A stretch of 64,000 nucleotides of DNA, from positions 310,001 through 374,000 of the forward strand of contig JADBKR010000008.1 of assembly GCA_014896295.1 (NCBI GenBank), written 5' to 3'. The stretch comes from Limnochordaceae bacterium (GTDB lineage Bacteria > Bacillota > Limnochordia > Limnochordales > Geochordaceae). The notes beneath the pieces were generated by a model. It made no database searches. It was not told the origin of the DNA and saw nothing but the letters and a program-made list of their open reading frames with translations. Every line of letters begins with the position of its first letter. The first letter of the stretch is position 1. A program made the position numbers and the translations under genes. Positions 1 to 64,000 of this stretch are shown in pieces.

Positions 1-2061
1 AGCCGGCACTGCCTCGAGAACGGCCAGCACGGCGGAGAGCAGCTGCGCCCCATCGGCCCGGGTCAGGCCGACGTCGGCCACCTCCAGCCCCGGTAATTGC
101 ACGACCCCCGCGAGGCTCTCCACCGCCTGGCGCCCCGTCACGACCGCCTCCGGCGCGCTGACCGGGAGCCGCACGTCGAGCGCCCGCTCCACCATCTCGG
201 CCCACGCGGACTGCGTGAGCGCCTCGTCGAGGTCGAGTTGGCCGAGCCGCTGCCCGTCCGTGGCCACCCCCAAGAAGACGCCGCGGTCCACCAGGTCGTA
301 CACGGGTCCGGCCTGCGGGTGGTCGAGGTAGTTGTGCACCAGGTGCCAGTTGCCGTCCGGATGCGGCGCGATGGTGCGGGCCTCCACCACGGAGTCGATC
401 AGGAGCTGGCGGCTTTCGACGAGCGGGTCGAGTACGACCCGGGCGTCCTTACCCGTCGCCGGGAAGCCGCCCCCACCGTCGGCCCGGTAGTTGTTGGTCG
501 CCAGGATGAACCACTCGTCCGGCTTCACCGGCCGCCCCTCGAAGGTGAGCTCCACGATGCGCTGCCCCGGTGGCCGGGTCACGTCGATGGCGTACCGGAC
601 CCCGTCGATCTGGTCGAAGTTGTACGACGGCCAGCGGGCGCTCACCAGCGGCTGCTGCCCGCTGCCCGGGGTGACCTGCTCGAAGTTGAGCGCCGCCCGC
701 TCGAGCCACGCCTTGAGCTCGGCGCCGGTGATGCGGATGGCCTTGACGGTATTGTCGTAGACGTACGCGGAGGCCACGTCCGCGATGGTGATGGGCCCCG
801 GCCGGATGTCGGTGTAGTCCTGCTCGCCGCCGCGCCCGGCCTTGAAGGGGGCCGCGGCCGAGAGCACCGGTACGCCCTCCCACTGCGTGCCCTCCAGGGC
901 CCGCTCCACGTACCGGCGCTGCACGTCGTTGATCCACTGAATGAGGGCCGTGTCGGCCCACCGCGAGGCTCGGCTGTCGATGCGCACCAGCGTCTCGCCG
1001 ATGGGGCTCGTGACGTACGCCACGGTGGTCTCGTGCGCCTGCCTGGCCCACTCCATGACCCGCGCGGACGGCGCCACGCCCTTGGTCGGCAGGAGCTGCG
1101 CCTTCCTGCCCACCACCCGCCAGCCGCCCTCGGCCCGCGGCTCGAGCTCCAGGGTCACCATCCCGAGCTCGTGGCCCCAGAAGCCGGGCTGCACGATGAC
1201 CGTCTTGCCCACGACGCCGTCCGGCGCGTCCGGCAAGCCCTTGCCGGGGATGGAAACGTGAGAGTGCCCGGCCACCACGACGTCGATCCCCGGCACCTCG
1301 GTCGCCAGGGAGTACGCGGCGTTTTCCTGCAGGCTGCCGGGTGCCCACCGCGACGCCGGGCTCGCCCCGGTGTGCGCCAGCGCCACCACGACGTCCGCCC
1401 CCTGCGCCCGCATCTCGGGCACGAAACGGCGCGCCGCCTCCACGATGTCGCCGGCCTCGACCCGCCCCTGCAAGTTGCTGCGGTCCCAAACCAGGATCTG
1501 CGGCGGCGTGAAGCCGATGACGCCCACGGTGAGCGGGCGCCCCTCCAGCTCCCGTCTCAGGAGGACGTACGGCGTGAAGTACGGCTGGTTGGTGCCGGGC
1601 CGGTACACGTTGGCCAGTACCACGGGGAACCTGGCCCCCGCCAGCACCTGCTCCAGGAAGGGCAGCCCGTAGTTGAACTCGTGGTTGCCGATGGTCGCCG
1701 CGTCGTATCCCATGCGGTTGAGCACGTCGATGACCGGGTGGACCTTCCCCGGCTGCAGGGGCCGCACCCGGGCGACGAAGTACCCGAGCGGCGTGCCCTG
1801 GATGGTGTCGCCGTTATCGAAGAGGAGCGCCTGCGGATGCTCGCTGCGGATGCGCTGCACCAGCGTGTCGATCAGGGCCAGCCCCACGTCGTCGTCCGCC
1901 CGGTTGGCGTAGTAGTCCCACGGGTAGATGTTGGCGTGGACGTCGGTGGTGGCCAGGATGACGAGCTGCGACGAGGCGAACGAGGGGGCGGCCGCGACCA
2001 GGATCACCAGTACCACGAAGGGACCACGACCAAAGGCCTGTCCAACGGCTTCTCGGGCCAA
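1..2061 (-). CDS. Secreted 2',3'-cyclic-nucleotide 2'-phosphodiesterase/3'-nucleotidase (CpdB/UshA family), C-terminus cut by window edge
   Basis: The reading frame has a hydrophobic signal peptide (residues 1-30, ending ASFAS-like) and a calcineurin-type metallophosphatase domain. Metal motifs are in order: TTDVHAN near residue 38, NGDTIQG near 85, GNHEFNYG near 130, and later AGHSHVS. A 5'-nucleotidase C-terminal domain follows (YVYDNTVKAIRITGAEL region, then NNYRADGGGGF). The DVHANIYPWDYY variant is typical of the CpdB branch, which releases phosphate from cyclic and 3'-nucleotides outside the inner membrane. The gene runs off position 1, so its end is not seen. The start is uncertain. A TTG at 2059-2061 is in frame, but the only good Shine-Dalgarno (GGAGGAG, about 2083-2089) precedes an ATG at 2074 in another frame. 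A one-base error inside the signal peptide is possible. Confidence 0.88.
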   Translation of the reverse strand, partial: MAREAVGQAFGRGPFVVLVILVAAAPSFASSQLVILATTDVHANIYPWDYYANRADDDVGLALIDTLVQRIRSEHPQALLFDNGDTIQGTPLGYFVARVRPLQPGKVHPVIDVLNRMGYDAATIGNHEFNYGLPFLEQVLAGARFPVVLANVYRPGTNQPYFTPYVLLRRELEGRPLTVGVIGFTPPQILVWDRSNLQGRVEAGDIVEAARRFVPEMRAQGADVVVALAHTGASPASRWAPGSLQENAAYSLATEVPGIDVVVAGHSHVSIPGKGLPDAPDGVVGKTVIVQPGFWGHELGMVTLELEPRAEGGWRVVGRKAQLLPTKGVAPSARVMEWARQAHETTVAYVTSPIGETLVRIDSRASRWADTALIQWINDVQRRYVERALEGTQWEGVPVLSAAAPFKAGRGGEQDYTDIRPGPITIADVASAYVYDNTVKAIRITGAELKAWLERAALNFEQVTPGSGQQPLVSARWPSYNFDQIDGVRYAIDVTRPPGQRIVELTFEGRPVKPDEWFILATNNYRADGGGGFPATGKDARVVLDPLVESRQLLIDSVVEARTIAPHPDGNWHLVHNYLDHPQAGPVYDLVDRGVFLGVATDGQRLGQLDLDEALTQSAWAEMVERALDVRLPVSAPEAVVTGRQAVESLAGVVQLPGLEVADVGLTRADGAQLLSAVLAVLEAVPA

Positions 2062-2157
2062 GCAGCCGCGTCATGGGCGCTCCTCCTTCACGAAGACTCA
2101 CCGTGCCTCACGAGAGGTGACGCTTGGCGGCGGATCTCTTTCGATGCCGGCCAGGAG

Positions 2158-2202
2158 GCACCCTGTCTGCGCACGACGCACCCTGTCGGCGCACGACGCA
2201 CC
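2158..2202. repeat. Tandem 20-bp repeat, two copies plus a partial third
   Basis: Two copies of a 20-bp unit beginning GCACCCTGTC lie head to tail and differ at one base, followed by the first five bases of a third copy. The repeat sits in the 164-bp gap between the dTDP-glucose dehydratase stop and the phosphodiesterase start, both on the minus strand. No function is evident. It could be replication slippage or part of the leader of the phosphodiesterase gene. Confidence 0.7.
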
Positions 2203-2225
2203 TCGAGCCGCCCGCAGCGCGCCGT

Positions 2226-3408
2226 TCAGCGCCCCGCCGCCCAGCCGCGCTCGTAGACCGCTTCCCAGTAGCGCCGCCATTCGCCGCTGACGACCCGCTC
2301 CACCCACCGGGAGCGGGCCAGGTACCAGTCCACGGTGCGGGCCAGGCCTTCCTCGAGGCTCACCCGGGGCGCCCAGCCACACTCCCGCTGCACCTTGGCG
2401 GCCGTCATGGCGTAGCGGCGGTCGTGGCCAGGGCGATCCTGCACGTGGGTGACGAGGGCCCGCACCGCTGCCGGCTCTCGTCCCGTTCGCTCGGCCACGA
2501 GGTCACACACCCGCCCGACGACCTCGAGGTTGGAGCGCTCGTTGCCGGCGGCGATGTTGTACACCTCGCCGGGCCTGCCCCGCTCCAGCACCGCCAGGAT
2601 GGCCCGGCAGTTGTCCTCGACCCACAGCCAGTCGCGCACCTGCAACCCGTCGCCGTACACCGGCAGCGGCTCTTTCCGCAGCGCCTTCCAGATCATGAGC
2701 GGCAGCAGCTTCTCGGGGAACTGGTGAGGCCCGTAGTTGTTGCTCGAGCGGGTCACGACGACCGGCAGGCCGTAGGTGCGCACGTAGGCCAGCGCCATCA
2801 GGTCGCCCGCCGCCTTGCTCGCCGAGTACGGGCTGCTCGGCCGCAGCGGCGCCTGCTCGTCGGCGGCCGGCAGGCCCTCCAGGTCCCCGTACACCTCGTC
2901 CGTGGAAACCTGCACGAACCGCTCGACCCCATGCCTGCGGGCCGCCTCCAGCAGCACCTGAGTACCCCGGACGTTGGTCTCGACGAACGGCGCCGGGTCG
3001 AGGATGCTCCGGTCCACGTGGGATTCGGCGGCGAAGTGAACGACGTAGCGCAACCGGTAGGTCGCAAACAGCCGGTCGACCAGCTTTGCGTCCGCCACGT
3101 CCCCCCGCACCAGCACATGCCCCGGGTCGGCACCGGAGACGGCCTTACCGTAATCGAGCCGCTGCAACGGATCCATCCGCCGGCGGAGCGTCCCCCGCCC
3201 CGCTGTCATCGCTCCCGGTCTCCTGGCCGGCCCAGACCTCCTCGAGGTTGTGGAGATGGGCGGCGTAGGTCATGAGGTCCAGGTTGACGACCTGCCACGC
3301 CGGCCGCTCCCGCCGCAACAGGCGCACGAACTGGCTCCCGATGAACCCGCAACCGCCCGTCACGAGCACGGTGGGACCCGTTCGCGGTGCGTTCTCTGCT
3401 ACTCCCAC
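2226..3408 (-). CDS. rfbB: dTDP-glucose 4,6-dehydratase, frameshifted
   Basis: An extended short-chain dehydrogenase that converts dTDP-glucose to dTDP-4-keto-6-deoxyglucose for rhamnose and other deoxysugars of surface polysaccharide. The N-terminal Rossmann motif TGGCGFIGS and NLDLMTYAAHLHNL are in one frame. HFAAESHVDRS, the STDEVYG catalytic stretch, YSASKA (Tyr/Lys), TRSSNNYGP and DWLWVEDNC are in another. The two frames overlap between about 3145 and 3209, so one single-base indel must lie near the G-rich stretch at 3180-3215. Around that point there are also roughly 30 residues more than the family usually has between the NL motif and the GDVAD strand. Start GTG at 3408 is chosen for AAAGGAG eight bases upstream. 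No rfbA, rfbC or rfbD is adjacent. Confidence 0.85.
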
Positions 3409-3760
3409 GCCTACCGCTCCTTTTCCTGCTACTCCTGCTCCGGCAGCACCACCCGTTCGTGCCGCCGCGCCGCCCGGACCACACGGTACCCGTCGTGTGC
3501 TGCCCTCGGGCAGTTCTGCGCGGCGGGCAGCACCCCTTTCCCGGCCATACCGCTCGCAGGATACGCGGGGGCCGCCACGCCGTGTGTTGTGGGTTACGGC
3601 CATGTCGTGCTACGCTACCCGAGGTGTGACAAGCGGCATCGGACGCTCCTGGCGCCGGGCTGGCCACCGTTTGCGGCCCCGTGGCCGTACGGTTCTGCCC
3701 CTGAACGAAAGGCGGGTGGGGCGCTTGGGGACGGAAGAGAGCCATCACGAGGACGGGCCC
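3409..3760. other. Divergent intergenic region between rfbB and the oxidoreductase gene
   Basis: This 352-bp gap has no open frame that looks like a gene. In the rfbB leader there is a 9-bp perfect stem, GTGCTGCCC at 3497-3505 pairing with GGGCAGCAC at 3525-3533. A nested alternative hairpin, CTGCCC/GGGCAG at 3500-3513, shares the left arm, so the two folds exclude each other. On the plus strand a promoter-like pair faces the oxidoreductase gene and is listed separately. Whether the hairpins regulate rfbB is unknown. Confidence 0.5.
3587..3616 (+). promoter_or_regulatory. Candidate sigma-70-type promoter for the Gfo/Idh/MocA gene
   Basis: TTGTGG at 3587-3592 and TACGCT at 3611-3616 are separated by 18 bp. 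Each differs from the consensus at two positions. The pair is about 145 bp upstream of the GTG start at 3761. It is a weak match and was selected by eye. Confidence 0.35.
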
Positions 3761-5033
3761 GTGCAACTCGCCGTCATCGGCGCCGGCAACCGGGGGCGGG
3801 AGGCTTACGGAGCCTGGGTCAGGGCGCACCCTGACCGGGCCCGGGTGGTGGCCGTGGCCGATCCCAACCCCGTGCGCCTCGCGCGCATGGCAGACGAGCA
3901 CGGCGTGGCGCCCGAGCGGCGCTTCCCCTCCTGGGAGGCGATGCTGGGCCGTCCCAAGTTTTGCGACGCCGTGGTGATCGCCACGCCCGACCGCTTTCAC
4001 GTGGACCCGGCCATCCGCGCGCTCGAAGCCGGCTACGACCTCCTGCTCGAAAAGCCCATCGCCCCCGACGCGGCCGACGTGATCCGGCTCGCGGACGTGG
4101 CCCGCAGGCTCGCTCGCAGCGTCACGGTCTCCCACGTGCTGCGCTACACCCCGTTCTTCCAAACGATCAAGCGTCTGCTCGACGAAGGCCGGATCGGCCG
4201 GCTCATCACCGTGCAGTACACCGAGAACGTGGGCTACTGGCACTTCGCTCACAGCTACGTCCGGGGCAACTGGCGCAACAGCCGTACCTCCAGCCCGCTC
4301 ATCCTGGCCAAGTCGTGCCACGACATGGACATGCTGCGGTGGCTGGCCGGAGCCCCGTGCCGCCGGTTGAGCAGCTTCGGGGCGCTCACGTACTTCCGCC
4401 CCGAAAACGCCCCGCCCGGCGCCCCCGACCGGTGCATCGACGGGTGCCCCGCGGAGGGCACGTGTCCTTTCTCGGCGGTGCGCTTCTACGGCCTCTTCCC
4501 GCCCGGCTGGGACGGGTGGCCCATCTCCGTCATCACCGACGACCCGTCCCCCGAAGGCCGGGCCGAGGCGTTGCGGAAAGGCCCCTACGGCCGCTGTGTG
4601 TTCAAGTGCGACAACGACGTGGTGGACCACCAGGTGGTGAGCATCGAGTTCGACAACGGCGTGACCGCGGCGTTCACCGTGACGGCCTTCACCGAGGAAA
4701 ACACCCGGACGCTCAAGCTGATGGGCACGGCGGGGGAGATCCGGGGCCACCTGGACAAGGGCGAGATCGAGCTCCGCACGTTCCAGCCGGCCGGCCACGA
4801 CACGCTGAAAGTGCCCACGTCGCCCACGCACGCCGGCGGCGACGAAGGCGTTGATGGAGGCCTTCGTGGCACGGCTCCGGGCGGCTCGCCGCGGGGAGGG
4901 CAGCAGCGAGACGCTGACGTCGCTCGAGGAGTCGGTCGAAAGCCACCTCATGGCGCTGGCCGCCGAAAGGGCGCGCCTGGAGGGGCGGGTCGTCGAGCTG
5001 GCCGCGTTCGCGGCCGAGGCCGCCGCGGCGTGA
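3761..5033 (+). CDS. Gfo/Idh/MocA-family NAD(P)-dependent oxidoreductase, frameshifted near the C-terminus
   Basis: Sugar or inositol dehydrogenase-like protein. The N-terminal Rossmann fold starts with VIGAGNRG, and the EKP signature (LLLEKPIAPD) is near residue 100. A C-terminal sheet domain carries KSCHDMDMLRWL. The domain includes a cysteine-rich insert (CIDGCPAEGTCPF, later GRCVFKCDNDVVDHQ), seen in a subgroup of this family and possibly metal-binding. The last 60 or so residues, with SVESHLMALAAE, continue in a different frame after about 4850. Removing one G near GGCGTTGATGG restores the family's usual C-terminus. Start GTG 3761 follows GAGGAC at 7-8 bp. Substrate is unknown. The adjacent dTDP-sugar gene suggests, without proving, a role in sugar metabolism. 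Confidence 0.83.
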
Positions 5034-5052
5034 GAGCAAGGGGGGCTTGCCC

Positions 5053-6126
5053 GTGGAGCGAGCCGCACGGGGATACGGAGTCGCTTTCTTCCTGGCGGTG
5101 GCTTCCGCCGTCCTGGCCCAGGCCGCATGGGGTTGGGCGGCGCCGGCCGGCAGTGCACGCCAGGCCGAGGTCACCCCGGTCATGAGCGGCCTCGACACCG
5201 TCTGGGACCTCGTGTGGGGCCCGGACCGCAGGCTCTACCTCACGGAGCGCCCCGGGCGGATCCGGGTCTGGGACGGCAAGGCGGTGCAGACACTGGCCCG
5301 CCTTCCGGTCTGGGAGCAGGGTGAGGCCGGCCTGATGGGGCTGGCCCTGGATCCCGGATTCCCCCGCATCCCTTACGTCTACGTCTGCTACACGCGCCGC
5401 GACGGCGAGATCGCCAACCGGGTGGAGCGCCTGCGGCTCGAGGGGGACCGGCTCGTCTCCGACCGCGTGCTCCTCGACGGGATGGCCGCCGCGTCCATCC
5501 ACGACGGCTGCCGGCTGCGCTTCGACCGTACGGGCGAGCTCCTCGTCACCATGGGCGACGCGGCGGTGCCCGGCCGGGCCCAGGATCCGAGCAGCCTCAA
5601 CGGCAAGGTGCTGCGTATCCGCGCCGACGGTGCCGTGCCCTCGGACAACCCCTTCCCGGGCAGCCCCGTCTTCACCCTGGGCCACCGCAACCCGCAGGGG
5701 CTGGCGCTGCGGCCCGGGACGGGAGAGATCTACCTGAGCGAGCACGGCCCTGACACGGACGATGAGATCAACCGCCTGGTGCCGGGCGCCAACTACGGCT
5801 GGCCCGAGATCCGGGGCACCCGGGAGGCCCCCGGCTTCGAGCCTGCGCTTTGGGCATGGACGCCGACCATCGCCCCGGCCGCCATCGCCTTTTCCGACAG
5901 CCGCACCCTCTTCCTCGCGACGTTGAAGGAGGGCCGCCTGCACCGCCTGCAGCTGGACGCGGACGGGCGGATCGTCTCGGACCGGGTGGTCCTGGAGGGG
6001 TACGGCCGGCTGCGGGCGCTCGCCGTGGGCCCGGACGGGTGCCTTTACGTGGGCACGTCCAACCGCGACGGGCGCGGCTCGCCCGGCCCGGACGACGACC
6101 GGGTGCTCAAGGTGTGCGGGCTCTGA
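5053..6126 (+). CDS. Secreted PQQ-dependent aldose sugar dehydrogenase family protein
   Basis: A six-bladed beta-propeller of the soluble glucose dehydrogenase/YliI family, which oxidises aldoses with pyrroloquinoline quinone outside the cytoplasm. A signal peptide occupies about residues 5-35. Family signatures are visible: LYLTERPGRIRVW, GLMGLALDPGFP, IHDGCRLRFDRTGELLVTMGD (with the base histidine), LGHRNPQGLALRP, YLSEHGPDTDDEINRL and GANYGWP. GTG 5053 is preferred because AAGGGGGG lies seven bases upstream; the TTG at 5047 would touch the ribosome-binding site. The last 82 bp overlap the 3' end of the convergent GGDEF-EAL gene. No PQQ biosynthesis gene is present in the window. Confidence 0.85.
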   Translation: MERAARGYGVAFFLAVASAVLAQAAWGWAAPAGSARQAEVTPVMSGLDTVWDLVWGPDRRLYLTERPGRIRVWDGKAVQTLARLPVWEQGEAGLMGLALDPGFPRIPYVYVCYTRRDGEIANRVERLRLEGDRLVSDRVLLDGMAAASIHDGCRLRFDRTGELLVTMGDAAVPGRAQDPSSLNGKVLRIRADGAVPSDNPFPGSPVFTLGHRNPQGLALRPGTGEIYLSEHGPDTDDEINRLVPGANYGWPEIRGTREAPGFEPALWAWTPTIAPAAIAFSDSRTLFLATLKEGRLHRLQLDADGRIVSDRVVLEGYGRLRALAVGPDGCLYVGTSNRDGRGSPGPDDDRVLKVCGL

Positions 6127-8162
6127 ACGCCCGGTAGCTGCTCGAGCAGCACCGGCATGCCCAGGTAGTACCCCTGCCCGAAGCGGACGCCCATGGCCCG
6201 TACCGCCCTGGCCACCTCTTCGGTCTCCACCGCCTCGGCGATGGTATGGGCCCCGAGCTCCCCGGCCACCCTGCGGATGGCCGCCACGAGACGCTCGTCG
6301 AGCACGCTGTGGGCCACGCCCCGGACGAGGCTCCCGTCGATCTTGACGTAGTCGACCACGAGGCGCCGGAAGTACCCGAGCGACGAGTACCCGGAGCCGA
6401 AGTCGTCGAGGGCCAGCTGCGCTCCCAGGAGCTTGAGGTTGGCGAAGAAGCGCGCGGTCGCCTCGTCGTCCTCCAGCGAGTGACGCTCGGTGAGTTCCCA
6501 GACGGTCACGCGAGCGAGGTCGGGCTGGCCTTCGAGCAGGCGGATCACCCGTTCCCGGTAAGCGGGGCGGGAGACCAGGTCGGGCGACAGGTTGATGAAA
6601 AGGCGCTTGCCCTGGAAGACAGGCAGCTTCCAGCCGTCCGCCACCCACTCCAGTATGCGCTCGTCGACCTCTCCCAGAAGCCCGTACTCCTCCGCCTCCC
6701 GGATGAACTCCGAGGCCGTCACCAGGCGTTCGCCCAGCACGACCCGGGCCAGCAGCTCGTAGCCGTACACCTCCCCGGTGCCGAGGTCCACGACGGGCTG
6801 GAAGGCCGGGCGCAGCCGCCCGTCCTTGAGGGCGCGGCGCAGCATGTCGCCCTGTCCGAACGAGTGCAACCGCAGCGAGTGGGACGTCTGGTCGAACACC
6901 GCGATGCCGTCGGAGGCGCTGCGGCTTTGGAGCAACGCCGAGTCCATGGCCGCCTCCAGTTCGGCGTGGGAGCGTCCGTGCTCCGGGTAGGCCACCACGG
7001 CGGCCGTGATGCGGACGGGCACCTGTTCGCCGGCGGCCGTGCGGGCCCAGCGCGGCACGTCCTGCACCAGCTGCTCGGCCACGCTCCGGCCCTCGCGGGC
7101 CGTGACGCCCGGCAAGATGACCGCGAACGCGTCGCCCCCCACCCGCCCGATCCGCTCGGTGGGGCGGAACGCCTCCTGCAGCCGCAGCCCGATCTCGGCC
7201 AGGACCCGGTCGGCGGCGTCGTGGCCCAGCCGCGCGTTGATCTCTCCGAACCGCTCCAGGTCGAAGACCACCACGGCGAACGGCCGCCCGGCGCCGCGGC
7301 TGCGGTCCACCTCCTCGGCCAGGAGGCGTTCGAACCGCTGGCGGTTGCAGAGCCCGGTCAACGGATCGCGGCCCGTGATGGCCTCCAACCGGGCCATCTG
7401 CAGCGCCAGCAGCCGCTCGCTCTCGGCAAGGCTCCGCTCGGCCGACAGCAGCCGTAGCCCGAGCGCCAGAGCGTCGGCAATCTCCGACAGGATACGGTAG
7501 CGCTCCCCCGTGAAGAGCTCGGAGTCACCCGTGTAGACCGTCAGCACGCCGTACAGGCGCCCCTGCTCCTTGAGGGGAAAGGCCGCCGCGTGGGTGACGC
7601 CGGCTTGCAACAAGTGCCGGCGCCAGGGGTCCTCGTCCCCCGTCCCGGCGAGGGTCATGGTGTGAGCTTTCCGGGTGTGCAGGGCGCGCCAGGCGGGGCC
7701 GGTGGGGTCGGGGTTGGGCACCGGGGGCGCGGGCAGCCCGGCCGGCCCGGCCCAGGCAACCAGGGTCAGAGAGTCTCCGGACTCGCCCGCCACCCCGATC
7801 CACGCGGCGCTGCACGAGGGGTCCTTCAGGATGGTCTGGCAGGCTTCCTGGAGGAGCTGGTGGGCGTCTTGCCGCTGCGTCACCAGCCGGTGCACCGAGG
7901 AAAGGGCCCTCAGGGTGCGGTTGGTGGCGCGGGCCTGCTGCTCCGCCCGGTACAGGAGCCGGTAGTCACGGCCGATGACCCCGTAGAGCAGCACCGCCGT
8001 GACCGCCACGAAACCCCAGCCCTTGACCACGCTGGCGAGCCCGAGCGAAGGCGTCCCGTGCAGCAGCCGGGTGAGCACCCAGTCCGAGACGAGGATCCAG
8101 ACGAGGGCGGTTGCGACGTACGTTGCGACAGGCCGTAGGGCTCGGCGCGACGGTTGGATCAT
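6045..8162 (-). CDS. Membrane GAF-GGDEF-EAL protein, probable c-di-GMP phosphodiesterase
   Basis: A 705-residue signalling protein. Two membrane helices lie near residues 12-30 and 42-64, followed by a GAF-like sensor region (about 85-245), a GGDEF domain (about 265-430) and an EAL domain (about 445-690). The GGDEF site reads GGDAF, losing the glutamate needed for metal/GTP chemistry, so cyclase activity is doubtful. The EAL domain keeps the residues expected for hydrolysis: YELLAR, NLSPD, ELTER, DDFGSGYSS, VKIDGS and AEAVET. The expected role is therefore degradation of c-di-GMP, possibly gated by GTP binding to the dead GGDEF domain. The gene stands alone and its 3' end overlaps the convergent sugar dehydrogenase. 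Confidence 0.88.
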   Translation of the reverse strand: MIQPSRRALRPVATYVATALVWILVSDWVLTRLLHGTPSLGLASVVKGWGFVAVTAVLLYGVIGRDYRLLYRAEQQARATNRTLRALSSVHRLVTQRQDAHQLLQEACQTILKDPSCSAAWIGVAGESGDSLTLVAWAGPAGLPAPPVPNPDPTGPAWRALHTRKAHTMTLAGTGDEDPWRRHLLQAGVTHAAAFPLKEQGRLYGVLTVYTGDSELFTGERYRILSEIADALALGLRLLSAERSLAESERLLALQMARLEAITGRDPLTGLCNRQRFERLLAEEVDRSRGAGRPFAVVVFDLERFGEINARLGHDAADRVLAEIGLRLQEAFRPTERIGRVGGDAFAVILPGVTAREGRSVAEQLVQDVPRWARTAAGEQVPVRITAAVVAYPEHGRSHAELEAAMDSALLQSRSASDGIAVFDQTSHSLRLHSFGQGDMLRRALKDGRLRPAFQPVVDLGTGEVYGYELLARVVLGERLVTASEFIREAEEYGLLGEVDERILEWVADGWKLPVFQGKRLFINLSPDLVSRPAYRERVIRLLEGQPDLARVTVWELTERHSLEDDEATARFFANLKLLGAQLALDDFGSGYSSLGYFRRLVVDYVKIDGSLVRGVAHSVLDERLVAAIRRVAGELGAHTIAEAVETEEVARAVRAMGVRFGQGYYLGMPVLLEQLPGVQSPHTLSTRSSSGPGEPRPSRLDVPT

Positions 8163-8315
8163 AGCGCTCCCTCGCTACACCCCACCTGCTGCAGCGCAGC
8201 CCCCGGTATGACCCAGTGTACCATTCCCTCGAAACGTCCTCCACTGTGTCGAACCGCCGCCACCGGGAAGGTGGCGGCCGCTCTGGCGCCGAACGCCTGC
8301 GCCCGGTGAACCCGG

Positions 8316-9254
8316 ATGATGCAAGACGTGGAGGTAACCTTCGGACCCCGGCGTTTCCGGTGGGGAAAGCGCACCTACGTCATGGGCGTCCTCAACGTGA
8401 CGCGCGACTCCTTCTCGGACGGGGGGCGCTACTTCGACCCGGATCGCGCCAGGGCGCGAGCCCGCCAGATCGTGGAGGAAGGTGCAGACATCCTCGACGT
8501 CGGCGCCGAAAGCGCCCGCCTCGCCGCCGAGAAGCTGGCCCCCGACGAAGAGATCGACCGCCTGGCGCCCGTCGTTGAGTGGGTGGCCCGCCACCTGGAC
8601 GTCGCCATCTCCGTCGACACCTACAAGGCGCCGGTGGCGGAGGCGGCGCTTCGGGCGGGAGCCCACATCGTCAACGACATCAGCGGCCTGCACGCCGATC
8701 CCGCCATGGCGTCGGTGGTGGCGCGCCACGGTGCCGGGGTCGTGCTCATGCACCTGCAGGGGACGGCCCGCAGACCTGCGGAGCACCCGGCGTACCGCAA
8801 CGTGGTGGAGGAGGTGCAGGCCTACCTGCGGCAGGCCTGCGCGCTGGCCCGTCAGGCCGGCATCGACCCTTCCCGGATCCTGGTCGACCCGGGCATCGGG
8901 GTCGGCAAGCTCACCGAGCACAACCTCGCGTTGCTGCGGGCAGTGCCGGAGATCAAGCGCCTGGGCCACCCGGTGCTGGTGGGGCATTCCCGCACCAGCG
9001 TCATCGGCAACCTGATCGAGGCCCCCATCGGCGAGCGGCTCGAGGGGACGCTGGGTGCCACGGCGGCCCTGGTGGCGCTGGGCGCCGACGTCGTGCGGGT
9101 GCATGACGTTGCGGCCAACGTGCGGGCCGTGCGGGTCGCGGACGCCATCTTGCGGGGCTGGCAACCGCCCTGGGGAGACTGGCCGTTCGACGCGGTCACG
9201 GGGGAGCAGCGCCGGCCGCTGCACACCCTGCGGGAACTGGCCGCTCGAGACTGA
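8316..9254 (+). CDS. Divergent dihydropteroate synthase paralog
   Basis: A 312-residue TIM-barrel protein of the pterin-binding family. The core motifs are altered relative to true DHPS. VLNVTRDSFSDGG has Arg where Pro is usual. GAESARLAAE replaces GGESTRPGA. GHSRTSVIG replaces GxSRKSFIG, losing the lysine that contacts the pterin. SVDTYKA and NDISGLHAD are retained. The canonical folP copy lies 0.6 kb downstream, so this copy may have a different substrate or reduced activity. ATG 8316 and ATG 8319 are both possible; a GGTGA lies just upstream. The long C-terminal tail after IVRVHD-type residues (VVRVHDVAANVRAVRVADA) is unremarkable. Confidence 0.78.
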   Translation: MMQDVEVTFGPRRFRWGKRTYVMGVLNVTRDSFSDGGRYFDPDRARARARQIVEEGADILDVGAESARLAAEKLAPDEEIDRLAPVVEWVARHLDVAISVDTYKAPVAEAALRAGAHIVNDISGLHADPAMASVVARHGAGVVLMHLQGTARRPAEHPAYRNVVEEVQAYLRQACALARQAGIDPSRILVDPGIGVGKLTEHNLALLRAVPEIKRLGHPVLVGHSRTSVIGNLIEAPIGERLEGTLGATAALVALGADVVRVHDVAANVRAVRVADAILRGWQPPWGDWPFDAVTGEQRRPLHTLRELAARD

Positions 9255-9329
9255 ATGCCGCCCCGGGTCGAGCGGCGTTCGGCACCGAGTGCCTCTCGGG
9301 ATGGAACGAAGAGGTCCGGCCGAACGGGT

Positions 9330-9863
9330 TCAGAGGCCCGGCAACGAGCGCCGGCCGCCATCCGGCAACGCCCCGGCCGGCCGCACCTCGTCGCCCACGT
9401 CGCCCAGGGCGGCCAGGTGGTCGGCGACGGTGCGGCCGGCCACCACGAGGCCGGGCGCGATCTCGGCCAGCGGTACCAGGACGAAGGCCCGCTGCAGCAT
9501 CCTCGGGTGCGGGAGGGTGAGCTCGGGGTCCTGGAGCGTGAGGTGGTCGTACACCAGGAGATCGATGTCGACGGTCCTGGGCCCCCAGCGCACGGTGCGC
9601 ACTCGCCCGAGCCGGCTCTCGATGGCGAGGGCGTGCGCGAGCAGGGCGCGCGGGTCGAGGGCCGTCTCCAGGAGGGCCACCGCGTTGAGGAAATCCGGCT
9701 GGCCGGCCAGCCCCCAGGGCTTCGTCTCGTAAAGGGACGATAGCCGGGCTACGGTCGTGGAGGGGAGCGCCGCGAGCATCTCCACCGCCCGGGCCAGGTG
9801 CCCTGCCCGGTCCCCGAGGTTGGAGCCCAATCCGACATACACCGGCACGGAGGGATCGTCCAT
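9330..9863 (-). CDS. folK: 2-amino-4-hydroxy-6-hydroxymethyldihydropteridine diphosphokinase
   Basis: Pyrophosphorylates 6-hydroxymethyl-dihydropterin, making the substrate for dihydropteroate synthase in folate synthesis in the cytosol. Typical HPPK motifs are present: VYVGLGSNLGDR at the N-terminus, SSLYETKPWG, QPDFLNAV, RWGPRTVDIDLLVY and LPHPRMLQRAFVLVPL. Start ATG 9863 is chosen because GGAG lies six bases upstream; a longer version from 9878 is possible. This ATG and the ATG of the divergent folP-folB gene are opposite strands of one CCATGG. A TACAAT box for this gene would lie at 9877-9882, inside the neighbour's coding region. Confidence 0.92.
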   Translation of the reverse strand: MDDPSVPVYVGLGSNLGDRAGHLARAVEMLAALPSTTVARLSSLYETKPWGLAGQPDFLNAVALLETALDPRALLAHALAIESRLGRVRTVRWGPRTVDIDLLVYDHLTLQDPELTLPHPRMLQRAFVLVPLAEIAPGLVVAGRTVADHLAALGDVGDEVRPAGALPDGGRRSLPGL

Positions 9864-11180
9864 GGCTTTCTCCGACATTGTAGCATCGCCCGGGGAGCCC
9901 CGGGCTCCCCGGTTCCTCGAGATGCCCCGCGCCCGGCTGGCGCTCGGGGCACGGACCTACGTCATGGGGGTGCTCAACGTGACCCCCGACTCGTTTTCGG
10001 ACGGTGAGGCGTACTTCGACGCCCATCGGGCCATCCGCCGGGCCCTGGAGATGGCCGAGGAGGGCGCCGACCTCATCGACGTCGGCGGCGAGTCGACCCG
10101 CCCGGGGGCCGAGGAGGTGCCCGAGGAGGAGGAGCTGCGGCGGGTGCTGCCCGTCATCGAGGCGGTCGCCGCCCGGCTCGACGTGCCGATCTCCATCGAC
10201 ACCCGCAAGGCCCGGGTCGCCCGGGAGGCGGTGCAGGCCGGGGCGCAGATGGTCAACGACGTCTCCGGGCTGGCCTTCGACCCGAGGATGGCCGAAACCG
10301 TCGCCAGCCTCGCGGTCCCGGTGGTCGTCATGCATACCCGGGGCACTCCCGCCACGATGCAGAGGCTCGCAGAGTACGGCGACGTGGTAGAAGAGTCGGC
10401 CCGGGAACTGGCCGGGCGGGTGGAGGTCGCGCTGAAGGCCGGCATCCCACCCGAGCGCATCGTGGTCGACCCCGGCTTCGGCTTCGCCAAGACGGTCGCC
10501 CACAACTACCGCCTGCTCGCCCGCCTGCGGGAGTGGCACGACCACGTGCACCTGCGCCTGCGCCTGCCGGATGCGCCGCCCTTCCCGCTGCTCGTGGGGA
10601 CGTCGCGCAAGACGTTCATCGGGAGGGTGCTCGGCAACGCGCCGCCCCTCGAGCGCCTGGAGGGTACGGCGGCCACGGTGGCGCTCGCCATCGCCGGCGG
10701 GGCCGACATCGTGCGGGTGCACGACGTCCGGTCCATGGTGCGCCTCGCCCGGGTCGCCGACGCGGCCGTCCGGGCAGGCGGCCGGCCACACCTCGTGCCC
10801 CGCGCCTCGGAGCTCACCGTCAGCATCGAGGGGATGAGCTTCTCGGCGCGCCACGGGGTCTACGAGCAGGAGCGCTCGGGCCCGCCCCAGCCGTTCGTGG
10901 TCGACGTGACGCTCTGGCTGAAGGCGGAGCCGGCCGCCGACGCGCTGGACGAGACCGTGGACTACTCGAAGGTCTGGACGTGGGTGCAGGAGATCGTCGC
11001 CGGCGGGCCTCCCACCCGGCTCATCGAAACCCTGGCGGCCCGCGTCGCCGACGCCATCGAAAGCCGTACCCGGGGAAGCTGCGGCGGATCCGGGTGCGCG
11101 TCCACAAGCCCGCCGCCCCGATGCCCGGCCCCGTGCAAGACGTGGCGGCCACCGTCGAGCGCACCCTGAGCGGTGGCTGA
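9862..11180 (+). CDS. folP-folB: Dihydropteroate synthase-dihydroneopterin aldolase fusion (FolP-FolB), frameshifted
   Basis: Residues about 30-310 form a canonical DHPS: VMGVLNVTPDSFSDG, GGESTRPGA, SIDTRKA, NDVSGLAFD, VDPGFGFAKT and GTSRKTFIG. Residues about 318-438 form a dihydroneopterin aldolase: SIEGMSFSARHGVYEQER, then VDYSKVW and LIETLAARVADAI. The final FolB strand (RVRVHKPAAPMPGPV) is read in another frame after about 11065, so one single-base indel separates it. With folK this gives three consecutive folate steps in two divergent genes. ATG 9862 follows GGAGG by eight bases. A start at ATG 9922 is possible but has no clear ribosome-binding site. FolP-FolB order in one polypeptide is uncommon in bacteria, to my knowledge. 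Confidence 0.87.
9890..9912. repeat. Perfect 11-bp inverted repeat (candidate operator or hairpin)
   Basis: CCGGGGAGCCC pairs with GGGCTCCCCGG around a single central C. It lies in the first codons of folP-folB and about where the -35 region of a folK promoter would fall, since TACAAT is at 9877-9882 on the minus strand. It could be an operator for the divergent pair, an RNA hairpin in the folP mRNA, or chance in GC-rich DNA. Confidence 0.5.
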
Positions 11181-11232
11181 AAGAAAGCGAGGAAGCCTGC
11201 CCCCGGGTACGTACGCTCGACCGGCCTCTCTC

Positions 11233-12612
11233 TCAGCCGGAGCGGGCCACGCTGCGGCGCAGGACGTGCTGCACGAAGGCGCGGGCCGTGTCGCCGCAGG
11301 TGCGGGTCGGCCAGTCGACCGACTCCTTCAGGCCGCTTCGCACCCGCTCCCGGAGCTCCGCAAACCGCCGCTGCAGCGCCTGCCGGTCGGCGCCTGCGTC
11401 GCCCATCCACGAGAGCGCGCCATCGGTCACGATGAGATCGACGGCAGCCTCCAGCAGCTCGGTCCACCGGCCCATGTCCTCGATCCACGGCCGCATGTCG
11501 GCCAGCACGGGGTAGCGCTCCGCCCCCTGCCGCAACGCCGCATGCGCCTGGCGCAGCTCGGCGATCCCCTGCTGGAGCTCGCGCAGGCCCTCTTCGAAGT
11601 GGAAGCTCCCGGTCAGCTCCTCGAACCGCCGGAAAAGGCCGACCAGCCACGGCGGCTCCTCGGGGGCGAGCGGCGTGATGCTGGCGCACCGGGCGAGCGT
11701 GCCCAGCGCCTGCACGAGCGTCTCGTCTCCGCCGAGGAGTTGGCGAGCGCCTTCTGACCACGCCTGCTCGGGGTCGTAGCGAGACGGCGCCTGCAGGTAC
11801 CGCCCGATGGTGAAGAGCGCAAGGCGCGAGGCGTACGGCTGGTTCATGGGGTTGGCAAAGACGCCGCGCAGGATCCCGTCCAGGTGAGCCCCACGGCCGG
11901 TGTAAGGGCCGATGTGGAGCTCCGGCGCCATGTGGGCGTCGTTGACGGGGTAGTTGTCCCACAAGAGCGGCGGCCGGCGCATGACCTCCGCCACCCGGCG
12001 GGCGTGCTCGTCCGGCACCTCCCGGGAGCAGACGGCGGGGCCCGTCCAGAAGAGATCGACGGCCCGGTCCAGCCGCTCCCCGAGCTCCCGCAGGTAAGGC
12101 ACGTCCGGGTCGCCGCAGTAATGGGTGGGGCAGACCATCAAGTGGAGCCCCCGGGGCTGCATCCGCCGCCACAGCCGCCCTGCGAAGTCGGCCTGAGCCT
12201 CCGCCAGAGTCGCGTACGCCCGGCGGTCCTCCTCGTGCCCGAGCGCCGGCGGGATGTCGTCGAAAAAGAGCCCGAACGCTCGCACCCCTATCCCCACGAA
12301 CGCCTCCAGCTTGGCCCACAGCCGGTCGAGCTCCGCCGGGTCGGAGTAGACCAGGGACAGCCCGGGGCTGATGGCCACCATCCACTCGACTCCGCTCGCC
12401 CGCCCGGCCTGCGCCAGCTCCTCGAACCGCCGCATGGCCTCGGGCGGGTACGGCTCGCGCCACCGGTCCCGGTGCAGCGGGTCGTCCTTGGGTGCATACA
12501 GGTACGCGTTGAAATGGTGCCTGCCCAGCCAGTCGATCGTGTCGAGCCGCTGCTCGTGGGTCCAGGGACGCCCGTAAAACCCCTCGACGACCCCCCGCCA
12601 CACCAGCGCCAT
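11233..12612 (-). CDS. GH84-family beta-N-acetylglucosaminidase-like protein
   Basis: A 459-residue protein matching the catalytic (beta/alpha)8 barrel of glycoside hydrolase family 84 (bacterial O-GlcNAcase/NagJ group). The start of the barrel reads RGVVEGFYGRPWTHEQR and NAYLYAPKDDPLHRDRWREPYP. The paired catalytic aspartates are in GLFFDDIPP near residue 123. A conserved WDNYPVND segment follows, then a helical C-terminus. Family members cleave terminal beta-GlcNAc by substrate-assisted catalysis. There is no signal peptide from ATG 12612, which is chosen for AGGGGTGA just upstream. The protein is therefore probably cytosolic and may act on imported amino-sugar material or recycled cell-wall fragments. 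The S9 peptidase gene lies 145 bp upstream on the same strand. Confidence 0.85.
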   Translation of the reverse strand: MALVWRGVVEGFYGRPWTHEQRLDTIDWLGRHHFNAYLYAPKDDPLHRDRWREPYPPEAMRRFEELAQAGRASGVEWMVAISPGLSLVYSDPAELDRLWAKLEAFVGIGVRAFGLFFDDIPPALGHEEDRRAYATLAEAQADFAGRLWRRMQPRGLHLMVCPTHYCGDPDVPYLRELGERLDRAVDLFWTGPAVCSREVPDEHARRVAEVMRRPPLLWDNYPVNDAHMAPELHIGPYTGRGAHLDGILRGVFANPMNQPYASRLALFTIGRYLQAPSRYDPEQAWSEGARQLLGGDETLVQALGTLARCASITPLAPEEPPWLVGLFRRFEELTGSFHFEEGLRELQQGIAELRQAHAALRQGAERYPVLADMRPWIEDMGRWTELLEAAVDLIVTDGALSWMGDAGADRQALQRRFAELRERVRSGLKESVDWPTRTCGDTARAFVQHVLRRSVARSG

Positions 12613-12757
12613 CCCGTCACCCCTGCCCTCTCTGCCTTTTCCGCCTTGCTCCGCCGCGCCCGCGCGGCGCCACCTGCCCACTTCTCGGACGCAGCATCCA
12701 CCTCCTCCGGCTGCGCGACCCGGCGCCCGGCGCAGGGCACGCCCGGGCAGGGCACCG

Positions 12758-14695
12758 TCAAGCAAAGACGACGTATCGCCTCAAGAAGGCCTCGAGCGCG
12801 GCGTAGTACGCCTCCACGGTCTCCCGCTTGCGCCACCCGTGCCCCTCGCCCGGGTAAACGTGGTACTCGTGCGGCACACCGCGGCGCCGCAGCGCTTCGA
12901 CGAGGGCATCCGCCTGGCTTCGGGGCACGACCCGATCCTCGTCGCCCTGGAAGATGGCCAGCGGATCCCGGATCCGGTCGGCCACGAAAAGCGGCGAACG
13001 CTCCCGGTACGCGGCCGCCGCCTCCGGAAGCGGGCCCACCAGGGAGTCCGTGTAGTGCGCCTCGAACTTGTGCGTCTGGCTGGCCAACTGAAAGAGGTCC
13101 GTGACCCCGCTGACCGAGACGCCCGCCCGGAAGAAGCCCGGGTGCTCGGCCAGCGCCCGCAGCACGGTGTAACCGCCGGCGCTGCCGCCCATGATCACCA
13201 TGCGCTCACGGTCGACGAGCCCCTCTTGCGCCAGCCGGGCCGCGCCGCTCACGGCATCCTCCACGTCGAGCACGCCCCAGCGGCCCTTCAGCGCCTCCCG
13301 GTAGGCTCGCCCGTACCCCGCGCTCCCCCGGTAGTCGACGTCCAGCACGGCGTATCCCCGGCTGGTCATGAACGCCACCTCCGGCGCCCACCCCGGCGTC
13401 GCCTGGGAGGTCGGGCCGCCGTGCACCCGTACGACGAGCGGCGGGCGCCCCTTGCCCGTGTACTGCGGGTTGGCCGGGCGGTAGAAAAGCCCATGGACCT
13501 CCCCGCCGTCCGGGGCGATCCAGCGCCGGTGCTCCGGCCACGAAAAATAGCCGTCCGGGACGTCCTCCGCCTGCGAACGGGCCACCACCGCCGCGGGCCT
13601 GCCGGGCTCCATGACCACGACCCTTCGCGGAACGGCCGGCGATGAGGCCAGGAGGGCGATCCGGCCGCGGCCAGGATCCACGGCCAGTTGCTGCAACACG
13701 GTGTAGCCGGCCGGATGCCCGCCCGGTCGCTCCTCTCCGGCCTTTCCCTCCCGGGGCTCTCCCTCGACGATGGGCACAGGATGGGCCCTGCGCGCCGCGA
13801 GATCGTACGCCCAAAGCTCGACCCGCCCCTCGCGGCTTCGCAGGAAGTAGACCGCGCCGCCGCCGGGGCTCCACCCCAGCGTGCGCATGCCCTGGCGCCA
13901 GTTGCGCAGCCCGTGCTCGGCCTCTTCCCGGAGGGCGGGCTCCGACCGTCCGGTCTGCAGATCGCAGAGGTGGAGGTTGGCCCACCCCGTCTCGTCGCTG
14001 ACGTAGGCGAGCCACCGCCCGTCCGGCGAGAAGGCAGGCTGGAACACCTCGACGTCGTCGCCGCCCGCGACCGTTTCGACCCGTGAGACGACGGGCAGGC
14101 CGCGGGGACCCTCCTCCAGATGAGCCAGGCGCAACTCGCTCCCGTCCCACGGCATCCGCGGATGGTTCCACGAGACGAAGGCGAGCATGCGGCCCGAAGG
14201 ATGCCACGCAGCCTGCGCGTAGAAGTCGGCGCCGTCCACCAGCTCTTGCGGCCAGCGCTCGCCCCGGGCGTCGACGATCGCCAGCACGTCGCGGCCTTCA
14301 TAGCTGTGAACGAAGACCACCCAGCGCCCGTCCGGGGAGACCTGAGGAGACGCCGCCGCGCCGAACGCGGGGGTCAGGGCCCGGGCCACGCCTTTCCCGA
14401 GGGGTTTACGGTACAGCCGTCCCTCCCGGGCCACGTAGTACACCTGGCCGCCCTGCACGGTGAAGTCGCCGCCGCCGTACCCGACCGCGGCCCGCACCGA
14501 GTGTTCGACGGTGATCTGCCGCGCCGCCTCGCCGCCGGCGCCGGCGGCCATGAGCACCCCCACGCCCGATCGTTCCTCGTGCCAGACGAGCTGCCCGGTC
14601 TCGTCGTCCCAGGCCACGTCGGTGAGGGTGACGCCGCCGGCCATGCGCGCCGGCGACAGGGGGCTTTCCCATAGCCCGTAAGGAGCCTCGGTCAT
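12758..14695 (-). CDS. S9-family prolyl oligopeptidase-like serine peptidase
   Basis: A 645-residue protein with an N-terminal WD40-like propeller and a C-terminal alpha/beta-hydrolase. The propeller is seen as repeats such as SPDGRWVVFVHS and SPDGRWLAYVSDETGW. In the hydrolase, VVRVHGGPTSQ forms the oxyanion region, GGSAGGYTVL carries the nucleophile serine, the acid is in FQGDEDRVVP, and the histidine is in YPGEGHGW. No signal peptide is seen, so it probably cleaves short peptides in the cytosol (acylaminoacyl/dipeptidyl peptidase type). ATG 14695 lies five bases after the MFS transporter stop, suggesting the aldehyde dehydrogenase, MFS gene and this peptidase are one operon. Confidence 0.9.
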   Translation of the reverse strand: MTEAPYGLWESPLSPARMAGGVTLTDVAWDDETGQLVWHEERSGVGVLMAAGAGGEAARQITVEHSVRAAVGYGGGDFTVQGGQVYYVAREGRLYRKPLGKGVARALTPAFGAAASPQVSPDGRWVVFVHSYEGRDVLAIVDARGERWPQELVDGADFYAQAAWHPSGRMLAFVSWNHPRMPWDGSELRLAHLEEGPRGLPVVSRVETVAGGDDVEVFQPAFSPDGRWLAYVSDETGWANLHLCDLQTGRSEPALREEAEHGLRNWRQGMRTLGWSPGGGAVYFLRSREGRVELWAYDLAARRAHPVPIVEGEPREGKAGEERPGGHPAGYTVLQQLAVDPGRGRIALLASSPAVPRRVVVMEPGRPAAVVARSQAEDVPDGYFSWPEHRRWIAPDGGEVHGLFYRPANPQYTGKGRPPLVVRVHGGPTSQATPGWAPEVAFMTSRGYAVLDVDYRGSAGYGRAYREALKGRWGVLDVEDAVSGAARLAQEGLVDRERMVIMGGSAGGYTVLRALAEHPGFFRAGVSVSGVTDLFQLASQTHKFEAHYTDSLVGPLPEAAAAYRERSPLFVADRIRDPLAIFQGDEDRVVPRSQADALVEALRRRGVPHEYHVYPGEGHGWRKRETVEAYYAALEAFLRRYVVFA

Positions 14696-14700
14696 CGCAT

Positions 14701-16204
14701 TCACCACCGGCCTTCGTCCGCGTCCAACCGCGGCACTTGCGCGGCCGCCGGGCGTCTTTTGCCCGTCCACGGCAAGGCCGCCACCGATGCGACGGCCCCC
14801 AGCAGCGCGATCCCCGCGCCCGCCGCCATGGCCCCGTGCAAGCCGGCAAGGAAGCGCCCGCCCTCGGCGGCGGCCGCCTCGACCTGGGCGCCTGCCACGG
14901 CCATGAAGACCGTCCCGGACACCGCGATGCCCAGCACCATGCCGATGTTGCGCATGCTCGCGAGCATCCCGCCCGCGATGCCCAGGCGCTCTCTCGCAAC
15001 GCTGCCCATGATCGTGCTGTTGTTGGGCGTCTGGAAGAGGGCGCTGCCCAGCCCGAGCAGGGCCAGCCCCCAGAAGACCCCGGCGAGGGGCGTCGCGCCG
15101 TCCAGCCGGGTCATGTTGGCGACCGCCACGGCCATCAGCGCCATGCCCCCGGCCGCCAGCCACCGCGAGCCCCACCGGTCCGTGAGGTACCCGGCGGCGG
15201 GCGCTATGACCGTGAGGGCTACCGGGAAACCCAGCATGAGCACCCCCGCCCGGTCGGGCGGGATCCCCCGCAGGTTCTGCAGGTAAAACGGCAGCAGGAA
15301 GGTCACCGAGGACTGCGCCAGGTAGTTGGCGAGGCTGCTCACGTTGGCGAGCACGAAGGTGCGGTTCTTGAAGACGGCAGAGCTCGACCATCGGGTGGTC
15401 GATGCGCCGCTCCACCGCCACGAAGAGCCCGAGCAGCGCCGCGCCCGCCCCGGCCGAGCCCAGCGTGGCGGCGCTCGCCCAGCCCCAGCGGGGCGCCTGG
15501 CTCAGCGCGAGCAGCACCAGCAGCAACCCCGAGAAGAGCAGCATCGCGCCCGCCAGGTCGAACCGCTCCCGCACCACCCGGCGCGGCCCGGGGAGCACCC
15601 GGGCGGCCCAGAGGGTGCCGACGAGGCCGATCGGCAGGTTGATGGAGAAAATCGAGCGCCAGCCGAAGTGCTCGACGAGCAAGCCCCCGAGCACCGGCCC
15701 GATGGCGAGGCCCGCCGCCACCGCCACCGCGTTGGTGCCGAGCGCCCTTCCCCGTTCGCTCGCAGGAAAGACGTCGGTGATGATCGCAGGGCCGGCGGCC
15801 ATCATCATGCCCGCCCCCACCGCCTGCACCGCCCGGAAGGCGATGAGCCACCCGATGCCCGGGGAGGCGGCGCACAGGAGCGACCCGCCGGTGAAGAGGC
15901 CAAAGCCCGACAGATAGGTGCGGCGGTGGCCGTACATGTCGCCCAGGCGCCCCCACGTGAGCAGCAGGCTGCTGATCACCAGCAGGTACGCCATGGCCAC
16001 CCACTCGGAGACGGATAGCGTGGTGCGGAGATCCTGGGTGATCACGGGCAGGGCGATTCCGACGACGCTGCCGTCGACGGGCCCCATCAGCGTGCCGACG
16101 AAGATGGCGGAGAGAATCCGCCACCGGAGCGGGTGCCCCGCCACGCCACGTTCCCAGGCCGCCACCTCTCCCTGCGCCGGTGCGGACGCCGGCAGGCGCG
16201 TCAT
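14701..16204 (-). CDS. DHA2-type MFS drug-efflux transporter, frameshifted
   Basis: An inner-membrane proton-driven exporter with about 14 predicted helices. The N-terminal half carries GPVDGSVVGIALPVI and the MFS loop motif GRLGDMYGHRR, followed by AVQAVGAGMMMAAGPAIITDVFP and GPVLGGLLVEHFGWR. That half is in one frame and the second half, from NRTFVLANVSSLANYLAQ onward, is in another. A single-base indel lies near 15375-15390. Corrected length is about 500 residues, as expected for the EmrB/QacA group. ATG 16204 overlaps the aldehyde dehydrogenase stop as ATGA, indicating translational coupling. The substrate cannot be read from sequence. Confidence 0.83.
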
Positions 16205-17673
16205 TCGTAGCGCACGCATACGTTCTTCACCTGGGTGTAGTGCTGCAGGGTCTCCAACCCCTTCTCCCGGCCGAAGCCGCTTTTCTTGTACCCGCCGAAG
16301 GGCATCTCCACCCCGCCCCCGGCACCGTAGGTGTTGACGAAGACCTGGCCCACCCGTAACTCGGCCGCCATCCGGTGCGCGGTGGACAGATCCCGCGTCC
16401 AGATCCCCGCCACCAGCCCGTAGGCCGTGCCGTTGGCCAGGGCGACGGCCTCGTCCGGCGTGTCGAAGGGCATGATGGCCAGCACGGGCCCGAAGATCTC
16501 CTCCTGGGCGATACGCATGATCGGCGACACCTCGTCGAACAGCGTCGGTTCCACGAAATACCCGCCGCTCAGCTCCGGTTGCTCGGGTACCCGTCCGCCC
16601 GCCACGAGGCGCGCCCCCTCCGAGCGGCCGGCCTCGACGTAGCCCAGCACCCGTTGCTGCTGGCGCCGGCTGATGATGGGGCCCATGTCCGGGTCCTCGA
16701 CGCCCGGGCCGAGGCGCATCTGCGAGACGATGCGCTGCAGGCCCTCCACCGCCTCCCGGTGCACCCGCCGGTCGACGATGAGCCGGGACGCCGCCGAGCA
16801 GGTCTGGCCGGCGTTTTGGAAAATGGCCTGGGCCGTCGCCGGGATGGCGCGGTCCAGGTCCGCGTCGCCCATCACGATCATGGGCGACTTGCCCCCGAGC
16901 TCCAGGAGAACGGGCTTGATGCCCCGGGCGGCCGCCTGCATGACGATGCTCCCCGTCTCGACCGACCCGGTGAACGTGATGTGGTCGACGTCCGGGTGAG
17001 AGGCCAGGGCTGCACCTGCCTCTTCGCCGTAGCCCGTCACCACGTTGACCACCCCGGCCGGCACGCCCACCTCGTGGAGGATGCCGGCGAGCTCCAGGGT
17101 GGTGAGCGAGGCCTCCTCGGCGGGCTTGAGCACCACCGTGTTGCCGGCGGCGAGAGCCGGTGCCAGCCCGCGGGAGGCGATCTGGATGGGATAGTTCCAC
17201 GGGATGATGAACGCGCAGACCCCGACGGGTTCCCGCAGCACGTAGTCCAGGAAGCCCGGGCCGAGCGGGATCGTCTGCCCCAGGATCTTGTCGGCGATGC
17301 CCGCGTAGTACTCGAAGTAGCGGGCCGCTACCGCGACGTCGGTACGGGCCTGGCGCAGGGGCTTGCCTGTGTCGAGGCTCTCGAGGCGGGCCAGGGAGTC
17401 GGAGCGTTGCCGGATACGGCGGGCGGCCTCGTAGAGCCACTCGACCCGGCGGCGGGGCTCGATGCGCTTCCATCCCGGGCTTTCCAGCGCGGCTCTCGCC
17501 GCCGCCACCGCCCGATCGACGTCCGCCTTGCCGCCCCTGGCAAGATGGGCGAGGACGTGACCGGTCGCCGGGTCGACCGACTCGAAGTACTGGCCCGAGG
17601 CAGGAGCGACCCACTCGCCTCCGATCCAGAGGTCATAGCGGCGAGGCTCTTCTTGCGCCGGCGCGACGGCCAT
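16201..17673 (-). CDS. NAD(P)-dependent aldehyde dehydrogenase
   Basis: A full-length ALDH superfamily enzyme (about 490 residues) that oxidises an aldehyde to its acid. Visible signatures are IIPWNYPIQIASRGLAPALAA, LKPAEEASLT, the cofactor loop TFTGSVETG, the general base in LELGGKSP near residue 250, and the catalytic cysteine in NAGQTCSAASRL near 285. FGPVLAIMPF and PFGGYKKSGFGREKG complete the fold. It is close to the betaine-aldehyde/generic ALDH group; the natural substrate is unknown. ATG 17673 is favoured because GGGGGG is about ten bases upstream; ATG 17682 would nearly touch it. The downstream MFS gene overlaps by four bases. Confidence 0.92.
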   Translation of the reverse strand: MAVAPAQEEPRRYDLWIGGEWVAPASGQYFESVDPATGHVLAHLARGGKADVDRAVAAARAALESPGWKRIEPRRRVEWLYEAARRIRQRSDSLARLESLDTGKPLRQARTDVAVAARYFEYYAGIADKILGQTIPLGPGFLDYVLREPVGVCAFIIPWNYPIQIASRGLAPALAAGNTVVLKPAEEASLTTLELAGILHEVGVPAGVVNVVTGYGEEAGAALASHPDVDHITFTGSVETGSIVMQAAARGIKPVLLELGGKSPMIVMGDADLDRAIPATAQAIFQNAGQTCSAASRLIVDRRVHREAVEGLQRIVSQMRLGPGVEDPDMGPIISRRQQQRVLGYVEAGRSEGARLVAGGRVPEQPELSGGYFVEPTLFDEVSPIMRIAQEEIFGPVLAIMPFDTPDEAVALANGTAYGLVAGIWTRDLSTAHRMAAELRVGQVFVNTYGAGGGVEMPFGGYKKSGFGREKGLETLQHYTQVKNVCVRYE

Positions 17674-17895
17674 CTGGTGCATGCCCCCCTTTTCTGCCGG
17701 GTGCCGCGGCCGGGACGCCCAGCCGGCCGCCCCCGGCCTCCTGCAGATGCCAACATTCCCTGCGAAGGCCATCGCTCCTATCCTATCGGATCCGAGCGCT
17801 CCTGGCTTGCCGCCGCGTGGAAGGCGGTCCGCCCGGCCCCAGCGCCGCCAGCGAGTTGCGCGACTGCACGCCGCGTCGCGCCGGAAGACTCCTGG

Positions 17896-18998
17896 ATGGA
17901 GGTGTGGCAGGCAGTGTCCAACGAACGCTGGCTTCGTATCGCCGCCGCTGCCGCGGTGCTCCTGTTCGTGGTGGCGGCAGCGGCCATCGCAGGTCAGTTG
18001 CGCTCCTCCCAGGAGTCGGCCCGGCTGCGCGACCAGCTGAGCGCCCTGCAGCGCCGGCCCGCAGCGCAGGCGTCGCCGGCGCCACCCGGCCCCGCGAGCC
18101 CCCCTCACCGGTCGCTTTCACCCGGGTGCAGGTGGTGCAGGATACGACGACCGCGCCGGCCGCCCCCTCCGGGCAAGCCGGGTCGCCCACGACGTCGCCC
18201 GGGTCACCCACGACGTCGCAGGGAGGCGCCGGGGCACCTGCTCGCCGCGCGGCAGCAGGGCCGGCCCGGCGTCCGGCCGCGGCCGGGGCCAAGCAGCCCC
18301 TTGCCGTCCCGGCCAGGCGCCCGGTCTCCGGCCCTGCCCCTGCGCTCGACCGGGGGCCGATCTCGGTGCAGGCGACGGTGACCAACCGCACCAGTCGGAC
18401 GCTGAAACAGCCGGTCTATGCGCTGCTCATCGCCACTGGACCCTCGGGACCCGTCCAAGCCGCCGCAGATCCAGCGCCAGAGCACCGTCATCGAGTCGCT
18501 CGGGCCCGGCGACACGACGACCGTAACCGTGAGGGGGCTCACCATCGACGACCCGGCCCTGCACTACGAGCTCGTGGTCAACACGCCGGCCGTCGACCCG
18601 GCCCGGACCGGCGGCACCGTCGCCAAGGTCGTACCCACGGTACGACCGGCTACGGTGCGCCCCGCGCCGACGGCTCCGCAGGCTCCGGCCCGACCTCCTG
18701 AGCCGCCCCGAGCCCAGGCGCCGGCACCGACTCCGCCTGCCGGTCCTGCAGGCCCTGCAGGGCCTGCGGGACCGCCCGGCCCGCCGGGACCCCTGGCCCG
18801 CCCGGCCCGCCAGGCCCCTCTCCTGCCCCGCCACCAACCCCGGCACCGTCGCCGGAGCCGTCGCCCGCGCCCTCCCCAACCCCTTCGCCAGAGCCCAGAC
18901 CGGCTCCGGGCCCTGCACCGGCACCCTCCCCCGCGCCGGCACCGGCGCCGCCACGCCCGGAACCGGCCCCTGCTCCGACGGACGCCCCGGAGGAGTAG
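17896..18998 (+). CDS. Membrane-anchored proline-rich, collagen-like protein of unknown function, several frameshifts
   Basis: Not recognised as a known family. The N-terminus has one membrane helix ([20 protein letters not shown]), then a short coiled coil ([16 protein letters not shown]). A Pro/Ala/Thr/Ser-rich linker follows, and then a beta-sandwich-like segment ([40 protein letters not shown]) resembling transglutaminase/CARDB-like surface domains. The tail has [16 protein letters not shown] repeats and alternating [10 protein letters not shown] runs to TAG 18998. Continuous reading needs shifts near 18100, 18440 and 18795. The N-in anchor and extended tail suggest a rod projecting into the periplasm. 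The start is uncertain: ATG 17896 is used, but GTG codons downstream have better spacing to GGAGG. Confidence 0.55.
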
Positions 18999-19131
18999 GA
19001 GGGCACGAGATGGGGCACCGCAAGCTCGGCTGCCCGGGCCATGGCCGGCAAGGATAATGGCTATCATACGTCGAATGGAAGAGGGGGGCTGTGTCTCCCC
19101 CGAACGAGGTGGAGTTTGGGGGCTTGCCGTC

Positions 19132-20907
19132 ATGCGGGTTGATAGCGGTTCCAAAGCCCGTCCCTGGTTGAAGCACTACCCGCCCGAGATACCAAGCCAC
19201 CTGGAGTACCCGGAGATCAACCTCGCGGCCTGGGTGCAGGAATCTGCGGGCCGCCATCCGGACCGGGCCGCCACGCTTTACTTCGGCGCGCGCCTTTCGT
19301 ACGCTCGCCTCTTCGAGCAGGTGCGCCGGCTGGCCGGAGGCCTCACGTGCCCTGGGCGTCCGACCCGGCGACCGTGTGGCGATCATCCTGCCCAACCTGC
19401 CCCAGACGGTGATCGCTTACTACGCCGTCCTGTGGCTGGGCGGCGTCGTGGTGATGACCAATCCGCTGTACACCCCGAGGGAGCTTCGCCACCAGCTTGG
19501 CGACGCGGAAGCCCGGGTCGCCGTCGCCTTCGACCAGATCCTGCCCCGGGTGCTGGAAGTCGCCTCCGAAGTCGGCCTGCGCCACGTCGTGGTCACCTCT
19601 GCGGCCGATTACCTGCCACCTCCTCTGCGGCTCCTGTACCCTCTCAAGCAGGCTGCCCAACGGCGCCAGCAGCGCCGGACCCCGCCGGCGCGGCGTCCCG
19701 TCGCCCCTTCCCGCCCGCTCGGCCTGCAGGTCCACGCCTTTACCCGCCTGGTACGCTCCCAACCCCTGGACGGGCCTCACCCGGTCGACGCCCGGGAGGA
19801 CCTGGCCCTCTTGCAGTACACCGGAGGCACGACGGGCACGAGCAAGGGCGTGATGCTCACCCACTTCAACCTGGCCGCCAACTGCACCCAGATCCAGGCC
19901 TGGCTCTACAAGCTCGAGGGCCGTCCCACGACGGTGCTGGCCGCGCTGCCCTTCTTCCACGTCTACGGCCTGACCACGGTGCTCAACTTCTCGGTGATGA
20001 CCGGCTCCACCATGATCCTCACGCCGCGCTTTTCGGCCGCCGAGGTCGTACGCCTCATCGAGCGACACCGCCCGCGGCTTTTCCCCGGCGTGCCGACCAT
20101 GTACGTCGCCATCACGCAGCTTCCCGACATCGCCCGGCGGGACCTGAGCTCGGTCGAGGCGTGCATCAGCGGGGCCGCTCCGCTCCCGGTGGCCGTGCAG
20201 GAGAGCTTCGAGCGGCTCACGGGCGGGCGCCTGGTGGAAGGGTACGGGCTGACCGAAGCCTCTCCCGTGACCCACGCCAATCCCATCTGGGGCCGCGCCG
20301 CACGGGGAGTATCGGGCTGCCGTGGCCGGACACCGACGCCAGGATCGTCGACCCGGCGACGGGGGAGCCCCTGCCGCCCGGCAGCGTGGGAGAGCTGGCG
20401 GTCCGGGGCCCCCAGGTGATGAAGGGGTACTGGCAGCGCCCGGAGGAGACGGCCGCCGTCTTGCGGGACGGGTGGCTGCTCACCGGGGATCTGGCTCAGA
20501 TGGACGACGACGGCTACTTCCGCATCGTCGACCGCAAGAAGGACCTGATCATCGCCGGCGGCTTCAACATCTACCCCCGGGAGGTCGAGGAGGTGCTCTA
20601 CGAGCATCCGGCCGTCCGGGAAGCGGCCGTCGTGGGAGTGACCGATCCGTACCGCGGGGAGACCGTCAAGGCGTACGTCGTGCTCAAGGAGGGGCACGCC
20701 GTCACTGCCGCCGAGCTGGAGGCCTTTTGCCGGGAGAGGCTGGCCGCGTACAAGGTGCCGCGGCTTTTCGATTTCCGCGACGAGCTGCCCAAGACCCTCG
20801 TGGGCAAGGTGCTGCGCCGGGCGCTGCGGGAAGAGGCCCCGCCGGCGCAGGCGGCCGGCGCACACGGCCGGGAACCATCCGCTACGGCAGGGGGACGTCC
20901 TGCGTGA
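19132..20907 (+). CDS. Long-chain fatty-acid-CoA ligase (AMP-forming), two frameshifts
   Basis: Activates fatty acids to acyl-CoA through an acyl-adenylate. The N-terminus with [13 protein letters not shown] and [18 protein letters not shown] is in one frame. The centre, from [17 protein letters not shown] through the P-loop [12 protein letters not shown], is in a second frame, ending with GAAPLPVAV and [13 protein letters not shown]. The C-terminal domain returns to the first frame ([40 protein letters not shown]). Breaks fall near 19350-19375 and 20300. All conserved adenylation motifs survive, so one functional enzyme of about 590 residues is likely once corrected. The last 26 bp overlap the convergent thioesterase gene, a functional neighbour in acyl-CoA metabolism. 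Confidence 0.85.
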
Positions 20908-21292
20908 CGGTGGCCCAGGTGCCCGTCGCTTTGGCGACGGTGATGGGGGCGCCGTCCTCCGGGTAGAGCTCGATGGTGGCCTCGCCCGTGACGAGCCGGC
21001 GGCCCGCCCGCCAGATGACGCCCTGCGCCACCAGGAGCCCCGAACGGGCCGGCAGCAGGAAGTGCACGTGGAGTTCGGCCGTGACGACCGCGGTGCCGGG
21101 AGGCACCGCCGAGAAGGCGGCCATCCCGATGGCCTCGTCGGCCAGGGCCATCAGCACCCCGCCGTGGACGATGCCCAGTTCGTTGAGGTGGCGAGGGGCG
21201 ATGCGCAGCCGCACCTCGGAGCGGCCGTCGCGGGCGCTCATGCGTTCGAATCCCGTGACCGCGCTGAAGCGCTGTGCAGGAGTCTCGTGCAT
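20882..21292 (-). CDS. PaaI-type hotdog-fold acyl-CoA thioesterase
   Basis: A 136-residue single-domain hotdog protein. [23 protein letters not shown] is the conserved HGG helix of the PaaI/YbgC-like 4-hydroxybenzoyl-CoA thioesterase group, and the length fits that family. Such enzymes hydrolyse aryl- or acyl-CoA thioesters in the cytosol. It lies tail to tail with the acyl-CoA ligase gene, overlapping by 26 bp, which fits a role in balancing CoA-thioester pools. The specific substrate is unknown. ATG 21292 is the first in-frame start after the low-complexity upstream stretch. Confidence 0.85.
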
Positions 21293-21382
21293 GGAAGACC
21301 GCGGCCGGCGGCGCCGGCCTTCCTTTCCATCGCCGGGTGGGGCGTCCGCCGGCCGGATGGGGGCGGGCGCCGGGTAATAGTC

Positions 21383-21393
21383 TACAATATAAT
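21383..21393 (+). promoter_or_regulatory. Candidate -10 region(s) for the unknown gene at 21416
   Basis: Two overlapping AT-rich boxes stand out in GC-rich DNA: TACAAT at 21383-21388 and TATAAT at 21388-21393. They lie 22-33 bp before GTG 21416. No good -35 box is visible at the right distance, so the assignment is tentative. Confidence 0.35.
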
Positions 21394-21415
21394 GGCGAAG
21401 GGGGATCATCCCGCG

Positions 21416-22285
21416 GTGGCATGGGACTGGATGAAACCCGCCTTGCTCGATCTCTCTCGCCAGCTGACGGACCGTGACCTGGAGTTCGTCATCCGGGCCA
21501 CGTCGTCCCGCCGCACCGACTACGACCGGATCCGGGAGATCGTCCGCGACAAGCCCGATTTCCTGGAGGTGCTCCTGGAAGACGACCGGGTCTTCCAAAA
21601 GATGGCGTCGGACGACGATGTCATGCTCAAGGTTTCACCCCAGCTCTTGTTCGCCGTGCTCCTCCGCCGGGCGCGCCGCCTGCTCAAGCAGGCGTCGTTC
21701 ACCATGGAGCCGCGGCCGGAGGGGGACGTGCCCGTCTTCGACGCCTCGAAAGCGGCACAGCTGGTCGAGCAGCCCCGGGTGCTCGACTACCTGGCCAGCA
21801 TGCTCGCCAGCTTCGTGCGCACCGAGTCGCGCACCTTCTTCGTGCGGCACGGCGCGGTGTACCGGCGGAGGGTGTTCAACGACATGAACGTCGACGACCT
21901 GCTCTCTGCGGCCGAGCTGCTCGACCCCCCGCAGCGCTTCCCCATTTACAAGCGGGTAGCCGACGTGAGCTTGTTCATGGTCGGCATCTTCCCCGACCAC
22001 GTCTCGGGGCGCCGCAGCGCGGCCCGGCCCTGGTGGAGCGCGGTGGCGAGGTCCCAGCGGTTTGCCAGGGACCAGCAGGCCTATGCGGAGATCGGGACGG
22101 AGTTTTACCACCGGGCGGCCGAGGACGAGGCAGCCCGCCAGTCCGGGCTGGCGGATGTGATGGTCACCCTCGGCGATCACTTCATGCTGGCCGCCAAACC
22201 CCTCAACCTGCTGGCCCGCGACCTGATCCCGATGCGGCGGTTCGCCTGGTTCGGCGCCGGCCCGGCATCGCCGGAGTCCCCATGA
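21416..22285 (+). CDS. Conserved-looking protein of unknown function
   Basis: I do not recognise the family. The protein is about 289 residues, soluble and mostly helical, with no signal peptide or membrane helix. It has charged helices (DYDRIREIVRDKPDFLEVLLEDD), a Lys/Arg-rich stretch (LLRRARRLLKQASF), an aromatic central part (TESRTFFVRHGAVYRRRVFNDM) and a C-terminal domain ending FHRAAED-like helices and MRRFAWFG. GTG 21416 has GGGGGAT nine to ten bases upstream. ATG 21392 (24 bp earlier) is possible only if transcription starts further upstream, since it overlaps the TATAAT box. Codon use matches its neighbours. Nothing nearby suggests a pathway. Confidence 0.65.
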   Translation: MAWDWMKPALLDLSRQLTDRDLEFVIRATSSRRTDYDRIREIVRDKPDFLEVLLEDDRVFQKMASDDDVMLKVSPQLLFAVLLRRARRLLKQASFTMEPRPEGDVPVFDASKAAQLVEQPRVLDYLASMLASFVRTESRTFFVRHGAVYRRRVFNDMNVDDLLSAAELLDPPQRFPIYKRVADVSLFMVGIFPDHVSGRRSAARPWWSAVARSQRFARDQQAYAEIGTEFYHRAAEDEAARQSGLADVMVTLGDHFMLAAKPLNLLARDLIPMRRFAWFGAGPASPESP

Positions 22286-22398
22286 CGTCCCCCTAAGCAG
22301 CGCCGGGCGGCGACCGCCGGCAGGAAGCCCGAGGATCGCCTGCCAGGAGTTTCCCCGGGCCCCGCCGTAGTGTAGCAGCCAGTCTCCTGCTACGGGGG

Positions 22399-25368
22399 GT
22401 GGCGGGATTGTCGAGGGCGTGGAGGCGGCACGGGTCAACGGCAGGAGCCGTGCTGCTGGCCTTGCTGCTGGGGGTCACGACGCCGGCACCGGCCCAGCAG
22501 CCGCCGGCGAGCCCGATCCCTGCCGAGGCAGGCGCACCCGTCGAAGCGGGCGCGGCCGCTCCGGCGCCGGAGGAGTTGCGCCTGCCGGGTCTCATCGGGC
22601 CTGTGCGGGTGGTGGAGGATACCCTGGGCATTCCCCACGTGGTGGCCCGGACGGAGCACGACGCTGCGTTTGCCATTGGCTACCTGCAGGCCCGGGATCG
22701 CCTGTTCGAGATGGACGTGAGCCGGCGGCGGGCCGAAGGGACACTTGCCGAGCTCCTGGGGAGCGCGGCCCTTTCCGAAGACGTCCAGATGCGCACCCTG
22801 GGCCTGTCCCGGGCGGCAGCCAGGTCGCTCGAGCGGCTCTCACCCGGCGCCCGGGGCGAACTCGAGGCGTTTGCGGCCGGGGTCAACGCATACATTGACG
22901 AAGCGGAACGGGCCGGCGCTCTGCCGGCGGAGTACCGCGCCCTCGAGCTCACGCGGGTGCGCCGCTGGCAGCCGGTCGATTCGGTATCGGTGCTCAAGCT
23001 CGTGGGCTTCGGGCTTTCCTTCAGCATGGACGCCCAGTACGCGACCATCCTGCAGGCGTACGTGCGGGCCATGGGGCCCGAGCGAGGGATCCAGGCCGTC
23101 TTCTACGACCTGTGGCCACTGGCCCCCGCTGAAAACGCATTCGTCGTGCCGGACGCGGTGGGCTACGCGCCGGCCTCCGGCTCGCCCCTGGCGGGCGCGA
23201 TCTCCCAGGACGTCCAGGGACGCGGCGTCGAGGAGATGCTGGCAGGCTGGCTCTCGCAGATGGCGGCCGTGACCGCCCCGTGGGCAGGCGCCGGCAGCAA
23301 CTGGTTTGTCATCGGGCCGCGCCTGTCCGCGAGCGGCTATCCCCTGCTGGCCAACGACCCGCACCTTCCGCTCACCCATCCTCCCGTCTGGTACCAGCAG
23401 CATCTGACCGTGCAGCCGGACGGCGCGGCCCGGCCGTCGCTCAACGTGTACGGGGTGGCCTTCCCGGGGGTGCCGTGGGTCATCCTGGGCCACAACGAAC
23501 GGATTGCGTGGGGCGCGACCACCAACCCCATCGACCAGACCGACATGTACCTCGAACGGCTCACCCAGCGGGACGGGCAATGGTACGCGCTGTACCGGGG
23601 CAACTGGGAGCCGGTGCGGGTGTTGCCCCAGAAGTTCCTGGTCAACGCGGTGGGCAACGGCACGCCCGACGACCTGCAGCCGGCCCCGGCCGGCCAGGTG
23701 CCGCAGGCGGTGCTGGAGGTACCCCGCCACGGCCCCATCGTCCGCATCAACCCCGAGCGGCAGGAGGCCCTGAGCGTGCAGTGGACGGGGCTGTACGCCA
23801 CGCATGACGGCGAGAACTTCTACCGGTGGAACCGGGCCTCCAATCTCCAGGAGTTTCGCGAGGGGCTGCGCTACTTCGACGCCGCCTCGCAGAACTGGGC
23901 GTACGCCGACGTGGAGGGCAACATCGCCTACTTTGCCGGGGCGGAGCTGCCCCTGCGGGAGGACCTGGAGGCCGGCGCGGTGGACGGCGGGCCATCGTTC
24001 GCGCCGTGGCTGTTGCGGGACGGCACGGGCTTGCGCCGTCATGACTGGATCGCCTGGCCGCCGGGCGAGGCGCTTCCGGGCGACCAGGGCATCCCCTTCC
24101 GGGTACTGCCCGAGTCGGAGATGCCGCACGTCGTCAATCCCGCCCAGGGCTTCATCGTTTCCGCCAACAACGACCCCGTAGGGGTGACGGCCGGCGGAGA
24201 CCCGCTGGCGTGGCGCAGAGCCTCCGGCGGCATCTATTACCTGGGGCCGGCGTTCAGCCCCGGTTTCCGCGCGGCGCGCATCACCGAGCGCATCCGGCAA
24301 CGGGCCCGGCAGGCGGGCAAGCTCACGGTGCAGGACGCCATGGCCATCCAGAGCGACGTCGTGGAGCTCGAGGCGAAGCGCTTGCTGCCTTTCTTGCTGC
24401 GAGCCTGGGAGCGGGCCGGCCTCGGGGAGAAAGCGGTGCCCCAGCTGGCAGCCCTTCGCTCCTCCCGGATGGCGGAGGCCATCGGTTACCTGCAGGATTG
24501 GGATGGCTCGACGCCCACGGGACTGCCGGAGGGGTGGGATGGCTCGCCCGGCGTCGCCGTTGCTTCCCATGGCCCGGGACAGGCGGTGCGGCCCGCCCAC
24601 GAGCCGTCGGTGCAGGAGGTCCGGGCCAGCGTGGCGGCCACGTTGTTCAACGTGTGGGTCGGGCAGCTCATCCGGGCCACCGTGGATGCGGCCGTGACGA
24701 GAGTCTCCCCGGACCTTCCCTTGCCCGACGGGACCATGGCGGTCAAGGCGATCCTCTACCAGCTGGAGCACTTCGACCGCACCCGGGGCAAGGGCGTTTC
24801 GGGCCTCCAGTTTTTCGACGTGCCCGACCTCGCCCTCGACCCGGCCGACGAGCGGGATCTGCTGCTCCTGAGCAGCCTGGACAGAGCGCTCGGGCTCCTG
24901 ACAGGGCCGGTCTTCGAGCCCGCCTTCGGCAAGGTGCGGGATCTGTCGGATCTGCGGTGGGGCAAACTGCACCGCCTGGTGCTGGCGCACCCTCTCGGCG
25001 GGACCTTCGGCATCCCGCCGGCGGGAGGCTTCGACGCCCCGGAGTACGCCGCCGGGCTTCCCGTGGACGGAGGATTCGAGGTGGTCGACGCGTCGGGCTT
25101 CGACCCCAGAGCCACCACGCCCCAGGCGTTCCGCTTCAGCGGCGGGCCGTCGATGCGCCTGGTCGTGGAGATGAGACCCGGGGCCGTCACCGCTTATAAC
25201 GTCATCCCCGGCGGGCAGGCGGCCGGTGCAGGAGCGGGCCCGCACTTCGCCGACCTGTTGCCCGCCTGGCTCTCCAACCAGGCGTACCGGATCCCGTTCA
25301 CGCAGCAGGAGGTGGAGGCGGCGGCAGAGCGAGCGTGGGTCATGTCGCCTGCTGGCGGACAGCCCTGA
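22399..25368 (+). CDS. Secreted penicillin-acylase-family N-terminal nucleophile hydrolase
   Basis: A 989-residue precursor of the penicillin G acylase/acyl-homoserine-lactone acylase family. A signal peptide (to about residue 35) and a Pro/Ala-rich segment precede the alpha chain, which starts RVVEDTLGIPHVVARTEHDAAFAIGYLQARDRLFEMD-like (split here as the family's HI/GYxxAQDRLFxM block). Autocleavage should occur before Ser near residue 300 in GAGSNWFVIG, which becomes the nucleophile. ANDPHLPLTHPPVWYQ, GVPWVILGHNERIAWG and the SANNDP segment are further family blocks. Members cleave amide-linked acyl chains (penicillins, AHLs, peptides); the substrate here is unknown. GTG 22399 is nominal; TTG 22408 has better spacing to GGGGGGTGG. 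A strong terminator follows the stop. Confidence 0.87.
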   Translation: MAGLSRAWRRHGSTAGAVLLALLLGVTTPAPAQQPPASPIPAEAGAPVEAGAAAPAPEELRLPGLIGPVRVVEDTLGIPHVVARTEHDAAFAIGYLQARDRLFEMDVSRRRAEGTLAELLGSAALSEDVQMRTLGLSRAAARSLERLSPGARGELEAFAAGVNAYIDEAERAGALPAEYRALELTRVRRWQPVDSVSVLKLVGFGLSFSMDAQYATILQAYVRAMGPERGIQAVFYDLWPLAPAENAFVVPDAVGYAPASGSPLAGAISQDVQGRGVEEMLAGWLSQMAAVTAPWAGAGSNWFVIGPRLSASGYPLLANDPHLPLTHPPVWYQQHLTVQPDGAARPSLNVYGVAFPGVPWVILGHNERIAWGATTNPIDQTDMYLERLTQRDGQWYALYRGNWEPVRVLPQKFLVNAVGNGTPDDLQPAPAGQVPQAVLEVPRHGPIVRINPERQEALSVQWTGLYATHDGENFYRWNRASNLQEFREGLRYFDAASQNWAYADVEGNIAYFAGAELPLREDLEAGAVDGGPSFAPWLLRDGTGLRRHDWIAWPPGEALPGDQGIPFRVLPESEMPHVVNPAQGFIVSANNDPVGVTAGGDPLAWRRASGGIYYLGPAFSPGFRAARITERIRQRARQAGKLTVQDAMAIQSDVVELEAKRLLPFLLRAWERAGLGEKAVPQLAALRSSRMAEAIGYLQDWDGSTPTGLPEGWDGSPGVAVASHGPGQAVRPAHEPSVQEVRASVAATLFNVWVGQLIRATVDAAVTRVSPDLPLPDGTMAVKAILYQLEHFDRTRGKGVSGLQFFDVPDLALDPADERDLLLLSSLDRALGLLTGPVFEPAFGKVRDLSDLRWGKLHRLVLAHPLGGTFGIPPAGGFDAPEYAAGLPVDGGFEVVDASGFDPRATTPQAFRFSGGPSMRLVVEMRPGAVTAYNVIPGGQAAGAGAGPHFADLLPAWLSNQAYRIPFTQQEVEAAAERAWVMSPAGGQP

Positions 25369-25373
25369 GACAA

Positions 25374-25407
25374 AAAGGGGCGGCGGGCCCAATGGCCCGC
25401 CGCTTTT
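25374..25407. terminator. Bidirectional rho-independent terminator
   Basis: A perfect 10-bp stem (GCGGCGGGCC at 25380-25389 with GGCCCGCCGC at 25394-25403) and CAAT loop is followed by TTTT on the plus strand. A run of five A on the other side gives a T run on the minus strand. It ends the acylase transcript and, in the other direction, that of the small membrane peptide at 25459-25599. Confidence 0.85.
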
Positions 25408-25458
25408 GCCTTGCGCACGGGGGGCTTGCCGTACGCGCAGCGCAAGAATGAAGGGATG

Positions 25459-25599
25459 CTAGAACGCTCCGATCAGTCCTAGCGCGCAGGCCGCACAAAG
25501 CCCCGCGGCCGCCAGCGCCATCCCCACGAACGCTACCGAAATCGCCGTCGCAATCGCGGCACAAATCGCACCGCAGAACCGGCGCTTGACCTCCGTCAT
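25459..25599 (-). CDS. 46-residue hydrophobic cysteine-containing membrane peptide, unknown function
   Basis: A small open frame that fills an otherwise empty gap. After a short charged start (MTEVKRRF) it is one or two hydrophobic helices rich in Ala, Ile, Gly and Val, with four cysteines (FCGAICAA and GLCAACALG) and no charge after residue 7. ATG 25599 is preceded by GATGAGG. The stop TAG is at 25459, and the bidirectional terminator lies 52 bp beyond. The positive-inside N-terminus predicts a cytoplasmic N-end. It resembles small membrane peptides or bacteriocin-like peptides in composition, but no immunity or export gene is adjacent. Coding status rests on composition, start signal and terminator only. 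Confidence 0.5.
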   Translation of the reverse strand: MTEVKRRFCGAICAAIATAISVAFVGMALAAAGLCAACALGLIGAF

Positions 25600-25747
25600 G
25601 CCTCATCGCCCCCCGCCGAGCCGAGTATACGGCCGGGCGCTTGCCAGACCGTTGCGCGGCGCTTGCAAAAAGCTTGCGAGGAGTACGGAAGCCGCGCCGG
25701 GAAAGGACATCGACAACGTTTCGCGCGGAGAGGGTCGGCGACCGGAT

Positions 25748-27014
25748 ATGGCACCGCGTGGAAAAGTCCTACTCATGGCCGTGGCGGCGCTCGCCGGAGC
25801 GATGGCGCAGGCCCTCGCTCCCGGAGTGCGGGCCGGCGCCCCGCCGGCTCCCGCGCCGGAGCAGGTCGTGCAGGCCGCCTGGCAGGCCGTCGCGGACCAT
25901 TACTTCGACTCCACGTACGGGGGCGTCGACTGGCAGCGAGCCCGGGCGACCTACCTACGCCGGGCCGCCGAGCCCGGCGCCGACGGATATGCCCTCGGCG
26001 TCGGAGATGGTCGCCCTGCTGAAGGATCCCGGCACTTACGTCCTGCGGCCGCAACAACGGGCGAAGCTCGACGAAGAGGAACGCCGGCTCCGGGTCGACG
26101 TGGTGGGGATCGGGGTGCTGCTCAGCGCCGGACCGGGCGGCACCCCTATGGTGCGCCAGGTCTTGCCCGGCGGGCCCGCCCAGCAGGCGGGCGTGCGCCA
26201 GGGGATGCTCGTGCTGGAAGTGGACGGGCAGGACGTGCGCAAGCTGTCCATCACCCAGGTGGCTGACCGGATCCGGGGCGCCGCGGGTACGACGGTCCGC
26301 CTGGTCGTCATGGCTCCCGGGGGCGCTCGCCAGGCCTTGACCCTGACCCGGCGAGCCGTCTCGAGCGCCCCTCAGCCGTCGGGCCGGCTCCTGCAGGGGG
26401 AAAACATCGGCTACATCTACCTGCCCCACTTCCACGAAGGGATGGAGACGGCGTTCCTGGCAGAACTGCGCAAGCTGATCCGGACCCGGGCGCTCATCCT
26501 CGACCTGCGCACCAGCTTTTCCGGGGGGTCGCTCGGGACCCTGTCCCACATCGCGGGGTTGCTGGCCGAAGGGCAGGCGCTGGGCATCCTGACGAGCCGG
26601 GAGGAGGTCTTCCCACTGCCGGCGGTCAAGGCCGAGAGCTCCTCCAACCCCCTCGTGCCCGCTCCCACGGCTATCGACGCGTACGCCAAGCCTGTGGCCG
26701 TCCTCATCGACGAGAGCACCACGTTCGGCATCCTGGCGTTCGCGCTTCAAGAGATGGGGCGGGCAGTGCTGGTGGGACGTCCCACCCAGCCCGCAACGGG
26801 CGATACCCAGCAGCGCTGGGAGCTTCCGGGCGGGGGCCTCATCCAGGTGACGTCGGGGCGCTTTTTCTCCTCCCGGGGCCGCCCGCTGGTAGGCCCGGTG
26901 GTGCCCGACGTCACGGTGCCCATGGACGATGAGTGGCTGCGTGCCTGGTACGACGGGTCAGACCTGGACGTCCGGCGGGCGATCCAGGCGTTGCGGCAGC
27001 GAGGCGCCATCTGA
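25748..27014 (+). CDS. Secreted S41/CtpA-like PDZ protein with degenerate catalytic site, frameshifted
   Basis: A carboxyl-terminal-processing-protease-like protein. The signal peptide and N-terminal helical part (PEQVVQAAWQAVADHYFDSTYGGVDWQRA) are in one frame. From about 25990 the PDZ domain (GIGVLLSAGPGGTPMVRQV, GGPAQQAGVRQGMLVLEVDG) and the S41 core are in another, so one indel is needed. In the core, LILDLRTSFSGGSLG and LAFALQEMGRAVLVGRPT align with active enzymes. The usual SASASE block with the nucleophile serine reads DESTTFG, and the lysine of TFGKG is replaced (RPTQPATGD). It is therefore probably an inactive binding protein or has unusual chemistry. The 3' end overlaps the convergent FtsH-like gene by 57 bp. 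Confidence 0.78.
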
Positions 27015-28817
27015 GCCGACCGCCGCAGGTATCTGTTGGGGCGGCGTCCCGGAGCGCCCGTCCGCTCCGTCGAGCTGCCCGTCGTCGAACAGCCGGGCCA
27101 GTTCGGCGATCTCGGGCCCGGTGATCTCGTGGCGATCGAGCAGCCGGCGGGCGATGGCGTGTACCAGGGGTGCGTTGGCGGCGAGCAGCTCCGAGACCTT
27201 GGCCTTCTCCCGCTCGAGCAGGCGGTTGATCCGGGCCTTCAGCTCGTCGTCGGGGGCGCCGGCGCCGAGCGCCCGGTACGAGTAAAGGGTGCCGTCCATC
27301 CCGTAGGTGCCGATGTAGGAGGCCGCCAGGCGCGTGGCCGTCTCGAGGTCCCCCGCAGCGCCCGAGAGGCGGGTGCCGAGGAACAGCTCCTCGGCGGCCC
27401 GCGCCGCCAGGCTCACCTGGATATTGGCGAGCAGCTCCTCCTGGGTCGTGGAGTAGCGTTCGACGACGGGGCGTGTCGCGGAGAACCCCAGCGCCTCGCC
27501 GTGGCGGATGATGGTGGTCTTCACGATGCGTTCGTGAGGCAACAGGCGCAGCTGGGCGACGGCGTGCCCTGCCTCGTGGTATGCCACCCGGCGGCGTTCC
27601 TCGGGCAACATGGAGCGCAGGGGCTGCTTGAGGCCCCACTCGTGCACTTCCCGGGCGTAGGTGATGTCGTCGTACGTGACCCGCCTGCGGCCGTCGAAGT
27701 GGGCCTTGACCACTGCCTCGTTGATGACGTGGCGGATCTTGGCCGGCGTGTAGCCCACCATGTCGGCCGCCAGCTCGTCGAGACGCTGCTCCAAGCCGGG
27801 GTCGTGGGCGACCTTGCCCAGGTAATACTGGATGACCTCCTTGCGCCCCTCGAAGTCGGGCGGCCCCACCACGATCTGCCGGTCGAAGCGCCCCGGCCGC
27901 AGCAGGGCAGGGTCCAGCACCTCCGGGGCGTTGGTCGCCGCCATGGTGAAGACGATGGGCTGGGGGCCCGGCGCCGGCCGGAACCCCAGGCGCCGCAGGA
28001 GCCGCGCCCACCACCGGGTCTCGAGGCGCGGCGGATCCATTTGGAGCAGCAGCTCGTTGAGCAGCCCCATGCCCCCGAATATGGGAAACGCCGCCCCGGC
28101 CCGCTGGTTGGTGCGGCTCACGCCGATGGCGTCGAACTCGTCGAGGAAGACGATGCAGGCGCCGTGCTCGAGGGCGAGCCGGCGCGCCTTTCGGTACATG
28201 TTCATGATCTTCAGGTTGGAGACCCCGAAGAACATGTTTTGCACGCTGGCAGCCGAGAGGTAGCCGAAGGGAACTCCCGCCTCCGAGGCGATGGCCTGGG
28301 CCAGGTAAGACTTACCCGTACCCGGGGGCCCGACCAGCAGCATCCCGCGGGAGACCTCGCCACCCATCTGTTTGAAGCCCGTCACGCCCTTCAAGAGCGT
28401 GACGACGCGCCGGGCCTGCTCGAGCACCTCCGGGTTGCCCCGGTAGTCGTCGAACGTGACGCCCGTCTCCCCGGGCTCGATCCAGTAAATCTGGGCCCGG
28501 CCCAGGAACCAGAAAACGGCCACGAACTGGATGATGGCCATGAAGATGAAGAGCAGGATGCTGAAGACCTGGCGGGCGACCGTGAGGGTCCACGCCAGCG
28601 TGGTGCCCGGGTCGAGGAAGTACCAGCGCGCGTAGAGCGCGGCGGCCACCAGGGCCCACAGGAGGGCCCGCCACCGGATCCACCATACCCGCCACCGGTT
28701 GGCCCCGGCCGCCGGTCTGGCCCGGGTGCGGCCGCGGACAGCTCTGGGCGCCTTTGCCGGGCCAGGCGCCGGTGCGGGAGGCGCTGATGGCGCCGGAAGA
28801 GCTGCCACCGGCCTCAC
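26958..28817 (-). CDS. FtsH-like membrane AAA+ zinc metalloprotease
   Basis: A 619-residue protein with two membrane helices (about 50-68 and 80-105), separated by only about a dozen residues instead of FtsH's periplasmic domain. The AAA+ module has Walker A GPPGTGKS, Walker B IVFLDEFDA, the pore-loop-like FFGVSNLK and the second region of homology ATNAPEVLDPALLRPGRFDRQ. The peptidase has the zinc motif HEAGH and a downstream acidic ligand in GAAGDLETAT. There is an insert before the second region of homology (RWWARLLRRLGFRPAP). It probably degrades membrane or regulatory proteins at the inner face and is likely a paralog of a standard FtsH elsewhere. GTG 28817 has AGAGGGGA five bases upstream. 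Confidence 0.87.
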   Translation of the reverse strand: MRPVAALPAPSAPPAPAPGPAKAPRAVRGRTRARPAAGANRWRVWWIRWRALLWALVAAALYARWYFLDPGTTLAWTLTVARQVFSILLFIFMAIIQFVAVFWFLGRAQIYWIEPGETGVTFDDYRGNPEVLEQARRVVTLLKGVTGFKQMGGEVSRGMLLVGPPGTGKSYLAQAIASEAGVPFGYLSAASVQNMFFGVSNLKIMNMYRKARRLALEHGACIVFLDEFDAIGVSRTNQRAGAAFPIFGGMGLLNELLLQMDPPRLETRWWARLLRRLGFRPAPGPQPIVFTMAATNAPEVLDPALLRPGRFDRQIVVGPPDFEGRKEVIQYYLGKVAHDPGLEQRLDELAADMVGYTPAKIRHVINEAVVKAHFDGRRRVTYDDITYAREVHEWGLKQPLRSMLPEERRRVAYHEAGHAVAQLRLLPHERIVKTTIIRHGEALGFSATRPVVERYSTTQEELLANIQVSLAARAAEELFLGTRLSGAAGDLETATRLAASYIGTYGMDGTLYSYRALGAGAPDDELKARINRLLEREKAKVSELLAANAPLVHAIARRLLDRHEITGPEIAELARLFDDGQLDGADGRSGTPPQQIPAAVGSDGASLPQRLDRPPDVQV

Positions 28818-28844
28818 CCACGTCCCCTCTCGATGCTTGCCTCG

Positions 28845-28850
28845 ATTATA
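28845..28850 (-). promoter_or_regulatory. -10 box for the FtsH-like gene
   Basis: A perfect TATAAT on the minus strand lies 28 bp upstream of GTG 28817, giving a short leader that contains the ribosome-binding site. A TTGCCC is 20 bp further upstream, a poor -35 match at long spacing. The divergent MFS gene starts only 45 bp away, so the two promoters must overlap. Confidence 0.5.
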
Positions 28851-28894
28851 GCCCGTAGCGTGCCGCTCCGGGGCAAGATATCGCCCGGGAGGGC

Positions 28895-30172
28895 ATGCAC
28901 GTGCGCCCCGACACTATCCGGTGGTTCGCGGTCCTGAGCCTGGTCCCGTTCATCATGGTGCTCGGCAATTCCATGCTGATCCCGGTCCTGCCCGCGATCC
29001 GCTCTCACCTCCACCTCACCATGGTCCAGACCGGCCTGGTGATCACCGCCTTCTCTCTGCCGGCCGCGGTCACCATCCCGTTCGCCGGCGCCCTGTCCGA
29101 CAGGGTGGGCCGAAAGGCCGTCATGGTGCCCGCCCTGGTGCTGTACGGCATCGGAGGCATCCTGGCGGGCCTGAGCGCCTGGCTGCTGCCGGGCAGGTTC
29201 TGGCCCATCGTGGGCGCCCGGGTGCTCCAGGGCATCGGCGCCGGCGGCACGTACCAGCTGTCGATGGCGCTGGTCGGAGACATGTTCCAGAGCACGGAGC
29301 GCAGCCAGGCCCTGGGCTGGCTCGAGGCTTCCAACGGGCTCGGCAAGGTGGTGAGCCCGCTTCTGGGAGCACTGGCGGCGCTCGCCTCCTGGTTCTTGCC
29401 CTTCTTCCTGTACGGCGTGCTGGCGCTGCCGGTCGCCTTCGGCGTGCACCGGGCAGTCAGGGAGAAGGCGCCCCGGCGGGAGGAGGGCGGCGTTGCCCGC
29501 TACCTGCGCCAGATCCCGGAGATCGCCCGGCGGCGGGGTGCCGCCCTGTCGGCCGCCTACGGGGCCGGCATGCTGCTGTTGTTCGCGCTGTTCGGCCTGC
29601 TCAGCTTGCTCAGCGACGAGCTCGAGGCCCGCCATCGCCTCTCGCAGCTCGCCCGGGGCGGCATCATCGCCATCCCGGTGGGGATGATGGCCATCGCCTC
29701 GTTTACGAGCGGCCGCTCTCTGCAGACCCGTCCCGAGCGGCTCAAGCCCCTCTCCGTCATCGGGCTGATCTGCGCCGCGGCGGCCCTGGGGGCGCTGGCG
29801 TTCGTCAGCCGGCCGTTGTGGCTCACGATTGCGCTATCGGCGCTGCTCGGGCTCGGGACGGGCCTGACGCTGCCGGCGGTCAACACGCTCATCACCGGTG
29901 CCGTCTCCCGTGACCACAGGGGGGTGGTCACGGCGTTCTACGGCACGGTCCGCTTCGGTGGGGTCGCGGTGGGGCCTCCGCTATTCGGCCTTGCGACGCA
30001 GGCTACGGCCAGGCTCGCCGTCTTCGCCGGCACGGCGCTTGCCCTGGCCGCCCTCGCCTGGGCGCTATCGGTCGTCCGGGTCTCCTCGGGGCCGAGCCCC
30101 GCACAGGCCGGTGGCCCCGCTCAGTTGGCCCCGGCGCCGGGAGGGGTCAAAGGCCAGCCCGACGAGACCTGA
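28895..30172 (+). CDS. MFS multidrug-type efflux transporter
   Basis: A 425-residue inner-membrane protein with about 12 helices. VPFIMVLGNSMLIPVLPAI in helix 1 and GALSDRVGRKAVMVP (motif A) after helix 2 mark the drug:H+ antiporter DHA1 group (Bmr/TetA-like). GARVLQGIGAGGTYQLSMALVGD carries motif C-like glycines near helix 4-5. It probably exports a small hydrophobic compound; the substrate is unknown. ATG 28895 follows GGGAGGG directly. It is divergent from the FtsH-like gene and its last 52 bp overlap the convergent ParB-like gene. Confidence 0.88.
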   Translation: MHVRPDTIRWFAVLSLVPFIMVLGNSMLIPVLPAIRSHLHLTMVQTGLVITAFSLPAAVTIPFAGALSDRVGRKAVMVPALVLYGIGGILAGLSAWLLPGRFWPIVGARVLQGIGAGGTYQLSMALVGDMFQSTERSQALGWLEASNGLGKVVSPLLGALAALASWFLPFFLYGVLALPVAFGVHRAVREKAPRREEGGVARYLRQIPEIARRRGAALSAAYGAGMLLLFALFGLLSLLSDELEARHRLSQLARGGIIAIPVGMMAIASFTSGRSLQTRPERLKPLSVIGLICAAAALGALAFVSRPLWLTIALSALLGLGTGLTLPAVNTLITGAVSRDHRGVVTAFYGTVRFGGVAVGPPLFGLATQATARLAVFAGTALALAALAWALSVVRVSSGPSPAQAGGPAQLAPAPGGVKGQPDET

Positions 30173-31293
30173 CGCCCGTCCTGGAGCATGGCCGGGGGGT
30201 GGGTACCATGCTTGTGCTTCTTGCGTCTCGCCCTCCTGGCAAGCTCCTTGGCAGCCCGACGCATCGCCTCCCGGCGCCGCGCCGCCAGAGAGGGGTCGTC
30301 CACCTCCCGGGCAAAGGCGATGACCTCGGCGATCCACCGGCTCAGGGTCTCCAGGTAGGCGACCAGGTCCCGGCGCTGTTGCGGGGTGATCGAGACCAGG
30401 GCGCCGCCTGCCAGGGCGGCGAGCACCCGGCGGAAGCGATCGAGCGCTGCGAAGAGCTTCGAAAAGCCCGCGGGCACCTCGCCGGCCCCGGCGCCCTCCT
30501 CCGCGCCGCCCGGAGCGTTCCGGCCAGCCGGCTGGCCATCGGCCGCCGCAGCCGCGCCGTCGCCCACCGAAGCCATCAACGGCTCGGCCAGCATCTTGTG
30601 CCGGCGGTCGGAAGAAGCATGGCCCCGGACCATGCGTACTGCCTGCTGGATGTTGACGTTGGGCCCGTTGCGCACCAGCTGGGCGACCTGGCGCGTCTCC
30701 GCCTTGCTGAGACGGTACTCCAGGACCGCGTCGAGAAGGACGGTCGCGATCCCGGGGCTTCCCAGCCGCGCGGCCAGCGCCTTGGCTTCTGCTACGTGCG
30801 ATAACGTGAGCGGGGAGTCTCCCCCGGCGAAGTTGTCGACCAGGGCCGCCTGATGGCGCTCGTCGAGATCCAGCACGTCCAACCAGTCGGTCAGGGTGGT
30901 GCGGGGCACCCCGAGCCGGGCCGCCGCGGCAGCCTTGCTCAGGTGCTCCTGCTCCATGAAGGAGTGGATGGCCAGCGCGCGCTCCATGGGATTGAGATCC
31001 TCGCGCTGCAGGTTTTCGATGAGCTGTATCTGGTGGGCGGTCCCCCTCAGGTCTCGCAGCACCAGCGCCGGCACCGTGTGCTCACCGGCCCGCTTGGCCG
31101 CCCGCAACCGGCGCTCTCCGGAGATCAACCGGTAACTGCCGCCCTCGAGAGGTGTCACCAGGACGGGATGCAGCATGCCGACTTCTCGCAAGGACTGGGC
31201 CAACCCGTCGAGAGCATCGTCACGAAACGTACGGCGCACCTGGTTGGGGTCCACCACGATCCTGTCGATGGGAACCAGGCGGTACTCCGCCAC
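30121..31293 (-). CDS. ParB/Noc/Spo0J-like DNA-binding protein (orphan)
   Basis: A 390-residue protein with an N-terminal ParB CTPase/nuclease-like domain and a central helix-turn-helix region. The ParB domain carries IDRIVVDPNQVRRTF, SLREVGMLHPVLV, YRLISGERRLRAAKRAG and ENLQREDLNPMERA; the helix-turn-helix region reads EHLSKAAAAARLGVPRTTLTDWL. The C-terminal part is a variable linker with a Lys/Arg/His tail (RRKKHKHGTHPP). ParB proteins load on parS DNA and slide as CTP-bound clamps for chromosome or plasmid segregation. No parA lies beside it and I saw no canonical parS in the window, so a Noc-like or regulatory role is possible. GTG 31293 follows a very strong AAGGAGGT. The 3' end overlaps the MFS gene by 52 bp. 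Confidence 0.85.
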   Translation of the reverse strand: MAEYRLVPIDRIVVDPNQVRRTFRDDALDGLAQSLREVGMLHPVLVTPLEGGSYRLISGERRLRAAKRAGEHTVPALVLRDLRGTAHQIQLIENLQREDLNPMERALAIHSFMEQEHLSKAAAAARLGVPRTTLTDWLDVLDLDERHQAALVDNFAGGDSPLTLSHVAEAKALAARLGSPGIATVLLDAVLEYRLSKAETRQVAQLVRNGPNVNIQQAVRMVRGHASSDRRHKMLAEPLMASVGDGAAAAADGQPAGRNAPGGAEEGAGAGEVPAGFSKLFAALDRFRRVLAALAGGALVSITPQQRRDLVAYLETLSRWIAEVIAFAREVDDPSLAARRREAMRRAAKELARRARRKKHKHGTHPPAMLQDGRQVSSGWPLTPPGAGAN

Positions 31294-31481
31294 GGCCCGA
31301 ACTTACCTCCTTCGTGCTCGTGCCAGTCCAAGCCATGGCTCGCAAAACGGGCGACCGTCCGTTGGAGGCCAGGCAAGATGGGGTGTTGCCGTCCTACAAG
31401 ATTCAGGCCGAATCGGCGTTTCCCTCTTCATTTCGGGAATGGAAGCGGGTATCGCGGGATGGCCGTGGGCGGGGCAGGCTT

Positions 31482-31517
31482 GAAGAAACCGGTGCCTCCG
31501 CCAAACGGAGGCACCGG
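31482..31517 (-). terminator. Rho-independent terminator of the SLH/outer-membrane operon
   Basis: On the minus strand a perfect 12-bp stem (CCGGTGCCTCCG with CGGAGGCACCGG, loop TTTGG) is followed by TTTCTTC. It lies 35 bp after the stop of the secreted unknown gene at 31552. The rest of the 31294-31551 gap holds no gene; it must contain the promoter of the ParB-like gene, for which I found no convincing boxes. Confidence 0.8.
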
Positions 31518-31551
31518 GGGTGATCCATGAGCGGCAGGGTACGTCCCACCG

Positions 31552-32584
31552 TCACAGGACGACCGCGTCGATGACGGGGGCCTCTTTCCACCCCGGGGCC
31601 GGCCCGATGGACGCGACCAGGACCGTGCCCGGGTCGAGCTTGCGGGCGCCGCCCTGTACCAGCAGGCCCGTCGGCGCGGCCACCGGGCCGCTCAGCCCGG
31701 CGCCCACCATGCTCACGCCCTGCCCGGAGCTGACGGCCTCGTCCAGGCCAAGCGTGGCGCCCAGGAGCGTCCCGTCGATGGCCCACACGAGCCCGGAGGC
31801 GCTGAGCTTGCCGGCCCGGCCCAGGCTCGGCGACTCCACCTCGTCCACGGTCGCGATGCCGACCGCTCCCCGCGGCAGCACCAGCGCCCCGTCCACGCGG
31901 AGATCGTCCATCACCACGAAGTGCACCCTCTGCCCCACGGAGCTGGCGCTCCCCCGCTCGTTGCTGAGGGTCCCGAGCAACTGTACCCGGACGTTGCCCG
32001 TGTTGCGGGCGATCTTGACGACCTTGGTCTGGATGGGTGTCGGCGCCGTGCCGCCCCAGACCTCACGGCCCAGCCTGTCGACCCGGTCGAGGATGCCGCC
32101 CGGCTGCTCTTTGCCGTAGAGCAGGGTTTCGAGCCAGGCGACCCGCTCTTGTAGCGACTTGAGCGGGGGCTCTGCCGGCGACTTCGGCAGATCCACGCTC
32201 TTGTTGCGGCTGGCCAGCTCCCACTCGTACAACGCCTGGTTGATGGTCCACTCTACGGCCAGCTCCTTGCTGAAGACCGACCGATTGGGGTCGCCCAGGC
32301 TCACCACCTGCAGGAGCTGGTCGACCCGCCCGACCAGGCTCGGGCTGACCTTCTGCTGCCAGTCAGCCCCATACAAGAGCGTGGTCACCGCGTCCACCTG
32401 GTCGCGCAAGCCCGTACCTGCCGGGGGCTCTTTGCCCGTGACGGCCGCATAGATGCGCTGGATCTTCTGGCTCAGGGGCACGCCCGTCACCGCCGCGCGC
32501 CCCGCCGGCCAAACCCACCGCCAGGGATACCCCGACCAAGACCACGAGACCAGCTGCCACCGAGCCCGTCCGTCGGCTCCTCAT
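31552..32584 (-). CDS. Secreted protein of unknown function at the end of the SLH operon, frameshifted in signal peptide
   Basis: No known family recognised. A signal peptide (MRSRRTGSVAAGLVVLVGVSLAVGLAGGA) is followed after a one-base shift near 32495-32510 by the mature protein. That protein has two or three copies of a helical motif: LSQKIQRIYAAVTGKE, VDAVTTLLYGADWQQK with LVGRVDQLLQ, and LETLLYGKEQPGGILDRVDRLG. The C-terminal half looks all-beta, with strands such as VHFVVMDDLRVDGALVLPRG and a Gly-rich ending, and resembles a type IV secretion/conjugation-like SH3 strand pattern only vaguely. ATG 32584 lies 11 bp after GGAGG; TTG 32593 is too close. The gene sits 40 bp downstream of the SLH/barrel gene and is followed by a terminator, so it is the last gene of that operon. 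Confidence 0.62.
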
Positions 32585-32632
32585 CTCAGCCAAGCCCTCC
32601 CCTTGCCTCCCCGAAAGGGGGGTCGTCGACCC

Positions 32633-34522
32633 TCAAAACCGCAGGTTGAACTGGGCGCTGGCGTTGGAACGCCGGTCTCCCGGCGGATCACCGAAGTCGA
32701 TGAGCTTGTACCCGAGCAGCACGCTTGCGTACGGCGTGAGCGTATAGCTCATGGCCGCGCTCGCCTCCAGGGAAGGTGCGGTCGACGCGTACGCGTCGCG
32801 CTCGCCCGCCCACGTGACGCCCATGCTCAGCCTGGTCCGGTCCGCGCCCCACCCGACAGAGACCGTAGCCCGGCGCCCTTTGACCAGGTCTTCCACCGAA
32901 ATCAGCTCGTAGTCCGCCTGCACCATCCCGCCCGGGAGCGACCCGATGCGGATCCCCACCGAACGCAAGAGCTGCGGCGCGGGATCCGCCTGATCGGGCG
33001 ATGTGGCCGGTCGGCGCTCGCCGGCTCCGGCCCGCAGCTGGACGTCTCCCATCTGGATCGTTGCGTCCACGCCGACCTCGGAGCCAGGCTGGACCTGCCC
33101 GAGGGCGCTCTGGAAGCCCGGCTCGACCTTGCCGACGCTGGCGCCCAGGCGCACGTCCCCCAGGCGCAGCGTGGCGCCGACCCGCATGGCTGCAGAGACG
33201 AGCGGCATGGCCCACAGGTTTTGCGCGTACTCGCCGGAGATGGACAACCACGGGAGGGGAGAGTACCGGCCCATCAGGGAGGTGACGGTCTGCCCCTTCT
33301 CCAGCCCCAGCAGCTCGTCTGGCTCGGAGCCGGCCCGGACGAGCGCGGCCCCCACCACGATCTCACGGCTGAGCACGAGGCTGCCATCCAGGACGGCGAT
33401 CGTGCTGGCCTTCGTCTCGTCGGCGGGGGAGGGAACCAGGCCATCGGTCGCCTCCCGGGCCACCATGAGGCTCGTGCGCCCCCCGTTGCCCAAAAGACGC
33501 GCTTCGATGCCCTGGAGGCTGAGGGTCCCGTCGTCGTCGCGCAGCGCGTAAGACTGGCCCAAGGGCGATGGGATAGGCCCGACCCGGGCCCACAGCCACT
33601 GGTCCCCACCTCGCATCAGGACGGCGCCGTAGCCCTCCGCAGCTCCATCCTTGGGGTTGACGCTCAGCCGGGCGTCCGCGTCCCACTTACCGGGAGCCGT
33701 GGTGCCGAGGCTCAGGCGATACGAAGGGGTCACGCTGACCACGGGCTCCGGCCGGGAGACCGGAGTGGAGGTACCGCCGGTCGGCGTGGGCTCCAGCAGA
33801 GGCTCGTATGCCGCGGCGATGTCCGGACCTGCCGGACCCGCCGGCACCGGAGCGAGCGCGGACCCGGACTCCCCTTTGCCCGACCCACCCTCGCTCGCGG
33901 GGGCAGCAGGACGCTGGGCCGCAGGTCCCTTGGTCGTCGTTTGCTGGATCATCCACGCGGCTCCCGGGCTGACGGTGAGGGGACGGGCAGCGACCGCACC
34001 CTCGGGGAGCCGGCCATCCTGCCCTGGGATGGCATACCCCAGCACCATCAACTCGGGCGCCAGCTCCTGGCCCAACCGGGCCAACACGTCGGCCAGCTTG
34101 ACCTCTTGCCCGGAGTCGACCCCTGCCTTGTCGAGCAACTCCCGCGGATCCAGCACGGTGAACGAACCGGCCGGCCCCTGGGTCTGCGGCCGGGCCAGGC
34201 CGAAACGGCGGAACGCGTCGACCACCAGCATGGCGGCCTCATACCGGCTGATGGTCCGCTCCTGGTCGAACAGGCCCGGGCTGTACTCTACCACGAGCCC
34301 CGAGCGGATCAGGCTCTCGAGGGCCGAATAGACCCAGTGGCCGGCCGGCACCTCGGCCAGCGGCCCGTAGACCGCCACCCCGGGCCAGGCCGTCGTGGAA
34401 GGCGCGCTCGCAAGAGCCACTCCTGCCCCGCCCGCCGGCGCGGCAAGGAGGACTCCCGCCGACGAGAGAAGGAGCCACGCACAGGCCACGCGCCGAGCCA
34501 CGCCGTGCACGACGGGTCTCAT
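32633..34522 (-). CDS. SLH-domain outer-membrane beta-barrel protein (OmpM-like)
   Basis: A 629-residue envelope protein. The signal peptide spans about residues 1-40. An SLH domain (LAEVPAGHWVYSALESLIRSG, then ISRYEAAMLVVDAF) binds pyruvylated or amidated peptidoglycan polymers in this family. A Pro/Ala/Gly linker follows, then about 350 residues of alternating strands (YRLSLGTTAPGKWDADARL, SISGEYAQNLW, SAAMSYTLTPYASVLLGYK) ending in NASAQFNLRF. A C-terminal Phe on a final amphipathic strand is the BamA recognition signature for outer-membrane barrels. This fits the OmpM type of diderm Firmicutes, which attaches the outer membrane to the wall. ATG 34522 has GGGGAGG just upstream. Confidence 0.8.
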   Translation of the reverse strand: MRPVVHGVARRVACAWLLLSSAGVLLAAPAGGAGVALASAPSTTAWPGVAVYGPLAEVPAGHWVYSALESLIRSGLVVEYSPGLFDQERTISRYEAAMLVVDAFRRFGLARPQTQGPAGSFTVLDPRELLDKAGVDSGQEVKLADVLARLGQELAPELMVLGYAIPGQDGRLPEGAVAARPLTVSPGAAWMIQQTTTKGPAAQRPAAPASEGGSGKGESGSALAPVPAGPAGPDIAAAYEPLLEPTPTGGTSTPVSRPEPVVSVTPSYRLSLGTTAPGKWDADARLSVNPKDGAAEGYGAVLMRGGDQWLWARVGPIPSPLGQSYALRDDDGTLSLQGIEARLLGNGGRTSLMVAREATDGLVPSPADETKASTIAVLDGSLVLSREIVVGAALVRAGSEPDELLGLEKGQTVTSLMGRYSPLPWLSISGEYAQNLWAMPLVSAAMRVGATLRLGDVRLGASVGKVEPGFQSALGQVQPGSEVGVDATIQMGDVQLRAGAGERRPATSPDQADPAPQLLRSVGIRIGSLPGGMVQADYELISVEDLVKGRRATVSVGWGADRTRLSMGVTWAGERDAYASTAPSLEASAAMSYTLTPYASVLLGYKLIDFGDPPGDRRSNASAQFNLRF

Positions 34523-34589
34523 TTCCCTCCCCGAACCTCAAGGGCTGAGTTCGTGGTACGGGGCGCCGACCCTTCGACCGGCGGCGCCC

Positions 34590-35006
34590 TTATTCCTGGA
34601 ATTTCTCGCGCAGGAACCGTTCGGCCAGGATGACCGCCGTCCAGTCGTCCACCGGCTCCGGCGGGGTGCGCATCCCTATCGGGACGAGCCTCCACAGGCC
34701 CCGGGGAGGATGGGCCTGGAAATACCGGCGCCTGGCCAGCTCCGACGTGTGGGCCTCCTCCACCAGCTCGATCCCGCCCAACCGGCCCACGGAGGGGAGT
34801 TGCTCCAGGCGGCGGCGCAGCTCCCGGGCGCCCGTCCGGTTGCCCAGCACGACGGCAGCGGGGGCGAACCGCTCGATGAGTGCTCCTACCCGGGCCTCGA
34901 CCTCGCCCGACCCCACGATCTCCTTGTGGAGCACCACGCCGTCTTCCCGGACGGCCGCCACCCCGCACTTGGCCCGTCCTGGGTCGACTGCCAGCACGAC
35001 CCTCAC
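34590..35006 (-). CDS. RuvX/YqgF-like RNase H-fold nuclease family protein
   Basis: A 138-residue single-domain protein. VVLAVDPGRAKCGVAAV gives the first catalytic aspartate, VVLGNRTGA the second strand, VEEAHTSELARRRYF an acidic residue in the middle, and DDWTAVILAERFL the C-terminal aspartate helix. This matches the RuvX/YqgF pattern (16S rRNA 5'-end processing or Holliday-junction-resolvase-like). It is divergent and may be a paralog with another role. GTG 35006 overlaps the upstream SLH gene's stop as GTGA and has GGGGAG six bases before it, so it is translationally coupled to an envelope protein. Confidence 0.7.
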   Translation of the reverse strand: MRVVLAVDPGRAKCGVAAVREDGVVLHKEIVGSGEVEARVGALIERFAPAAVVLGNRTGARELRRRLEQLPSVGRLGGIELVEEAHTSELARRRYFQAHPPRGLWRLVPIGMRTPPEPVDDWTAVILAERFLREKFQE

Positions 35007-36364
35007 GACACGCTCCCCGACATTGCCCGGGCTCCTTCTCCCGGCCACCGTATCGCCTGCAACTCCAGCAGCCAGCGGGCCTGCACGCCTCCGGCCCCGT
35101 CCCAGTCGAGCCGGAGCCGTGCCGCGCTCCCTTTCCCCGTCCATCCCAGCGGTACCCGGGCCTCGACGGACCATCGGGTCTGCGCGCTCCTGCCGCTCTC
35201 GCCGGCCGCAGGCCACGCCCGCTCTACCGTGCCTGCGAGCGAAGCAGGGACGAAGCCCGGCTGCCAAGCCAACGCGGCCGAAACGAACGGGCCCGGCCCT
35301 GGTATTTCGACCAGAGGCGAAATCGGCCTCGCCCCGCTCGGGCCAGGACGGCACTCTCCCACGCCCGCCCGGACCAGGACCTCCACAGCGGGCACGAGCG
35401 ACCGCCGCCAGGCAACGAACTGGCGTACCGCTACACGGATTCGAGACGACCCTGTCATTTCCAGCCGGCTGCCCAGGGCCATGCTCGCGTCGAGAAGAGG
35501 CCCGCCTCGCCACTCGAGGTGGGCCGCCATCGCCGTTTCGGGCTCTTCTCCTGCCCTGCCTCCGGCCGTCCAACCGACGAAGCCGTCCGCCCACCGGCCG
35601 GGCAAGAAAACCCGCAGGCCGGCGCTGACGCCGGACCCTGCCAGTCGCTCGCTCCTCCAATCGGACGCATATCCTGCCAGCACCGCAAGCGAGCTTGCAT
35701 CCTCCTGTGCGGCTGCCAGCATGCCGTCGAGCCTCTGCTCCGCGCCGGCGACCCGCATCCGCAACTGCTCCGCTGTGCCGGCAGATACGCGCAGGGTCTC
35801 GTGCGTCTCCTGGAGGGTCGCATCGAGTCCCCGTACATGCGATTCTAGCGCCTCGAGCCGCGAGGCGAGCCCTCGCTCCCGATGGCTGAGAATGGCATCC
35901 ACTCGGCCGGCCACCACCGCCTCGATGGCCGCGCGGATCTCGTCCGTCACCTCGAAGGGCCGCTCGACCTCCACCCGCTCGACGACCTGCGGCTGCTTTT
36001 CCACGATGACCCGCTCGACGATGCGGGGCGACGAGATCCGCACCTCCTCCTGCAGCGCCGCTCGGAGCCGGTCGAACATCCGCGACGCCATCACCGCGGC
36101 CTCGTAACGGGTGAGCGCTCGGGAGCCGCCAAACGTCCCATCGGGGTACCCCTCCGCCACGCCTGCCGCCGCCAGACGGCTGATGGCTTCGTAGGCCCAA
36201 TGGCCCTCCGGGACGTCGACGAACTCCCCACCCTCCGCCGCCCATGCCCTCCCGGCGGCGGCCACCGACACTAACGCCGCCAGACCGGCCACCGCGGCCA
36301 CCGCTCCTGCCCCTATCCCTCGCCGGCCGCCGGATGGGGATAGCCTTACTAACGACATCCTCAC
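35003..36364 (-). CDS. SLH-domain envelope protein with coiled coil and beta-rich C-terminal domain
   Basis: A 453-residue protein. A signal peptide (to about 43) is followed by an SLH domain (FVDVPEGHWAYEAISRLAAAG, YPDGTFGGSRALTRYEAAV). A conserved module comes next (IVERVIVEKQPQVVERVEV, RPFEVTDEIRAAIEAVVAG), also found in the upstream tether gene. A coiled coil of about 70 residues precedes a beta-rich region of about 230 residues that could be a barrel or a periplasmic/surface domain. The last residues (ARAMSGSVS) lack the terminal aromatic typical of barrels. GTG 36364 or ATG 36358 can start it. The only ribosome-binding site, GGAGGG, lies inside a hairpin that is part of the preceding terminator. 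Confidence 0.75.
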   Translation of the reverse strand: MRMSLVRLSPSGGRRGIGAGAVAAVAGLAALVSVAAAGRAWAAEGGEFVDVPEGHWAYEAISRLAAAGVAEGYPDGTFGGSRALTRYEAAVMASRMFDRLRAALQEEVRISSPRIVERVIVEKQPQVVERVEVERPFEVTDEIRAAIEAVVAGRVDAILSHRERGLASRLEALESHVRGLDATLQETHETLRVSAGTAEQLRMRVAGAEQRLDGMLAAAQEDASSLAVLAGYASDWRSERLAGSGVSAGLRVFLPGRWADGFVGWTAGGRAGEEPETAMAAHLEWRGGPLLDASMALGSRLEMTGSSRIRVAVRQFVAWRRSLVPAVEVLVRAGVGECRPGPSGARPISPLVEIPGPGPFVSAALAWQPGFVPASLAGTVERAWPAAGESGRSAQTRWSVEARVPLGWTGKGSAARLRLDWDGAGGVQARWLLELQAIRWPGEGARAMSGSVS

Positions 36365-36365
36365 G

Positions 36366-36420
36366 AAAAAAGCCCTCCTTCGGGCCCGATGGCAGCCCGG
36401 CCAGGCCGGGCCGCCATCGG
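36366..36420 (-). terminator. Double-hairpin terminator/attenuator between the two SLH genes
   Basis: On the minus strand a long stem forms first (36404-36420 with 36386-36402, 16 of 17 pairs). A small hairpin, GCCCGAAGGAGGGC at 36372-36385, follows, then TTTTTT at 36366-36371. The small hairpin's right arm is the GGAGGG ribosome-binding site of the downstream SLH gene, and the T run is its spacer to GTG 36364. Terminated transcripts would give only the first gene; read-through transcripts would carry a partly occluded ribosome-binding site. Confidence 0.8.
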
Positions 36421-36439
36421 CACAGGGCTCATGGCTCCC

Positions 36440-37384
36440 CTACTTGACGACGATACCCGCCACCGCGAGCAACCCCACGATGACCAGCGCGACGGTCAGG
36501 CGCTGGTTGGTCGTGCGCAGTGCCTGTACTTCCTTGCTGACGGAGGCCAGCTCGCCCTGCGCGACCGCCTGCTGCTCCAGGTTGGTCACCCGCTGGCTCA
36601 GCTCCGCGATGGAGCCGCTGAGCTCCTCCACGCGCCGATCCAGCACCGCCCGGATGGCGTCGACGTCGCCCCGCAGCGCGGCCACGTCAACGTCGAGGCC
36701 CTGGAGGCCGAGCACCGGCCCGACCTTCTCCTGGATCGCCGCATCGATGGCGTCGCTGACCTCCTTGCTCTTGGCCACGTCGGCCGCCAGTCCCTGCAGC
36801 CGCTCCGGCGAGAGCTGTTGCTGCACCTGATCCGCGACGACCGCCGCGATGGCGGCCCGGACCTCATCGGTCACCTCGAAGGGCCGCTCCACGACCACCC
36901 GCTCCGTCACCTGCGGTTGTTTCTCCACCACGACACGCTCGACGGTCTTGGGCTCGGCTGCCGCCAGCTTCTCCTGGACCATCCGGTCCAGATCCTGTGC
37001 CAGAGCCTCACGGGCCGCCATGATGCTCTGCTGGATCTCGGCGGTCGCCCTCGCCATCACCCGCTGGCTCACGTCACCGGCCACCTGAGCCGACAACCCC
37101 TGGACCTCGCCCGCTACGTCTTGCTTGATCACGTTTTCGAGCCGGCCCAACATCCGGGAGAAAATCATAGCCGCCTCATACCGGGTCAGCGTCCGGGAAC
37201 CCCCGAACGTGCCGTCCGGATAGCCCTCCACCAGACCCGCCGCTGCCAGGTTGCTGATGGCCTCATAGGCCCAGTGGCCCTCCGGTACGTCGACGAAGCT
37301 CCCGCCCTCCGCCGCCCAGGCGGCTGGTGCCCCTACCGCCAGCACTACCACCGCCAGCACGATCGTCAGGGCCCTTCGCACCAT
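36440..37384 (-). CDS. Omp-alpha-like SLH/coiled-coil tether with C-terminal membrane helix
   Basis: A 314-residue protein. A signal peptide (1-24) precedes an SLH domain (FVDVPEGHWAYEAISNLAAAG, GTFGGSRTLTRYEAAMIFSRML). About 200 residues of predicted coiled coil follow, with a central VERVVVEKQPQVTERVVVER and PFEVTDEVRAAI module, ending in one hydrophobic helix (LTVALVIVGLLAVAGIV) and a final lysine. The architecture of SLH, rod and C-terminal anchor is that of Omp-alpha of Thermotoga, which spans the periplasm between peptidoglycan and outer membrane. It is the first gene of its operon, with its own sigma-54-like promoter and a terminator behind it, so high expression is plausible. Whether the helix sits in the inner or outer membrane is not decided by sequence. 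Confidence 0.78.
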   Translation of the reverse strand: MVRRALTIVLAVVVLAVGAPAAWAAEGGSFVDVPEGHWAYEAISNLAAAGLVEGYPDGTFGGSRTLTRYEAAMIFSRMLGRLENVIKQDVAGEVQGLSAQVAGDVSQRVMARATAEIQQSIMAAREALAQDLDRMVQEKLAAAEPKTVERVVVEKQPQVTERVVVERPFEVTDEVRAAIAAVVADQVQQQLSPERLQGLAADVAKSKEVSDAIDAAIQEKVGPVLGLQGLDVDVAALRGDVDAIRAVLDRRVEELSGSIAELSQRVTNLEQQAVAQGELASVSKEVQALRTTNQRLTVALVIVGLLAVAGIVVK

Positions 37385-37590
37385 GTCGACCTGCAACCCC
37401 CTCCGTTGCGGAAATGGCTCGGCCCCAAGACTCAACGCCGGGCTGCCAGCCCTCCCCTGATCCGGCCCGAAGGTAGGCCGCCTGCGGCCGGCGGCACCTA
37501 GTGGGACAAATGCCAAGCCACGACATTAGCTGGATTCTGCGGACCCCAGCCAGGTCCTGCTATCGGCGGTGAGCTCCTGCCACTTTCGCC

Positions 37591-37607
37591 AGCAACGGGG
37601 GTGCCAA
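37591..37607 (-). promoter_or_regulatory. Sigma-54 (RpoN)-type promoter upstream of the SLH operon
   Basis: The minus strand reads TTGGCACCCCCGTTGCT, matching the RpoN consensus YTGGCAC-N5-TTGCW at every defined position. The invariant GG and GC are 12 bp apart (-24/-12). It lies in the 333-bp gap between the DUF3084 gene and the tether gene, giving a leader of about 195 nt before ATG 37384. The rest of the gap shows no gene and no clear sigma-70 boxes. An RpoN-dependent activator would be required and is not in the window. Confidence 0.6.
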
Positions 37608-37717
37608 TTCCTGCCGTCCCAGGGGTTTGGGTCGAATTCGCCCGCAGGCGCGGCCGGATGCGGGAGGATGCCGGATGAGACGGCCCGGCGCGAAGCCCGG
37701 CACGCGCGGTGGGGCCG

Positions 37718-39034
37718 TTACGAGCCCGAAGCCCCGCCAGCCAGCACCTCGAGGTGGATGACCAGGGGGCCTTCGGTGTTGTACGTGTCGCGCACCGCGA
37801 TCGCCCGTACCGTCGCCGGCCGGTTGAGCTGCTGCAGCTGTGCGACCACCCGGACGAACTCGTCGGCGCTCACGAGCTTGCCCACCGTGCCATCGGGGCC
37901 GGTGACCATGGAGCCGTACCGGATTGCCACCTCGTTGGCCTGCCGCAAGAGCTCCAGCACCTGGTCTTCGATCCGCCCCTCGGACGGGTCGACGCGGCCC
38001 TCGGTCACCGTCTGGCCGGCCCGGAAGGCCAGGCTCCGGGGCACCAGCTCGATATGCACCACCACGGGCTCGCCGGCCAGGGTGTTGCGGTCCACCCTCG
38101 CCCGCACCACCCAGGTGCTGCGCCCGGAGGCCAAGAGCTGCACCCCGTCGTCGAACTCCTTGGGCAACAGCCGCACGATGCCCCCGGAGGCGGCGGCCGT
38201 GCCGTCGCTGCTCTTCCCGTCGGACGGAGGGATGCCCGCCCGGGCCTGCGCCGCCGCCTCCACGCGCTTGAGGAAGTCGAGGAGCTGGGCCTCGGCGGCT
38301 TTCGCGTCGCCCTGGGACGTCAGGACGGCGGAAAGCAGGATCTCGTCGCGGCGGAAGATCACGTTGCCGTATTGCAGCCGCTGGGCGGTGTTCCACAGCG
38401 CCAGGATGGCCTCGCTCAGCTGCTGCTCCGTTTGTTCCAGCGAGGCAACCTGCTGCTGCAGCTCCTGCACCCGCCCGGCCAGCGTCTCTCCCAGCTGTTC
38501 CAACTGGCGAACCCGCGCGGTCTGGAAAGAGAGGTTCTTGCGAGTCTCCTCGAGGCGCTCTTGGGCCGTCTCCAGCTCGGAACGGCTGCGCTGCAGGTCA
38601 GACTGGACCTGCGCCAGCACGCCGCGCGCCGCGGCCAGCTCCTGTTCGGCGCGGCGCTGCTCCTCGACGGCCGCATCCCGCTGGCGCACCGCAGCGTCGC
38701 GGGCTTTGGTCGCCTCGACCAGGGCGGCCTGGCGCTCGTCCAGCTGCTGCTGCAGGGCCCGGAGGTGGGACCGGTTTTGGGCCAACATGCGCTGAATCTC
38801 GTCGATGCGGAAGATGGCCGTCCGTACCTCGCCCGAGACGGCCGCGAGGATGCCGAGGGAGGCGCCGGCGATGATGATGCCGGTCAGCACCGTCACGACG
38901 ACGGAGGTATGGCGGGGCCGCAGGCCGAACAGGGTCAACCGGCGCCGGCCCACGCGCCGGCCCACCCGGTCGCCGATGAACGCGATGACCCCTGCCATCG
39001 CCAGCAGCGACGCGACCAGGGCCACGCTGTACAT
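37718..39034 (-). CDS. DUF3084 membrane coiled-coil protein of the outer-membrane cluster
   Basis: A 438-residue inner-membrane protein. Two helices at the N-terminus (MYSVALVASLLAMAGVIAFIG; TVLTGIIIAGASLGILAAV) enclose a short Arg-rich loop (GRRVGRRRLTLFGLRPRHTSV). A periplasmic coiled coil of about 170 residues follows, with Gln/Glu/Arg heptads, and a C-terminal DUF3084 globular part that includes FRRDEILLSAVL and QLNRPATVRAIAVRD. The function is unknown. Related genes lie beside lptB and other LPS genes in diderm Firmicutes and in cyanobacteria, pointing to an envelope role. It is the last gene of this cluster, 92 bp downstream of lptB. The rod shape suggests bridging inner and outer membranes. 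Confidence 0.82.
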   Translation of the reverse strand: MYSVALVASLLAMAGVIAFIGDRVGRRVGRRRLTLFGLRPRHTSVVVTVLTGIIIAGASLGILAAVSGEVRTAIFRIDEIQRMLAQNRSHLRALQQQLDERQAALVEATKARDAAVRQRDAAVEEQRRAEQELAAARGVLAQVQSDLQRSRSELETAQERLEETRKNLSFQTARVRQLEQLGETLAGRVQELQQQVASLEQTEQQLSEAILALWNTAQRLQYGNVIFRRDEILLSAVLTSQGDAKAAEAQLLDFLKRVEAAAQARAGIPPSDGKSSDGTAAASGGIVRLLPKEFDDGVQLLASGRSTWVVRARVDRNTLAGEPVVVHIELVPRSLAFRAGQTVTEGRVDPSEGRIEDQVLELLRQANEVAIRYGSMVTGPDGTVGKLVSADEFVRVVAQLQQLNRPATVRAIAVRDTYNTEGPLVIHLEVLAGGASGS

Positions 39035-39126
39035 CGGGCTCGCCTCCCTCTACTCCCGCCCCGGGCTCTCATACCATCCCAGGGTGCCTCGTGCCCTGCA
39101 CGCCGCTCCGCAGGGCAGCGGCCCCG

Positions 39127-39854
<728 letters not shown>

Positions 39855-39858
<4 letters not shown>

Positions 39859-40814
39859 TCCCCCTCCCCGGCGGCCCGGGCCGCCTGCCGCCTGGCTACC
39901 ATCTGCCGTAGTCCTTGCTCCAGGGAGATTCTCGCCCGCCAGCCCAACAGCCTTTCGGCCTTGCGGGCGTCGAGCCGGCTGTGGCGGATGTCGCCCGGCC
40001 TGGGCGGGGCGAAGGTGAGGGGCGGCGGCCCCTCCTTGCCGGCGGCCGACCAGAGCGCGTCGGCCAGGTCCAGCACCCGGCTGGCGAGGCCCGTGCCGAT
40101 GTTGAGCGCGCAGTTGCACGCGGTCTCGGCGGTCAACGCCCGCGCCGTGGCCTCGGCCACGTCGTCGACGAAGACGAAGTCGCGGCTTTGCTGGCCGTCG
40201 CCGTGTACCACCAGCGGCCGGCCGGCCTCCAGCAGCGCCATCCACCGGGCCACGACGCCCGCCTCGCCGTCCGCGCTCTGGCGAGGCCCGTACACGTTGG
40301 CGTACCGCAGCGCCACCCACCCGATGCCCGCCTGTTGGGCCATCACGCGCAGGTAATGCTCCGCGGCGAGCTTCGAGGCGCCATACGGGGAGACGGGCAG
40401 CAGGGGGTGCCGCTCGTCGACGGGCAAGCATGCGGGCATGCCGTAGACGGCGGCCGACGAGGCGAGTACCACCCGTCGCACCCCGCCCCGCGCGCAGGCC
40501 TGCACGACCGCCACGGTGCCCAGGACGTTGACGCTCAGGTCATGGCCCGGATCGCGCACGCTCGCGGCGACGCTGACCTGAGCGGCGAGGTGCGCCACCG
40601 CCTCGGCCCCGAACGTCTCGATGAACCGGCCGGCCTCCGGCGACCGCACATCGGCCCGGATCAATTCGCATGACGCCGGCACGTTGGCCGCCCGGCCGGT
40701 CGAAAGGTCGTCCACGACCCCCACCCGCCAGCCGTCGGCCTCGAGCCGCTCGACCACGTGCGAGCCGATGAAGCCGGCCCCTCCGGTCACGATGACCCGC
40801 CCGGGGCGCCCCAT
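39855..40814 (-). CDS. NAD-dependent nucleotide-sugar epimerase/dehydratase (UDP-glucose 4-epimerase-like)
   Basis: An extended SDR of about 319 residues. VIVTGGAGFIGSHVVERL gives the NAD site, HLAAQVSVAASVRDP the conserved strand, SSAAVYG and YGASKLAAEHY the Ser/Tyr/Lys catalytic set, and RYANVYGPRQ the substrate region. It interconverts sugar nucleotides, probably for LPS or surface polysaccharide, given its place between the msbA-like and lptB genes. The exact sugar is not predictable. ATG 40814 is used; GTG 40835 would add seven residues. Its stop overlaps lptB. Confidence 0.87.
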
Positions 40815-40869
40815 GTCCCCCGCCAACCCCTCCACGGCCGGGCGCCGCCGGAAGATACCGCCACGACCC

Positions 40870-42606
40870 TCAGGCCGTCACGGCCTGGAGCCTGTACAGC
40901 CGCGAGTAGAGCCCGGCGCGCGCCATCAATTCGTCGTGCGAGCCGATCTCGACGACGCGGCCCGCCTCCATGACCACGATGCGATCGGCCCGGCTGATGG
41001 TGGAGAGGCGGTGCGCCACGATGAACGTCGTGCGCCCCTTCATCAGCCTGGCCAGCGCCTCCTGCACCAGGGCCTCCGACTGGGCATCGAGGGAGCTGGT
41101 TGCCTCGTCCAGGATCAAGATGCGGGGATCCCGCAGCATGGCCCGGGCGATGGCCAGCCGCTGCCTTTCGCCCCCGGAAAGCCCTGCCCCCAGGTCGCCG
41201 AGGACGGTGTCATACCCCTCCGGAAGCCGCTCGATGAACGGCGCGGCGTTGGCCAGCGTGGCCGCCTCCTCGATCTGGCGGCGGCTCGCCCCGGGGCGGC
41301 CGATGGCGATGTTTTCGGCCACGCTCAGGCGAAACAGCACCGTATCCTGCGGCACCACCGCCACCAACCGGCGCAGCGAGCCCAGCTCGACGCTCCGCAG
41401 ATCGCGCCCGTCCAGCAGCACGGCGCCCTCGGTCGGGTCGAAAAAGCGCGGCAGCAGGCTCACCAGCGTCGTCTTCCCCGCGCCGCTCGGGCCCACCACC
41501 GCGACGACCTCGCCCGGCTCGACCCGCAGGTTCACGCCGTGCAGCGCCTCGATGCCACCGTCTTCGTACCGGAAGCTCACGTTGCGAAACTCGACCGCGC
41601 CTCTCACCCGCTCGGGCACCAGCTCCACGGCCCCCGGCCCCTGCACGGCCTCGGGCGCCTGTCGCAGGATCTCGGCCGCCCGGTCGGCCGCCGCCACGCC
41701 TTGTTGCATCTGCGTGTAGATGCGCCCGATGCTGGAGACCGGCCCGCTCACCATCCCCAGGTAGGAGAGAAACGCCACCAGCTGCCCCATGGTGATCCGG
41801 CCGGTGAGCACCTCCCGGGCGCCCATGTACACGACCACCGCCATCGCGCCGAGCATCAGGAGTTCGACGACGGGGGAGACGGTGGCCATGACCTGGGTCG
41901 ACTTCATGGCCGCATGGAAGCCCTGTTCGTTGGAGCGGGCGAAGCGGCGGCGCTGCTGTTCTTCGACGGTGAACGCCTTGACCACCCGGATGGCGCTCAG
42001 GCTCTCGTGCAAGATGCCGGCCACGTCGGCGATCCGCTCCTGGACCTCTCGGGTGTAGCGGCGGATGAGCCGGCCGTACAGCTCGACCGCGCCGCCGGCC
42101 ACCGGCAAGATCAGGAAGGCCAGGGCGGCGAGCTTCCAGTGCACCGAGAAGAGCACCACGGTCGTGCCCACCAGCGTGGCCGCGTTGCGCACCAGCTCCG
42201 AGAGCCCCGGGGTCAGGGCGTTTTGGATCACGGTCAGGTCCGACGTGATGCGGGAAACCTGGTCACCGACCCGCTGGCGCTGGAGGTACGCGATGGACAG
42301 GCCCTGGAGGTGGTCGTGCAGCCGGGCCCGCAGGTCCGCCACGGCCCGCTGGCCCGCATACGAGGTCAGGTAGGTCGATCCGAACTGGGTGAGCGCTCGG
42401 GCCAGATAGACCAGCACGGTCCACAGCAACACCCGGTGCAGCTCGGCCAGGTCGCGCTGCACGAGCACCCGGTCGAACAGCCCCTGGCCGATCAGCAAGG
42501 GCAGGCTGAGTTCACCGCCGACCGTGACCAGGAGGAGGAGGATGCCGGCCACCAGGGGCAACGCGTAGTGTCCTACCTGCCGGGCCAGCAGGCGAGAGCC
42601 GTTCAC
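40870..42606 (-). CDS. msbA: MsbA-type ABC exporter (fused membrane and ATPase domains), probable lipid A flippase
   Basis: A 578-residue half-transporter. Six membrane helices (residues about 10-300, with GDQVSRITSDLTVIQNALTPG and AIRVVKAFTVEEQQ) precede an ATPase. The ATPase has Walker A GPSGAGKTT, the Q-loop VVPQDTVLF, signature LSGGERQR, Walker B ILILDEATSSLD and switch VAHRLS. Members flip lipid A-core across the inner membrane or export drugs. The location directly after two lpxB-family genes and before lptB makes lipid A flipping the better guess. GTG 42606 overlaps the preceding stop as GTGA. The match to MsbA over other exporters of this class rests on context. Confidence 0.85.
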   Translation of the reverse strand: MNGSRLLARQVGHYALPLVAGILLLLVTVGGELSLPLLIGQGLFDRVLVQRDLAELHRVLLWTVLVYLARALTQFGSTYLTSYAGQRAVADLRARLHDHLQGLSIAYLQRQRVGDQVSRITSDLTVIQNALTPGLSELVRNAATLVGTTVVLFSVHWKLAALAFLILPVAGGAVELYGRLIRRYTREVQERIADVAGILHESLSAIRVVKAFTVEEQQRRRFARSNEQGFHAAMKSTQVMATVSPVVELLMLGAMAVVVYMGAREVLTGRITMGQLVAFLSYLGMVSGPVSSIGRIYTQMQQGVAAADRAAEILRQAPEAVQGPGAVELVPERVRGAVEFRNVSFRYEDGGIEALHGVNLRVEPGEVVAVVGPSGAGKTTLVSLLPRFFDPTEGAVLLDGRDLRSVELGSLRRLVAVVPQDTVLFRLSVAENIAIGRPGASRRQIEEAATLANAAPFIERLPEGYDTVLGDLGAGLSGGERQRLAIARAMLRDPRILILDEATSSLDAQSEALVQEALARLMKGRTTFIVAHRLSTISRADRIVVMEAGRVVEIGSHDELMARAGLYSRLYRLQAVTA

Positions 42607-43856
42607 GGCCGGACGCCTGCCCCGGCGCCCAGGCGGCCCAGCACGTAGGCGGCCATCCGTACAGCCGCCCCGGGCGGGCCCATCGCCCGGCGAAGCTCCT
42701 CGCCCAGGCGGCGGCGCCGGGGGGCATCCTGGAGCAGCGCGGCCACCTCGGCCGCCACGTTCTCGGGGGTCACGGTCCCGACGAGCTGGGGGGAGAGGAC
42801 CCGGCCGGCCCGCCGGGAAGGTACCGAAAGCGGCCCGACCCGACGCGCCCCGCGCCGTACGATGGCAGCCTTGATACCCCGTCCCACCAGAGGGAGCGAG
42901 CCCACCAGGCCCGGCACCCCTTCCAGCGGGATGAGATCCGGCCGCTGGAGCGGCAAGATCGTCACGGTCGGAACCCCTAACACCCCCAGCTCCGCCGTCA
43001 CCGTCCCGGGCACGGTGATGGCCACGTCGCACTCGAGCATGGCCTGCGTACGGCGCATCCCGGTCCAGTCCTCGTCCGTGACCCACTCGACCTGCGCTAC
43101 CGCCTGCGGGCCCGCGTCGGCGAGCGCCTCCTCCACCGCCCTACCGGAGGCATAAGGAGAGCGCACCGCCACCACCCGAAGCTCCCGGCCGGCCAGCCGC
43201 TCTCGCACCATCCCGGCCGCACGCAACAGCAGCGGCAGGACCCAGCGTACCTCAAAGTCCCGGCTTCCCGCAAACAAGCCCACCGTGAGAGGGCGCTCGA
43301 GGCGAGCAGCGGCGCCCGTTTCGGCCTCTGGCAAACTTCGCCGGCGCTGCTCGATCGCGTCGACCACCAGGTCGCCGGCCACCTCCACCCGCTGGGGGGA
43401 GGCGCCCATCCCGACCGCCCGCCGCCGGGCGGACTCGTCGGGGACGAAAAACCGCTCGTAGGCCCAAAACCAACGAGCACGCCCCTCGGTGTACGCCACC
43501 GCCGCATAGCCCAGGCGCCTGGCGACGACCGCGGCGTAGAAGAGATCCCCCCCGAGGAACACCACCATGCCCCGGCGGGCAGGCCGGTAGCGCTCGGGCA
43601 AGCGTCCCCGGAGCACGAACTGCCACATCTCGTGGGGTCCCAGGAGCAGGTCCCAGCCGCCCATCCGCTCCAGGGCCTCGCGCTCGCGCCCGGAGGCAAA
43701 GTTGCACGGCGGCGTCCAGACGACGACCCGGACGTCCCGGCGCCCACCGCTGTCCCCGCCGAGCTGCTCACGCAGCGCCCCCAGGACAGGGAAGAGCCAC
43801 CCCGAGATTTCGCCGGGCCCGTTGGCCGTCAGCACCAGGTCGGCCGGCGCGCTCAC
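42603..43856 (-). CDS. LpxB-related GT-B glycosyltransferase-like protein
   Basis: A 417-residue protein. It starts LVLTANGPGEISGWLFPVL, comparable to the N-terminal glycine-rich loop of LpxB, and has FLGGDLFYAAVVARRLGYAAVAYTEG and a C-terminal nucleotide-sugar half (VGLFAGSRDFEVRWVLPLLL, ECDVAITVPGTVTAELGVLGVPTV) resembling LpxB's GS..EV and TxEL sites. It lies immediately after lpxB and overlaps it as GTGA, so the two are coupled. It may add a sugar to a lipid A intermediate or be a non-disaccharide-forming relative; its substrate is unknown. Confidence 0.72.
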   Translation of the reverse strand: MSAPADLVLTANGPGEISGWLFPVLGALREQLGGDSGGRRDVRVVVWTPPCNFASGREREALERMGGWDLLLGPHEMWQFVLRGRLPERYRPARRGMVVFLGGDLFYAAVVARRLGYAAVAYTEGRARWFWAYERFFVPDESARRRAVGMGASPQRVEVAGDLVVDAIEQRRRSLPEAETGAAARLERPLTVGLFAGSRDFEVRWVLPLLLRAAGMVRERLAGRELRVVAVRSPYASGRAVEEALADAGPQAVAQVEWVTDEDWTGMRRTQAMLECDVAITVPGTVTAELGVLGVPTVTILPLQRPDLIPLEGVPGLVGSLPLVGRGIKAAIVRRGARRVGPLSVPSRRAGRVLSPQLVGTVTPENVAAEVAALLQDAPRRRRLGEELRRAMGPPGAAVRMAAYVLGRLGAGAGVRP

Positions 43857-44983
43857 GGCCTCGCGGCCTCCAGGATGAGGCGGGCGGCCCGAGAGGCGGC
43901 TCCGGGCTGCCCGAGGCGGGCTCGCACCGCGGCCAGCGCCTCCCGCTCCTGTTGAAGCCGTTGCGGCGAGGCGAGCCTCGCCAGGACCGACTGGGCGACC
44001 CGGTCCGGCCGCACCGCGTGCTGGAGCAGCTCCTCGACGACCTCGGAGCCGCAGACGACGTTGGGCAGGGAGACGTGCGAGATCCGCACGAGCCGCCGGG
44101 CCATCTGGTACGTCGGCTCCGAGACGCGGTAGACCACCACCATGGGCACCTGCCACAGCGCCGCCTGCAGCGTCGCGGTCCCCGATGCCACCACGGCGAC
44201 GTCGGCCACCGCCAGGGATCGCCAGATGCCGCCTCCGACCAGGCGAATGCCGAGGTCACGCTGCGCTTTGCCCCCGACGTGCTCGAGCAGGGCGGGATCG
44301 ATGCCGGGCGCCACCGAGGCCACGAACTCGACCTGCGGCCGCCTGGCCCGGATGAGCGCGGCCGCCTCCACCATGACCGGGTACAGGCGCTCGACCTCCT
44401 GGATCCGGCTGCCCGGCAGCCACGCCACCACCCCGCCGGCACCGCTCAAACCGAGGTCGGCCAACGCCTCGCTCCGTGAGGGCCGGGGAGGCACGTCGTC
44501 GAGGATGGGATGGCCCAACCAGTGCACCCCCCGGGCTCCGGCCTGCTCGTACAGCGGCACCTCGAAGTCGAAGGCGCATACCACCCGGTCCGCGAACGAG
44601 GCGACCGAGCGGGCCCGCCCTGCGCCCCACGCCCAGACGGCCGGGGCGATGTAGTAGACCACCGGCACGCCCAGGTGCCGCAGCGCCGGCCCGAGGCGCA
44701 AGTTGAACCCCGGGAAGTCGATGAGCACCGCCACGTTGGGCCGGAGGCGCCGGGCCGCCTCCACCAGGCGCGCCAGCAGCCGCCGGAAGAGCGGGATCTG
44801 CCGGATCGACTCGGCGAAGCCCACCGTGCCGCGCCCCGTCACGTCGTAGACGAGGTGCACGCCGGAGCGCGCCATCGCCGACCCGCCCATGCCGAAGCAG
44901 GAGAGGGGCGACCGGATGCTGCGCAGCGCTTCCACGAGCGCAGCCCCGTAGGCGTCGCCGGACGCCTCGCCGGCCACCACCAT
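43853..44983 (-). CDS. lpxB: Lipid-A-disaccharide synthase
   Basis: A 376-residue GT19 enzyme that joins 2,3-diacylglucosamine-1-phosphate with UDP-2,3-diacylglucosamine at the inner membrane. Motifs are GEASGDAYGAALV at the N-terminus, CFGMGGSAMARSG, VLIDFPGFNLRL, YYIAPAVWAWG, WLGHPILDD, LPGSRIQEVERLYP and ASGTATLQAALWQVPMVVVYR. These are all characteristic of LpxB. ATG 44983 lies 17 bp after the lpxI stop with only a weak ribosome-binding site. lpxI supplies one of its two substrates. Confidence 0.95.
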   Translation of the reverse strand: MVVAGEASGDAYGAALVEALRSIRSPLSCFGMGGSAMARSGVHLVYDVTGRGTVGFAESIRQIPLFRRLLARLVEAARRLRPNVAVLIDFPGFNLRLGPALRHLGVPVVYYIAPAVWAWGAGRARSVASFADRVVCAFDFEVPLYEQAGARGVHWLGHPILDDVPPRPSRSEALADLGLSGAGGVVAWLPGSRIQEVERLYPVMVEAAALIRARRPQVEFVASVAPGIDPALLEHVGGKAQRDLGIRLVGGGIWRSLAVADVAVVASGTATLQAALWQVPMVVVYRVSEPTYQMARRLVRISHVSLPNVVCGSEVVEELLQHAVRPDRVAQSVLARLASPQRLQQEREALAAVRARLGQPGAASRAARLILEAARP

Positions 44984-45000
44984 GACCCGAGTGCCTGCCG

Positions 45001-45858
45001 TCAGCGAGCGCCCCCCGCCCGTTGGACGCCGACCACGGCGATGCCGGCCTCGTCCGCGACCTTCAGCGTCCGCTCCCGGTGAAGCAAGAACGCGCACCCC
45101 GCCTCGACCGCCAGGCACGACGCGCCGGCGCCGGCCATTGTGCGCACCGTACGCGGTCCCACGACCGGGGTGTCGAACCGGGGATCCTGGCGCGGCCGGC
45201 TGACCTTGGCCACGACGGCCCCGCTTCCGCCCAGCCGGCCCGCACGCCGGATGGTCGCGTCGGTGCCCTCGGCGGCCGCCTCCACCGCCAGCACGACCCC
45301 GTCCTTGACCACCACGGTCTGCCCGATGTCGAGCGCCGCAATGCCCCGGGCAAGGCTCATCCCCCGCTCGAGGTCGCGTTGCTCGCGATGGGTGGGCGGG
45401 CGCCGCGACAGCACCCCTGCCGGAAAGAGGAGGTCCTCCAGTAGCTCCCGCTGGGGAGCGAGCCGGAAGCCCTGACCCTCCAGCACCCTGGCCACGGCGC
45501 GGGAGAGTGCCTCGTCGCCCCTGCCCTGCCCGTCGGCCAGCAACCGCAGCACGTCCTGCGCGGCCGCCTGCTCCAGCAGGGTGGAGGCCTGCAGCCGGTG
45601 TACCTTGCCCACGGCGTAGACGTCGTGCACGCCGGCTGCTTGCAGGCAGGCCATGGCCTCGTCCCACCCGGCCTCGGCGACGTCGACCCAGCGCACCCGC
45701 CCGTCGCGCCCGGCCCCCGCCCCGGCCGTCGCGCAAGGCGCTCGCGCACGACGGGCGCCCAAAGAGGCGACGACGACCCCCAGCCCCCGCGCGAGGGCCC
45801 TCTCCACCAGCAGGCGGGGTAGCTCTCCTTGGCCGGCAAAGACCCCGATCCAGGTCAC
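45001..45858 (-). CDS. lpxI: UDP-2,3-diacylglucosamine pyrophosphatase LpxI
   Basis: A 285-residue DUF1009-family enzyme that hydrolyses UDP-2,3-diacylglucosamine to lipid X, replacing LpxH in many bacteria. The N-terminal domain starts IGVFAGQGELPRLLVE. The C-terminal catalytic domain includes DIGQTVVVKDGVVLAVEA (the conserved acidic strand), EGTDATIRRAGRL, KVSRPRQDPRFDTPVVGPRTV and a final VEAGCAFLL. GTG 45858 overlaps the lpxA stop as GTGA. It sits between lpxA and lpxB, the order found in many LpxI-using genomes. Confidence 0.94.
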   Translation of the reverse strand: MTWIGVFAGQGELPRLLVERALARGLGVVVASLGARRARAPCATAGAGAGRDGRVRWVDVAEAGWDEAMACLQAAGVHDVYAVGKVHRLQASTLLEQAAAQDVLRLLADGQGRGDEALSRAVARVLEGQGFRLAPQRELLEDLLFPAGVLSRRPPTHREQRDLERGMSLARGIAALDIGQTVVVKDGVVLAVEAAAEGTDATIRRAGRLGGSGAVVAKVSRPRQDPRFDTPVVGPRTVRTMAGAGASCLAVEAGCAFLLHRERTLKVADEAGIAVVGVQRAGGAR

Positions 45859-46655
45859 CGGATCACTCCCCGGTGGCGCTCCCGCACGAAGCGCACCAGC
45901 TCCCGGACCTCGTCGACCGGTGGCAGCTCCCGCTCGATGCGAGCGACGGCCTCCTCGAGGCGCAAGCCCGACTCGTAGATCAGCCTCAGGGCCGACTCCA
46001 CGGCCGTCACGACACCGGCGTCCAGCCCGCGGCGCCGCATGGCCTCCTCGTTGATCCCCGCCACGCTCGCCGGGTTGCCCGCCACCACGACGTACGGAGG
46101 CACGTCCCGTCCCACCATGGCGTGGCCCTCGATGCGGGCAAAGCGCCCCACGTGCACGAACTGATGCACCCCGGCCAGGGGCCCTATCTCCGCGCCGTCG
46201 TCCACCACGACGTGGCCCGCCAGCGCGGCCCCGGCGCCGAGCCGGACGCCGTCGCCCACCTGGCAGTCGTGGCCCACGTGGGCGCCGTCTTCGAGGACGT
46301 TGCCGTTGCCGATCGTCGTGACCCCGTGCCCACCGGGCGTCCCGCGGCTTATCGTGACGTAGGCGCCGATACGGTTGGCGTCCCCGATCACGAGGCGGGT
46401 CGGCTCGCCCCCGTACTTGAGGTCCTGCGGCTCACCGCCCAGCACGGCGCCCGTCCCTATCCGGTTGTCCCGCCCGATGCTCGTGGATCCCTTGAGCACC
46501 ACGAAGGCGTCGAGGCGGGTCCCGGCGGCGACCGTCACGCCCGGCTCGATCACCACGTACGGCCCTATCGCGACCGACTCGTCCAGCTCGGCGCCCTCGG
46601 CGACCACGGCCGTGGGATCTCTCGCAACGGACGTCCGGCTCCGGCCCGTGCTCAC
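45855..46655 (-). CDS. lpxA: UDP-N-acetylglucosamine acyltransferase
   Basis: A 266-residue left-handed beta-helix protein catalysing the first acylation of UDP-GlcNAc. Hexapeptide repeats run through VAIGPYVVIEPGVTVAAGTRLDAFVVL. The diagnostic GGEPQDLKYGGEPTRLVIGD follows, then ISRGTPGGHGVTTIG and the catalytic histidine in HVGHDCQVGDG. The C-terminal helical part (AVARIERELPPVDEVRELVRF) completes the family pattern. GTG 46655 has AAGG directly before it and overlaps fabZ's stop as GTGA. The acyl-chain length preference cannot be read from sequence with confidence. Confidence 0.95.
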   Translation of the reverse strand: MSTGRSRTSVARDPTAVVAEGAELDESVAIGPYVVIEPGVTVAAGTRLDAFVVLKGSTSIGRDNRIGTGAVLGGEPQDLKYGGEPTRLVIGDANRIGAYVTISRGTPGGHGVTTIGNGNVLEDGAHVGHDCQVGDGVRLGAGAALAGHVVVDDGAEIGPLAGVHQFVHVGRFARIEGHAMVGRDVPPYVVVAGNPASVAGINEEAMRRRGLDAGVVTAVESALRLIYESGLRLEEAVARIERELPPVDEVRELVRFVRERHRGVIR

Positions 46656-47095
46656 CCTTGACCCCCCGATCCATCGATGGCCGCGAACAAGAAGTCCGCC
46701 TCGCACACGGGCTCCCCGTCTACCAGCGCCTGGCCCGACACGGTTCCCGCCCGGCCGCGCAAGCGCACCGTACGCGCCTCCAGCCGCAGGACGTCTCCGG
46801 GCACGACCGGCCTTCGGAAGCGCGCCCGATCGATGCCTGCCAGGAGAGGCAGCTTGCCGTCTTTGGCGATGAACGGATACAGCATGACCGCCGCGGCCTG
46901 GGCCATGGCCTCCAGCATCAGCACTCCCGGCATGATGGGATGCTCGGGATAATGCCCCGCGAAGAACGCTTCGTTGATCGTGACGTTTTTCACGGCGACC
47001 ACCCGCTGCCCCTCTTCCAGCTCCAGGACCTTGTCCACGAGCAGAAAGGGGTAGCGGTGAGGAATCCGCCGCCAGATCTCGGCGATGTCCAGCAT
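46652..47095 (-). CDS. fabZ: 3-hydroxyacyl-[acyl-carrier-protein] dehydratase FabZ
   Basis: A 147-residue hotdog-fold enzyme that dehydrates 3-hydroxyacyl-ACP in fatty-acid elongation. IPHRYPFLLVDKVLE is the N-terminal signature; the catalytic histidine is in AGHYPEHPIMPGVLMLEAMAQ, with the glutamate in the same helix. Next to lpxA and lpxC it competes for the same 3-hydroxyacyl-ACP pool that feeds lipid A. It may be one of two copies in the genome. ATG 47095 lies five bases after the lpxC stop. Confidence 0.95.
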   Translation of the reverse strand: MLDIAEIWRRIPHRYPFLLVDKVLELEEGQRVVAVKNVTINEAFFAGHYPEHPIMPGVLMLEAMAQAAAVMLYPFIAKDGKLPLLAGIDRARFRRPVVPGDVLRLEARTVRLRGRAGTVSGQALVDGEPVCEADFLFAAIDGSGGQG

Positions 47096-47099
47096 GTGC

Positions 47100-47936
47100 T
47101 CATCCCTTCCATTCCGTTGGTCGGAGTGCCTGCCAGATCCGGGAGACGAGCCTCGCCGTCAGCTCGTGCCCGGCCCGGATCGCCACGACCCTGGCCTGCA
47201 AGGGGCCGGCGAGGGCCAGGTCTCCGATGAGGTCGAGCACCTTGTGCCGGGCGATCTCGTCGGCGAACCTGAGCGGCGTCACAGGCCCTTGCGGTCCCAC
47301 CAGCACCACGTTGTCCGGTGTGCCCCCCAACCCGAGCCCGTGCCGGCGCAGCTGCTCCACCTCGTCCAGGAACGCCACGGTCCTCGCCGGCGCAATCTCC
47401 CTGCGGAACACCTCGGGCGTGACGTCGAACTCGACGAAGGCGTCCTGGAGGCCCGGCCTGTCGGCGGTGAACAGGAAGCTCACCCGTAAGCCCTCGCCCG
47501 GCGCCGCCAGGATGAACCTCTCCCCGTCGCCCACCCAGACGACCTCCGGGAGGCGGCGGCTCCTCGACGGCGCGTCCTGCTCGACGACCCCTGCCCGGTC
47601 GACCAGCTCCACCCACCGGGCCGCGCTGCCGTCCAGGGCCGGGATCTCGGGCCCGTCCACCTCGATCCGGACGTTGTCGATCCCGAGCCCCGCCAGGGCC
47701 GACAGCAGGTGCTCGACGGTCATCACCCGGGCGGCCGGGCTCGCCAGCGCCGTACAGCGGGGCACGGGGGCGCGCGAGCGCACCGATACCTCGATCTCGG
47801 CGGGCGGGCTCACGTCGGTACGCACCAGGCGCAGTCCGGAACCGGGTGGCATGGGCGCCAGTTTGACGCGGGCGGGCCGGCCCGTGTGAAGGCCCGTCCC
47901 TTCCACCGTGACGGATCGGGCAAGCGTCGTTTGCAC
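47100..47936 (-). CDS. lpxC: UDP-3-O-acyl-N-acetylglucosamine deacetylase
   Basis: A 278-residue zinc enzyme and the committed step of lipid A synthesis. The N-terminal GTGLHTGRPARV, zinc histidine in MTVEHLLSALAG, and IDNVRIEVDGPEIPALDGS are typical. The second domain has REIAPARTVAFLDEVEQLR and GLGLGGTPDNVVL, then zinc-binding RHKVLDLIGDLALAG and AGHELTARLV with the catalytic histidine. GTG 47936 is chosen, 22 bp after the preceding stop, with GGGTGG upstream. No FtsH-degradation-type hydrophobic tail is seen: it ends RPTEWKG. Confidence 0.95.
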   Translation of the reverse strand: MQTTLARSVTVEGTGLHTGRPARVKLAPMPPGSGLRLVRTDVSPPAEIEVSVRSRAPVPRCTALASPAARVMTVEHLLSALAGLGIDNVRIEVDGPEIPALDGSAARWVELVDRAGVVEQDAPSRSRRLPEVVWVGDGERFILAAPGEGLRVSFLFTADRPGLQDAFVEFDVTPEVFRREIAPARTVAFLDEVEQLRRHGLGLGGTPDNVVLVGPQGPVTPLRFADEIARHKVLDLIGDLALAGPLQARVVAIRAGHELTARLVSRIWQALRPTEWKG

Positions 47937-47958
47937 GGTCCACCCAGCCCGCCGCGCC

Positions 47959-50862
47959 TCAGATGGCGACCAGCTCGGCAAGCCGCCGGCCAACCGGCGA
48001 CGCCGGCTCCGACAGGACGCGGCGGGGCTCTCCTTCTTCGACGATCCTCCCCGCTTCCATCAGCACCAGGCGCTGACCGACGCGGAGGGCAAACCGCGGC
48101 TCATGGGTGACGACGAGCATCGTGGTTCTCAACCGGCGGATGAGTTCCTCCATGAGGCCCAGGAGCTCGGCCACGAGCAGCGGGTCGAGCTGGGAGGTGG
48201 GTTCGTCCCACAGCACGACTTCTGGATCGGTCACGAGGGCCCGGGCGATGGCCGCGCGCTGGCCCTCGCCCCCCGAAAGTTGGGAAGGCAACCGCCCTGC
48301 GGCCGCCTGCATGTCCAGCGCCTTCAACCAGTGCCACGCGGCCTCCCGGGCCTGCTCCCAGGGAAGGCCGGCAGCCGTGGCCGCCAGCGCCACGTTGTCC
48401 AGGACGGGGAGATGGCTCACCAGCTGTGGGCGCTGGAACACGAGTCCCACCCGCCGGCGCATGGCCTGCCGGGGGCCGGGGGCCATGCGGTGGAGGTCCT
48501 GGCCGTCCATCAGGACCCGGCCTTCGTCGGGCTCCACCAGCCCCTTGAGGCAGCGCAAGAGCGTGGACTTGCCGCAGCCGGACGGTCCCATGACGACCAC
48601 CGTCTCCCCCGCCCGAGCGACAGCGAGACCCCGTCGAGCGCCCGGTGCGACTCGAAGCGCTTGACGAGCCCGACCGCCTCGAGCGCGGGGGCACTCGTCC
48701 CTTCGCTGGCAGGAGCCGGCTGCCCGCGACCCGGGCGTGAGGCGGCCTGCGCCACCGCAGCGGGTGCAGAACGAGGCGGGCGCCGGGAAGCGGTCCAGGC
48801 CAGGACCCATGGCCGGGACTCCGGCGCCACCACGTACTCGAGGAGGGCCGGCAGGCTCAAGCCTGCCGCCCTTGCTGGCCTCCACGGCATCGCCGTCCAC
48901 CGGCGCCAGGCGCTCGTGCCACCACCCGGCCGCCAGCCCCGCCAGGGCGCCTGCACAGGCGACCGCCCCGATCCAGGCGCCTTCCTGTCCCCAGAAGGCC
49001 ATCGCCCCGGCGAGCGTGCCCATCACCAGGCCGCTGCCCGCGCCGGCCAGGGCCATCCGGCGACGTGCGCGCCCGAGGGCGCAGCGGTCGCTTCCCCGCC
49101 GGGCCGCCAGGTGGACCGAAGTCCATACCGCCCAGTCGTTGACCAGGCTCCATGCCACCAGCAAGGCCGCGGCCAGCGCGGCGGCCACCTTCGAGGCGCG
49201 CTCTACCAGTTGCAGCACCAGCGCTCGCGGGCTCGGCGAGGCCGTACCCGCCGGCGACACCCAGGCGCGCATGGGGCCGAGCCCGGGGCGGGCAGCCAGG
49301 ACGCGCTGCACCGCTTCCGGGATCATCGCGCCGGGGGCGCCCTCCACGACCAGTTCCACGCCGGAGCCGCCGGCCGCCGCCACGTCGCCGGACTGTTCGA
49401 GCAGGGCGAGCGCCGAGGCCACCTCCCGGCCGCTCAGGGCCGGCAGCTCCTGGCGCAAGGTGCGCACGTTGTCGAGGAGATGGGGAAGGTCGGCCTGGCG
49501 GAGCGCGTCGACCTGCTGGCGGAGTCGAGCGATGCGCCCCTGGAGGTCCGCGATGCCGGGAGAGCCCGGAGGGGAGCTTTGCGGTTTGGCGCCGGGGCTT
49601 TCGAGAAGGGCGTTGAGCACCAGGGCGACCAGGGTGCCCTCGACCGGGTCGGCTCCCCACGCCGCGCGATCGAGTTGCGAGGCGGCCTCCTGCAAGCGGT
49701 CGAGCGCCTGCGCCACCTCTCGAGAGGCTCCGTCGGCAGCGTCGAGGGCCGAGGAGGCCCCGGAGCCGAGCTCCTGCACCCGCCGCACCAGCGATTCGGT
49801 GGCTTGCAGCGCAGCCTCGATGCGCAGCCGGCCCCCGTCCACCACGGCGGTGCCGACCAGCTGGCCCGAGGGCCGGCGTACCTCGACCGTCTTGCCGAGC
49901 AGGTCCACGGACGACGCCGGGTCGTCCAGGAGCACCGCCACCGGGCTGCCGCTCGGCCCGGGCAGCACCCGGGCGGCGAGCTTGCCGACCTCCACCTCTT
50001 CCCCGCCCGCCAGCGGCGGCGACAGGTCCTGCCTGGGCTCGATGCGGGCCACGGTGGCGTACTGCAGGAGGAAGTCCCGCATGCGGCCGGCCCACCGTAC
50101 CGCGGCCGCTCCGCTTCCTTCGGCGACCGGCCCCGCGTACGCCACCTTCGGGCGCCCCGGCATGGCCGAGACGGCCGCCGATACGTCCTGTGCCAGCCGG
50201 CCGAGCCCGCTCTGGCCCGGCGCCGGCGATCCGGCGGGTACCTGGGGGCTCACCCGGATGACCCGGTAGCCTCCCAGCCACTCGTCGAGCCGCGCCCGCA
50301 CCCGGGAGAGCTCCTCCGGGCGTCGCAGCACGAGGACGAGATCGCTCCCGTGGAAAAACGTGTACGCCACGCCCCGGTCGCGTTCGGCCTGGTCCTGGAC
50401 CCGAGCGGCGATGGCCGGATGGAGCCGGCTCACGACGATGGAGGGTTCCACGAGGGGCACCCAGGCCACCACCCCGGGAATACCCTGCAGTTCGCGGCCC
50501 AGCCGTTCGAAGGAGGGGCCGGTGCGCATGGACGGCGGCAGGGAGAGCAACACCACGGCGCTCCCCGCCGCGGTCGGGCCGGTTCGCACCCGGGCGCCCG
50601 GGTAGCGGCTAGCCGCCAGCTGCTGGATGGCGCCGCGCGCCTCCCCGAGCCGATCCTCTTGGACCTGCACGAGCACGTCCCACCGGCCTGCCTCGCCGAG
50701 CGCCAGTTCCACGGTCGTGGCCAGCGCCCGTTGCATCCCCCAGGAGACCGCGGTGGACCCCGCTCCGGCCAGGAGGGCCGCCGCCAGGATCCAGGTGACG
50801 AAATGACGCCAAAGCCCGGCGCGAGCTCTGGCCTTACCGGTGCGTCCGGCCAGGTGTGCCAT
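47959..50862 (-). CDS. FtsX/MacB-like ABC permease joined to an FtsE/LolD-like ATPase, two frameshifts
   Basis: The N-terminal part is a type VII permease. TM1 (FVTWILAAALLAGAGSTAVSW) is followed by an extracytoplasmic domain of about 500 residues with a long central coiled coil (VEALRQA-type heptads, SSALDAADGASREVAQALDRL). Then come three further helices (AAALAAALLVAWSLV, GLVMGTLAGAMAFWG, GAVACAGALAGLAAGWW). The C-terminal part is an ATPase with Walker A GPSGCGKST, signature LSGGEGQR, Walker B VVLWDEPTSQLDP and switch VTHEP. The joining segment (ALEAVGLVKRFESHRALDGVSLSL, with upstream LEYVVAPESRPW) is read in another frame between about 48612 and 48860. Once corrected the two appear to be one polypeptide, though two overlapping genes remain possible. 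Its place between lptA and lpxC suggests lipoprotein or LPS handling. Confidence 0.75.
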   Translation of the reverse strand: MAHLAGRTGKARARAGLWRHFVTWILAAALLAGAGSTAVSWGMQRALATTVELALGEAGRWDVLVQVQEDRLGEARGAIQQLAASRYPGARVRTGPTAAGSAVVLLSLPPSMRTGPSFERLGRELQGIPGVVAWVPLVEPSIVVSRLHPAIAARVQDQAERDRGVAYTFFHGSDLVLVLRRPEELSRVRARLDEWLGGYRVIRVSPQVPAGSPAPGQSGLGRLAQDVSAAVSAMPGRPKVAYAGPVAEGSGAAAVRWAGRMRDFLLQYATVARIEPRQDLSPPLAGGEEVEVGKLAARVLPGPSGSPVAVLLDDPASSVDLLGKTVEVRRPSGQLVGTAVVDGGRLRIEAALQATESLVRRVQELGSGASSALDAADGASREVAQALDRLQEAASQLDRAAWGADPVEGTLVALVLNALLESPGAKPQSSPPGSPGIADLQGRIARLRQQVDALRQADLPHLLDNVRTLRQELPALSGREVASALALLEQSGDVAAAGGSGVELVVEGAPGAMIPEAVQRVLAARPGLGPMRAWVSPAGTASPSPRALVLQLVERASKVAAALAAALLVAWSLVNDWAVWTSVHLAARRGSDRCALGRARRRMALAGAGSGLVMGTLAGAMAFWGQEGAWIGAVACAGALAGLAAGWWHERLAPVDGDAVEASKGGRLEPAGPPRVRGGAGVPAMGPGLDRFPAPASFCTRCGGAGRLTPGSRAAGSCQRRDECPRARGGRARQALRVAPGARRGLAVARAGETVVVMGPSGCGKSTLLRCLKGLVEPDEGRVLMDGQDLHRMAPGPRQAMRRRVGLVFQRPQLVSHLPVLDNVALAATAAGLPWEQAREAAWHWLKALDMQAAAGRLPSQLSGGEGQRAAIARALVTDPEVVLWDEPTSQLDPLLVAELLGLMEELIRRLRTTMLVVTHEPRFALRVGQRLVLMEAGRIVEEGEPRRVLSEPASPVGRRLAELVAI

Positions 50863-50889
50863 GACCGCCCCTTTTCCCGACCCGGGCGC

Positions 50890-50898
50890 AGTATACCA
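50890..50898 (-). promoter_or_regulatory. Extended -10 promoter inside the outer-membrane cluster
   Basis: The minus strand reads TGGTATACT, an extended -10 (TGnTATAnT), 28 bp before ATG 50862 of the permease-ATPase gene. The 77-bp gap between this gene and lptA is one of the few untranslated gaps in the cluster. It could give the downstream lpxC-fabZ-lpxA-lpxI-lpxB part independent expression. No matching -35 is seen, which extended -10 promoters do not require. Confidence 0.45.
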
Positions 50899-50939
50899 TC
50901 CGGTGGCGCCGGGGCCGGGAAAAGTTGCTGGACGTCATG

Positions 50940-51683
50940 TCAATCGCCGGACCGGGATGGGAGTTGCTGGATATCCGCCGGCCCGAAGAAGCGCAACTGC
51001 TCCGTCTTGACGTCGTACTCGACCCGCGACGCCCGGCTCAGCTCGAACCGGTCGAACAGCGCGTGGACGCCCTGGTTGGCCGAGGTGAGGACCACCTTCT
51101 CGGCGTTGCGGTCGTACACCAGGTCATCCCCGCTCGCCTCGAGCCTGGGATCGTCCTGGCGCACCTGCACGGTGCCCCGGGCGACCAGCAGGCGCTTGGC
51201 CTCGTCCATTTCGATGGTCTCGGCGGTGAGGGTGCGCAGGTGCGCGCCGCGCTGTTCCCCTTTGGTGAGCGCCCACTCGTCGACGCGAGCGGAGCCCGAC
51301 AGGCGCGCCCTGTCCTGCTGGTACCAGGCGTCGAGCCGTTCCGCCTGGGCGTCCACGTCCGGCCGGTACACGCGCACGGAGCCGGTCATCACCGCCACCC
51401 GGCCCTCGGGGTCCCACTCCAGGCGGGCCCCCTCGGCACGCCAGCCGCTCCACTCCACCACGACGCGCCCCTTGGGCGGCATGAAGATCATGCGCTGCCT
51501 GGCCGGGTCCCACTGCCCGGTCAGCTCGTCCTGTGACGCTCCCACGATCCGGATCCGTACGGGCGCCTGCTGCCCGGCTGCGCCGGGAGCGGACGGCTGG
51601 GCCGCCGCTTGCGCCGCCGCCCCCTCCGCCGCCAGCAGCACGCCCAGGGACGCCGCGACGACCGCCTTGCGCAGCCGCATCAC
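50940..51683 (-). CDS. lptA: LptA/OstA-like periplasmic LPS transport protein
   Basis: A 247-residue secreted protein. The signal peptide ends near AAEGAAAQA. The rest is repeating beta-strands of the OstA jellyroll: VVVEWSGWRAEGARLEWDPEGRVAVMTGSV, RLSGSARVDEW, LLVARGTVQVRQDDPRLEASGDDLVYD and VEYDVKTEQLRFFG. The protein would form part of the LptC-LptA-LptD bridge carrying LPS across the periplasm. Sequence is divergent from the proteobacterial protein, but strand pattern, size and context agree. GTG 51683 overlaps the lptC stop as GTGA; ATG 51680 is the alternative. Confidence 0.82.
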   Translation of the reverse strand: MMRLRKAVVAASLGVLLAAEGAAAQAAAQPSAPGAAGQQAPVRIRIVGASQDELTGQWDPARQRMIFMPPKGRVVVEWSGWRAEGARLEWDPEGRVAVMTGSVRVYRPDVDAQAERLDAWYQQDRARLSGSARVDEWALTKGEQRGAHLRTLTAETIEMDEAKRLLVARGTVQVRQDDPRLEASGDDLVYDRNAEKVVLTSANQGVHALFDRFELSRASRVEYDVKTEQLRFFGPADIQQLPSRSGD

Positions 51684-52438
51684 GAGCTGCCACCCGCCTC
51701 CGTGGGATCCGCCATGGTATCGCCCTCCACCTCCACCGGCCCGATGAACCGCATGGCCCCCGTGCCGGGCTCGTACTCCACCCGCTCCGCCCGGGCCCGC
51801 AGCCTCCCCGGATCGTCCACCGTGACGCCCCCCGAGAGGTGGATCACCCGGGTGTTGACGTCGATCTCCATGCGGGGGGACCGGATCGTCATGGAGCCGT
51901 GGTGGATGACCGTCGGGGCGTGGGTCCAGAGGAGTTCCCGGTCAGGCTCCCAGGTCAACTCGGCGCTCTCCATCACGTCCGTCCCGTACGCGAGGCGGAA
52001 GCGTCCCTTCAGCACGAGCCGCCCGCTCTTTTCGTCGAACCGGCCCCCATCCCCCTCGAACGTCACCAGGGCCTCCCCCTCCCGGTAGAAGACCCCGTCC
52101 TTGACGTCTCGGAACTGCACCTCCCGTGCCGGCTCGGGGAGCTCGATGCGCTCCGCCCGCAGCTGCCACTGCCGCTCGCCCCGGTGGCGCCCGACCAGGT
52201 GGATGTCGAGGCTTCGCACGCCCGGCGCCGGGGGCGCCGCCGGCCCCGCGGTCTCCTCGCCAGCGGGGCGCTCCGCTCCCGGCGGCGTTTTCCACGGGTG
52301 GAAGGCGCCAGACCAGATCCCCACGCCCGCCGCCCCCACCGCCAGCGCGGCGAGCACGGCGACGGCCCATGGCCGCCCGTGGGGGCGGCCTTCGCCGGCC
52401 CTGATCCCGGCCCGGGCCGGCGGCCGGGTTTGCCTCAG
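51680..52438 (-). CDS. lptC: LptC-like LPS export protein
   Basis: About 252 residues. One N-terminal membrane helix (WAVAVLAALAVGAAGVGIW) is followed by an OstA/LptC jellyroll with repeated beta patterns: ERQWQLRAERIELPEPAREVQF, KDGVFYREGEALVTFEGDGG, GRLVLKGRFRLAYGTDVMESAEL and RVIHLSGGVTVDDP. LptC anchors the periplasmic bridge to the LptB/F/G complex. The start is not clear: no ATG, GTG or TTG precedes the helix in frame except far inside lptD. A CTG at 52438 overlapping the lptD stop (CTGA) would mimic the junctions of the neighbouring genes. GTG within the membrane helix is the other option. Confidence 0.78.
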   Translation of the reverse strand: MRQTRPPARAGIRAGEGRPHGRPWAVAVLAALAVGAAGVGIWSGAFHPWKTPPGAERPAGEETAGPAAPPAPGVRSLDIHLVGRHRGERQWQLRAERIELPEPAREVQFRDVKDGVFYREGEALVTFEGDGGRFDEKSGRLVLKGRFRLAYGTDVMESAELTWEPDRELLWTHAPTVIHHGSMTIRSPRMEIDVNTRVIHLSGGVTVDDPGRLRARAERVEYEPGTGAMRFIGPVEVEGDTMADPTEAGGSS

Positions 52439-54839
52439 TTGCCCGGAGGCTTCTCCAGGGCGTTGAGCAACTGCTGCCACTGGCTCTCCTCCGTCAGGCT
52501 GTCGGGCCGGATCGCCCCCACCGCCACCCCGGCCCCCTCGAACGCCTTGATCTGGTACCCGAGCGCCCAGCGCTGGGCCGACGGGTCGTAGCGGAGCCCG
52601 ATGGCCCGGCAGTCCTGGTCGAGGGCCACGCCCACTTCGCTCGAGACCCAACCGCCCAGCTTGGTGTCCCAGCTGCCTCCGGCCGAGACCACCCATTCGG
52701 GCAGCACCCGCCACGAGAGTTGCAAGTCGGCCCGCTGCACCCGGCTCTCGACAGGCGCGTAGAGGGTCCCGAGCTTGAGCGTCAGCTGGCCCGGTACCTG
52801 CCAGCTGACGCTGGCCGCCATCTGGTCGACGGCCTGTAGAGCCGGCGCATAGCGAGCCGCCACCTGCACCCGGCCCTGCCTCGGAGCCCACTCGAGCTGG
52901 CCGGTCACGCTCTCGAGGTCGCCCTGCCCCGCGTCGTACACTGCCGTCCAGCCCACGCCCACCTCTCCGGCCTTCGCCCGCGTCGAGGCGGTCACCTCTT
53001 TCCACGCGCCCGTCGCGACATCGTAGGTGGAGGTCAGCGACAGGCTGAGTGGGCCCCCCACGCCTGCGGCGAACCCCAGGTCTATGGCCTCTTCGTAGCT
53101 GGCTTGATCGAACTGGAACGGGGGCACCGCCCGCTCGCCGCCTTCGCCCGGGCCGGCGATCACCCGCAGCGGGTCGGTCAGGCGGTAGCCGGCGCTCGCG
53201 TAGGTCCCCGGCGTCAGGTAGTACCGGGCCGACCCGCTCGCCTTGAGGGCGAGCTGTCCCGACCCGTTGTCGTAGCGCGCCCCCCACAGACTCGAGTCAG
53301 CCTTGAGCTCCCACGGGCCGTGGCGGACCGGGCGCAGGCTGATGGCGGGTTCGAGGGTGAGGCGCCAGGCGGACGTTTGCTGCGCAGAGCCGTCCACCAG
53401 CCGCCGTTCCGTGAAGTGCCCGGCGCCGGCCCGCAGCTCGATCTGTCCCGGCAGCGCCCCTGCCCAGCGCGTCACCGTTCGAGAGGCGCGCAGCTCGGGC
53501 AGGGTGACCAGGCTTTCCCAGGCCGTCTTGCGCTCGGGATCGGCGTAGAGGTCGGGGTGGCTGATGCGGCCGGCGGAGAGCTCGATCTGGCCGTCCCCCG
53601 ACTTCCAGGCAAGCGTGCCGACCGCGTCCCACAGCGAACGGGCAGGCTGGTCGGGAAGGCGGGCCAGGTCCCAGCGCGCGTGGAGCCGGCCGCTCACCGG
53701 ACCGCCGGCGGGCGGCGCCACCTCGAGGCTGCCCACCGAGGCACCGGTCAGCTCTTCGGGCTCTTGGACGGGGCGGCGCCCCGAGGCGAGCAGCGAGAGC
53801 CGCACGCCCCAATCGGGAAGCGAGCCGGAGGCGGTCCACCATCCGAGGTACTGGAGCCGGCCGTCCAGGTCTTGCCGGGCCACCTCGTTGCGAGAGGTGA
53901 GGGAACCCCCGCCGGCCACCAGCTGGCCTTCGGTGCCGGCCCGCACGTCGGGAGGGAAGCCTCCGTGCTCGCGGAGCGTGGTCTCGCCGAAGACCGCGGC
54001 AAAGCTCCTGCCGTCGTCGTAGAGAGCCTGGTACAGCCCGAGCCCCGCGCCCAGGCGCTCGAAGTAGCTGGCGAGCACGTAGCCGTACGTGCTTCCGGGG
54101 CCCATGTACGGCAGGCGTGCCCGCACGAACCACCCTTCCCTCTGGCCGTAGCCCACCTCCGGAGGCACGAAGCGGCCCGCACGGGGGTTGACCAGGGAGA
54201 AGTGCAGATACGGCCAGTAGAAGATGGGCACGCCGCTCTCCCAGAAGACCGCGTGGTACGCCGCCACCTCCTGGCGGGGGCGCACCACCAGGCTGCTCAC
54301 CGTCACCCGGTAGTGGGCGTGCTCCATCGGCAGCGGGCAGGTGGTCAACGTGGCCCCCTCGGCCTCGATTCGGTCCTCCCGCCCCTCGAGGCGCGCCGAC
54401 TGTAAGAAGATGGGCCCTTCGACACCGTCGGTCTCCACCGTCGCCGCCGCCTGGCCGACCACCGCGTTGCCCGAGGGCAGGTCGAGGTGCAGCGTCTCGC
54501 CGGTGAGGGTCTCGCCCGGGCGACGGGCCCGGACGTTGCCCGACAGCCACGCTTGCTGGAGGGTGTCGTCGTAGCGCAACCTCTCGGCCTGTACCTCGAG
54601 GTCCTTCCAGAAAAGGGTGAACCCGCCGGTCACCACGACCACGGGAGGCCGCACGTCGGCGACGGCCCCGTCCTTCAGCTCGAGCCGCAGGCCCTCCGGT
54701 CCCTCGACGGCGGCGGCAGAGGACGAACCCGCAAGGGACGTCCAACCGGCCCCCGCCAGCGCCAGCGTGGCAAGGGCCGCGACCACGAGGGCCCGCCATG
54801 GCGCTACCCGTCCCCCTGCGCCGGCCTGCGCTCCTGCAC
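52435..54839 (-). CDS. lptD: LPS-assembly outer-membrane protein LptD, one frameshift at the start
   Basis: About 801 residues. A signal peptide (PWRALVVAALATLALAGAGW) precedes an N-terminal OstA domain: DGAVADVRPPVVVVTGG, ERLRYDDTLQQAWLSGNVRAR, TLTGETLHLDLPSGNAVV. LptD family blocks follow (TCPLPMEHAHYRV, VPIFYWPYLHFSL, RFVPPEVGYGQREGWFVRARLPY), then a long C-terminal beta-barrel. LptD inserts LPS into the outer leaflet. The signal-peptide frame has no start of its own. GTG 54839, with GGAG five bases upstream and two bases after the LptF/G stop, connects to it if one G is added to the GGGGG run near 54815. The usual LptE partner is not seen, and the CDS ends EKPPGN without a terminal aromatic. 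Confidence 0.88.
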
Positions 54840-54841
54840 GG

Positions 54842-55927
54842 CTACTCCGCCCACTCCGCCCGCAAGAAGAGCCAGGCGGCCGCGGCCAGGTAGAGCAAAT
54901 TGGGCATCCATGCGGCCGCGAGCGGCTCGACGGCACCCGAGTTGCCCAGGGAGCGAAACAGCGCGAACACCACGTAGTACAACAGCACGAGCCCCAAACT
55001 CGCCGCCGCCCCGAACGCCCGGCCTCCGCGCCGCCCGTAGAGGCTGAGGGGCAGCCCGAGCAGGGTCATCACCAGGGCAGCCATGGGCAGCGAGAGCTTG
55101 ATGTGATACTCGACCCAGAGCGAGCGGGCCACCACGCCGGCCTTGCGCAGCCGGCGGATCTCGTCGCCGAGTTCCCGGCGGCTCATCTCCTCGGCGCTCT
55201 TCTGGGAACCCAGGTACGCCTCGGTGGGTTCTGCGAGGGTCATTTCGTAGCGCTTCATGCTGGACTCCACCTGGACGAACCCGTCGGCGTCGAGGCGCTT
55301 CATCGTGACGTCCTCCAGGTGCCAGGTACGGCCCTCGTACCAGCCGCGCCGGGCCGTGTAGATGACCGGGAAGCTGTTGGGGCGCAGTTCGTAGACCAGC
55401 GCGTCCAGGAGCTCCCGGGTCGACCGGTCGACCCGGCGCACGTAAAACCAGTGAGTCGGGGTGCCCCGGAAGAAGACGTTTTCGGAGATGGCAGGGACGG
55501 GATCGGCCAGGACGGCCCGGCGCAGCATGATCTCGTACCGGTGGTTGGCCTGAGGCACCACGTACTCGTTGAGGGCGTACGTGAGGACGCTGATCGCGGC
55601 GCCCAGGAGCAGGACGGGCAACCCGATGCGAGCCACGCTGAGCCCGGCGGTGCGCATCACGGTCATCTCGCCGTCTCGCACGAGCCGGCCGGCAGAGAGC
55701 AGCGTCCCGAAGAGGGCGGCGATGGGAAGGGCGATGCTGAGGGCGGCCGGCACCTTGAGCGCCAGGAGCGAGAAGGTCACCGCCGGGTCGGCGCGCTGCA
55801 CCACCAGCAGGTCCGTCAGCTGGAAGATGGTGCTCGTGATCAGCAACAAGACGAAGCCGACGGCTGTTGCGAGAAAGGGTCCCAAGAATTCCGCTGCGAC
55901 GTAGAGATCGAGCCGCCGCAATGGCAA
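54842..55927 (-). CDS. LptF/LptG (YjgP/YjgQ) family LPS export permease
   Basis: A 361-residue inner-membrane permease. Three helices at the N-terminus (AEFLGPFLATAVGFVLLLITSTIF, ALSIALPIAALFGTLLSAGRL, IGLPVLLLGAAISVLTYAL) carry the coupling-helix region (RDGEMTVMRTAGLS). A periplasmic jellyroll (about 130-265) and three C-terminal helices follow. Only one such gene is visible; it may homodimerise with two LptB subunits or pair with a second permease elsewhere. TTG 55927 or TTG 55921 may initiate, both close to GAGGAG. lptD follows two bases after the stop. Confidence 0.9.
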   Translation of the reverse strand: MPLRRLDLYVAAEFLGPFLATAVGFVLLLITSTIFQLTDLLVVQRADPAVTFSLLALKVPAALSIALPIAALFGTLLSAGRLVRDGEMTVMRTAGLSVARIGLPVLLLGAAISVLTYALNEYVVPQANHRYEIMLRRAVLADPVPAISENVFFRGTPTHWFYVRRVDRSTRELLDALVYELRPNSFPVIYTARRGWYEGRTWHLEDVTMKRLDADGFVQVESSMKRYEMTLAEPTEAYLGSQKSAEEMSRRELGDEIRRLRKAGVVARSLWVEYHIKLSLPMAALVMTLLGLPLSLYGRRGGRAFGAAASLGLVLLYYVVFALFRSLGNSGAVEPLAAAWMPNLLYLAAAAWLFLRAEWAE

Positions 55928-55943
55928 AAGGCTCCTCGCTCTT

Positions 55944-56874
55944 TCACGGGGCGGCCGTCATGAGGCCGAGCTGGTGGATCCCTCCGTAGATCTCCCCACC
56001 CATGTACGGTGTAGCTGATGGCCCAGTTGCCCCCGGGCATGCGCACTCCCAGCCCCGCCAGCCAGCCGGTCCCCGAGCCGCTGGCCGCCTCCACGCCCAG
56101 CCGCAGCGCGACCGGCCGGCCCGGGTAGAGGCGCACTTCCCCGCGGACCGCACGATGCCCGGTGGAGTTGAACAGGTCGCTCGCGTCCGCCTCGACAATC
56201 AGGTACGGATTGGGCTGGTACCCGAGCCCCGCATGGAAGGTGGGCGTGAGCAGTACGATGCGGCCGGCCGAGCCGCCGGGGCTCTCTGCCGGCCCACCCG
56301 GCCCTGCCTGCCAGACCTCCAGCACCCGCCGGACGCTCAAGCCGGCCACGAGCTGATCGCCGAGCGCCGACATGAGCCCGACGTCCACCCCGAGGTAATG
56401 GTCGTCCCGCGTCGGGTAACCGCGCTCGCCCGGCAGAGGGACGCGTACCCGGCGGTAGTGGACGTCGAGGCCCAGGCCCGTCGAGTGCGACATGGTCACC
56501 GCGTACGTGTAACCGGCCGCCAGCTCGGAGGCGGGGGCGCCGGGCGCGAGCGAACCTTCGGCGTCCCTGCCGCCGGACTTGGCCCAAAGGGCCCACCCCT
56601 CGCCGTCGCGGCCCTGCGCGATACCCGCCGCGTGCACGTACGCCGGGTTGCGCCGGGCGGTCTCGCCGGAGCCCACGGTGGCGCTCACGCCCCACCGCAT
56701 GCCCTCCAGGAAGGCGGGCCCGGCGGGGTTGGAGAAGATCCGCAGCGGCTCGTCGGGGGCCGCGGTGGTGGCCATGCCCTCGAACAGAGCCGTGGCCTCC
56801 GGCACCCGGGGGGACTGCTCGGCCAGCGCTCCCGCCGTGGCCCACGCCCACGCCAGCCCCAAGAGCAGGGTCAT
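55944..56874 (-). CDS. Predicted outer-membrane beta-barrel protein, frameshifted near the C-terminus
   Basis: About 310 residues. A signal peptide (MTLLLGLAWAWATAGALA) precedes a FadL/TraF-like or PorV-like pattern: SNPAGPAFLEGMRWGVSATVGSG near the N-terminus, then alternating amphipathic strands (LAAGYTYAVTMSHSTGLGLDVHY, DQLVAGLSVRRVLEVW, GLGYQPNPYLIVEADASDLFN, ALRLGVEAASGSGTGWLAGLGV). The final strand (GGEIYGGIHQLGLM) is in another frame after about 56005. The asparagine-proline motif near the start resembles the N-terminal plug of small-molecule barrel transporters. Function unknown. It lies between the next barrel gene and lptF/G, so it may assist lipid export. ATG 56874 has no clear ribosome-binding site. 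Confidence 0.68.
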
Positions 56875-56902
56875 CGTCGCGGCGCGCCGGGTTGCCCGTG
56901 GC

Positions 56903-57577
56903 TCAAAAGATCGCGCTGATGTTGATGCCCGTAGCAAGGGCGAGGTACCCCCTGTCCATCACCCCGACGTCGACCTGGACGCCCGGCCCCCACTGCAGCG
57001 TGGCGCCCGCGTTGAGGGTCGCCCCGTCGAAGTCCATCCCGAGGGTCACCACCGGGGTGGCCAGCGCCCCCGGCCGGCGGACCGTGACCGGGTTGACGAC
57101 CGCGCTCACGCCCGCGAACAGCCCCGCACGCTCACCCACACGGCCCCCCAGGTGGGCCCGCAGGTAGCGGGGGCCCGGCAGGCTGTGGCTGGCCACGACG
57201 TACCCGGACAGCCCCTCGATGCCCACCGCCATGGCAGGCAAAGCGCCCTGCTCTTTGAGGAAGCGGTAGTGGGCCAGCAGCCCCACGCGGCTCGTATCCG
57301 GAGCCCCAACCTGGTCGGCCGGGCTCACCACCCCGCCCAGCTCGAGCTCGTCGGTGAGCTGGTAACGAAGATAGCTGTACACCGGAGATCCACCCGCCAC
57401 GTGCAGCCCGGCCGTGAACTGCCGCGCCACGCCGCCGTCTGCGGTGGGGATGTTGACCACCCCTGCGCCGCGGCTGCCGCGCAGGCTCGTCGCCCGCACG
57501 CCTTGCGCCGCGGCCGGCAACCACGCCACCGCCACGGCCAGCGCCAGCGCGACGCCCCTCCCTGCTCGCCCGCTCAT
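56903..57577 (-). CDS. Predicted outer-membrane beta-barrel protein (YjbH-like pattern)
   Basis: A 224-residue secreted protein. The signal peptide (VALALAVAVAWLPAAAQG) is followed by SRGAGVVNIPTADGGVARQFTAGLHV, reminiscent of the start of YjbH/exopolysaccharide barrel proteins. Strands such as YSYLRYQLTDELELGGVVSP, LLAHYRFLKEQ, AHLGGRVGERAGLFAGVSAVV and TLNAGATLQWGPGVQVDVGV follow, ending GINISAIF with a terminal Phe. That ending and its lpxD neighbour favour insertion by BamA. ATG 57577 overlaps the lpxD stop as ATGA. No enzymatic motif is seen. Confidence 0.68.
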   Translation of the reverse strand: MSGRAGRGVALALAVAVAWLPAAAQGVRATSLRGSRGAGVVNIPTADGGVARQFTAGLHVAGGSPVYSYLRYQLTDELELGGVVSPADQVGAPDTSRVGLLAHYRFLKEQGALPAMAVGIEGLSGYVVASHSLPGPRYLRAHLGGRVGERAGLFAGVSAVVNPVTVRRPGALATPVVTLGMDFDGATLNAGATLQWGPGVQVDVGVMDRGYLALATGINISAIF

Positions 57578-58650
57578 TGCCCTCCCCCTCGTGACTCCGG
57601 GCCATCCCCCTCGCCCGCCACGCCCAGGCGCCGCTCCAGCTGCTCCAGGCGCCGCAGCAGCTCCGGGAGCTTGCGGCTCAGGGCCCACACCCGTATCGCC
57701 TCGCCGTGGGGGATGGCCGGCATGCCGGCCAGGCGCGCCCCTGCCTCCACGTCTCCGATGACGACGCTGCGCCCGGCGATCACCGCGCCGGCGCCGATGG
57801 TCACGTGGTCGGCCACCCCGACCTGCCCGCCCAGGACGACCCGCGCCCCCAGGCGCACGGAGCCGGCGATCCCGACCTGGCCCACCACCAGGCAGTGAGG
57901 CCCGATCCGGACGTTGTGCGCCACCTGCACGAGGTTGTCGATCTTGGTGCCCTCGCCGATGACGGTGGCGCCGGCGCTCGCCCGATCGATACAGGCGTTG
58001 GCGCCGATCTCCACGTCGTCCTCGATGATGACCGTGCCGGCCTGGGGCCTGCGCCGGTGGCGCCCCTCCCGGGTCGTGAAGCCGAATCCCTCGGAGCCGA
58101 TGACCGCCCCCGCGCCGACGCGCACGCGCCGGCCTATCTGCACCCGCTCCCGCACGACGGCCCGGGCGTGGATGATGCTCTCGTCGCCGACGGTCGCGTC
58201 GTCGCCCACGATGGCTCCGGGAAAGAGCACCACGCCGCGCCCCAGGCGCGCCCTGTGACCGACCACCGCAAAAGCGCCGATGCGGACCCCTTCCCCCAGT
58301 GCGGCGTCGGGGGCGATCGTCGCCCGGGGGTCGATGCCGGGCTCGGGAAGCCACGGCTGCGGGGCGAAGAGCTCGAGGATCTGGTCCCACGCCTCCCGGG
58401 GCTCGTCCACCTCGATACAGGTCTGCCCGGCCACCAGCTTGCCGGGCGGCACCAATACGGCGCCCACCTCCCGGCCGGCCAGCGCCCGGGCGTACCGGGC
58501 GCCCACCGCCATCGTGAGGTCGTGGGGCCCTGCCTCCTCGACGGGAGCCACCCCCCGGATCCAACCCCGGGGGTCTCCGCTTGCTACCCGCCCCCCGACG
58601 CGGCGCGCCACCTCCTCGACCGTGAGGGCGAGGCGCTCGCCGGGCATCAT
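57574..58650 (-). CDS. lpxD: UDP-3-O-acylglucosamine N-acyltransferase
   Basis: A 358-residue acyltransferase for the second acylation in lipid A synthesis. The N-terminal domain (LTVEEVARRVGGRV, PVEEAGPHDLTMAV) leads to a left-handed beta-helix of hexapeptide repeats from PGIDPRATIAPDAALGEG. The signature FGFTTREG, then NACIDRASAGATVIGEGTKIDNLVQVAHNVRIG, carries the catalytic histidine. A long C-terminal helix (LPELLRRLEQLERRLG) closes the trimer. ATG 58650 has GGAGGG seven bases upstream; ATG 58647 is the alternative. It lies 13 bp after the skp gene. Confidence 0.95.
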   Translation of the reverse strand: MMPGERLALTVEEVARRVGGRVASGDPRGWIRGVAPVEEAGPHDLTMAVGARYARALAGREVGAVLVPPGKLVAGQTCIEVDEPREAWDQILELFAPQPWLPEPGIDPRATIAPDAALGEGVRIGAFAVVGHRARLGRGVVLFPGAIVGDDATVGDESIIHARAVVRERVQIGRRVRVGAGAVIGSEGFGFTTREGRHRRRPQAGTVIIEDDVEIGANACIDRASAGATVIGEGTKIDNLVQVAHNVRIGPHCLVVGQVGIAGSVRLGARVVLGGQVGVADHVTIGAGAVIAGRSVVIGDVEAGARLAGMPAIPHGEAIRVWALSRKLPELLRRLEQLERRLGVAGEGDGPESRGGGQ

Positions 58651-58663
58651 GCAGCGCCCTCCT

Positions 58664-59240
58664 TCAGCGGGACGACGAAGACGGCTTTTCGGTGCTACCA
58701 GACGTCTTGATGCCGAGCTCCAGGAGCACCTGATCGGTGATGTCCCGGCCTCCCCAGATGACCAGGTTCTTGTCGAGCACCGCCTCGAGCCCCAGGCGAG
58801 CCGCCACCCGGCCGATGGCATCCTTCACCTTGGGGAGCCGCTGGTTGATCATCTCCTGCTTGCGCTGATCGAGCTGCTGCTGGTAGCGAGCGAAAAGGGC
58901 CTGCTTCTGCTGCTGGTACTGGTTACGGAGGTTTTGCTTCTCGGCGTCGCTCGCACCCTTCACCTTCTCGTTGAGTTCGGCGTCGAGCGCGGCCGCCTCC
59001 TTGTCGAACTGCGCCTGCAGCCGGGCGGTCTCCTGGCGAAGGGGTTCGCCGAGGGCAGGCTGCAGGTACTCGGTCGCCACCCGGTCGAGGTCCACGGCAC
59101 CGATGCGTCGCCGGCGGGTTGTTGGCGGCCCGGGCCGCCGACCAGGCGACGCTCCCGAACCCCAGGGCCACGGCGACGGCTGCCGCCGCCCACAGCGCCC
59201 ACGGGGGCCTTCGGTTCAACCAAACTCGGACACGCTGCAT
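58664..59240 (-). CDS. Skp/OmpH-like periplasmic chaperone, frameshifted
   Basis: About 192 residues. A signal-anchor (PPWALWAAAAVAVALGFGSVAW) in one frame is followed, after a shift near 59105, by the Skp pattern VDLDRVATEYLQPALGEP. A long charged coiled coil comes next (NQYQQQKQALFARYQQQLDQRKQEM, written here in parts) with the conserved ending VAARLGLEAVLDKNLVIWGG and DITDQVLLEL. Skp trimers hold unfolded outer-membrane proteins on their way to BamA, which is encoded 28 bp upstream. Position and length are typical of the bamA-skp-lpxD order. ATG 59240 starts the signal sequence. Confidence 0.88.
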
Positions 59241-59268
59241 GCCCCGGTCCCAGCCTTCCGTGGATCGT

Positions 59269-61170
59269 TCAAAACTGCTGGCCGATGCTGAAGTGGAACT
59301 GCCCCGAGCTCTCCCGGGTCATGCCGTAGTCGAGGCGGATCATCCCGAGAGCGCCGATGTCGATCCGTAGCCCCAGGCCCGCATCCCACTTCAGATCGCG
59401 CAGGTCGACCTGCTCGCCGTCTTTCCACGCCATCCCGCTGTCGAAGAACAGGACGCCGGAGAGCATCTCGTAGATGGGGAACCGGTACTCGAGGTTGCCC
59501 ATCGCCATCCGGGTACCCGAGAAGGTACCGTAGCCGTACCCCCTCAGGGACTCGGCGCCGCCGAGGCGGAAAAGCTCCTGGTCGGGCGGCTGGGGGTCGA
59601 ACGAGATCAGGTCGCCCAGGCTGATGCGGCCGGCGATCACGTGCTGCCACTTGCCGAACAGCTGCACCGGCACGTACTGGCTGTACGAGCCCTCGAACTT
59701 GTTGAAGTGGAAGTCGCCGCCGAGCCCGGCCACCTCGGCCGACAGCCGCAGCCGCTGCCCCGTCGAGGGGTTGAACGGGTGATTGCTGGTGTCGGTCATC
59801 GTGCTCAGGCGCACGCTGCGCAGGGTGCCCTCCTCGATGCCGGACGGCCCCGACCCTTCCACCAGGGGCGCCTCCCACTTGTTCTGGGTGAAGGTGAGGT
59901 ACCCCCGGGTGAACTCGGAGAGCGGCCGCCCCAGCGTCACCTCGCCGCCGTAGCGGCGGTCCCAGTACTGAGGCCCACCGGGATTGTTACTGTCCAGGGG
60001 CTTCTTCGCCTGCTCCCAGCTGAGCTTGAAGCCGAGCGACGTGCCGCTGCGGTCAACGTACGGCTCGGTGAAACTCACCTGGTAGCGCTGCGCGTTGGCG
60101 CCGTAGTTGATGGCGAGCCCGACCTGCTGGGCCCTGCCCAGGAAGTTGGCGTCCGAGACGTCGAGCAGGCCGGCCGGGCCCTCGTGCTGCGACCAGGTGA
60201 TCCCCATCTGGATGTTGCCGGTCCGCCGCTCCTTGACGTTGACCTGGACGGCCACCTCGTCGGGCTTGTCGGGGATGCCCTTGAGATCGGCGTTGACCTC
60301 CTCGAAGAGCTGGAGCATCAAGACCCGCCGCAGGCTCTTCTCCAGGTCCGCGCGCTGCAGCACCTCGCCCGGCTTGATGGAGAGCTCCCGGGAGATGACG
60401 TACGGCTTGGTCTTGTTGTTGCCCGTGACGTCGATGCGGCCGACGCGAACCGGCAGCACCTCCACCGTCAGGGTCCCCTCGTCGTCCAGGTCGACGCTCC
60501 CCGGGGACGTGAGGACGCCGTAGCGTTGCCATATCTTCCCAGGCAGGTCCTGGAGCTGGCGCGTGATGGTGGGCCCATGCGCCACCTTGCCGGTGGGCAG
60601 CTCCAGCAAAGCCCCCAGGCTTGCCGGCGTGGCCCCCGCCTTCGCCAGGAGCGGAGCGACCTCCGGCTGAGCGTTGACGATGACCTTGCGCAGCACGGGG
60701 TTTTCGGTGACGGTGAAGATCACCCGCACCGGCACCGGCTCCCCCGGGCCCGTGCCCGAGGAGAGCGTGATGCTCTGGACGTCCACGGAGACGCTGCGGA
60801 AGTAGCCCATCGCCAGGATGGCCCGCTGATCGGCCTGGATGTCTTCTCGAGAAAGGCTCTTGCCCGGCTGGGTATGGGTGATGGCGTCGAGGATCTGCGA
60901 CGCCGGCACCTCGTTGTTGCCGCTGACCACGACGGCCCGCACGACGGCCGGGGGAAGGGCCTGTTGCTGCGCGGGGGACTGCCCGGGCGGTGCCCCCTGG
61001 GCCGGCGGCGCCTGGGCACTTGCCACTGCTGCCAGCGCTGCCACCGTGGTCACCGCCAGGATGGCGACCGCTATCCGGAGCACGGGGGCCCTGGTCCGCC
61101 GGATACGTGCCGTCAACGAGGATCCGCCACCTTCCGCTGCGCTGGAGGGAGGTACGATCGGTGCCGTCAC
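59269..61170 (-). CDS. bamA: BamA/Omp85 outer-membrane protein assembly factor
   Basis: A 633-residue protein. A signal-anchor lies near residues 30-50, and at least three POTRA-like domains span about 75-335 (AVVVSGNNEVPASQILDAI; VRKVIVN-like strands; VGRIDVTGNNKTKPYVISREL and PGEVLQRADLEKSLRRVL). The barrel includes the Omp85 motifs LFRLGGAESLRGYGYG (VRGF loop) and FFDSGMAW, ending FHFSIGQQF with a terminal Phe. BamA folds and inserts barrel proteins; here it has fewer POTRA domains than in Proteobacteria, as is usual for diderm Firmicutes. No bamB-E homologs are in the window. GTG 61170 follows the tamB stop by 45 bp. Confidence 0.94.
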   Translation of the reverse strand: MTAPIVPPSSAAEGGGSSLTARIRRTRAPVLRIAVAILAVTTVAALAAVASAQAPPAQGAPPGQSPAQQQALPPAVVRAVVVSGNNEVPASQILDAITHTQPGKSLSREDIQADQRAILAMGYFRSVSVDVQSITLSSGTGPGEPVPVRVIFTVTENPVLRKVIVNAQPEVAPLLAKAGATPASLGALLELPTGKVAHGPTITRQLQDLPGKIWQRYGVLTSPGSVDLDDEGTLTVEVLPVRVGRIDVTGNNKTKPYVISRELSIKPGEVLQRADLEKSLRRVLMLQLFEEVNADLKGIPDKPDEVAVQVNVKERRTGNIQMGITWSQHEGPAGLLDVSDANFLGRAQQVGLAINYGANAQRYQVSFTEPYVDRSGTSLGFKLSWEQAKKPLDSNNPGGPQYWDRRYGGEVTLGRPLSEFTRGYLTFTQNKWEAPLVEGSGPSGIEEGTLRSVRLSTMTDTSNHPFNPSTGQRLRLSAEVAGLGGDFHFNKFEGSYSQYVPVQLFGKWQHVIAGRISLGDLISFDPQPPDQELFRLGGAESLRGYGYGTFSGTRMAMGNLEYRFPIYEMLSGVLFFDSGMAWKDGEQVDLRDLKWDAGLGLRIDIGALGMIRLDYGMTRESSGQFHFSIGQQF

Positions 61171-61215
61171 CGGCTCACCCTACTTCGTGCACCGGGCCGT
61201 GCCTCCTCTTGTCAC

Positions 61216-64000
61216 TTAAAAGCTCAGCTGCCAGTGTAGCCCCAGCCGCAAGCCACCGCTCTCGGCCCAGGCGGCCCTCCATGTCAGGTTAGGGCTCAAC
61301 TGGAAGGAGAGGTCCACCTCCTGATCCGAACCGCTCCCCAACAGCGCACGCCCGTACCTGACATAGACCCTCGAAGGGGCGAGGTACTTTCCGAGGGAGA
61401 GCCACAGGCCCCTGTCGCCGCCGGCGGGAATGATCCAGAGTTCGTCGAGCCCGAGGCTCTCCCGCACCGCCCGCTCCAGGGGATTCATGGCCCAGACGGC
61501 GAGCTGCTCGTTGACCCGGTTGACCCACTGCTCGCCCGGCCCGTCGCTAGGCGGGGGCAGGAGCAGCGCGATCAGCTGCTCCCGGGTCATCTCGGGGCGG
61601 GAGCTGAGCTTGAGCTTCGAGACGTCGGAGGCCTCGCCCTGGACGTCGATCTGGACGGGACCGCCATCCTGCCCGGTGGTCGACGCCTCGAGGTTGAGCT
61701 CGGGCACCATGCCGCGGCTCTTGCTGAAGTTGAGGGTGCCGCTCGTGATGCGGAACTCCCGCCCGAAGTAGCGCAGCCTCGCCTGGGAGAGCTGCACCGT
61801 CCCCTCCAGCGCCGGCGCGGCCGTGGTACCGGTCAAGAGCAACGTGCCTTGCGCCAGCCCGGACCCACCGAGCGCCGGCACGTCGAGGCGCACCGGCTCG
61901 ACGGCCTCGAGGGTGACATCCAGGGGGATGCCCGCCGAGAAGGACGGCCTGCCTTCCGTGGCCGCGGGCGCCTCCGGGGGCTGGCGCGACGGCACGGGAC
62001 CGACCTTGGGGGCGGGGCCTGCCGGCGAAGGCTGGCCCGGGGCCCCGGCGAACGGGCTGCCGCCGGCCCAGACCAGGAAGCGCCCCCGGCGCACGGCGAG
62101 CTTCCCGGAAAGGGTGGGCCAGCGCTCCGGCGAGAGGACGCCGGACCAGCGGAGCTCCCCGTCGAACAGCCCGGAAAGCTCCAGGCTCTCCACCGGCCGT
62201 CCTCCGATCGATGCCTGCCGTACCAGCAGGCGCAAATCGACCGGGTCGAGCGCGACCGGCCAGATCGACGCGAGGCCGGCACTGCCCGAGAGGGTCAAGC
62301 TGCCACCCGTCGCCAGCCGGGCCTGGCCCGTCTCCACCCGGATGCTGCGCCCCTGGATACCCAGGGCCACCGCCACGTCTTCGAGTGCCGTCAACCGCCC
62401 GTCGGAGGAAGCGACCCGCTGCGCCTGGAAGCGCAGCCCGCCCCTGGCATCGGGCGCATCCAGGCGCCCCGTGATGGCCAGCTGCCCGGTCAGCCCGCCT
62501 CCCTGGATCTCCCACTGCGGCATCCACTCCCGCACGAGCTCCAGGGGAAAACGCTGCATGGTGACCTGGACGTCCAGGTTGGTGGGGCGGGAGGCGACCC
62601 CCGGCCACGGTACGGGGACGAGGCCCGCCGCCCTGGCCACCTCCTGGCCCTGGACGTCGATACGAAGATCCTGCAGCCGCAACCCTTCGGGGAGCATGAC
62701 CAGCCGGCCGGCGGCGGAGGCGCCAGGTGGCACCCCGGCCGCCTGGGCAAGGCGCAGCTGGACCTGCCCGGACCACTTCTGCATGTCCACGTCGGCGCTC
62801 AGCGAGCCCTCCAGCTCGCCGCCCTTGATCCGCGCTCCGGTGACCACCCACCGGCTCGCCCCCAGATCCGCCCGCAGCGGCACCGCCACGTCGCCGAGCT
62901 GCCGGTCGAAAGCCGCCAGGTGGCGGGCGCTCAACTGCCCGGTCAGCACGCCGCCCTGGAGCCGGCCGGAGAAAGCCGCCTGGCCCCGCACGCCGCGCAG
63001 CCACGGGCGCAGGGCGACCCCGCCCAGGTCGATGAGGTCGCCGGTCACGGCGTAGGCGTCGGGACCGGTGCGGGCCATCTCCACCGTCCCGTCCGGGCCG
63101 TCGAAGCGGGCCAGCGCGACGATCGGCTGGGGCTGCGCGCCCGAGAGCGTCCAGACGAGGCGCGTCTCGAAGCTGCCGGTCAGCTGCCCGCGGGGAGCAG
63201 GGGGACGGGAGCCTCCCGCGGGCTCGCCCTCGGGCGCTCCCGATGGGCGCAGCATGGCGGAGACCGCGGTCACCGCCTCGGTCGAGGCTACCCCTTCGAG
63301 CGTCCCCGACAGGTCCAGCACGACCTGCGCGTCCTGGAACGCCGCGCCCGCGGCCGCCGGAGCGGACGGCCCCCACCATACCTTCGAGGAGATGGTCAGA
63401 AGACCGCTGCCCATCTCGACCGTAGCCGGCTCGACGCTCAAGCGCCCCTCGCTCATGTTGGCCTCCACCGAGAGCGCGGCGCTACCGGCGGCCACGTCGA
63501 GCAGCCGCCCCGAGGGCGTGTGGACCTCGCCCGAGACCCGCCACGGCCCCGAGGCCGACCCGGTCACCTCGCCTCGAGCGTCCACGCTGCTGACGCGGTA
63601 GGCGGGCCACCAGGGCACGTCATCCATGGGAGTGAGCCCCGTGAGCTCGAAGGGAATCACCGTCGTGAACGGCCACGCCCCGCTGACCTGCCCCGAGAAG
63701 CGCCCCTGCACGTTGCCCTTGGACAGGCGTCCGTCGGCGATCTGCACCGCACGGGGCTGCTGCACCACGGTGAAGCTCGCTACGGCGCCGATCAGGTGCT
63801 GAGGCCACACCCGTTCGGCCGCTGCCGGAGCCTTCCCGGTCGCCTCCAGCCGGACCGCCACGGGAGGCAGCCCCTGAGCGAGCCACGGGCCCTTGGCCGT
63901 GAAGCTCCCTCGCAAAGCCGGCAGCTCGGCCGACGCATCCGTCTCCACGGCGCCGTCCAAAGCCAGGTTGAGCGTACCGTCGCGAGCCAGGGCCACCGCT
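61216..64000 (-). CDS. tamB: TamB-family (DUF490) translocation/lipid transport protein, N-terminus beyond window
   Basis: At least 927 residues, running off the right edge. It is a long repetitive beta-taco/AsmA-like sheet (repeats such as GTLNLALDGAVETDASAELPALRGSF) with the C-terminal DUF490 domain: GGSGLAQGTLLLTGTTAAPALEGTVQL, YFGREFRITSGTLNFSKSRGMVPELNLEAST, SRPEMTREQLIALLLPPPSDG and a final LHWQLSF. TamB spans the periplasm and is thought to move phospholipids between the membranes or help BamA/TamA substrates. It is next to bamA, as in many diderm Firmicutes. No TamA is visible. Confidence 0.9.
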   Translation of the reverse strand, partial: AVALARDGTLNLALDGAVETDASAELPALRGSFTAKGPWLAQGLPPVAVRLEATGKAPAAAERVWPQHLIGAVASFTVVQQPRAVQIADGRLSKGNVQGRFSGQVSGAWPFTTVIPFELTGLTPMDDVPWWPAYRVSSVDARGEVTGSASGPWRVSGEVHTPSGRLLDVAAGSAALSVEANMSEGRLSVEPATVEMGSGLLTISSKVWWGPSAPAAAGAAFQDAQVVLDLSGTLEGVASTEAVTAVSAMLRPSGAPEGEPAGGSRPPAPRGQLTGSFETRLVWTLSGAQPQPIVALARFDGPDGTVEMARTGPDAYAVTGDLIDLGGVALRPWLRGVRGQAAFSGRLQGGVLTGQLSARHLAAFDRQLGDVAVPLRADLGASRWVVTGARIKGGELEGSLSADVDMQKWSGQVQLRLAQAAGVPPGASAAGRLVMLPEGLRLQDLRIDVQGQEVARAAGLVPVPWPGVASRPTNLDVQVTMQRFPLELVREWMPQWEIQGGGLTGQLAITGRLDAPDARGGLRFQAQRVASSDGRLTALEDVAVALGIQGRSIRVETGQARLATGGSLTLSGSAGLASIWPVALDPVDLRLLVRQASIGGRPVESLELSGLFDGELRWSGVLSPERWPTLSGKLAVRRGRFLVWAGGSPFAGAPGQPSPAGPAPKVGPVPSRQPPEAPAATEGRPSFSAGIPLDVTLEAVEPVRLDVPALGGSGLAQGTLLLTGTTAAPALEGTVQLSQARLRYFGREFRITSGTLNFSKSRGMVPELNLEASTTGQDGGPVQIDVQGEASDVSKLKLSSRPEMTREQLIALLLPPPSDGPGEQWVNRVNEQLAVWAMNPLERAVRESLGLDELWIIPAGGDRGLWLSLGKYLAPSRVYVRYGRALLGSGSDQEVDLSFQLSPNLTWRAAWAESGGLRLGLHWQLSF

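Follow-up and report, generated by a model that had tools for sequence, protein, structure and literature searches.

A conserved, uncalled membrane-peptide gene in the probable regulon of a heme-c kinase of a Limnochordaceae bacterium

The DNA analysed here, a 64,000-nucleotide stretch of a Limnochordaceae genome (the window), carries on its minus strand a 46-codon frame that sequence comparison marks, with near certainty, as a real gene of the kind that ordinary gene calling would miss. The best explanation as a whole, to which we assign a probability of roughly 50%, is an uncalled membrane-peptide gene under regulon control, whose mRNA limits its own translation through a 3' element and whose product modulates a partner in the membrane. 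The window's genome (G000) was compared with another genome of its species (G060) and two genomes of a sister genus (G001 and G002); these four genomes, in two genera, form the family sample. The order sample comprises 14 genomes, including G004 from another family. Judging by PMC11456536, the window may come from a relative of Carboxydochorda subterranea (Geochordaceae, Limnochordales), a guess on which none of the results rests. The features on which the argument rests are the following.

25634-25677, minus strand: four 11-bp direct repeats GCAAN7, a probable OmpR-type response-regulator binding array predicted by comparison of promoters
25624-25629, minus strand: -10 box TATACT (TATGCT in the sister genus), from promoter comparison
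25609-25614, minus strand: G6 Shine-Dalgarno run, CGGGGGGCG, identical in four genomes by alignment
25459-25599, minus strand: 46-codon ORF, MTEVKRR followed by hydrophobic residues, a predicted helical hairpin (translation, orthologues, dN/dS, AlphaFold2)
25407-25446, minus strand: conserved 3'UTR element, a hairpin with a CAAGCCCC loop (alignment, folding)
25380-25403, minus strand: intrinsic terminator stem followed by a T run (terminator prediction, comparison)
25748-27014, plus strand: divergent neighbour, an S41 peptidase with a PDZ domain (ORFs, Pfam)
22399-25368, plus strand: convergent neighbour outside the unit, a penicillin amidase family gene (ORFs, Pfam)

The first-pass annotation had described a hydrophobic peptide of 46 residues with four cysteines and a charged N-terminus, without giving the strand. 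This description is correct for the minus strand, where the frame reads MTEVKRRFCGAICAAIATAISVAFVGMALAAAGLCAACALGLIGAF; the plus-strand reading of the same interval is broken by an internal stop. The cysteines are C9, C13, C35 and C38, and charge is confined to the N-terminal MTEVKRR, all residues after position 7 being uncharged. Short frames are abundant in the window, and among its 108 ORFs of 35-60 residues this one ranks first in hydropathy (GRAVY 1.58 vs 0.46 for the second). Single-sequence AlphaFold2 gives a helical hairpin (H4-23/H29-45) at a mean pLDDT of 70, a weak prediction, which would place C13 at about the same depth as C35/C38. Predicted structure and hydropathy thus describe a small membrane peptide, a trait common to type I toxins. 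Searches of Pfam and NCBIfam returned no family at cut-off, with neither MgrB homology nor a Pfam toxin family, and a search of PDB chains gave no match.

Conservation and an open frame in relatives, on which the first-pass annotation had made the gene depend, were both found. Among 60 relatives (own genome included), two sister-genus genomes carry orthologues at 70% and 63% identity, and the remainder match only at E 0.035 or worse. A profile search of all 14 order genomes, which brought in G060 as a further carrier, detected the peptide in four at E ≤ 4e-22, the other ten lying at E ≥ 0.002. The weaker matches (E 0.002-1) were judged to be noise; the best of them, in G011, lies inside a long frame that, read by eye, resembles an ABC transporter. 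In a 398-genome phylum sample searched at 1e-4, only G000, G060 and G001 carried the peptide, the carrier G002 presumably not having been drawn. No relative of the peptide was found on plasmids or viral contigs, or in a genome-contig search by protein and by 3' element, from which near records may be left out. The gene is single copy in its own genome.

Purifying selection on the amino acids, with start and stop kept, is the signature of a protein-coding frame, and it is present here. The start position, the stop and all four cysteines are kept in each of the four family genomes, and no orthologue has an internal stop. Between genera, the synonymous/non-synonymous comparison that had been suggested gives dN/dS values of 0.12-0.25; the window and G060 frames differ at only three positions, where a dN/dS of 0.79 is uninformative. 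Differences are in excess at third positions, and in each of the three pairs tested the observed substitutions were more conservative than all 2000 randomised sets. A single inserted nucleotide directly precedes the start in G060, where a GTG start nevertheless retains the frame. The ORF might be suspected of being spurious, within a control region or non-coding RNA that is itself conserved, since the 3' element is conserved at the DNA level and high G+C makes long frames common. However, as far as sequence can tell, this reading is already contradicted by the third-position excess, the amino-acid conservation and the frame-keeping GTG, and we find it hardly credible.

The layout on the minus strand is common to all four family genomes: four GCAAN7 units of exact 11-bp period, TATRCT, the CGGGGGGCG leader, the ORF, a 39-nt element and a terminator. 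The start signal and terminator proposed at first pass correspond to the G6 run, whose last G is separated from the ATG by 9 nt, and to the stem with its T run, which in G001 is only TTT. The sequence of the terminator stem has been replaced between genera but is fully paired in each, and this lends good support to the assigned direction of transcription. The putative transcript is about 250 nt long with its own promoter and terminator. As judged from this comparison, the peptide gene is its own transcription unit.

The divergent S41 gene and the peptide gene may share an intergenic control region. In the window the S41 gene changes frame near 25985, whereas in G060 it is a single frame of 421 residues; the break is a sequence error or a recent frameshift. 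Beside it, at 26958-28817 on the minus strand, lies an AAA+ protein with an HEAGH motif, which we take to be FtsH-like. The order acylase, peptide, S41, FtsH-like is retained in G001 and G002. Membrane proteases adjoining a small membrane peptide may merit attention. A functional link to penicillin acylase, beside whose genes the first-pass annotation had proposed a search in relatives, is not supported: the order is kept, but nothing ties the acylase to the regulon described below. The only GCAA array in the window is that of the peptide and the two genes converge, and the acylase was therefore dropped as a partner. It looks like an incidental neighbour.

The exact pattern TGCAAN7GCAAN7GCAA has ten partly overlapping matches in the four genomes, against one for a reversed-pattern control. 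All of them lie at the peptide promoters, at regulator/Fe-S promoters or at the promoter of a CbiM-hydrogenase locus in G002. A weight matrix trained on the peptide promoters alone scores 18.9-35.5 at the other promoters, the background maximum being 12.5 in 41 chunks of 3 kb. The arrays precede genes for Tat-signal 4Fe-4S proteins followed by NrfD, at two loci each in G000 and G060 and at one in G002. Altogether, Tat-Fe-S/NrfD operons with a matching array occur in five genomes, one of which (G004) belongs to another family. In four of the five (G000, G060, G002 and G004) such an operon stands directly behind genes for a heme-c (Tll0287-like) histidine kinase and an OmpR-type regulator. A domain scan of the G060 proteins identified Tll0287-like heme-c, HAMP, HisKA and HATPase domains in the kinase, and Response_reg and Trans_reg_C (receiver plus winged helix) in the regulator, the composition of the OmpR type. 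G004 has kinase, regulator, array (25.1), Tat-Fe-S and NrfD in the same arrangement. Across the order, 15 NrfD loci were found in six of the 14 genomes; seven have the array (18.9-32.9) and the other eight score 10.2 or less. Orthologues of the kinase occur in every family genome (75-100%) and in G004 (52%), and none at 1e-60 was found in the other nine of the 14.

Ten of 12 promoters have TANNNT at an exact distance of 15 nt from the last GCAA, measured start to start, the G002 peptide array being counted with four units, which gives the hexamer TATGCT. The exceptions are the CbiM promoter of G002 (CACACT) and the Fe-S/NrfD promoter of G001 (GTGCAG). A common tandem-repeat array at a fixed distance from the -10 box is what an OmpR-type regulon would display. 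Promoters of the PhoB/OmpR family carry 11-bp direct repeats, and the arrays described here resemble them in their tandem 11-bp units at a fixed distance from the -10, with no -35 box, and in having a regulator of the same domain family encoded beside the sister arrays. They differ in the repeat core, here GCAAG, and in their four to six units. Adjacency and shared architecture make binding of the regulator to the GCAA array a strong inference. Because the array stands at Tat-Fe-S/NrfD operons beside the kinase/regulator pair, the peptide gene is very probably a member of the heme-kinase regulon. The idea, raised at first pass, of a regulator of a membrane complex fits this place in an apparent Tat-Fe-S/NrfD regulon.

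The composition of the regulon varies among genomes. In G001 the kinase/regulator pair has no Fe-S/NrfD genes behind it; the Fe-S/NrfD locus lies elsewhere, and its array is weaker (18.9) and lacks TANNNT at 15 nt. This second array rules out the peptide promoter as the sole array of that genome. The Tat-Fe-S gene before NrfD in G001 (L107, about 893-1279) keeps its Tat signal and C-terminus and has lost the 4Fe-4S core in frame. In G002 (L052, 1726-5657) the genes for CbiM and [NiFe] hydrogenase subunits stand behind an array of five GCAA units, and another contig with a hydrogenase fragment (L083) scores an ambiguous 15.0. The matrix scan found no array at the hydrogenase loci of G000 and G060, and the hydrogenase was rejected as a general member of the regulon. 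The profile search detected no peptide in G004, although this genome has both the pair and the array; the most fitting reading is therefore that the regulatory unit is older and that the peptide joined it at the level of the family. In G060, NrfD is followed by another regulator-like gene (L049, 9656-10570), with a degenerate receiver and a winged helix, only the C-terminal part matching Response_reg, below cut-off. A fuller gene of this kind follows NrfD in G004 (L081, 4696-5430).

The 3' element is identical between genera at 37 of 39 positions, whereas the ORF differs at 31-39% of positions. It is single-copy in G000, G001 and G002 and is also present in G060; at up to three mismatches it is absent from the other 57 of the 60 relatives, a set that does not include G060. 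A conserved RNA element separate from the ORF, a trait of dual-function RNAs, is thus present. Past the TAG stop the peptide frame runs on through the element, where both changes between genera would be silent, probably by chance. Stop-codon read-through into the element was rejected, the other third positions all being fixed and the frame beyond not conserved. We read the constraint on the element as acting at the RNA or DNA level.

Within the element, the C6 at 25419-25424 is the predicted pairing partner of the G6 Shine-Dalgarno. With the transcription start assumed, the minimum-energy fold of the whole putative transcript pairs G6 with C6 in all four genomes, and the pair probability of G6 with the element is 0.94 in the window, 0.74 in G060, 0.99 in G002 and 0.97 in G001. 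When only the element was shuffled, the observed pairing was reached in 2, 28, 1 and 0 of 100 shuffles, respectively; it clearly exceeds the shuffled level in three genomes and does not surpass it in G060. With the element removed, the Shine-Dalgarno is still 0.66-0.86 paired, so the element adds to structure already present. Both sides of the G6:C6 pairing are invariant, and covariation behind it is therefore absent. In four stretches of G000, only four of the 81 starts predicted there have a G6 run. Taken together, we give an even chance that the 3' element acts on the translation of its own mRNA.

We propose that the phosphorylated regulator would bind the GCAA repeats and substitute for -35 recognition, and that a signal at the heme sensor would jointly induce the peptide gene and the Fe-S/NrfD operon. 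A 2026 preprint (PMC12889525) ascribes to signalling-linked Tll0287-like domains the properties of NO, not O2, sensors, so that NO or redox state is the likely input. The 3' element would then fold back and cover the G6 Shine-Dalgarno, limiting output, so that translation may be restricted to nascent or 3'-processed mRNA. The weakest step is the last, in which the peptide would insert as a Cys-bearing helical hairpin and modulate the kinase, by feedback of the MgrB type, or the NrfD complex, with the cysteines possibly forming a redox-, NO- or metal-sensitive site. This modulation is tentative, and we rate it somewhat below even odds; kinase feedback appears to be the single likeliest role, followed by action on the NrfD complex. 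MgrB, as described in PMC8404706, has 47 residues, lies in the membrane, belongs to the PhoQ/PhoP regulon and inhibits PhoQ, and two of its N-terminal lysines matter. On that description the peptide is similar in size, in its membrane nature and in being probably controlled, as a regulon member, by a two-component system whose kinase sits in the membrane. It differs in its predicted hairpin, as opposed to one transmembrane segment in MgrB, its four cysteines and the lack of a family match; the kinase here has a heme-c sensor, and feedback by the peptide is putative.

Alternatively, the peptide could be a subunit and not a regulator: a small accessory part of the Fe-S/NrfD membrane complex or of another respiratory enzyme, as CydX is of cytochrome bd. 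The promoter architecture shared with Fe-S/NrfD operons and the predicted Cys-bearing membrane hairpin would suit such a subunit. However, the peptide is encoded far from the complex, is absent from the complex-bearing G004 and is still under selection in G001, whose Fe-S subunit lost its cluster-binding core, and we consider this reading quite unlikely. The first-pass annotation had also suggested a toxin. A type I toxin-like system would comprise a membrane-active peptide, an mRNA kept silent by 5'-3' closure until 3' processing, and an unseen antisense antitoxin. The short hydrophobic peptide with its charged N-terminus is compatible with this idea, as is the Shine-Dalgarno sequestration by the 3'UTR predicted in all four genomes; the mRNAs of hok and aapA undergo 5'-3' closure, and here too a 3' element is predicted to close the translation start. 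No antisense antitoxin RNA, duplication or mobile context was found: unlike hok and aapA, the gene is single-copy and vertically kept in a gene order conserved in two genera, with a promoter of the kind found at respiratory genes. A sigma-70 scan found no antisense promoter-like site; it found no consensus promoter on either strand, and thus also missed the conserved sense promoter. Rfam gave no match. We regard a toxin as very unlikely.

Besides encoding the peptide, the transcript may serve in trans as a small RNA, its C-rich hairpin loop (GGCAAGCCCC) base-pairing with ribosome-binding sites rich in G and tuning the Fe-S/NrfD mRNA of the regulon. An element better conserved than the ORF and single-copy, on a transcript of this length with its own promoter and terminator, is consistent with such a dual function. 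In addition, the Fe-S gene of G000, G060 and G002 has its Shine-Dalgarno and TTG start within ACGGGGCTTGCC, part of which, GGGGCTTGCC, is complementary over 10 nt to the loop region of the element. However, the Fe-S start is not special by duplex energy, with 12 of 81 gene starts binding equally strongly, and the same 12-mer occurs three to six times per genome, mostly inside genes. Moreover, G001 retains the element although its Fe-S gene has no 4Fe-4S core and the locus no 12-mer, and there is no covariation. According to PMC5419742, RoxS/RsaE is NO-induced through the ResDE two-component system and uses C-rich regions; the present RNA differs in encoding a conserved peptide, and its trans targets are unsupported by the energy control. 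VcdRP, as PMC8672173 presents it, is a short RNA with a small ORF and a base-pairing segment in which four cytosines are named; there VcdP acts on citrate synthase, and the regulator and organism are unrelated. We consider the dual-function RNA unlikely. A fuller version, in which the heme-c system, probably responsive to NO or redox state, drives one RNA with two outputs, a Cys-bearing hairpin peptide in the membrane with feedback on the sensor or on its Fe-S/NrfD partner and a C-rich hairpin that silences the start of its own RNA in cis and represses the Fe-S/NrfD mRNA in trans, is a long shot; if true, it would be a self-limiting dual-function RNA in a deep-branching lineage of the Bacillota.

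A literature search found no description of the peptide or of the GCAA operator, which is not proof of absence in print. The locus is a compact example of an mRNA for a small protein in which the start of translation seems to be governed by the mRNA's own 3' end. The operator, 11-bp GCAA repeats 15 nt from the -10 box, makes the regulon readable in related genomes. With the peptide gene very probably among its members, a conserved and so far uncalled small membrane protein is added to a heme-c kinase system with little-known outputs.
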